Below, in pieces: positions 1 through 23,376 of a stretch of DNA of 23,376 nt (position 1 is its first letter; each line of letters begins with the position of its first letter). The stretch is from the IMG/VR virus record IMGVR_UViG_3300049225_000371, positions 1-23,376 of that record; one strand, 5' to 3'. The notes beneath the pieces were generated by a model. The model saw nothing but the letters and a program-made list of their open reading frames with translations. It was not told the DNA's origin and did not search any database. Both the position numbers and the translations under genes were made by a program. The DNA comes from a virus.

Positions 1-11
1 CGCCGTCTAGT

Positions 12-140
12 TCAGTTGTTGGCATGAGTTGGGTACGAACTGGTTACATTGTTGATCCGCAGGCGCATGTTGTCAAGCGGAGCTAATGGGTCTGCCAGGC
101 AGCAGATCGTTACCGCCACGATTGCGATTATTCCTCGCAT
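12..140 (-). CDS. Small hydrophobic N-terminus protein, last gene of leftward operon
   Basis: A 42-residue protein of unknown function. It starts MRGIIAIVAVTICCLADP: a short charged start, a hydrophobic stretch and two cysteines, which could be a signal peptide or membrane anchor. The start at 140 is supported by one of the few good ribosome binding sites in the region, GGGAGG five bases before the ATG, lying inside the preceding gene. It overlaps the end of the 128-292 gene by 13 bases and appears to be the last gene of the leftward operon in this window. A promoter-like sequence at 48-76 lies inside it and points left out of the window. I do not recognise the family; the ribosome binding site and operon position are the main support. 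Confidence 0.5.
   Translation of the reverse strand: MRGIIAIVAVTICCLADPLAPLDNMRLRINNVTSSYPTHANN
48..76 (-). promoter_or_regulatory. Candidate leftward promoter inside 12-140
   Basis: On the minus strand there is a perfect TTGACA (71-76), then, after 17-19 bases, a weak -10 (AACAAT or CAATGT). The spacer holds ATGCGCCTGCGGATC, which recurs with one change in the spacer of the minus-strand promoter at 6797-6825. Both copies are followed by AACC. That resemblance is the reason for listing it. It would drive genes to the left of the window. Confidence 0.3.
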
Positions 141-292
141 GGGATCCTCCCGTCTTTCATGGCTCTCAAATAGCTGGCTTCTAAAACTGTTAAGCCTGTT
201 GCGTGCTTTGCGTGCAGCGCTGCCGCTGCGCGTTCCCTTGCGGCTGCCCTGATGTCTTGAGGGCGGTTGTACCAGAGGTTGAGGCGTGTCAT
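128..292 (-). CDS. Small basic helical hypothetical protein
   Basis: A 54-residue protein starting MTRLNLWYNRPQDIRAAAR and ending KDGRIPCEE. It is rich in Ala and Arg and probably helical. The ATG at 292 overlaps the TGA of the upstream gene in an ATGA arrangement, the sign of translational coupling seen throughout this operon. It is shorter than many gene callers' limits but fills the gap between its neighbours exactly, and a longer frame over the same stretch (12-338) is much less protein-like. The function is unknown; nothing in the sequence shows a motif beyond general basicity (possible nucleic acid or protein contact). Confidence 0.6.
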   Translation of the reverse strand: MTRLNLWYNRPQDIRAAARERAAAALHAKHATGLTVLEASYLRAMKDGRIPCEE

Positions 293-504
293 ACAAACAT
301 CGAGTCAGATTCGACCTGTGCGCGGCGCTCGTACCCACGGACTCTCATGCGGCTGTCGTGGGCGTCGTCAGACTTGCCGACCATCTCGAAGTATTGGGCG
401 CGGGCTTGCTCCCAACGGATGGCATATCCGAGATGTTCGTAGGGGATGGTTCCATACTTGCTGCGAGACATTTTGGTTCTGCGTAGGGACATGGTGTGGA
501 TCAC
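289..504 (-). CDS. Small hypothetical protein, coupled in leftward operon
   Basis: A 71-residue protein, or 67 if translation begins at the ATG at 492. I give the GTG at 504 because it overlaps the upstream TGA as GTGA, matching the 4-base overlaps elsewhere in this operon. The body reads YGTIPYEHLGYAIRWEQARAQ, then a charged C-terminus rich in Arg and Asp. There is no signal peptide or membrane segment. Neighbours on both sides are coupled to it, so it is almost surely co-translated from the promoter at about 1339-1373. I do not recognise the family. Confidence 0.6.
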   Translation of the reverse strand: MIHTMSLRRTKMSRSKYGTIPYEHLGYAIRWEQARAQYFEMVGKSDDAHDSRMRVRGYERRAQVESDSMFV

Positions 505-680
505 TTCAAAGGGGTGATCTCTGCGTGTTGTAGCTGGTCATAAATGGCGGTCCATACCCGTTCATCAAATGATGATTTGGTCAGGTAGCCGTAGCTGGCA
601 AAGCCATCGGTAATGGCGTCCATGGCGCGATCAACAATTTCGTTTTTGTTGATGTACGCGTCGTCGATTTGTGGGGTCAT
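501..680 (-). CDS. Small protein, paralogue of the 1413-1586 product
   Basis: A 59-residue acidic protein. The ATG at 680 overlaps the TGA of the secreted-protein gene as TGATG. It aligns over its whole length with the 57-residue product of 1413-1586: both have K-[NG]-E-[IL], then AxxAI, a GY, an acidic D, a [VI]WxAI[YW]DxL segment and EI[TD]P near the end. The two are therefore paralogues within one phage, each under a copy of the same promoter/operator type. The fold looks like two helices with a turn, but I cannot name the family. No catalytic residues are evident. Confidence 0.65.
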   Translation of the reverse strand: MTPQIDDAYINKNEIVDRAMDAITDGFASYGYLTKSSFDERVWTAIYDQLQHAEITPLK

Positions 681-1057
681 CAGAAACCTTGAGCGGTGAA
701 ACATGCTTGTGTAGCTGCCTTGTATTCGGCATGGGCTGCGTCATTCCAGAAAACTTCTGGATGACCAAGAGTTTTCAGAAATGAAGAGTGGTGTTTGCCA
801 ACGACGTGCGTGCCACGCATGAGAACGGTGTAGTGCCCATATTTTTCAACGTGGGCAGCTTTTGCTTTTGCCTCGCAAGCTTCGGCAAGCTTGGTGCGGT
901 CGCGCTCGCTGCGTGCGGCGTCTCCGTGCTTGCAGAAAGTGCTAGAGCCGGTGAAGTGGCAACGGGTGTAAAGGTCGCCGTTGTAAACCTCGTAAACCTG
1001 GGCTTGTGCAGGAGCAGCGATGAAGGTGATGGCTGCAAATGCGGTTAAAAGTTTCAT
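680..1057 (-). CDS. Secreted protein with Sec signal peptide, unknown function
   Basis: A 125-residue precursor. The N-terminus MKLLTAFAAITFIAAPAQAQ is a textbook Sec signal peptide with a likely cut after AQA, leaving about 106 residues. The mature part has four cysteines (RCHF, TFCK, EACEA, QACF), which could form two disulfides, and several His and Tyr. An upstream in-frame start at 1111 would add 18 residues ahead of the signal and is rejected. The gene follows 1108-1296 after a 50-base gap holding a strong GC hairpin and is coupled to the next gene by TGATG. An exported phage accessory protein may alter the envelope (superinfection exclusion or lysis-related are possibilities), but nothing shows which. 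Confidence 0.75.
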   Translation of the reverse strand: MKLLTAFAAITFIAAPAQAQVYEVYNGDLYTRCHFTGSSTFCKHGDAARSERDRTKLAEACEAKAKAAHVEKYGHYTVLMRGTHVVGKHHSSFLKTLGHPEVFWNDAAHAEYKAATQACFTAQGF

Positions 1058-1083
1058 TGGGTTGAAGTGGTGAGGTTGGTAGA

Positions 1084-1099
1084 GCCCCCTCTCGGGGGC
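1084..1099 (-). promoter_or_regulatory. Strong GC hairpin between operon genes
   Basis: GCCCCC (1084-1089) pairs perfectly with GGGGGC (1094-1099) around a four-base loop, in the 50-base gap between 1108-1296 and the secreted-protein gene. There is no T-tract, so it is not a classical terminator. It may set differential expression by partial termination or by protecting an RNA end. The stem is seen; the role is inferred. Confidence 0.4.
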
Positions 1100-1107
1100 G
1101 GTGGTGA

Positions 1108-1296
1108 TCAAACGGTGGAGACAAATTCGCCGTCTTCAAACATGCGGACCACGTAGCCACGGCCATTGTCAAACAGATCGAATGTTTCGCCGGGGCAGGC
1201 AGTTTCAACCCACAAGGCAAGAGACTTTTCAGCGCGAACTTTGGATTCGTATCGGTAAATGGTGGAGCTGACTTGAATGGTGGAAAGGTCAAGCAT
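1108..1296 (-). CDS. First gene of leftward operon, small hypothetical
   Basis: A 62-residue protein starting MLDLSTIQVSSTIYRYESK and ending MFEDGEFVSTV. The middle has ACPGETFDLFDNGRGY followed by a short strand-like segment. It is probably a small mixed alpha/beta protein with no membrane segment. It is the first gene after the site 1 promoter/operator (1339-1373), and the ATG lies 22 bases beyond a 5' stem-loop at 1319-1330. No clear Shine-Dalgarno site is present. The family is not recognised. Confidence 0.65.
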   Translation of the reverse strand: MLDLSTIQVSSTIYRYESKVRAEKSLALWVETACPGETFDLFDNGRGYVVRMFEDGEFVSTV

Positions 1297-1318
1297 TTGT
1301 TTTGAGGGTTAGAAGGAT

Positions 1319-1330
1319 CGGATCTCTCCG
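1319..1330 (-). promoter_or_regulatory. 5' leader stem-loop, site 1
   Basis: In the minus-strand RNA the stem CGG/CCG (3 bp) flanks a six-base AGAGAU loop; the loop can also be read as GAGA closed by an extra A-U pair. It starts 8 bases after the predicted -10, so it would sit at or beside the transcript 5' end. The next gene starts 22 bases later, the same distance as at site 2. Alone it is weak; its value is the repeat of the arrangement at the other sites. Confidence 0.4.
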
Positions 1331-1338
1331 ATGCACAA

Positions 1339-1373
1339 AGTATGACATGGTGTCGATCAGGTGTCAAGCACCT
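1339..1373 (-). promoter_or_regulatory. Operator/promoter site 1 (three 11-bp phased boxes)
   Basis: Minus-strand promoter with TTGACA (1362-1367), a 17-base spacer and CATACT (1339-1344). Overlying it are three boxes at 1348-1351 (TGGT), 1359-1362 (AGGT) and 1370-1373 (ACCT), each 11 bp apart. AGGTGTCAAGCACCT forms an inverted repeat across the -35. This layout recurs three more times to 3020. It drives the operon 1296 to 12. A protein binding three sites on one face of the helix over -35 and spacer would most likely repress. Confidence 0.7.
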
Positions 1374-1378
1374 AGTTT

Positions 1379-1406
1379 AAAAAAGGGGTGGCGGGGCCGA
1401 AGCCCC
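1379..1406 (-). terminator. Likely intrinsic terminator of the 1413-1586 gene
   Basis: On the minus strand GGGGC, loop TTCG, GCCCC (1393-1406) is followed after eight C-rich bases by six Ts (1379-1384). UUCG is a very stable tetraloop. The eight-base gap before the T-run is longer than usual, so efficiency is uncertain. It sits 7 bases beyond the stop codon and just before operator site 1, which would insulate the two units. Confidence 0.5.
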
Positions 1407-1412
1407 AGGCGA

Positions 1413-1586
1413 TCAGGCGGGGTCGATTTCGACGTAGCCCAGAGCGTCCCAGATGGCCTCATGGATTCCGTCATCAGAACCAAAGCCGAGCTTGTAGCCA
1501 CGCTCGCCAACGAATTGTTCGATGGCCTGTAAAGCGACGTAGGCAAGCTCGCCTTTGTCAAAAGAATTGGTGTCGTTGATCGTCAT
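1413..1586 (-). CDS. Small protein, paralogue of the 501-680 product
   Basis: A 57-residue acidic protein, MTINDTNSFDKGELAYVALQ at the start and LGYVEIDPA at the end. It aligns end to end with the 501-680 product (see that entry). The longer frame back to 1664 runs through the promoter and is rejected; the ATG at 1586 lies 22 bases after the site 2 stem-loop. It is a single-gene unit between operator site 2 and a terminator at 1379-1406. The function is unknown; duplication under two copies of the same control suggests a dosage or divergence role. Confidence 0.65.
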   Translation of the reverse strand: MTINDTNSFDKGELAYVALQAIEQFVGERGYKLGFGSDDGIHEAIWDALGYVEIDPA

Positions 1587-1608
1587 TGGATTTGGAAGCG
1601 AGGGGGGC

Positions 1609-1622
1609 GGCCATCTCTGGCC
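1609..1622 (-). promoter_or_regulatory. 5' leader stem-loop, site 2
   Basis: GGCC, loop AGAGAU, GGCC in the minus-strand RNA, 8 bases after the -10. The six-base loop is identical to site 1 while the stem differs (CGG/CCG there), so pairing is kept with changed bases. The gene starts 22 bases further on. Confidence 0.5.
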
Positions 1623-1630
1623 ATGCACAA

Positions 1631-1667
1631 AGTATTGCACACCTACGCGACAGGTGTCAAGCACCTA
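1631..1667 (-). promoter_or_regulatory. Operator/promoter site 2 (three 11-bp phased boxes)
   Basis: Minus-strand TTGACA (1655-1660), 18-base spacer, AATACT (1631-1636). Boxes lie at 1641-1644 (ACCT), 1652-1655 (AGGT) and 1663-1666 (ACCT), exactly 11 bp apart. The 16-mer AGGTGTCAAGCACCTA (1652-1667) is identical to site 1 (1359-1374), and ATGCACAAAGTAT around the -10 is also shared (1623-1635 and 1331-1343), so the two are duplicates with a diverged middle. It drives 1413-1586. Confidence 0.7.
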
Positions 1668-1814
1668 TAAGAAAAGGGGGTGGTAGCTGCCGGGGGGTCG
1701 ATCAACAATCCCCAAAGACCCTCAAGAGCAATGCCTCTCAATCTTTGGATCACTTCATCGCCCTGTATTTCGCGGAACCGCGTGTTGTATTGCAGGATCC
1801 CCGGCGCTAAGAGA

Positions 1815-2231
1815 CTACGGGTGATGCCTTCTCTCATGGCATTCACGGCATAAAGCCTCAACACCCCACCACAATTCATAGGTTTCATGGTGGTATTCGA
1901 CGGCTTTTGCTGACTGGCAGTCGCAGCAGACGAAAAGCCCCGGGCTAGGGAAGGTCTTGCGCTTGGCCCGCTTATTTATCATTCCTCTGGCGTCAATCTT
2001 TTGACGTTCAACAGGATCAGCTAAACGGGCCTTTCTGCGTTCTCTGTCTTTCGCTCTCATTTGCTCTAATCGAGCAGGGTCAGCCCTTCGGCGTTGTTGT
2101 TTTTGACCCCACTTTTCACGGTTTAGCTCCAACCAGTTTGGATCTTGCTTTGCAAGGTGATAAGCCTCGCGTTGCTTTTGCAGATGGCGAAGACGCCCTT
2201 CTGGTGATCTAGGCATTGAAACCAATGGCAT
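1815..2231 (-). CDS. HNH-like zinc-ribbon endonuclease, small
   Basis: About 138 residues. The N-terminal two-thirds is a highly charged Arg/Gln/Lys helix (REAYHLAKQ, then QKQQRRRADPARLEQMRAK), likely DNA-binding. The C-terminal part is a compact HNH-type motif: C-x2-C, then EYHHETY, VEALC-x2-CHERRH. The paired cysteines and the HH..Y fit a treble-clef HNH nuclease of the small phage type; activity is inferred. The frame opens upstream at 2291 with GTG, but that lies in the promoter. Usable ATGs are 2240, 2231 and 2216; I prefer 2231 because it lies 18 bases past the leader stem-loop, close to the spacing at sites 1 and 2. It is driven by the leftward half of divergent site 3. Confidence 0.65.
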   Translation of the reverse strand: MPLVSMPRSPEGRLRHLQKQREAYHLAKQDPNWLELNREKWGQKQQRRRADPARLEQMRAKDRERRKARLADPVERQKIDARGMINKRAKRKTFPSPGLFVCCDCQSAKAVEYHHETYELWWGVEALCRECHERRHHP

Positions 2232-2249
2232 TGAGGACATGAGGTTGAT

Positions 2250-2263
2250 GGCCGTCTCCGGCC
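2250..2263 (-). promoter_or_regulatory. 5' leader stem-loop, site 3
   Basis: GGCC, loop GGAGAC, GGCC in the minus-strand RNA, 7 bases after the -10. It has the same stem as site 2; the loop differs by two bases but keeps a central GAGA. It would be at the very 5' end of the HNH transcript. Confidence 0.5.
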
Positions 2264-2270
2264 CGTCCAT

Positions 2271-2309
2271 ACGATAGCACCTTGACTTCACCTGTCAAGC
2301 ACCTATAGT
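2271..2309. promoter_or_regulatory. Divergent operator/promoter site 3
   Basis: Two overlapping promoters facing apart. Minus: TTGACA (2293-2298), 16-base spacer, TATCGT (2271-2276). Plus: TTGACT (2282-2287), 16-base spacer, TATAGT (2304-2309). Between them are three ACCT boxes at 2279, 2290 and 2301, 11 bp apart, all in one orientation. One bound regulator could control both the HNH-like gene (left) and the 2330 gene (right), the classical layout for an autoregulated regulator gene. Confidence 0.7.
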
Positions 2310-2329
2310 GGCTGCAGTTAAATCCCCTT

Positions 2330-2524
2330 ATGACTCAACGAATAGACGGCACACCCACAGGCCGACGCGTCTTTGCTGTTCGCGTTAATAACGACACTCC
2401 AGACAAACTCGGGGCCATAGCTCTTGAGCGTGGCTTTTATTACATGGGCAAAGGCGGCGAACGTTTAGGCGCTTCCGGTCAACTCATGGATGCGATTGCG
2501 AATGGCCAAATCAAGCTCCCATGA
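2330..2524 (+). CDS. Small protein, possible ribbon-helix-helix-like regulator
   Basis: A 64-residue protein. RRVFAVRVNND could be a strand, TPDKLGAIALERGF a first helix and ASGQLMDAIANGQIKL a second, which loosely resembles a ribbon-helix-helix DNA-binding fold; I cannot confirm that by eye. It is the first rightward gene of divergent operator site 3, with the ATG 20 bases after the -10, so the leader is only about 13 bases. Its position makes it the best candidate in the window for the protein that binds the 11-bp phased boxes. It is coupled to 2521-2787 by an ATGA overlap. The regulatory role is inference. Confidence 0.6.
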   Translation: MTQRIDGTPTGRRVFAVRVNNDTPDKLGAIALERGFYYMGKGGERLGASGQLMDAIANGQIKLP

Positions 2525-2787
2525 AACTGACAAGGCTTCCCCCTGGCCCCGCTGATAGTTCTGGCAACTATCCCCAGGCTTTGTCGTTCTGCTGCCTTAA
2601 CTCTGGGACGTCAGGCGGCCACGCGGGGGAGCAGCAGAGAAGAAAGCGCCCTAAACGATCCAAACGATCAAAACAAGCGTGGCTCAGATTTCTTGAACGC
2701 AAAAGGCAAAGAAAAGAACGCGCAAATTTGCAGGTTCTTTCAATTCATCCCTCAGGCAAGAGCCCACCGGCGAGCGGTGGTTGGTGA
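2521..2787 (+). CDS. Small Arg/Lys-rich protein, coupled to 2330-2524
   Basis: An 88-residue frame starting MKLTRLPPGP, with a very basic middle (EQQRRKRPKRSKRSKQ and FLERKRQRKER). The ATG overlaps the TGA of the previous gene (ATGA). The basic segment would bind nucleic acid. The last 36 bases overlap the convergent gene 2752-2934, and a GC hairpin lies in the overlap. It could be a coupled partner of the 2330 product. The N-terminal third is not very protein-like, so the real product may be shorter or absent. Confidence 0.4.
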   Translation: MKLTRLPPGPADSSGNYPQALSFCCLNSGTSGGHAGEQQRRKRPKRSKRSKQAWLRFLERKRQRKERANLQVLSIHPSGKSPPASGGW

Positions 2788-2934
2788 AACGTTGAGGGCT
2801 GAAGCGATTGATTTGTAGGTGTGGCCAGCGGCTCGTAAGCGTTTGGCGTTTTGCTGTGGTGAGAGGCTGAGCCTCCAGAGAATGATCAATGGGAGCAGCA
2901 GGAGAGCTGCAACCCAAGCAAAGGTGCAGGTCAT
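2752..2934 (-). CDS. Membrane-anchored helix-turn-helix protein
   Basis: A 60-residue protein in two parts. Residues 1-25 (MTCTFAWVAALLLLPLIILW) form a single transmembrane segment. Residues about 28-58 form a compact helix-turn-helix like those of resolvase or transposase HTH domains: AKRLRAAGHTYKSIASALNV, then SPTTARRWAL. The HTH would lie in the cytoplasm. It follows operator site 4, with the start 25 bases after a leader stem-loop, as in the other units. Very small membrane-tethered HTH proteins are uncommon; it could sense envelope state or place phage DNA at the membrane. Another frame over the same DNA (2684-3007) is a shadow. Confidence 0.65.
   Translation of the reverse strand: MTCTFAWVAALLLLPLIILWRLSLSPQQNAKRLRAAGHTYKSIASALNVSPTTARRWALA
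2764..2780. promoter_or_regulatory. Hairpin in a convergent gene overlap
   Basis: CCACCG, loop GCGAG, CGGTGG forms a perfect six-pair stem in the 3' overlap of 2521-2787 (+) and 2752-2934 (-). There is no T-run on either side, so it is at most a weak or Rho-assisted stop for both transcripts. Confidence 0.3.
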
Positions 2935-2959
2935 TGTTCAGTTGTGAATGATTTTGTCC

Positions 2960-2975
2960 GCGCAGCGGTGTGCGC
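2960..2975 (-). promoter_or_regulatory. 5' leader stem-loop, site 4
   Basis: GCGCA, six-base loop CACCGC, TGCGC in the minus-strand RNA, 11 bases after the -10. Stem size and loop length match the other three leaders but the loop sequence does not. The gene starts 25 bases further on. Confidence 0.4.
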
Positions 2976-2986
2976 CTGACCCCTGG

Positions 2987-3020
2987 ATCATAGCACCTGT
3001 CAAGCACCTGTTAACAGGGT
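2987..3020 (-). promoter_or_regulatory. Operator/promoter site 4
   Basis: Minus-strand TTAACA (3009-3014), 16-base spacer, TATGAT (2987-2992). Boxes are ACCT at 2995, ACCT at 3006 and GGGT at 3017, exactly 11 bp apart. The 11-mers GCACCTGTCAA and GCACCTGTTAA (2993-3014) are direct tandem copies, and CCTGTTAACAGG (3007-3018) is a perfect palindrome. It drives the membrane-HTH gene leftward; the rightward terminase genes start about 75 bases away. Confidence 0.65.
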
Positions 3021-3089
3021 GTGACGGTTTTCATTTCGCTTGCGTATTGCACTTATTCGTTAACCTATAAGCACCTTCTTTATTCTTCA

Positions 3090-3413
3090 GTGAGTCAGAA
3101 GCCCACAAATAATGAGCTTCTTTTACGTGTAGACACGATTTACGGCATGTTGTGTGACGGTAAATCGCGTACAGACATTCTTCGACAAGGCGCAGAACTC
3201 TGGGGCTGTAGTGAACGAACTCTCGATAGTTACATTGCCAAAGCTCGCGTCAAACTTGAGGAAGATTGCCGCATCTCGCGTGAAGCCTTTATGGCAGAAG
3301 CTCTTGCCGGTTATCGCTCTTTAAGAATGCAAGCCGAAAGGCGTGGACAACTCATGTGCGCCAAGCAATGCCTTGACGCTCAAATTGCTCTTGTTGGTTT
3401 AGGAAAATCATGA
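3090..3413 (+). CDS. terS: Putative terminase small subunit
   Basis: I start this at GTG 3090 (MSQKPTNNELLLRVDTIYGM), giving 107 residues; the frame opens at 3021, but the extra 23 residues are odd and overlap operator site 4. Residues about 15-60 hold a helix-turn-helix typical of small terminases: an acidic-hydrophobic helix, SRTDILRQGAELWGCSERTL, then DSYIAKARVKL. A long helical C-terminal part follows, with RMQAERRGQLMCAKQCLDAQ and ALVGLG, a pattern common to phage small terminases. The role would be recognition of packaging-site DNA as an oligomer. Position at the head of the packaging module supports it. TATAAG at 3066-3071 lies 18 bases before the start. It is coupled to the next gene by ATGA. 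Confidence 0.65.
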   Translation: MSQKPTNNELLLRVDTIYGMLCDGKSRTDILRQGAELWGCSERTLDSYIAKARVKLEEDCRISREAFMAEALAGYRSLRMQAERRGQLMCAKQCLDAQIALVGLGKS

Positions 3414-3598
3414 TCAAACCAGACCCAATGATGTGCTCCAAGCCCGGTGCTGAGGACATCGAGGCTCTCCGTAATCGGCAACTCTGGATCGAGTACCTCT
3501 ACGAATTAGACGGGCGTCATCGCAAAGATCACCCCAGGCATGGCGTCTACACAGGCCTCGCCAAGGCTTACGCACTTCTCCCCGTTCACGACTGTTGA
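3410..3598 (+). CDS. Small hypothetical protein after terS
   Basis: A 62-residue protein. The ATG overlaps the terS TGA as ATGA, so it is likely co-translated. The middle reads EDIEALRNRQLWIEYLYELD, an amphipathic helix, then a His/Arg-rich turn and VYTGLAKAYALLP. No signal peptide or membrane segment is present. The family is not recognised; it may be a packaging accessory by position only. Confidence 0.6.
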   Translation: MIKPDPMMCSKPGAEDIEALRNRQLWIEYLYELDGRHRKDHPRHGVYTGLAKAYALLPVHDC

Positions 3599-3599
3599 A

Positions 3600-3776
3600 A
3601 TGCAAGAGCTACAAGTCAGCCCGCTAAACGATGATCACGACCTCTACAAGGTCTGCTTAATGGAGAACGGGATCAGCGCTTGTACTCTCGTTTCCTCAAT
3701 GCACCTTGTTGAGGAGAAGCGAAAACAGCTTCAGCAGTCCATCATTGCTGTATCCCGGCAAGCGTTTAATGAATGA
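3600..3776 (+). CDS. Small helical hypothetical protein
   Basis: A 58-residue protein, MQELQVSPLNDDHDLYKVCL at the start, ending EEKRKQLQQSIIAVSRQAFNE in a charged helix. The frame opens at 3540, but ATG 3600 comes one base after the stop of the preceding gene and fits the spacing habit of this cluster, so I use it. It overlaps the next gene by ATGA. The function is unknown. Confidence 0.55.
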   Translation: MQELQVSPLNDDHDLYKVCLMENGISACTLVSSMHLVEEKRKQLQQSIIAVSRQAFNE

Positions 3777-3955
3777 ACAAATCAGACCTGGCCCGGCCAG
3801 TTTCTGTCACTCTTTCGTTCTCTGACTGGTGTCTAATGATCGGCGTCTTGTCTTCCATCATCGAAACAACGATTGAATACCAAGACCCGCAAATCAGGCA
3901 TCAGCTTTCTGCGTTCTCCCGCATAAGGGAAACAATCGACAGGGCTACTGACTGA
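3773..3955 (+). CDS. Small hypothetical protein
   Basis: A 60-residue protein: MNKSDLARPVSVTLSFSDWC, then a hydrophobic stretch with LMIGVLSSII and a helix ending RETIDRATD. The hydrophobic run is short for a membrane span and more likely a buried helix. It is coupled to the previous gene by ATGA, the last of a four-gene chain starting at terS. I do not recognise it. Confidence 0.6.
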   Translation: MNKSDLARPVSVTLSFSDWCLMIGVLSSIIETTIEYQDPQIRHQLSAFSRIRETIDRATD

Positions 3956-3968
3956 TGAGTCTGCGTAT

Positions 3969-3979
3969 GGGCAAGCTAT
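3969..3979 (+). promoter_or_regulatory. GGGCAAGCTAT box before 3998
   Basis: The 11-mer GGGCAAGCTAT ends 18 bases before the ATG at 3998. It is identical to the copy at 16619 and differs by one base from that at 7526. No -35 match is seen upstream. It is proposed as a phage late promoter element (see findings). Confidence 0.45.
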
Positions 3980-3997
3980 TGCAACTGTTTATGTGTA

Positions 3998-5116
3998 ATG
4001 GCTCGGCGCTATGTCAGAGACGCAAAAGGTCGTTTTGCGCCTAAAGGATATAGCGGCCAAACAGGCGGGCGCGGGGCACGGTTAAAAGGCGGCGCTGGTA
4101 ATTCCCGCAAAGGCGGCGGCGCTGTTTTAAAAATGACGCCCGAAGGTAAAAGTAGAAAAATTGCTGTTAAAGGCAAAACTCAAAAGAGTTTGTCTGAGGG
4201 TCAGCGTTATGCAAATACTCAGGCACAGGCAAAAGCAACAAGACAAGCCGCTTTAACCCAGAGACTTGAATCTTTCAATAACAAAACGCAAGCAAGATTA
4301 GACGCACAGACAAAACCGCCTGGGATACAACCACCAAGAGGCGATACGGCGTCTGTTAATCGACCAATGGCAGGGTCTCGCGGGCGGCAGCTTAATGCGG
4401 AGATTTCGCGCAGAGTTAAAGCTGATAAAGCCATGAAACGGGCTGAAAGTATTGAAAGAAATAAGCGATACAAAAGTGACCAATCAGAAGCAAAGCGTTT
4501 ACGGGCTGAAGTTGGTGGCGAGTTGGCATCAAGAGTTAGCGCCAAGACGGGGAAGCCTTTAAGCGAAGTGAAAGCAGCTATTAAGTCGATGCCGCCAGCA
4601 AAACAAGTCGCTTTGCTTCGTAAAGAGCAAGCGCAGCAAAAAGCAAAATCGCAATCATTAAACCGTCTTACAGACGCAAAGCGGCAAAATGCAGCCGCAA
4701 CAACTGCAACAGAAAAGGCCCGTGCTGATTTGTTTGCGGCATCTGGCTCTAATAAAGCTGCCGCACAACAGCGGTTAAGCAAGGCAGAGGCTGCGCAAAA
4801 TGCTGCTAAGGAGAATTACAGGCAAGCAAAATTAACTTCAAGTTCGGCAGACAGGGCGGCAGTTGCTAACGCTCCAGGTTCGTATGCAGCTAGAGCAGCA
4901 GAGCAAGCAAAGGGACGAGTAACGCAATTTACGCAAATTAAAAAAAACGTCGATAGTGAAATTCGACAGGTGCGAGATCAAATCAAAACAGCGCGTAAAA
5001 ATGCCATGACCTTTGGTGATGTCCCTGGCCTCAAGTTGAGGTTACTTTCCTTGCAAGATAAATCAAAAGAATATAAACTAACAATTGAAAGAGCAAAGCA
5101 GGCGGCGAAAGGATGA
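3998..5116 (+). CDS. Large Lys/Ala/Gln-rich protein, probable virion or DNA-associated
   Basis: A 372-residue, strongly basic, low-complexity protein. The N-terminus MARRYVRDAKGRFAPKGYSG carries the RDxxGRF motif also seen in the 6835 product. A Gly/Lys-rich disordered part (to about residue 60) is followed by long Ala/Lys/Gln/Arg-rich helices, probably coiled coil (KADKAMKRAESIERNKRYK, EKARADLFAASGS), and a C-terminal helix. Composition suggests a DNA-binding or capsid-interior protein between the small and large terminase genes; a packaging accessory or internal virion protein are both possible. The long minus-strand frame 4219-4782 is a composition shadow. It is preceded by a GGGCAAGCTAT box and coupled to 5113 by ATGA. 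Confidence 0.7.
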   Translation: MARRYVRDAKGRFAPKGYSGQTGGRGARLKGGAGNSRKGGGAVLKMTPEGKSRKIAVKGKTQKSLSEGQRYANTQAQAKATRQAALTQRLESFNNKTQARLDAQTKPPGIQPPRGDTASVNRPMAGSRGRQLNAEISRRVKADKAMKRAESIERNKRYKSDQSEAKRLRAEVGGELASRVSAKTGKPLSEVKAAIKSMPPAKQVALLRKEQAQQKAKSQSLNRLTDAKRQNAAATTATEKARADLFAASGSNKAAAQQRLSKAEAAQNAAKENYRQAKLTSSSADRAAVANAPGSYAARAAEQAKGRVTQFTQIKKNVDSEIRQVRDQIKTARKNAMTFGDVPGLKLRLLSLQDKSKEYKLTIERAKQAAKG

Positions 5117-5250
5117 CTAGGCCAAAAGTGACCGGTGTGGGAAGAATGCTCAAGCCTAAAGGTGATGAGCCAGTCGTAATCCATCGGATTACAGTTGATT
5201 CCCAAGGCACTGTCAAAACTACTTTTAAAGCAGTTGAACAGCCTGCTTAG
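5113..5250 (+). CDS. Tiny protein between 3998 gene and terL
   Basis: A 45-residue protein, MTRPKVTGVGRMLKPKGDEP, then VVIHRITVDSQGTVKTTF, which looks like a beta hairpin. The ATG overlaps the previous TGA (ATGA), and AAAGG lies just before it. The 3' end overlaps the first part of the terminase frame. Function unknown; overlap on both sides suggests translational coupling into terL. Confidence 0.6.
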   Translation: MTRPKVTGVGRMLKPKGDEPVVIHRITVDSQGTVKTTFKAVEQPA

Positions 5251-6601
5251 CGCCTGCCCAGGGGGAACGCTCCTAGAGCCTCCAGTTGAGATCATCAAGC
5301 CGCCGGAGCCTGGGGCAGAGCAAGCCTTAAGGGATCGCATTCACGCGGACTGTCTCCCAGCGCAGCGTGAGTTCTTAGACGATGAAAACCATCGCATCCT
5401 CAGTTACATCGGCGGCTTTGGATCAGGCAAATCTTGGGCGCTAGCGGCCAAGCTGATCTTTCTTGGTTTACGCAACCCAGGCCAAACGATCATGGCTTGC
5501 GAACCTACGTTCCCCATGATCAGGACCGTTCTGATCCCTGCCTTAGACGGGGCCTTAGCCCAGTGGGAGATTGACTACACCTTTAGAGCATCACCCCAGC
5601 CTGAGTACCGAATAGAGCTACCAACTGGACCGGTCACAATCCTTTGCCAATCGGCTGAGAACTACCAGCGGATCCGTGGTCAGAACCTCGCGGCTGCAGT
5701 TTGGGACGAAGCGGACACAAGCCCTGTAGATACCGCGCAAAAAGCTGGCGAGATGCTCCTTGCACGTATGCGGACAGGCAACATCAATCAGCTAGCCATT
5801 GCATCAACGCCTGAAGGCTTTCGCTATTGCTACCGCACCTTTGTTGAGAATGAAGGTGAAGACAAGCGGCTGATCAGGGTAAAGACCAAAGACAACCCAT
5901 ATCTTCCGGCTGACTTCATCCCGAGCTTGGAACGCAACTATCCAAGCCAATTAATTGCGGCTTACCTTGAGGGGCATTTCGTCAATTTGGCGAGCTGCAG
6001 CCTGTATCCCGAGTTTGACCGCAGCCTTAATTACACCGACGCTCAGCCCGAGCCGTTAGACACCATTTATGTAGGCGTTGACCTCAACGTTGGTAACTGC
6101 GTCACGCAGCATCTTGTCCGCCGTGGTGATGAGTTTCATTTCTTTAATGAGCACGTCTACCGCGACACTCAGCAAATTGCTGTAGGCCTCAAGGAAATGT
6201 ATCCCGAGCATTTTAAGCGGGGCCAACTAATCCTTATCCCTGACGCTGCATCAAAGCAGCGGAGCACCGCAGCAGCGCAAGAGTCAGACATCGGGATCCT
6301 GAAAAGGGCTGGTCACAAGGTGCAGGCACAGCAGAGCAACCCTCTTATTCAAGATCGAGTCAATGCAGTAAACATGTTGATTGAACAACGAAAGATCAAG
6401 GTTGGAAATGGCTGCAAAAACCTGATTCGTACGTTTGAACAGCACGCTTACGACGAAAAAGGACGGCCTGAAAAAGGTGGGGTCGGCATGGATGACTTAA
6501 GTCATGCAGGCGACGCAGCCGGCTACGTCGTTTATAGGCTTGCCGCTATCCGTCAATGGAAGACCGGCAGCGCCAAGAGCAAGGTGGCGAAGATTTGGTG
6601 A
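5195..6601 (+). CDS. terL: Terminase large subunit
   Basis: The packaging motor ATPase and nuclease. Counting from the TTG at 5195 (468 residues), Walker A is GGFGSGKS at 73-80, Walker B is AAAVWDEAD ending at 174, and the coupling motif ASTPEG is at 203-208. The C-terminal RNase-H-like nuclease has acidic residues in YVGVDLNVG (D296), LILIPDAAS (D350) and MDDLSHAGDAAG (D433/D434, D440). The order and spacing are complete, so it should be active. The start is uncertain: TTG 5195 overlaps the 5113 gene, and TTG 5234 is an alternative; conserved sequence begins near residue 40. It would dock on the portal (7557) and use the small subunit (3090) for DNA recognition. Confidence 0.93.
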   Translation: MIPKALSKLLLKQLNSLLSACPGGTLLEPPVEIIKPPEPGAEQALRDRIHADCLPAQREFLDDENHRILSYIGGFGSGKSWALAAKLIFLGLRNPGQTIMACEPTFPMIRTVLIPALDGALAQWEIDYTFRASPQPEYRIELPTGPVTILCQSAENYQRIRGQNLAAAVWDEADTSPVDTAQKAGEMLLARMRTGNINQLAIASTPEGFRYCYRTFVENEGEDKRLIRVKTKDNPYLPADFIPSLERNYPSQLIAAYLEGHFVNLASCSLYPEFDRSLNYTDAQPEPLDTIYVGVDLNVGNCVTQHLVRRGDEFHFFNEHVYRDTQQIAVGLKEMYPEHFKRGQLILIPDAASKQRSTAAAQESDIGILKRAGHKVQAQQSNPLIQDRVNAVNMLIEQRKIKVGNGCKNLIRTFEQHAYDEKGRPEKGGVGMDDLSHAGDAAGYVVYRLAAIRQWKTGSAKSKVAKIW

Positions 6602-6782
6602 GCCTGTATTCATCACCCCAGCCACCACGGGCAACAAATAGCTGCAACGCTGCAGGGCGATAACGCACGCCTCGGTAGCAAAGCCACAGGTTGGCTGGAT
6701 AAGTCTTTGGCAGTGGGATCGGCCCAGTCATAAAAGAGCCGGCGTCCCAGACCGGCCCGGTGCAGCAGTTAGAGGAGTCCAT
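6546..6782 (-). CDS. Minus-strand small protein with DUF4278-like YRGVRY motif
   Basis: A 78-residue frame, or 61 from the ATG at 6731. The segment NLWLCYRGVRYRPAALQLF resembles the YRGV.Y signature of the cyanobacterial DUF4278 family, whose function is unknown; the match is by eye. It lies against the gene direction in the 230-base space after terL, with its 3' end antisense to the last 56 bases of terL. A promoter at 6797-6825 would give a leader of about 8 bases. GGGGAGG lies next to the ATG at 6782, too close for an ideal ribosome binding site, so the start is unsure. The 5-Cys N-terminus is unusual for a cytoplasmic protein. Confidence 0.5.
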   Translation of the reverse strand: MDSSNCCTGPVWDAGSFMTGPIPLPKTYPANLWLCYRGVRYRPAALQLFVARGGWGDEYRLTKSSPPCSWRCRSSIDG

Positions 6783-6796
6783 TCCTCCCCGCGGTT

Positions 6797-6825
6797 ATCG
6801 TACCGATTCGCAGGCGCATTGCTAA
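6797..6825 (-). promoter_or_regulatory. Minus-strand promoter for 6546-6782
   Basis: TTAGCA (6820-6825), a 17-base spacer and TACGAT (6797-6802) on the minus strand. Its spacer shares 14 of 15 bases with 54-68, where a TTGACA also lies at the matching end. Predicted start near 6790. Confidence 0.5.
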
Positions 6826-6834
6826 GGTGTGTTT

Positions 6835-7029
6835 ATGGCACGCGCTTACACAAGAGATAAGCAAGGACGTTTTAGTTCCACCGGATCGACCGGTGGCAAG
6901 TCAAAACGCAAGCCCACAAAGGGAAAGTTGGCTTTTGCAAAGAAATGGCCGTCGATTAAAAATGCCAAGCCCGCAGGCAAAACCAAGGTGAAGTATTACC
7001 CAGGTTTAGGCTGGGCACCTGTCATCTGA
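6835..7029 (+). CDS. Small basic protein with RDxxGRF N-terminus
   Basis: A 64-residue protein. The ATG at 6835 (MARAYTRDKQGRFSSTGSTG) is preferred over GTG 6829 because it gives the same MARxYxRDxxGRF start as the 3998 product and has AAGG seven bases before it. The remainder is Lys-rich and ends KVKYYPGLGWAPVI. It is probably disordered and nucleic-acid or virion associated. It lies between terL and portal with two other tiny basic genes. Confidence 0.65.
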   Translation: MARAYTRDKQGRFSSTGSTGGKSKRKPTKGKLAFAKKWPSIKNAKPAGKTKVKYYPGLGWAPVI

Positions 7030-7041
7030 TTACGCAGGGCA

Positions 7042-7206
7042 ATGGCACCTAAGAAGAAAGGAGGGGATGGCCTCTACGCAAACATCCGCAAGCGCAAGGC
7101 CGCTGGGAAGAAGCCTCGAAAGCCCAGTAGCAAGTTAGCTCCATCGGCACAGGACTTTAAAAACGCTGCCCGTACAGCAAAGAAGAAGCCCAAGAAAAAG
7201 AAGTGA
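7042..7206 (+). CDS. Tiny Lys-rich phage protein (LYANIRKRK type)
   Basis: A 54-residue protein, MAPKKKGGDGLYANIRKRKA, then GKKPRKPSSKLAPSAQDF and a poly-Lys tail. From memory, short proteins of this pattern (GLYxNIxxKRxR...KPGSKGAPTxxxFxxAAxTAKK) are widespread in marine phages near the packaging genes, with no known function. Nearly a third is Lys or Arg, so DNA or RNA contact is likely. It begins 12 bases after the 6835 gene and shares GTGA with the next gene. Confidence 0.7.
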   Translation: MAPKKKGGDGLYANIRKRKAAGKKPRKPSSKLAPSAQDFKNAARTAKKKPKKKK

Positions 7207-7358
7207 ACTGGACTGCGTTACTAGCTGATGGAAACGTTCCTGATTCCCCTGGTAGGGCCGCTGCTGTTCAGGTTGCTGTGGCGCGATCTGCAGCTAAAGC
7301 AGCGTTAAAGACCCGTCCTAAATCGGGGGCAAAGAGATCTCAGGGATCTCGCTCTTGA
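7203..7358 (+). CDS. Tiny Ala/Arg/Lys-rich protein
   Basis: A 51-residue protein starting at GTG 7203, which overlaps the previous TGA as GTGA. It reads MNWTALLADGNVPDSPGRAA, then an Ala-rich helix (VQVAVARSAAKAALK) and a basic tail. The PDSPGR turn looks conserved in kind but I cannot name a family. The last 41 bases overlap the convergent gene 7318-7491. Continued coupling is the main support. Confidence 0.5.
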   Translation: MNWTALLADGNVPDSPGRAAAVQVAVARSAAKAALKTRPKSGAKRSQGSRS

Positions 7359-7491
7359 CCATTGCAGCCACCGTTTCACGCATACAGCGATTCAATCGCA
7401 GCAGCGTTATCGCAAGTTGTTTGGCTTCATTTAGATCCTGAATCTTGTGGATCTCGTCGCACTGCCTGACAAACTCAAATTCTCTCGACAT
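7318..7491 (-). CDS. Small helical minus-strand protein, faint NblA resemblance
   Basis: A 57-residue protein from ATG 7491 (MSREFEFVRQCDEIHKIQDL, then NEAKQLAITLLRLNRCMRET). It is a predicted helical hairpin with the size and general heptad pattern of NblA, the small protein that triggers phycobilisome breakdown and that some cyanophages carry. Key NblA residues are not clearly present, so this is only a lead; it may be one of the many small helical phage proteins. ATG 7506 would add five residues. It is divergent from the portal gene, its start lying 35 bases left of the portal's GGGCAAACTAT box. Confidence 0.55.
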   Translation of the reverse strand: MSREFEFVRQCDEIHKIQDLNEAKQLAITLLRLNRCMRETVAAMVKSEIPEISLPPI

Positions 7492-7525
7492 TTGGAATCT
7501 GTCCATTAGGTGTGCCGAGTATCTT

Positions 7526-7536
7526 GGGCAAACTAT
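7526..7536 (+). promoter_or_regulatory. GGGCAAACTAT box before portal
   Basis: GGGCAAACTAT followed by AAG, so it contains TATAAG (7534-7539); it ends 20 bases before the portal ATG. It is nearly identical to boxes at 3969 and 16619. CTATAAGTAAATAG here is also a short inverted repeat. Confidence 0.5.
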
Positions 7537-7556
7537 AAGTAAATAGTGGGCGGTAA

Positions 7557-9167
7557 ATGGCGGACAATCCTGGGGCTTATTCATCTGGGATCTATGGCCC
7601 TGGCAATGGACCGCCAGAACCTAAGCAAGAGGTGCAGCCAGGCAATGATCCCTCTTACTTGTCCGCTGCTTATTTGCAGATGAGTCAGGCATGGCAGCCC
7701 GTTAAATGCTGTCAGCTTGGTACTCAATATTTCAGAGAGAACGCCGCAACATTTTTAAGTCAAGAGCCACGGGAAGATCACGACGCATGGCTCAGGCGTG
7801 TTTCTCATGCTGTGTTGCCGCCATATCTGACTCGCATGGTTGATCAGGCCGTAGGCCTAATGCTTCGTAAACCAATCACTCTGCAATCCAAAGAAGGCAA
7901 TGGCGATGTTGATCCGTTTTGGGATGATTTCATTGCCGATGTTGATGGTTTTGGCACAAGCATCGAAGCATTTGCCAAACGCTTGGCCACAGAGTCGATC
8001 CTCACGGGCCACGCGGCAACGCTCGTTGACTTTCCTGCGACAGAACCGGCGCCGAACTTGGCGATAGAACGTCAGCTAGGGCTAAGGCCGTATTTCATCG
8101 GTCCTATCGCAGCCGCTGACATCTTGGGATGGCGGGCCGGTGATGAATCACCGATTGCACCCATCACGCAGGTACGCATCAACCGTTATGTAACTCAACC
8201 GGTTGGGCCGTTTGGTGAAGAGATTATTCGCGAAATTCTTGTGTTGTCCCCAGGCGCGTGGGAGACCTACCGCAAGAATGAAAGTGGCTGGGCAAAGCAT
8301 GACGAGGGCACCACAAGCCTCGCAAGTATCCCGTTATGCGTGACCTATAGCGCAAAGGTGGGCGAGCTAATCAGTAAGCCCCCGCTGCTGCCTATTGCTC
8401 AGTTGAACATTCTCACAGCACAACGGCTGGCTGATCTTCAACACGCTTTGCACGTCGCTGCATTGCCGATCCTGACTATTAGCGGCTGGGATGACACCGA
8501 CAGCACCATTGGCCTGTCTGCCAACAGCGCCATTGTTTTACCGCCTGATGGAAGCGCCCAATATGTAGAGCCTGCATCCTCTGCCTTCCAATCTCAGCAG
8601 GACTTTATTAGTCACCTTGAAAATCAGATGTCGAATCTTGGGTTATCAACCCTCTTCGCTCAAAAGAACGCAGCGGAAACAGCAGACAGCAAAAAGATGA
8701 GCCGCACAGACTCTGACTCAATGCTGCAAATCATTAGCCAAGACCTAGAGCGTTGCCTGCAAGATGCAATTGACCTGGCTGGGCAATTCTTGAATAAAGA
8801 AGCCCCCAAGGTTGTTATTGATCGTGACCTTGACCTCCAAACCCTTAGCAGCGAACAGGTCAACCAATATCAACAGCTATGGATGAATGGCGTGATCACA
8901 ATTGAAACGCTATTGAATATGCTGAAAAAAGGCGAGATTCTTCCTGATGTTGACATTGAGGCAGAAGTCGAAGCCGTCAGCCAAGAGAAGCTACAAAGCA
9001 TGGATATTGCATTAGCTGGTAGCGAACCCGTGGGACAAAGCCCAAGCGATTCCCCACCCGATGAACCCGATGAAGATGAAGGCGAAAGTGAAGCCAGAAA
9101 AGAAGTTGTTCGGCGTCTTCAAAAATTAGCCTTGCGTAACGGCAATAATAAGGAAGAGGCAAATTAA
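7557..9167 (+). CDS. Portal protein, DUF4055 type
   Basis: A 536-residue protein that would form the dodecameric ring at the capsid vertex, through which terL drives DNA and onto which the neck is built. The first 40 residues are Pro/Gly-rich and disordered. The body has features I associate with DUF4055 portals: PREDHDAWLRRVSHAVLPPY, then MVDQAVGLMLRKP, SILTGHAATLVDFP, and a long helix with NILTAQRLADLQHAL. The C-terminus is acidic (DEPDEDEGESEAR) and charged, common for portals. Length fits the family (450-550). It follows terminase and tiny basic genes and is separated from the fibre gene by three bases. Confidence 0.85.
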   Translation: MADNPGAYSSGIYGPGNGPPEPKQEVQPGNDPSYLSAAYLQMSQAWQPVKCCQLGTQYFRENAATFLSQEPREDHDAWLRRVSHAVLPPYLTRMVDQAVGLMLRKPITLQSKEGNGDVDPFWDDFIADVDGFGTSIEAFAKRLATESILTGHAATLVDFPATEPAPNLAIERQLGLRPYFIGPIAAADILGWRAGDESPIAPITQVRINRYVTQPVGPFGEEIIREILVLSPGAWETYRKNESGWAKHDEGTTSLASIPLCVTYSAKVGELISKPPLLPIAQLNILTAQRLADLQHALHVAALPILTISGWDDTDSTIGLSANSAIVLPPDGSAQYVEPASSAFQSQQDFISHLENQMSNLGLSTLFAQKNAAETADSKKMSRTDSDSMLQIISQDLERCLQDAIDLAGQFLNKEAPKVVIDRDLDLQTLSSEQVNQYQQLWMNGVITIETLLNMLKKGEILPDVDIEAEVEAVSQEKLQSMDIALAGSEPVGQSPSDSPPDEPDEDEGESEARKEVVRRLQKLALRNGNNKEEAN

Positions 9168-9170
9168 GAC

Positions 9171-11411
9171 ATGAACACCACTGAACTCTTAGAACTTGCC
9201 GCGATGGCGGCAGAAGGTCAGAAGGGCGAGCGTGGCCCCGCTGGTGTTGGCATTCGGGACATCAATCAATCGAGCCCAACGTCGTTCACGATTGTTTTAG
9301 AAGATGGACGTACGCAAGAAATCCAAGTACCTGCCCCGATTAAAGGTGAACAGGGGGATAGAGGAGCCACTGGCGGCAAGGGTGATCCTGGCCCTGCAGG
9401 AAGCGCAGGCAAGAATGGCGTGGCTGGATCTAATGGCCGAAATGGCCTTGATGGACAGCCAGGAACATTTGTAGATACCGGAGTTGTCACGCCTGATGGG
9501 CGTCTGCTTATTGGGTTATCGAATGGCACTTCTATTGATTGTGGGCGCGTTATTGGCCCGGCAGGTGCGACGGGTGCAACGGGTGCTACAGGATTGCCGG
9601 GTAAAGCTGGTAAAGACGGCACGTCAACGCTCACGGCGTTTCGCCCGCCGTCTCAAGATGACGGTAAAGAAGGTGATTCGTGGATTGATTGCAGCTCAGC
9701 AGAATTCAGCTTTTACAAAAAATTAGGTCAAGGCTGGAGCAAAATCGCAGACCTGCGACAACCGGTAAAAGACACCAGGATTTCAACTGCTGTTGGTGGT
9801 GGCGGTGGCGGCGGTGGTGGCGGTAACGGAGAGCTGCAGAACACCCGCACGCTGCCATTAATCAATGGAGGTTCAACAATCCGCAAGAGGGCGGAGGCAA
9901 GAGATCTGCCGACTGTCCCTGGGAAAATGGACACGCAGGAAGACGCAAACCTGTATTTCCTAGATGCAATGTCACGCGCAGGCGTGACGCTGTCTGAAGC
10001 AGTACCCAGACCGCCAAGTGTTGCGGGTCAGCTGTGGTTTTGCACATCACCTGATGACCTGACGTTGTACGTCTACGACGGCGCGGTATGGGTGCCTGCT
10101 GCACCACCGGTAAGCCTGGACGGTGTGCAATCGGCTATTGCCAGCATTGATGAGCAGTTGCTAAAGGTCAACGCCAATGTGGCGATGAACAAAAGCGAGC
10201 TAGATGAAAAGGCGTTAGATATACAGCTTGATCAGGACCGGCAAGACGCAGAACTTCAAGATCTACACGAAAAGGTCGATGGTATTGCGGAGGAATTTGA
10301 CCGTGGCAAGTGGGCGCACGTCACTGAAAAACCAACTGTCGGTCAATACGCATTAGGCGTTAAAGCGACCAAGGAATACTGCCAAGATCAATACGCAAAA
10401 TGCGTTGAGGATGCGGATGGTGATCCAGAAAAGCTAAGTGTTTGCACCCGCCAAATGGGTGATTGCGAAAACAAAGAAGACGAGGGAGGCAGTGTTTATG
10501 TAAGCCGCTGGGGTCAAGTTGACCACATCTCAATTCATACCGAAGAGTCAGATGGCAGTACCCACGGATTTGGTGATTACACGGCTGACAAATACATTGA
10601 AATTGTCAATGAAGGCGATGAAGGGAATGCCACTTACATAATCACAGAAGACGCAAAGATTGAAGACGGTGTTGCCATTGTGGCAGTTAGCGATATTCAA
10701 TCAACCGGCGCACCTAGCGGGCTGGGTCGATTTAAGGTCTTCGAGATGAAGTCAGGCGACCCAACCGATTACGTTAGAAAAGCTGGTGATTTGATGAATG
10801 GTGGGCTTCAGATTCAACCAAAGAAAGATACAGAAACTGGTTTAGTTGTTTTTGCAGGTAAAAATCTGCCATCCGAAAGCAAGGGAACTGTCTTTGCAGT
10901 TACGAATGCCAGGGGTCATGAAATTCTTCGAGTCCATAATCACGGTCGCATCAGAGCCGGAGGCAGGGAAATTGACTATACTCCCGAAGATGATTCGGAT
11001 TTAGTAACTAAAAAATATGTTGACCAAATGGGCCTATTACCAGGTCCAGCAAGGCTAGCTTGGCGGTGGCTCGGGGCAATTGACGGTGCAAAAGAGCCAG
11101 AAGACGGAGGATTTTATAAGTCGGGAGATTATCTGCGGATTAGCTTTAAGACTGACAATAATATAGATTTAGGTGATAATCTATTTCCAGATACCCAATT
11201 TCTTAGTACGCAATATGGCCCTTTTGGTACTATATGGAAATACAACGAAAAAGACAATAAGTGGCAAATGATGAGGCAGATTCGAGTTGATGGTTTCCGC
11301 TGGAACTACAACAATCACATGGAATATAATCTATCTTCGTCGCACGGTCGCAGCTTTAATGACCTTGTTGTTGGACAAGCTTATTACATAACTATTGGAG
11401 GATTTTTCTAA
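9171..11411 (+). CDS. Collagen-like tail or head fibre
   Basis: A 746-residue structural fibre. Gly-X-Y repeats occur in three blocks (about residues 16-28, 59-97 and 130-148, for example GATGATGATGLPGKAGKDG), separated by short globular segments; these should form collagen-like triple helices. A ten-Gly linker lies near 206-217. Residues 404-432 hold C-x6-C-x13-C-x6-C in a helical context, likely a disulfide-stapled hairpin. Towards the end, GDLMNGGLQI, then DLVTKKYVDQM, is the repeat typical of cyanophage and T4-like fibres. The C-terminal 110 residues are aromatic-rich and may bind the receptor. It sits unusually between portal and head genes. The long minus frame 9266-9634 is a Gly/Pro shadow. 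Confidence 0.85.
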   Translation: MNTTELLELAAMAAEGQKGERGPAGVGIRDINQSSPTSFTIVLEDGRTQEIQVPAPIKGEQGDRGATGGKGDPGPAGSAGKNGVAGSNGRNGLDGQPGTFVDTGVVTPDGRLLIGLSNGTSIDCGRVIGPAGATGATGATGLPGKAGKDGTSTLTAFRPPSQDDGKEGDSWIDCSSAEFSFYKKLGQGWSKIADLRQPVKDTRISTAVGGGGGGGGGGNGELQNTRTLPLINGGSTIRKRAEARDLPTVPGKMDTQEDANLYFLDAMSRAGVTLSEAVPRPPSVAGQLWFCTSPDDLTLYVYDGAVWVPAAPPVSLDGVQSAIASIDEQLLKVNANVAMNKSELDEKALDIQLDQDRQDAELQDLHEKVDGIAEEFDRGKWAHVTEKPTVGQYALGVKATKEYCQDQYAKCVEDADGDPEKLSVCTRQMGDCENKEDEGGSVYVSRWGQVDHISIHTEESDGSTHGFGDYTADKYIEIVNEGDEGNATYIITEDAKIEDGVAIVAVSDIQSTGAPSGLGRFKVFEMKSGDPTDYVRKAGDLMNGGLQIQPKKDTETGLVVFAGKNLPSESKGTVFAVTNARGHEILRVHNHGRIRAGGREIDYTPEDDSDLVTKKYVDQMGLLPGPARLAWRWLGAIDGAKEPEDGGFYKSGDYLRISFKTDNNIDLGDNLFPDTQFLSTQYGPFGTIWKYNEKDNKWQMMRQIRVDGFRWNYNNHMEYNLSSSHGRSFNDLVVGQAYYITIGGFF

Positions 11412-11448
11412 CCATTAAATCTGACGGTTTCCTCCTCCCTTAATAATC

Positions 11449-12819
11449 ATGACCACCTCAATCTTTCCCGCAGACAAGACCCAGCCATTCGTTGCCGATA
11501 ACGGCGTTACCTACGTTTGGGAGGCTGACCGGTGGCGCGTTAAGCAGTACAAGCTAGATGATGCTGCGCTTGAGGATTACGCGACAGAGATATGGGTAGA
11601 AGAGAAGATCGCTGAGGCTGAACTGGATGGCGACATTGACTTATCCGCCTATGCCACCAGAACCTATAGCGATTCAGAAGACAGCAAGCTACAGCTACAA
11701 ATTGAGGAACTGAGCGTTACTAAGGGCAAAGTTGCTAGATACATTGTCGATAACGTCAGTGGAACGCCTGTCTCAAGAGCAGGTCAACTGTCTACTAATA
11801 ATCCGTTTTGGTCGAATGTCGTCGTTGTAAGTTTTGGCACTGAGGACGCTGACAACGTACTCACCAAACCAATGAACGATGATGACATCATTGAGTTCGT
11901 TGATCCAGCTAACGGCAAAGTAAGTCGCTATAAAATTACTGACGCAAGTGGGGCACCCACTCTTGTTGCTGTCGAATTTATTTCAGGTAATTGTGATTTT
12001 GCTTTAGGGGCTGAAAGGCAGGTTTTTATCTACCCGCAGAACGCATCGTCTGCCTCTAAAGATTACGTTGACGCCCAAGTTCAACTACTAGACGACAAAA
12101 AGCTAAGCCTAACCGGAGGAACACTCACCAACCGATTGAGGTTCAACAGAGGAAATAAAGCTAGCCCGCAATTTGACATTGAACCCAATAGCAGCACTTC
12201 AGACACAAACATCTATGTCTTTAATGACGGTCAAATGCGGCTGCGCTCCAGCCACACAGACAGCATTGACGACAGAGTTGGGTCGCACATTGTTCTAGAC
12301 CCAAACGGTGGTACGCCAGAAACCAAGATCTACAACGTTGTCACGCCAACAAATGACACAATGGCGGCAAACAAGGCGTATGTGGATGCCCAAGGCGGAG
12401 GCGTACCGGCTGGCTGCATCATGATCTGGATGAACACTGACCCGCCTGCTGGCTGGTTAAAGCTAAAAGGTGAATCTTTTGACATTGGTGTTTATCCATT
12501 ACTTCATGCTTATCTACAGCAATCAGAAGGTTATACATCAGGCAAATTACCCGATTGGCGCGGGCATTACCCAGGGCAACTTGGTGACCATCTCAATGGT
12601 GATGTAGGCATCAAGCTTCCGCAGCAAACTGCAAAGCCTTCGGGCGGCTCACCTTATTCATCAAACTCAATCCCCAACGCCAACACCCGAACCTTTAACG
12701 GAGCTGGTGGCACATCTGCTTATTCAGATGGTACTGCCCGCCCATCAATTGATAGTGGCTGGGATGATGTCACTAGACCAAAAACTGTAGCCGTTCATTT
12801 CATCATCAAACATGATTGA
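11449..12819 (+). CDS. Tail fibre with tail-collar domain
   Basis: A 456-residue fibre. The N-terminus (VADNGVTYVWEADRWRVKQY) resembles attachment domains of other phage fibres. The middle is beta-rich with SLTGGTLTNRLRF and TMAANKAYVDAQ, the same kind of repeat as in the preceding fibre. The C-terminal third is a phage tail-collar domain (Pfam family Collar type): AGCIMIWMNTDPPAGWLKL, then GKLPDWRGHYPGQLGDH and a final RPKTVAVHFIIKHD. Collar domains often form the trimeric tip that meets the host. It starts 38 bases after the collagen-like gene; I see no terminator between. The last codon overlaps the next gene (TGATGA). Confidence 0.85.
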   Translation: MTTSIFPADKTQPFVADNGVTYVWEADRWRVKQYKLDDAALEDYATEIWVEEKIAEAELDGDIDLSAYATRTYSDSEDSKLQLQIEELSVTKGKVARYIVDNVSGTPVSRAGQLSTNNPFWSNVVVVSFGTEDADNVLTKPMNDDDIIEFVDPANGKVSRYKITDASGAPTLVAVEFISGNCDFALGAERQVFIYPQNASSASKDYVDAQVQLLDDKKLSLTGGTLTNRLRFNRGNKASPQFDIEPNSSTSDTNIYVFNDGQMRLRSSHTDSIDDRVGSHIVLDPNGGTPETKIYNVVTPTNDTMAANKAYVDAQGGGVPAGCIMIWMNTDPPAGWLKLKGESFDIGVYPLLHAYLQQSEGYTSGKLPDWRGHYPGQLGDHLNGDVGIKLPQQTAKPSGGSPYSSNSIPNANTRTFNGAGGTSAYSDGTARPSIDSGWDDVTRPKTVAVHFIIKHD

Positions 12820-13163
12820 TGAAACCATTTAACCGCGAGAAGTTTCTGCTTTACATGCTTGCCGGGATCTTTACCTGGCAAGCTGCAGTTTTTACCTTTG
12901 GTGCGATTAGTTGTTTTCAAATTGGCGAACGGGAAGCGTGCCCAAACCTTGGCGATCGTTATGAGAACACCGTAGGCATCATGGTCGCCACGACCCTGGC
13001 TTTGTTAGGCGCTGGCGCTGTTACGAATCAGAAGAAGCCTTCGGTTTCCGACCCCGTTTCGCCTTTGGCTTCACCACTCCCTCCACGGCCTGAACCGCTT
13101 CGCTCACCTTTTCCTTCATCTGATCCAAAACAGGCTTCGGTGAAGAAACCTCGGAAGTCTTGA
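12819..13163 (+). CDS. Two-helix membrane protein, possible holin
   Basis: A 114-residue protein. Two transmembrane segments: FLLYMLAGIFTWQAAVFTF (about residues 10-31) and GIMVATTLALLGAGAV (about 54-70), with two Cys and an acidic loop between. The C-terminal 45 residues are Pro/Ser/Lys-rich and polar. Size and layout fit a class II-type holin or another phage inner-membrane protein, but no lysin is next to it, so holin is only a suggestion. Its C-terminal coding overlaps the antisense gene 13021-13248; the proline-rich tail may be partly dictated by that overlap. Confidence 0.65.
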   Translation: MKPFNREKFLLYMLAGIFTWQAAVFTFGAISCFQIGEREACPNLGDRYENTVGIMVATTLALLGAGAVTNQKKPSVSDPVSPLASPLPPRPEPLRSPFPSSDPKQASVKKPRKS

Positions 13164-13248
13164 CATTGGTGATGTCTTCCACTGTCCCATCAGTGTTAAA
13201 TCGCATAATGCGCCCGCCAAGCTTTCTGATGCTTGCTTTGCCTGCCAT
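13021..13248 (-). CDS. Minus-strand protein with AT-hook-like tail
   Basis: A 75-residue protein from ATG 13248: MAGKASIRKLGGRIMRFNTD, GTVEDITN, then a helix (VLDQMKEKVSEAVQAVEG) and a basic end KPKAKRGRKPKASSDS. RGRKP is close to the AT-hook core, which binds the minor groove of AT-rich DNA. It is convergent with the membrane-protein gene, overlapping its last 143 bases antisense, and divergent from the Mu F-like gene. The N-terminal part looks truly protein-like, but I see no good promoter or ribosome site, so it is a likely rather than certain gene. The upstream in-frame start at 13299 is not preferred. Confidence 0.5.
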   Translation of the reverse strand: MAGKASIRKLGGRIMRFNTDGTVEDITNVKTSEVSSPKPVLDQMKEKVSEAVQAVEGVVKPKAKRGRKPKASSDS

Positions 13249-13284
13249 TACTTTGGGGGGGATACTTTTCTCTAGGTTGCCGTT

Positions 13285-14490
13285 ATGAACGACAAGCAAC
13301 TAGAGCTGTATTTAAAGCAATCACTTGAATTACGGCGTGCTGTGGCAGGTACGTCAAAGGCAATGGCGCCTGAATTAGCCAGGGCAATGCGACAGGTTCG
13401 TTTGCTTGTAGAAACGTTGCCAGACGCCAGCTTGATACGTGAAAGGCAATGGGCACAATCGTTGCCATTAGTCCGTCAAGCATTGGGGCCATATAGCGCC
13501 AAGTTTGAGCGTGAGTTGTTGCGGCGTGTCGATGAAATGATGCCTGCAGCGCGTCAGCACGCTTTAGAGATGCTGTCGGCGGCTGGTGTGGACACTGTGA
13601 GCGCAACTTTTTCTGTAGGCAACGTGGAGGCCGCAGGGTTGGCCGCTACAAGCTCATCGACCATTCGCACGTTGTTTGCTGTTACCCCTAAGCAGCGGGA
13701 ATCTCCTTGGGTCAAGTCGCTTACGCGCATGATTGATCGCATTGTCCGAGCTGGTATCGCCTTTGGCGATGCAACAGCAGACCTGGGCAAAAAAATCATC
13801 AAAATATTTCGGCGGCAAGGCATTGAATACACCAGCCTTAAAGGCGGCACCGCAGCATCACGCGCAGCAGGTTGGCAGGAAACAGTGATCCGTAATGCCG
13901 TTGAAGACGTGGCAAACCGCACGCAAGACCAAGCCGCAAAAGATCTTGACCTTGATATTGCACACCCCGAAATGGGCTATGAATATGTTGCGCTGTTGGA
14001 TTCAAATACCTGCGCTACCTGTGCATGGTGGGATGGTGAATTTGAATCTGAACGAGACCGCTTGCCGTCGCTGCCAATGCACGACAACTGCCAGTGTTCA
14101 GTGGTGCCAGTGAATCGGGCTGAATTTGATGCTGCGCGTTACGGCTTAATTCTTGACCCTGAAGGCAAGGGCAACCGCGAGAAACCCCCAGAGCTTGACC
14201 CTGAAGACGGGCCGGACACTGTCAAGGGAGACATCAGTCGTAGCGAGCTGAAGCCATTCACAAAGCGCCGCAGCGTGATTGCGAACCGCACCGGCAATCG
14301 CCCTAATTACGCGGATTACCTTGTTCAATCCAATGACTACAACCGCGCCACATTCTTTGGCGGTGGTAACGCTGGAAAGATCAGGAATCAGAAGTTCATG
14401 GCAATGGTCGATAAGGGCATGGAACCAAAACGGGCGTTGAAATTAATGATCAATGGTGATGCAACCGACAAGAGATTTGATCGGGTGTAG
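13285..14490 (+). CDS. Mu F-like head morphogenesis (minor capsid) protein
   Basis: A 401-residue protein. The N-terminal 200 residues are mainly helical. The conserved module is at 235-275: LLDSNTCATCAWWDGE, then LPMHDNCQCSVVPV. C243, C246, H266, C269 and C271 look like a zinc or metal site and are characteristic of the Mu gpF/SPP1 gp7 family, few copies of which enter the head with the portal. A further 100-residue C-terminal part has NYADYLVQSNDYNRATFFGG, as found in relatives. It precedes scaffold and coat genes, the expected order except for the fibre genes lying between portal and this gene. Confidence 0.85.
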   Translation: MNDKQLELYLKQSLELRRAVAGTSKAMAPELARAMRQVRLLVETLPDASLIRERQWAQSLPLVRQALGPYSAKFERELLRRVDEMMPAARQHALEMLSAAGVDTVSATFSVGNVEAAGLAATSSSTIRTLFAVTPKQRESPWVKSLTRMIDRIVRAGIAFGDATADLGKKIIKIFRRQGIEYTSLKGGTAASRAAGWQETVIRNAVEDVANRTQDQAAKDLDLDIAHPEMGYEYVALLDSNTCATCAWWDGEFESERDRLPSLPMHDNCQCSVVPVNRAEFDAARYGLILDPEGKGNREKPPELDPEDGPDTVKGDISRSELKPFTKRRSVIANRTGNRPNYADYLVQSNDYNRATFFGGGNAGKIRNQKFMAMVDKGMEPKRALKLMINGDATDKRFDRV

Positions 14491-14558
14491 ATATTCGCGC
14501 TGCGTAACGGTTATATTTGCACCAACTCCAGGCGGAGTGCCGTTTTACTCACCCACGC

Positions 14559-15239
14559 ATGTCTGAAACTCCAGAGCAAAACATCCAGGCGGATGAAGCT
14601 CAAGCCCAGGCGGGCGGAACTGACGCACAAGCTGATCTTTTGAATCGCATTCAATTGCTAGAAGCGAACAACGCGAAGCTATTGGATGAGAAAAAAAAGA
14701 CAGCCGATCTCAACTCAGATTTGCAACGTCAGATTTCTGAAAAGAAAAAGGCTGATTTGATCCAAAAGGAGGATTACAAAACCCTCCACTCTGATTTAAA
14801 GAACAACTTTGATTCAGTTGCTGCTGAGCGTGACGCTCTCCAACAACAGTTGGAACAAGAGCGGGCACACCGCCAGCAAGATCAGATTAAAGCCGCCGCA
14901 GTCGGTGCCATTTCACAAAATGGAGCCGTCAACCCTGGCCAAATGTATGCCCTGCTGAAGGATGATTTGAGGCTAAAAGACGGGAATTTGATCATTCTTG
15001 CCGGTGGCGTAGAAACTGATTTGAATTCTCATCTAAACACTCTCAAGCAACCTGGCAGCAACTGGGAACACAATTTTGCTAGTAGCGGTGCACGCGGGAT
15101 GAGTGCAACGAGTTCGTCTACTTCTACCGCTGGCGGGAAGACGTGGACTGGAATGACCTTGTCGGAGCAAATTGCAATGAAAGTTGCAGACCGCGAAAAC
15201 GGGACAAACCAGGCCGCAATGCTTCAAGCGCAGGGGTAA
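14559..15239 (+). CDS. Scaffolding-like protein
   Basis: A 226-residue protein starting MSETPEQNIQADEAQAQAGG; the frame opens at 14517 but those 14 residues are not protein-like. Residues about 25-115 are a long charged coiled coil (LLEANNAKLLDEKKK, ERDALQQQLEQERAHRQQDQ), then a small globular C-terminus with AISQNGAVNPGQMYALL and a Ser/Thr-rich tail. The acidic N-terminus, coiled coil and place directly before the coat gene are the scaffold pattern: it would assemble the procapsid and leave. I see no protease gene. Confidence 0.8.
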   Translation: MSETPEQNIQADEAQAQAGGTDAQADLLNRIQLLEANNAKLLDEKKKTADLNSDLQRQISEKKKADLIQKEDYKTLHSDLKNNFDSVAAERDALQQQLEQERAHRQQDQIKAAAVGAISQNGAVNPGQMYALLKDDLRLKDGNLIILAGGVETDLNSHLNTLKQPGSNWEHNFASSGARGMSATSSSTSTAGGKTWTGMTLSEQIAMKVADRENGTNQAAMLQAQG

Positions 15240-15263
15240 TTACCCTCTCCTCTTGTTAAATCG

Positions 15264-16376
15264 ATGGCTTACGCATTAGGCGCAAACCCCGGAACAACTC
15301 CAAACGCCAACACTTTTACCAGTGATATTGGCTCAGCAACACGTCTGGCAACGAGTGGTGAATTCTCAAAGTATCTAACAGAACAAATCTTTGAATCATC
15401 CGCGATGGTTCAAAGTGGCCTGTTGGCTACTGATGCCCGCATGAATAATGTGACGGGTGTTTTGGTCGAATTACCATTTTTTGCGCCGCTAAATTATAAC
15501 GAAGAAGTCTTAGATTCTTCAAATAAATGGGGCGACCAAGGCAAAGGTGTGCTGACGTGGCAAAAACAGACTGCTTCAACACAATATGGCGTGTTCACAA
15601 ACAGAACCGCTGGTTTCTCCATGGACGACCTTTCTAAGGTTGAGACCGGAGAAGATGCACTTAGCAACATTGCCAGCCAGCTAAGCCTGGACATGAACCG
15701 GAAGCTGACGGCAAAAGTCATTAGCCAATTGACCGGCCTGTTTGACACTGCCCTTGCAGGCCACGTTGTCACTGTCGGCACAGAAGCTGACGCGGTCGAT
15801 GACCTAACCGAAGCAAACTTCCTGAGCGCGGGTGCTGTTACTCAAGCCAAGGCACGCCTTGGTGAGCGTGGCAACGACTTGACCGTTCTGGTTTGTCACT
15901 CTGCTGTGGCCTTCCACATGCAGAACCTTGGAATGCTTACGTTCCAAAATGCAGGCGGCAGCGTCAACTACGCATCAAATGGCGTAGGCGTTACCAACAC
16001 ACAAGTTGGTTACTTTGCTGGTATGCAGGTCGTTATTGACGACCAAGTGCCTGTCTCTTCAACAGCAGAAAAAACGCCTATTTACACCTGTTATCTTGCA
16101 CAGCCCGGTGTAATTCGCACTGGCGGCCAGTATCCATTGACGATTGAGTACGCCCGCTCAATTGACACCTGGACCAACCAAATGGCGATCAAGTACAACA
16201 CTTGTCACCACGTACTTGGCACCACGTTTGCCGGATCCCCGACAACTGGCTTGTCTAACGCTGCGTTGGCTACAGGCAGCAACTGGGCCGCTGCATTCTC
16301 AGACACTCGTCTGATCCCATTAATGCAGCTTGACGTCAACACCCCTTACGGCGGCGTGAACCCTGCTGCTCCATAA
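15264..16376 (+). CDS. Major capsid (coat) protein
   Basis: A 370-residue coat protein. Motifs fitting HK97-fold coats of the gp13-like type: FSKYLTEQIFESSAMVQSG at the N-arm, LVELPFFAPLNYNEEVLDSS at the E-loop region, SMDDLSKVETGEDALSNIAS and DMNRKLTAKVISQLTGLFDT in the spine helix, and a late domain with MQVVIDDQVPV. There is no sign of an N-terminal cleaved delta domain, in line with a separate scaffold gene just upstream. A perfect palindrome GGGTAATTACCC (15234-15245) lies 18 bases before the ATG. A strong terminator 30 bases after the stop fits a highly expressed gene. Confidence 0.9.
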   Translation: MAYALGANPGTTPNANTFTSDIGSATRLATSGEFSKYLTEQIFESSAMVQSGLLATDARMNNVTGVLVELPFFAPLNYNEEVLDSSNKWGDQGKGVLTWQKQTASTQYGVFTNRTAGFSMDDLSKVETGEDALSNIASQLSLDMNRKLTAKVISQLTGLFDTALAGHVVTVGTEADAVDDLTEANFLSAGAVTQAKARLGERGNDLTVLVCHSAVAFHMQNLGMLTFQNAGGSVNYASNGVGVTNTQVGYFAGMQVVIDDQVPVSSTAEKTPIYTCYLAQPGVIRTGGQYPLTIEYARSIDTWTNQMAIKYNTCHHVLGTTFAGSPTTGLSNAALATGSNWAAAFSDTRLIPLMQLDVNTPYGGVNPAAP

Positions 16377-16380
16377 CTCA

Positions 16381-16392
16381 GCGGCAAATTAG
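16381..16392 (+). promoter_or_regulatory. GCGGCAAATTAG repeat after coat gene
   Basis: The 12-mer GCGGCAAATTAG lies 4 bases after the coat stop codon; an identical copy is at 16925-16936. It is a possible diverged member of the GGGCAARCTAT box family. No gene starts at the expected distance, and the terminator follows, so its role here is unclear. Confidence 0.3.
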
Positions 16393-16405
16393 TTCGCGAG
16401 ACCCT

Positions 16406-16436
16406 AAGAGCCCCTTCCCCCAGGGCTCTTTTTTTT
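16406..16436 (+). terminator. Strong intrinsic terminator after coat gene
   Basis: AAGAGCCC (16406-16413), nine-base loop, GGGCTCTT (16423-16430), running into eight Ts (16429-16436). Eight perfect pairs and a long T-run make this the clearest terminator in the window. An outer CGAGAC (16397-16402)/GTCTCG (16437-16442) can pair around it. It separates head genes from tail genes. Confidence 0.9.
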
Positions 16437-16479
16437 GTCTCGGCATACTTGTGATGTACTCACAGCCGGAGCCCTGGTG

Positions 16480-16617
16480 ATGTGTGGATTGATTCGTATG
16501 GATTGCTATCGCAACGGCGTACTGAACGTAATCCACGTTGAAAAGAAAGACGCTGCCAGGGTCGCCCGCAAACGTAGCCGTGAGGGTTGGGTTATTGCTC
16601 ACACTGTCGAGCTGTAA
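16480..16617 (+). CDS. Small basic hypothetical protein
   Basis: A 45-residue protein, MCGLIRMDCYRNGVLNVIHV, then a helix DAARVARKRSREGW and VIAHTVEL. It has a beta-alpha-beta look. The frame opens at a TTG at 16435 inside the terminator T-run, so I use ATG 16480, with GGAG ten bases before it. It stands alone after the coat terminator; how it is transcribed is not clear. A longer frame on the other strand (16378-16602) would cross the terminator and is rejected. Confidence 0.5.
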   Translation: MCGLIRMDCYRNGVLNVIHVEKKDAARVARKRSREGWVIAHTVEL

Positions 16618-16618
16618 C

Positions 16619-16629
16619 GGGCAAGCTAT
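16619..16629 (+). promoter_or_regulatory. GGGCAAGCTAT box before 16648
   Basis: Identical 11-mer to 3969-3979, ending 18 bases before the ATG at 16648, the same distance as at 3998. It begins two bases after the stop of the previous gene. Confidence 0.45.
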
Positions 16630-16647
16630 GCCAACGAATAAGGCACG

Positions 16648-16923
16648 ATGCCAACCCCATCCCCTAGGACCCCGATTTGCATTGCGCGAGGCAATCTCGC
16701 TGATTTAGAAGCAAACAAGGCAGACATCCAAGAGGGTGAACTCTGCTATGCGTTTGATACAGGTTTGACCTATTTCAAGAAAGGGACTGACCTGCTGCAG
16801 GTTGGTACTGACGTTGTATGGGACAACATTCCGGGAATGCCTGTTGCGAATGAGTTCGACATCATGCAGGCCATCAGCGGTAAATGGGTTGGTGCCAACC
16901 AATTAAATGGTGGCAACTTTTAG
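16648..16923 (+). CDS. Small fibre-like structural protein
   Basis: A 91-residue protein. It contains ICIARGNLADLEANKADIQE, then GELCYAFDTGLTYFKKGTD, the 'aELaxNexxxxLYyg' type start found on phage fibre and head decoration proteins, and it ends KWVGANQLNGGNF. Start and end match the larger 16958 product (AELAFNENSKILYYG and WVVSNELDGGTF), so it is a short paralogue lacking the middle. It may cap or decorate the virion. Confidence 0.65.
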   Translation: MPTPSPRTPICIARGNLADLEANKADIQEGELCYAFDTGLTYFKKGTDLLQVGTDVVWDNIPGMPVANEFDIMQAISGKWVGANQLNGGNF

Positions 16924-16924
16924 C

Positions 16925-16936
16925 GCGGCAAATTAG
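16925..16936 (+). promoter_or_regulatory. GCGGCAAATTAG box before 16958
   Basis: Exact copy of 16381-16392, ending 21 bases before the ATG at 16958 and starting just after the previous stop codon. Its GGCAAATTAG differs from GGCAAACTAG at 19268 by one base. Confidence 0.35.
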
Positions 16937-16957
16937 GGCACCGACTAGCTCAGCACG

Positions 16958-17956
16958 ATGGCCCAGAAGATCAGAATTAAGCGGCGTAATGCCTTGGGTG
17001 GAGCGGGTGCGCCATCAACGCTTTCGTCAGCTGAGCTGGCGTTTAACGAAAACTCAAAAATCCTTTACTACGGTTTAGGTGACACCGGAACTGGTGAAGC
17101 GCAAACCGTTATTGCCATTGGTGGTGAGGGTGCGTTTTTGCCTTCCGGCGGTGGCGCTGGGGGTTATGTAAAAAGCATCACGGCAACGCCTGACACTGGC
17201 ATTAGCGCCATTGATTCAAGCGGTGACGTAACCCTGGCGGGCATTGATGCCACCAAGACGACTAAGGGTGTTGTTCGTTTTGCCACTCAGGCTGAGTTTG
17301 AGGCGGGCACGCCTGGTGTTGTCCCTGGCGCTGATTTAATTCTTGCCAATAAATATGTTCTGCCGATTGCCACTGGCTCTGAATTAGGCGGTATTCAGAT
17401 TGGTGATGGCCTTGCTATTGATGGCGACGGCAAAGTCAGCGTCACTCTTGAACAGGGCACGGTCTATAAAGGCACTGCTGATTTCACTGACGGAAGTGCA
17501 GAGCCAGCCTCCCCAGAGAATGGCTGGATTTATGGCAACACCACCGCAGGAACAGCGGCATGGACTGGTATTAGCGGCGAAACCGTTACTGAAGGCGTTC
17601 AAGCGATTTGGTCAGAAGATGATGGCGGCTGGGCATTAATCAGCAGCGCAGGCGGCGTTACTGCTGTTACGGGCGCAGACCCCATTGAAATTGACGTTGC
17701 CACCAATGGCGCCAGCGAGCCCATTGTCAAAATTAAGGACGGCAGCGAAAGCAAAAAGGGTGCGATCAAATTCGCTACTGACACACAAATCACCAACGGC
17801 GCTGCGCTAGTTGCGGTTCAAGCGTCACAGCTAAAAGACGCGTTGGACGATTTAGATCCATTGCCCACCGGCACTGTTGCCGGTGACTTAATGCAGTGGG
17901 ACGCAGACACAAGCGCGTGGGTCGTTTCTAACGAACTAGACGGGGGTACTTTCTGA
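16958..17956 (+). CDS. Fibre or decoration protein with repeats
   Basis: A 332-residue structural protein. N-terminus: AQKIRIKRRNALGG and AELAFNENSKILYYGLGD, typical of phage fibre attachment. Two internal repeats are clear: KGVVRFATQAEFEAGT (with ILANKY) and KGAIKFATDTQITNGA (with SQLKDAL), a repeat used in many tail fibres. The middle is Gly/Thr-rich and beta-structured. It ends SAWVVSNELDGGTF like the 16648 product. It may be a third fibre or a head spike. Coupled to the next gene by TGATG. Confidence 0.75.
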   Translation: MAQKIRIKRRNALGGAGAPSTLSSAELAFNENSKILYYGLGDTGTGEAQTVIAIGGEGAFLPSGGGAGGYVKSITATPDTGISAIDSSGDVTLAGIDATKTTKGVVRFATQAEFEAGTPGVVPGADLILANKYVLPIATGSELGGIQIGDGLAIDGDGKVSVTLEQGTVYKGTADFTDGSAEPASPENGWIYGNTTAGTAAWTGISGETVTEGVQAIWSEDDGGWALISSAGGVTAVTGADPIEIDVATNGASEPIVKIKDGSESKKGAIKFATDTQITNGAALVAVQASQLKDALDDLDPLPTGTVAGDLMQWDADTSAWVVSNELDGGTF

Positions 17957-18156
17957 TGCGTCCTGCGCCGGGGTCATCGCCAAAAATGACTCTTGAACAA
18001 GAGTTTGATTTACAGGCGATCCACTGGCTTTGCTCTACTTGGAAGCAAGAAAGAGCCAGTGACATTGCAGTTAAACTAAGACGTGAAAACCAGTTGCTCA
18101 GGGCAACCATTTTGGAACTTTCCAATGAGCTTGACCGCGCTACTCGGGGCAATTGA
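17956..18156 (+). CDS. Small helical protein, LEQEFDLQ start, weak NblA likeness
   Basis: A 66-residue protein: MRPAPGSSPKMTLEQEFDLQ, then a helix and KLRRENQLLRATILELSNEL. The LEQEFxLQ start resembles NblA (LEQEFKLQ), as does the overall two-helix length, but the rest differs and its place in the structural operon argues for a virion or assembly role. The leucine-rich second helix should be a coiled coil. ATG overlaps the previous stop (TGATG); its 3' end overlaps the connector gene by 32 bases. Confidence 0.65.
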   Translation: MRPAPGSSPKMTLEQEFDLQAIHWLCSTWKQERASDIAVKLRRENQLLRATILELSNELDRATRGN

Positions 18157-18715
18157 TTTCAATAGTTATCTAAGCGTTGCTGAGGGTGACGCATTAGGAG
18201 CCCAAGCTCTTGGTGATAACTCTTGGAATAACACCACAGAAGAAATCGACAAAGAAAAAGCCTTGGTTAATGCCACAAAATGGCTGGATACCTTGGACTT
18301 TGTCGGCACCAAATGCGATCCGTCGCAACCGTTGAAATGGCCTCGGGCTAATGCCGTTTGCGGTGATTACAACTACGGGTGCAACGATATGCCTGCGCAG
18401 GTGGAAGATGCCACTTTTCAGCTTGCTTGCATCTTGTTGGGTGATCCGACGTTTATTTCTGGATCTAACCCAGGCAATGACCCAAGTTCTGGCGGCGGTG
18501 TTCCTGGCCAGTTGATCCCTGGCATCAACAACAGCGATACAAGCAAAATCAGCCTTGGCAAAGGTGAACTCTTAGTTGAGTTCAAGGATGACGCCTCAGA
18601 CGGCGATGGAAACCTGATGAGCAAGGTCCCGATCTTGTCTCAGATCTTGGGTTGTCTAAGCACCACGGTTAGTGCTGTTGGTGATAGCCGGGTGCTGTTG
18701 CGTGTTCGTTCCTGA
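18125..18715 (+). CDS. Head-tail connector (DnaT-like/gp6-type adaptor)
   Basis: A 196-residue protein from ATG 18125, MSLTALLGAIDFNSYLSVAE. The pattern YLSVAEGDAL, DKEKALVNATKWLDTLDFVG, QPLKWPRANA, then AQVEDATFQLACILL is that of the phage 'DnaT-like' head-tail adaptor family, which in tailed phages sits under the portal. The name refers to a database domain and does not imply DNA replication. Length is typical. It is preceded by small helical and fibre genes and overlaps the sigma-like gene by 14 bases. Confidence 0.8.
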   Translation: MSLTALLGAIDFNSYLSVAEGDALGAQALGDNSWNNTTEEIDKEKALVNATKWLDTLDFVGTKCDPSQPLKWPRANAVCGDYNYGCNDMPAQVEDATFQLACILLGDPTFISGSNPGNDPSSGGGVPGQLIPGINNSDTSKISLGKGELLVEFKDDASDGDGNLMSKVPILSQILGCLSTTVSAVGDSRVLLRVRS

Positions 18716-19277
18716 ATTTCAGCAGCTGAATTTATTGGGTGAAGACCCTGGGGCCCCAAAAGGGGGGTGGCTGTGCGAAGCCCTGTCAAAACAGGAACAA
18801 CGTGAAATGCGCAAGGCATACGTTGAACACCAGGGGTTAATCAAGCTGATGGGGGCAAAGATGACGCGCAAGTATTCAATGGTCGAGGCGTTGGACGTCT
18901 ACAGCTGTATCGATATGGCGTTTATCAAATCTTGGCGAGCATGGGATCCAGCTAAAGGCAAATTCAGCACTATCTTCACGTCGTTTGCCAGCGGTGAAAT
19001 ACGGCATTTCATCCGAGACCACAACTTTGCAGTGACGGCCCCAAACAAGGTGCGGGCACTATCTAGCAGCGTTCGCCGTTTGGCCGGTGAAGGTCATGCG
19101 TTACCCAAAGTGGCTGAACTACTTGGCGTGACAGAGCAAGCCGTCAAAGATTCATTGATTGCCACCGCTGGCATGTATCACGAACAAATGGACTGGGAAC
19201 ATCATCAGTGCCCGCGTCCGACTCCATTGGAAAACTTGATCGAAGAGGAAGCGATTGAAATGGGCTGGGCAAACTAG
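18702..19277 (+). CDS. Phage sigma-like factor, regions 2 and 3 without region 4
   Basis: A 191-residue protein from GTG 18702. Residues 41-60 (VEHQGLIKLMGAKMTRKY) match sigma region 2.1, 61-85 (EALDVYSCIDMAFIKSW, DPAKGK) region 2.2, and 87-108 (KFSTIFTSFASGEIRHFIRD, then HNFAV) regions 2.3-2.4, where host sigmas read FsTYatwwIRgEIrRfiRD. A helix-turn-helix at 121-145 (LPKVAELLGVTEQAVKDSL) fits region 3 or a short HTH. There is no recognisable region 4, so -35 recognition is not expected. It would direct RNA polymerase to -10-like promoters, as T4 gp55 does. Position inside the late structural operon is unusual: it suggests positive feedback. Overlaps the connector gene by 14 bases. Confidence 0.82.
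   Translation: MFVPEFQQLNLLGEDPGAPKGGWLCEALSKQEQREMRKAYVEHQGLIKLMGAKMTRKYSMVEALDVYSCIDMAFIKSWRAWDPAKGKFSTIFTSFASGEIRHFIRDHNFAVTAPNKVRALSSSVRRLAGEGHALPKVAELLGVTEQAVKDSLIATAGMYHEQMDWEHHQCPRPTPLENLIEEEAIEMGWAN
19267..19277 (+). promoter_or_regulatory. GGGCAAACTAG box before tail tube
   Basis: GGGCAAACTAG matches the 7526 box at 10 of 11 bases. It contains the stop codon of the sigma-like gene and ends 24 bases before the tail-tube GTG. GGGCT (19262-19266) can pair with AGCCC (19276-19280) around it. Confidence 0.35.
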
Positions 19278-19301
19278 CCCAACAAAACCCTTCTATCTGC
19301 C

Positions 19302-19796
19302 GTGTCTTTTTACGCTGCCTTTGGGTACAAAACCTATATCAAAGAAGGTGACGCCTGTTCGGATGCACCGACCGACGGCACTGGAATGACAGAGGTCAAG
19401 AACCTGTCAAACTTTGCTCTTCAGTCAAGCTCTGACACCACCGATGTCCAGACCTATGACGACAGCGCAGGCGGCTGGGCAGCAAGCGTTGTGACCGGCA
19501 ACAGCTACACCGTTGATTGCACGTTGAATATCGACATGCTGGATCCTGGCTACTTGATCTTGAAGAAAGCAGCGCTGGAATCTGCCCTAGGCATCACTGT
19601 CGAATGGTTCCGTGAATCACCCAAGCCATCCGGTGATTGCGACACTGGCTTGCCAATTAGCACAGCCGAAACTCATGCGGGCGTGGCATACGTGACCAAC
19701 TTCTCTGAGGACATCACCGCAGGCAACATTGCAGCGGTTACGTTCACGTTGGCTGGTCTGAATGCTTATGTCTGGACGCCTGCAGCAACGTCCTGA
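19302..19796 (+). CDS. Major tail tube protein
   Basis: A 164-residue protein from GTG 19302. It has the beta-rich sandwich pattern of siphovirus tail tubes: MTEVKNLSNFALQSSSDTTD, QTYDDSAGGWAASVVTGNSY, then TLNIDMLDPGYLILKKAALE, and a final AAVTFTLAGLNAYVWTP. Such proteins stack as hexameric rings along the tape measure. Length fits the family (150-200). The stop is directly next to the stop of the convergent gp10-like gene. No tail-assembly chaperone pair with a frameshift follows, which is the usual arrangement. Confidence 0.85.
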   Translation: MSFYAAFGYKTYIKEGDACSDAPTDGTGMTEVKNLSNFALQSSSDTTDVQTYDDSAGGWAASVVTGNSYTVDCTLNIDMLDPGYLILKKAALESALGITVEWFRESPKPSGDCDTGLPISTAETHAGVAYVTNFSEDITAGNIAAVTFTLAGLNAYVWTPAATS

Positions 19797-20210
19797 TTAA
19801 GACCGCATACGGCGGGCGATGAACTGGGGAAAGGGGATAGCGTTTAACGCTGTTTTCACCCAGTCACGCCCCCAGACTCGGGTGCCTGATTTGGTTAGGT
19901 ACCCCTCCCGCACAAGTGCAGCGTGTTCAGCGGTCCATTCAAAGCCGCGTGAATAACGGTTGTATCCAATCAACGGACCCCGTTGCGAATCGCGCAGCTC
20001 GCCTGTATCCACGATGTCGCGTGGGTTTCCTGCTGTCTGGCCATTGCGGCGTTTTGTTGTTTTGTTTGTCCAGGCCCAGTCATCAGCTTCAATTTGCTCC
20101 TGGAATTCATCGCCAATTTTGGCTGAATACTCGTTAAGAGCTTTTATTGCTTTTCTGCGCAAGATGTCTTTGTCAATGAAGACTTCAGCGCTAAAAACAA
20201 ATTTAGTCAT
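19797..20210 (-). CDS. HK97 gp10-like tail completion protein, inverted
   Basis: A 137-residue protein on the minus strand. After an N-terminal helix (ILRRKAIKALNEYSAKIGDE), it has RDIVDTGELRDSQR, the DTGxLRxS signature of the HK97 gp10 family, then YNRYSRGFEWTAEHAALVRE. Such proteins join the tail end to the neck. In relatives it is on the same strand as its neighbours; here it is reversed between tail tube and tape measure. The ATG overlaps the TGA of 20207-20686 (ATGA), so the two form an operon. No terminator separates its end from the tail tube's end. Confidence 0.8.
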   Translation of the reverse strand: MTKFVFSAEVFIDKDILRRKAIKALNEYSAKIGDEFQEQIEADDWAWTNKTTKRRNGQTAGNPRDIVDTGELRDSQRGPLIGYNRYSRGFEWTAEHAALVREGYLTKSGTRVWGRDWVKTALNAIPFPQFIARRMRS

Positions 20211-20686
20211 AAGGCAGTGTCGATTCCTCTGTAATCACTTGCCTCAAGCCTGATCTGATGCCCCAAGACATCCATCAACGTTTTGCCTAGTAATCCGGTG
20301 CTTCCGTACATAAAGCGGGCATCCTGCACCGTAATTTCTTTTTGAGGTTCACCCGCGAAATCAAGTAGTCCCACGGTGCCTGGCCGGACGCGATCATCAA
20401 GGGTTGTAGGGGTTACGCAATAGCCAATAAATTGGTCGCCTTGAATATCGACACCGGGCAGTTGCTGGTCCTGATTGGATTCGGGGACTCTTGTTTGACC
20501 AAAACCACGCCGCAGAAATAATTCAACAGTGATGGTCTCGTTAACTGGAACGATGTTGCCTGTTTCCGGGTCTTCCATCACGGCATTTGTTGGCACTTCA
20601 AAAACAGCAACTGCGTTTTTAAGCGTTGATAATGCGCTGGCCACGTCTTCCCCTTGCTCCTCTAGTTTGCCGAAATCAGAGGGCAA
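20207..20686 (-). CDS. Minus-strand neck-associated protein, inverted cassette
   Basis: About 159 residues from TTG 20686; the frame opens at 20770 (TTG), but that part overlaps the tape-measure start. It is beta-rich: NIVPVNETITVELFLRRGFG, LPGVDIQGDQFIGYCVTPTT, RPGTVGLLDFAGEPQKEI, then ARFMYGSTGLLGKTLMDVLG. It looks like a small beta-barrel head closure or tail terminator protein of the type coded next to gp10-like genes in other phages. I cannot name a family for certain. It is translated with the gp10-like gene, and its promoter would lie near or inside the start of the tape-measure gene. Confidence 0.65.
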   Translation of the reverse strand: MPSDFGKLEEQGEDVASALSTLKNAVAVFEVPTNAVMEDPETGNIVPVNETITVELFLRRGFGQTRVPESNQDQQLPGVDIQGDQFIGYCVTPTTLDDRVRPGTVGLLDFAGEPQKEITVQDARFMYGSTGLLGKTLMDVLGHQIRLEASDYRGIDTAL

Positions 20687-20709
20687 GCTAGAAGAGCGGT
20701 TCTGAATGA

Positions 20710-22743
20710 GTGGCTGAATACGGCGGAAAGGTAGAAGTTCAGATCTCTTTGCTTGGCATTGATGTGACAATGCGCCAGCTCAAAAAATTTGAGCGGCAAA
20801 CATTAGTCACGACAGAAAAAATGAAGCGTGGCTTTGAGGGAGCTAACGCCGCTATCAATGGGATGAGCAGAGCACTGGCCCCATTAGCGGCATTGGCCGG
20901 TGGGGTTGGATTTGCTTCGCTTGTTTATCAAATTACTGAAATCGGCAAGCAATCTCAGAACGCTGGGAGACAGCTGCAATTTTTAACAGCTGAATACAAC
21001 GAAACAGCGCAAGCAACGGAGGCGGTCGCGCGTGTCTCGGCAGTATTGAACATTTCTTCGCTTGAAGCGACTAAAGGTCTTTCAAAGCTTTATGGAGCAC
21101 TCAGGCCGACAGGGCTAGAGCTGCAGCAAATTGAGGTTTTGTTTGTTGGCTTTACTAAGGCAGCCCTGAGGGGTGGGGCAACAACGGCAGAAGCCGCTTC
21201 AGGCATCATGCAGTTGAAGCAAGCATTCAGCGCCGGGCGATTAACAGGTGATGAGCTGCGCAGCACGTTAGAGAACTTGCCAGGGGCGGCAGTAGAAATC
21301 GCAAGGGCATTTGACACCGTCAACGGAACGTCAGGCACGACCGTTGGTCAATTGAAAGAGCTTGGTGGCCAAGGAAAACTGACAACAGATGTTCTGTTTG
21401 AAGCTGCCAAATCTTTGGCGGCCTTGGATATTGCGGCACCAACAGACGTTGAAGGGCTAAGCAAAGCGTTTGAAAACTTTGCGGAGAATGTGGCGAAAGC
21501 AGTAGGCCCAGCTATTGCGGAAGGGTTGGCCGGTTTAGCTGCAGGCATCACGTATCTGTCTGAAGTCTTTGCGGAAAACCGAGACACGATTGTTAGCACG
21601 ATCAAGCAAGTTGGAAACTTTATTGGGGTTGCTTTAAAGCTTGTCGCTGCAATCAAGATTGTTACAGGGGTCATTGCGTTGTGGCGGCTTAGAACGCTTG
21701 CGCTGGCAAAGGCAAAGGCTTTATTGCAAGCATTTAGCGGCCCAGCTGGGTGGGCGTCATTGGCGGCTGGCGCTGCCGCTTATGCAGGCATCTCAGCTGC
21801 TATTGGCAAGGCAGGCAAAGAGATTTCAAAGACTGCTGACAAGATCGGGGAGAAAAACAAAAAGCTCAAACAAGACTTCAAAGACATGTTGGGTACGGTT
21901 AATTCTCCGCCGTCTACCACCAACACCGCTCTTGCGAAATCCGCTGAAGAGTTAAAGGTCGTTAACGCTGAACTCAAGCGCAGTGAGGCCTTGGCAATGG
22001 AGCAAGCCAAAGGCATCTACGGGCCCAGCACCTTAAAGGTGATGGCATCCCGCGTAAAGCTTGCACAAGCTGAAAGGGCAGCGCAGGAAGCCAACGCAAA
22101 GCTTAGAGCAACTAACAAGAAAGACAAGAATTTTTCCAAGCTTGATGCTGCTGCTAAGGACGCAGCAAACGCCAGTTTGATTGCTGCTGAAGAGGCCGCC
22201 AGGATCCTTAAGGAGGCATACAAAGAAGCCAAGGAAACAGCGTTAAGCGCCGCTGATGCACTTGGCAAAGCAAAGACCGACAGGGCCTCCCAACTCTTTG
22301 GTGATGGCGGCATAAACCAGTATCTAGACCCAGGGCAAAAAAGAGGGCGGCAAGCTGCAGGTGTTGAACTTCAAAAGCAAGAATTCCGCAAGATTCAAGC
22401 TGAGCTTGCCAAGTCTCTAGGTGGGACGGCTGGTCAAAAGATTGCAGGCTTGCGAGTTAGTGGCGGCAGTCAAGAGTCACAGTTTGCGCTCCGACAAAAA
22501 TTCATTGAGAACGCCCGCGAGGAGTTGTATGGGCAAAAGGCCCTTGTTACTGCTCAGCAGGATTTGACGAAAGCAATCACTGATTTGAATACTACAGTTG
22601 CCAAAGGCGGGGACAGCGTATTGGCCAAGAGCAATGAGAAATTAATTGAGTCGATCACAGGCTTAACCAATAAGGATTGGGGCGTAAAAGTTGACGCGCA
22701 AATAACAGATGGGACCATCCAAATTCAAAACGCACTCTCATGA
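20710..22743 (+). CDS. Tape measure protein
   Basis: A 677-residue protein from GTG 20710. It has an N-terminal helix, a hydrophobic stretch near 50-75 (LAPLAALAGGVGFASL), then the tape-measure N-terminal domain (about 80-260): SSLEATKGLSKLYGALRPTG, GRLTGDELRSTLENLPGAAV and GKLTTDVLFEAAKSLA. Two more hydrophobic segments lie near 300-330 and 345-367 (FIGVALKLVAAIKIVTGVIA, SLAAGAAAYAGIS). The rest is charged Ala/Lys/Glu coiled coil. Such proteins set tail length and eject with the DNA; 677 residues suggests roughly 100 nm by the usual 0.15 nm per residue rule. It ends in ATGA overlap with the next gene. Confidence 0.92.
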   Translation: MAEYGGKVEVQISLLGIDVTMRQLKKFERQTLVTTEKMKRGFEGANAAINGMSRALAPLAALAGGVGFASLVYQITEIGKQSQNAGRQLQFLTAEYNETAQATEAVARVSAVLNISSLEATKGLSKLYGALRPTGLELQQIEVLFVGFTKAALRGGATTAEAASGIMQLKQAFSAGRLTGDELRSTLENLPGAAVEIARAFDTVNGTSGTTVGQLKELGGQGKLTTDVLFEAAKSLAALDIAAPTDVEGLSKAFENFAENVAKAVGPAIAEGLAGLAAGITYLSEVFAENRDTIVSTIKQVGNFIGVALKLVAAIKIVTGVIALWRLRTLALAKAKALLQAFSGPAGWASLAAGAAAYAGISAAIGKAGKEISKTADKIGEKNKKLKQDFKDMLGTVNSPPSTTNTALAKSAEELKVVNAELKRSEALAMEQAKGIYGPSTLKVMASRVKLAQAERAAQEANAKLRATNKKDKNFSKLDAAAKDAANASLIAAEEAARILKEAYKEAKETALSAADALGKAKTDRASQLFGDGGINQYLDPGQKRGRQAAGVELQKQEFRKIQAELAKSLGGTAGQKIAGLRVSGGSQESQFALRQKFIENAREELYGQKALVTAQQDLTKAITDLNTTVAKGGDSVLAKSNEKLIESITGLTNKDWGVKVDAQITDGTIQIQNALS

Positions 22744-23376
22744 CTGACTGCACTCTCCTGTCAACGCTGAAGATTGGCGATTTTGAGTATTCCGCTGGCT
22801 TTTTTACGGTGCAGCCATTCGGCTACGCAGAGACAGACACACAACTAGGGCTTACGGCTGAAACGGTGCAAGTCACGGCATTGATGACAGCGACCGAATG
22901 GGCGGGCCTGTTGGATTGCTACAACGCTTGGCGCACGGATCGTTTGGACGATGACGTGGAAGACATCAAGGCAACTGTTGGGAGCACTGTTGATGTCTCA
23001 ATGAAGGCCAACGGCATTGAGTGGGTTGATGTTCCTGCCTATTTCTTGACAGCTCCGGCAGGCACCCAGGCGGGTTTGTATGTCGAGGTCACTTGCCAAC
23101 TAGGCAATGCTGAGCAACTGGTAGAGGTCTTCAACCGTCAAGAGGAAGTCTCGGCCAGTGAGGGTGTTGATTACTTCGGCACGTTCAATCTTTGGGGCAC
23201 AACGCTGAATCTACGAAGACCACCGGAGACGTTGCAAGACATGCCGACACTGCAGTTATCAGCAGGCGGCAAAAGCTACACAACGGGACCGCGCACACCA
23301 ACGCAGGTGATGGCACTGGAGGGAGATACCGACAAAGCAGGGTGGATTGCTATTTACAGCAATTGCGGCAGGGAGG
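22740..23376 (+). CDS. Distal tail-like protein, truncated by the window edge
   Basis: A partial gene: 212 codons are present and the frame is open at the right edge. It starts MTDCTLLSTLKIGDFEYSAG, coupled to the tape measure by ATGA. The sequence is beta-rich: YAETDTQLGLTAETVQVTAL, then a helix with TEWAGLLDCYNAWRTDRL, and PPETLQDMPTLQLSAGG. A tail protein directly after the tape measure is usually the distal tail (Dit) or a related baseplate hub, and the repeated beta pattern fits; I have no specific motif to prove it. Confidence 0.6.
   Translation, partial: MTDCTLLSTLKIGDFEYSAGFFTVQPFGYAETDTQLGLTAETVQVTALMTATEWAGLLDCYNAWRTDRLDDDVEDIKATVGSTVDVSMKANGIEWVDVPAYFLTAPAGTQAGLYVEVTCQLGNAEQLVEVFNRQEEVSASEGVDYFGTFNLWGTTLNLRRPPETLQDMPTLQLSAGGKSYTTGPRTPTQVMALEGDTDKAGWIAIYSNCGRE

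Follow-up and report, generated by a model that had tools for sequence, protein, structure and literature searches.

Four leftward promoters of a virus carry the same array of three short boxes, and these sites are probably operators of a single phage-encoded repressor of early genes. The sites lie between positions 1339 and 3020 of the analysed DNA (the window; positions 1 to 23,376 of IMG/VR virus record IMGVR_UViG_3300049225_000371, 23,376 bases), which is probably a fragment of a larger genome. Rightward genes of the window encode the large terminase, portal, head proteins and tape measure. A near-identical record, L125, adds 4.7 kb to the left of the window, where, as read from translations, the leftward arm appears to continue into genes for a RusA-like resolvase, a nuclease and an AAA-type ATPase. 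From this gene content, the leftward genes are probably early or replication genes. The closest phage records by terminase are the Synechococcus WH7803 siphoviruses KBS-S-2A and S-H1 (41%), and the best database relatives of the protein encoded at 2330 are cyanobacterial, both of which point to a cyanobacterium as the probable host.

The four sites are composed as follows:

Site 1, 1339-1373, minus strand: -35 TTGACA (complement of 1362-1367), 17 bp, -10 CATACT (complement of 1339-1344); boxes at 1348 (TGGT), 1359 (AGGT) and 1370 (ACCT); dyad AGGTGTCAAGCACCT at 1359-1373.
Site 2, 1631-1667, minus strand: -35 TTGACA (1655-1660), 18 bp, -10 AATACT (1631-1636); boxes at 1641 (ACCT), 1652 (AGGT) and 1663 (ACCT); 15-bp dyad identical to that of site 1.
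Site 3, 2271-2309, both directions: overlapping divergent promoters sharing boxes at 2279, 2290 and 2301, all ACCT.
Site 3, leftward promoter, minus strand: -35 TTGACA (2293-2298), 16 bp, -10 TATCGT (2271-2276).
Site 3, rightward promoter, plus strand, toward the 2330 gene: -35 TTGACT (2282-2287), 16 bp, -10 TATAGT (2304-2309).
Site 4, 2987-3020, minus strand: -35 TTAACA (3009-3014), 16 bp, -10 TATGAT (2987-2992); boxes at 2995 (ACCT), 3006 (ACCT) and 3017 (GGGT).

The geometry given in the preliminary description was reproduced in full: all box coordinates, the spacing of exactly 11 bp in all eight intervals, the two imperfect boxes (TGGT at 1348, GGGT at 3017) and the -10 positions, from which box 1 is separated by 3, 4, 2 and 2 bases in sites 1 to 4. 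Its claim that the arrays are far from chance also held. When the sequence was scanned for triplets of ACCT/AGGT boxes at 11-bp intervals, 5 arrays with at most one mismatch were found (the four sites and, at 1630, a duplicate in shifted register) as compared to 0.13 in 60 first-order Markov shuffles; exact arrays numbered 2 as compared to 0.017. The position of box 1 by itself is only moderately significant (about 1e-3 by our own estimate); the 12-mer described below together with box 2 is beyond chance. At all four leftward promoters, TTGACA-like and TATAAT-like sigma-70 hexamers stand 16-18 bp apart (site 4 was read by eye), and the -10 is preceded by TGn. The boxes span -10, spacer and -35 of these promoters, and lie at about -16, -27 and -38 as estimated from the -10, i.e., within the polymerase footprint. 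Sites 1 and 2 are 80% alike over about 30 bp, and in both of them the -35 is surrounded by a perfect 15-bp dyad (AGGTG-CTTGA-CACCT); in sites 3 and 4, the boxes are direct repeats.

The strongest regularity of the sites, missed in the preliminary description, is an identical 12-mer, TGTCAAGCACCT, present on the same strand at 1362, 1655, 2293 and 2998. It occurs nowhere else in the 23,376-base record, even when one mismatch is allowed, nor in the additional 4.7 kb of L125; all four copies lie at promoters. In sites 1 to 3, its complement (AGGTGC-TTGACA) includes the leftward -35. The copy of site 4 (2998-3009) falls within the spacer, exactly 11 bp or one turn from its place in the other sites, and the boxes hold their register to the -10 despite this shift.

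Part of this pattern belongs to the promoters themselves. One base of box 2 is also part of the -35, the T of the extended -10 TG falls within box 1 at sites 3 and 4, and box 3 is part of a TGC-TTGACA extended -35. An IMG/VR scan with CANNTGTCAAGCACCT (the 12-mer with CANN in front) matched mostly unrelated phages, in which AGGTGCTTGACA is a recurring promoter element: a -10 followed at 16-18 bp for 43 of 119 matches, as compared to 13% of other TTGACA, a comparison internal to loci chosen for the 12-mer. Within the same loci, TGC-TTGACA alone had a -10 at the right distance in 30 of 55 cases, against 13% overall. Since AGGTGCTTGACA recurs in unrelated phage promoters, box 3 is in part a promoter feature. 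A more stringent three-box scan matched this virus and some unrelated records; a similar three-box promoter, at a single site, occurs in one unrelated group (L025, L053). It is concluded that TGC before the -35 and TG before the -10 are promoter features, while something other than the promoter must account for the AGG of box 3, for the CC/GG of box 2 and for much of box 1.

These observations bear on the possibility that there is no operator and that a strong-promoter cassette (AGGTGC before TTGACA plus extended -10) was copied between small-gene modules, its 11-bp spacing following from -35/-10 geometry. The recurrence of AGGTGCTTGACA, the promoter enrichment of TGC-TTGACA and the 30-bp similarity of sites 1 and 2 would fit this, but the 12-mer of site 4 is not the -35, the boxes stay at 11 bp while the promoter spacing varies from 16 to 18 bp, and the SSTG following the -35 in four of four sites is not a promoter determinant. 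Together with the relatives described below, which lack AGGTGC and have a shared dyad of their own, this makes the cassette unlikely.

Downstream of the leftward promoters lie the following genes:

1108-1296, minus strand: small early gene following site 1; L152 has a homologue (90%).
1413-1586, minus strand: small early gene following site 2; its L155 homologue (51%) has a different operator at its promoter.
1815-2216, minus strand: endonuclease-like protein (PHROG 2340), downstream of site 3 leftward.
2752-2934, minus strand: membrane-anchored HTH protein downstream of site 4 (HTH_23, E=2.6e-6); conserved across relatives with other operators.

As a separate observation, GAGA-capped hairpins with differing stems are present in four minus-strand leaders of the window, 9-26 nt upstream of the start codon:

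1084-1099, minus strand: GCCCCC[GAGA]GGGGGC, upstream of the 680-1057 gene.
1317-1332, minus strand: ATCGGA[GAGA]TCCGAT, in the site 1 transcript.
1608-1623, minus strand: TGGCCA[GAGA]TGGCCG, in the site 2 transcript; outermost pair U-G.
2250-2263, minus strand: GGCCG[GAGA]CGGCC, in the site 3 leftward transcript.

A rule set after the first cases had been seen (GAGA or GCGA loop, then CCTC, then an open reading frame of at least 35 codons) was applied to 1.86 Mb of sequence and gave 12 cases; these were confined to the window, L128, L155 and L150, copies of the window not being counted. A shared GAGA/GCGA-capped hairpin in early-gene leaders is therefore a lead rather than a test. Rfam gave no match in 900-3200, and a kissing interaction between the GAGA loop and ACCTC was dropped, as GCGA loops do not fit it.

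Conservation of the array at 11-bp spacing in relatives, proposed as a check in the preliminary description, was not seen: the terminase relatives contain neither the three-box array nor the 12-mer, and the array is unique to this virus lineage. Instead, early promoters of this kind in the relatives L128 and L155 share a different dyad, ATRCG-N4-CGTA, placed directly after the -35. The pattern TTGAC-N-ATRCG-N4-CGTA was found in L128 at 803 and 5486 (minus strand) and 8797 (plus strand) and in L155 at 5617 (minus strand), the dyad sequences being TTGACGATGCGTCTGCGTA, TTGACCATGCGCATACGTA, TTGACGATACGCAGACGTA and TTGACGATACGTATACGTA. In L155, the homologue of the window's 1413 gene keeps the leader hairpin as at site 2 and is preceded by a further TACG-type promoter site, not by AGGTG boxes. 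TACG-like repeats in L134 and L140 were set aside as evidence, being numerous and not clearly at promoters. An operator that is swapped while gene and leader are kept is what a co-evolving repressor predicts, and not a fixed promoter element. The comparison with L128 and L155 is the strongest support for a shared operator.

The same comparison weighs on two other binders. A host regulator, e.g., a response regulator of the OmpR/PhoB type, might bind the boxes, with the phage reading the state of the host. Half-sites of this type repeat every 11 bp, so that the spacing fits, and site 3 consists of three direct repeats. However, the boxes of sites 1 and 2 are of mixed orientation, they sit in the core promoter, and a different operator at the same kind of promoter in relatives is unexpected for a conserved host factor; host control is thus highly unlikely. 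The membrane-HTH protein, named as second candidate in the preliminary description, is at least as improbable a binder. Although it matches HTH_23 and its gene lies downstream of site 4, it is about 72% identical in L128, which uses a different operator, and about 50-70% identical elsewhere, with a nearly unchanged recognition helix while the operators differ.

The idea of a phage-controlled regulon of small genes with a shared operator, as put forward in the preliminary description, is well supported in that the sites are restricted to promoters, the boxes hold their register and relatives have another shared operator in the corresponding position; its alternative of 'repressor or activator' could be narrowed to a repressor. 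Repression is favored over activation because the core promoters that contain the boxes are close to consensus and should work unaided by an activator. We infer repression, a single phage binder and cooperativity. The regulon would comprise the leftward, probably early genes and probably also the 2330 gene itself. Since the boxes lie in the polymerase footprint of promoters near consensus, the simplest reading is repression by occlusion. Symmetric protein units would occupy the ASST boxes, which follow each other at one helical turn along a single face of the DNA, and the bound units would cover -10, spacer and -35 and exclude RNA polymerase. At sites 1, 2 and 4, three leftward promoters of early or small genes would be turned off; at site 3, binding would silence the leftward promoter together with the rightward promoter of the 2330 gene that overlaps it. 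That ACCT and AGGT replace each other without a change of spacing would suit one symmetric unit per box, as in omega. Against a shared operator, the boxes are inverted in sites 1 and 2 and direct in sites 3 and 4, which one simple dimer cannot read alike, and they are conserved in no relative.

The preliminary description had proposed the protein encoded next to site 3 as best candidate binder:

2330-2524, plus strand: candidate regulator of 64 amino acids, adjoining site 3; belongs to a small family of proteins from cyanobacterial plasmids and phages.

It remains the best candidate because of its autoregulatory position, its cyanobacteria-restricted family and a related motif upstream of its homologues; it has no family match, and its structural models are of low confidence. 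The chance that it is the repressor of the four sites is put at slightly below even. Placing both divergent promoters under the same boxes is the usual layout of an autoregulated repressor gene. Homologues are encoded on plasmids of Calothrix, Nostoc and Fischerella. Among viral and GTDB contigs, a search with the protein returned only the same virus, and a profile added one distant viral relative, through which a homologue in Planktothrix phage PaV-LD was reached. Apart from such remote relatives, the protein is thus confined among viral contigs to the same lineage as the array.

Just upstream of the starts of the homologues, TGTAAACCACTT (two), TGTACACCACTT/A (two) and TGTCAAGCAGAA were found, which resemble the 12-mer of the window; PaV-LD has TGTAAACTGG upstream of its homologue. 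The summed best match was 43 as compared to 35.4 for shuffled patterns (P about 0.0007), a result weakened by the close relationship of four of the homologues. For L187 and L193, the best match was found elsewhere than before the start codon.

No match to the 2330 product was found in Pfam, PHROG or NCBIfam or by PDB sequence searches, and RHH_1 (PF01402) had no match in the record. AlphaFold gave a pLDDT of about 50 with 1 and with 2 sequences, and hhalign of the family against ribbon-helix-helix proteins gave a weak hit (probability 21%, P 0.001). By inspection, the family pattern of a short alternating-residue strand, helix, loop and helix looks ribbon-helix-helix-like. The orientation-tolerant tandem short boxes of ribbon-helix-helix operators are present at the DNA level, with binding only predicted. 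Tentatively, the 2330 product may be an autoregulated, ribbon-helix-helix-like protein, which would explain the ACCT/AGGT interchange.

Integrase (PF00589) was absent from the 17 records searched, and no HTH_3 match above cut-off to a CI-like repressor was obtained among the sequences searched, records that may be fragments. No provirus was detected in GTDB genomes with the terminase profile, and KBS2A was described without integration elements (PMC3751600). Since no integrase was found in any relative and KBS2A was described without such elements, early-gene shut-off in the lytic cycle is at least as likely a role as lysogeny. Should these phages never integrate, the role of a lambda-like operator array would have to be lysis timing or superinfection exclusion instead of lysogeny. 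In a limited literature search, no study of how cyanobacterial siphoviruses control their early genes was found. The circuit is compact: four promoters, one of which adjoins a candidate regulator, and relatives with a swapped operator as natural control. A broader and rather doubtful proposal is that the 2330 product represents an undescribed autoregulatory DNA-binding family of about 60 amino acids in cyanobacterial plasmids and phages and that apparently non-integrating cyanosiphoviruses swap repressor/operator specificities at conserved early promoters, i.e., heteroimmunity without lysogeny.

The arrays share features with several known systems. Pho boxes of the PhoB type have the same 11-bp repeat period and a consensus with a TTAA core, whereas here the boxes are inverted in sites 1 and 2, lie inside the core promoter and have no TTAA core in sites 1 to 3. 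Lambdoid CI/Cro proteins bind three sites over divergent promoters, and the operator type differs between related phages. Three boxes likewise overlap divergent promoters at site 3, and the operator differs among relatives; unlike in lambdoid phages, no CI-like HTH_3 protein above cut-off and no integrase match were found, and spacing and site design differ. The ribbon-helix-helix repressor omega of pSM19035 binds direct or inverted repeats as dimers, and short boxes readable in either orientation, several dimers side by side and autoregulated promoters are common to omega and other proteins of this fold (PMC9499535). The omega heptads abut every 7 bp, whereas the boxes here are 11 bp apart and the fold of the 2330 product is only putative. 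In the cluster A mycobacteriophage L5, one short asymmetric repeat in one orientation to transcription blocks polymerase at promoters (PMC9283540). The 12-mer is similarly an asymmetric site repeated four times on the same strand, in one orientation to transcription. L5 itself is temperate, and its 13-mers number more than twenty, many of them outside promoters, whereas the present virus has four sites, all at promoters and in phased three-box arrays, and no L5-type repressor was seen in it. By analogy, repressors of the L5 type would be the nearest counterpart of a repeated asymmetric site over early promoters.

A hairpin with a GAGA or GCGA (GNRA) loop was common to the leaders of early genes in the window and in members of its phage group.

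1084-1099, 1317-1332, 1608-1623 and 2250-2263, minus strand: leader hairpins, window
5448 and 7593, minus strand; 8323 and 8834, plus strand: leader hairpins, L128
5579, minus strand; 5696 and 6107, plus strand: leader hairpins, L155
9203, plus strand: leader hairpin, L150

The stem sequences varied between early genes. A CCTC motif lay 3' of the hairpin, and about 9-26 nt separated the hairpin from the start codon. No match to the hairpin was found in Rfam (window 900-3200), and a scan of 1.86 Mb of sequence, whose rule (loop, CCTC, ORF) was fixed after the first cases had been seen, confined it to this phage group. A role in mRNA stability or translation is possible. In L128, part of the leader of the homologue of the window's membrane-HTH protein (8550-8600; CACCGGTTCGATTCCGGT...CGGGAC) resembles the T-arm and acceptor stem of a tRNA.

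Two further genes of the window were annotated.

18672-19277, plus strand: sigma-70-like gene (PHROG 351, E 7e-14)
9171-11411: structural protein, collagen-like close to the N-terminus (GXX repeats)

The sigma-70-like gene, whose Pfam Sigma70_r2 match (E 3e-4) fell under the cut-off, is surrounded by structural genes and may serve late transcription. The 9171-11411 product is probably a tail or fibre protein.

Immediately 5' of genes homologous to the candidate regulator gene 2330-2524, TGTANACCACT was conserved in L185, L186, L187 and L193, adjoining the start codon; some loci carried an inverted partner downstream, e.g., TGGTTGACA. TGTANACCACT is possibly an autoregulatory operator of this cyanobacterial plasmid protein family.

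Promoters and repeats of other kinds occurred in relatives.

about 8070, 8330 and 9300, minus strand: leftward promoters, L139 (consensus TTGACA-18-TATAAT)
e.g., L134 1502, 1783, 2115, 2735, 3365 and 6317, both strands: TACGCCTACGCA-like repeats, L134 and L140

The L139 promoters represent a third promoter type within the phage group. They have a CCATG-ACA stretch in common and lack ACCT boxes, and a small inverted repeat lies downstream of each promoter. The TACGCCTACGCA-like repeats (n = 7 copies) did not clearly lie at promoters; they resemble the L128 operator, the ATRCG-N4-CGTA dyad.
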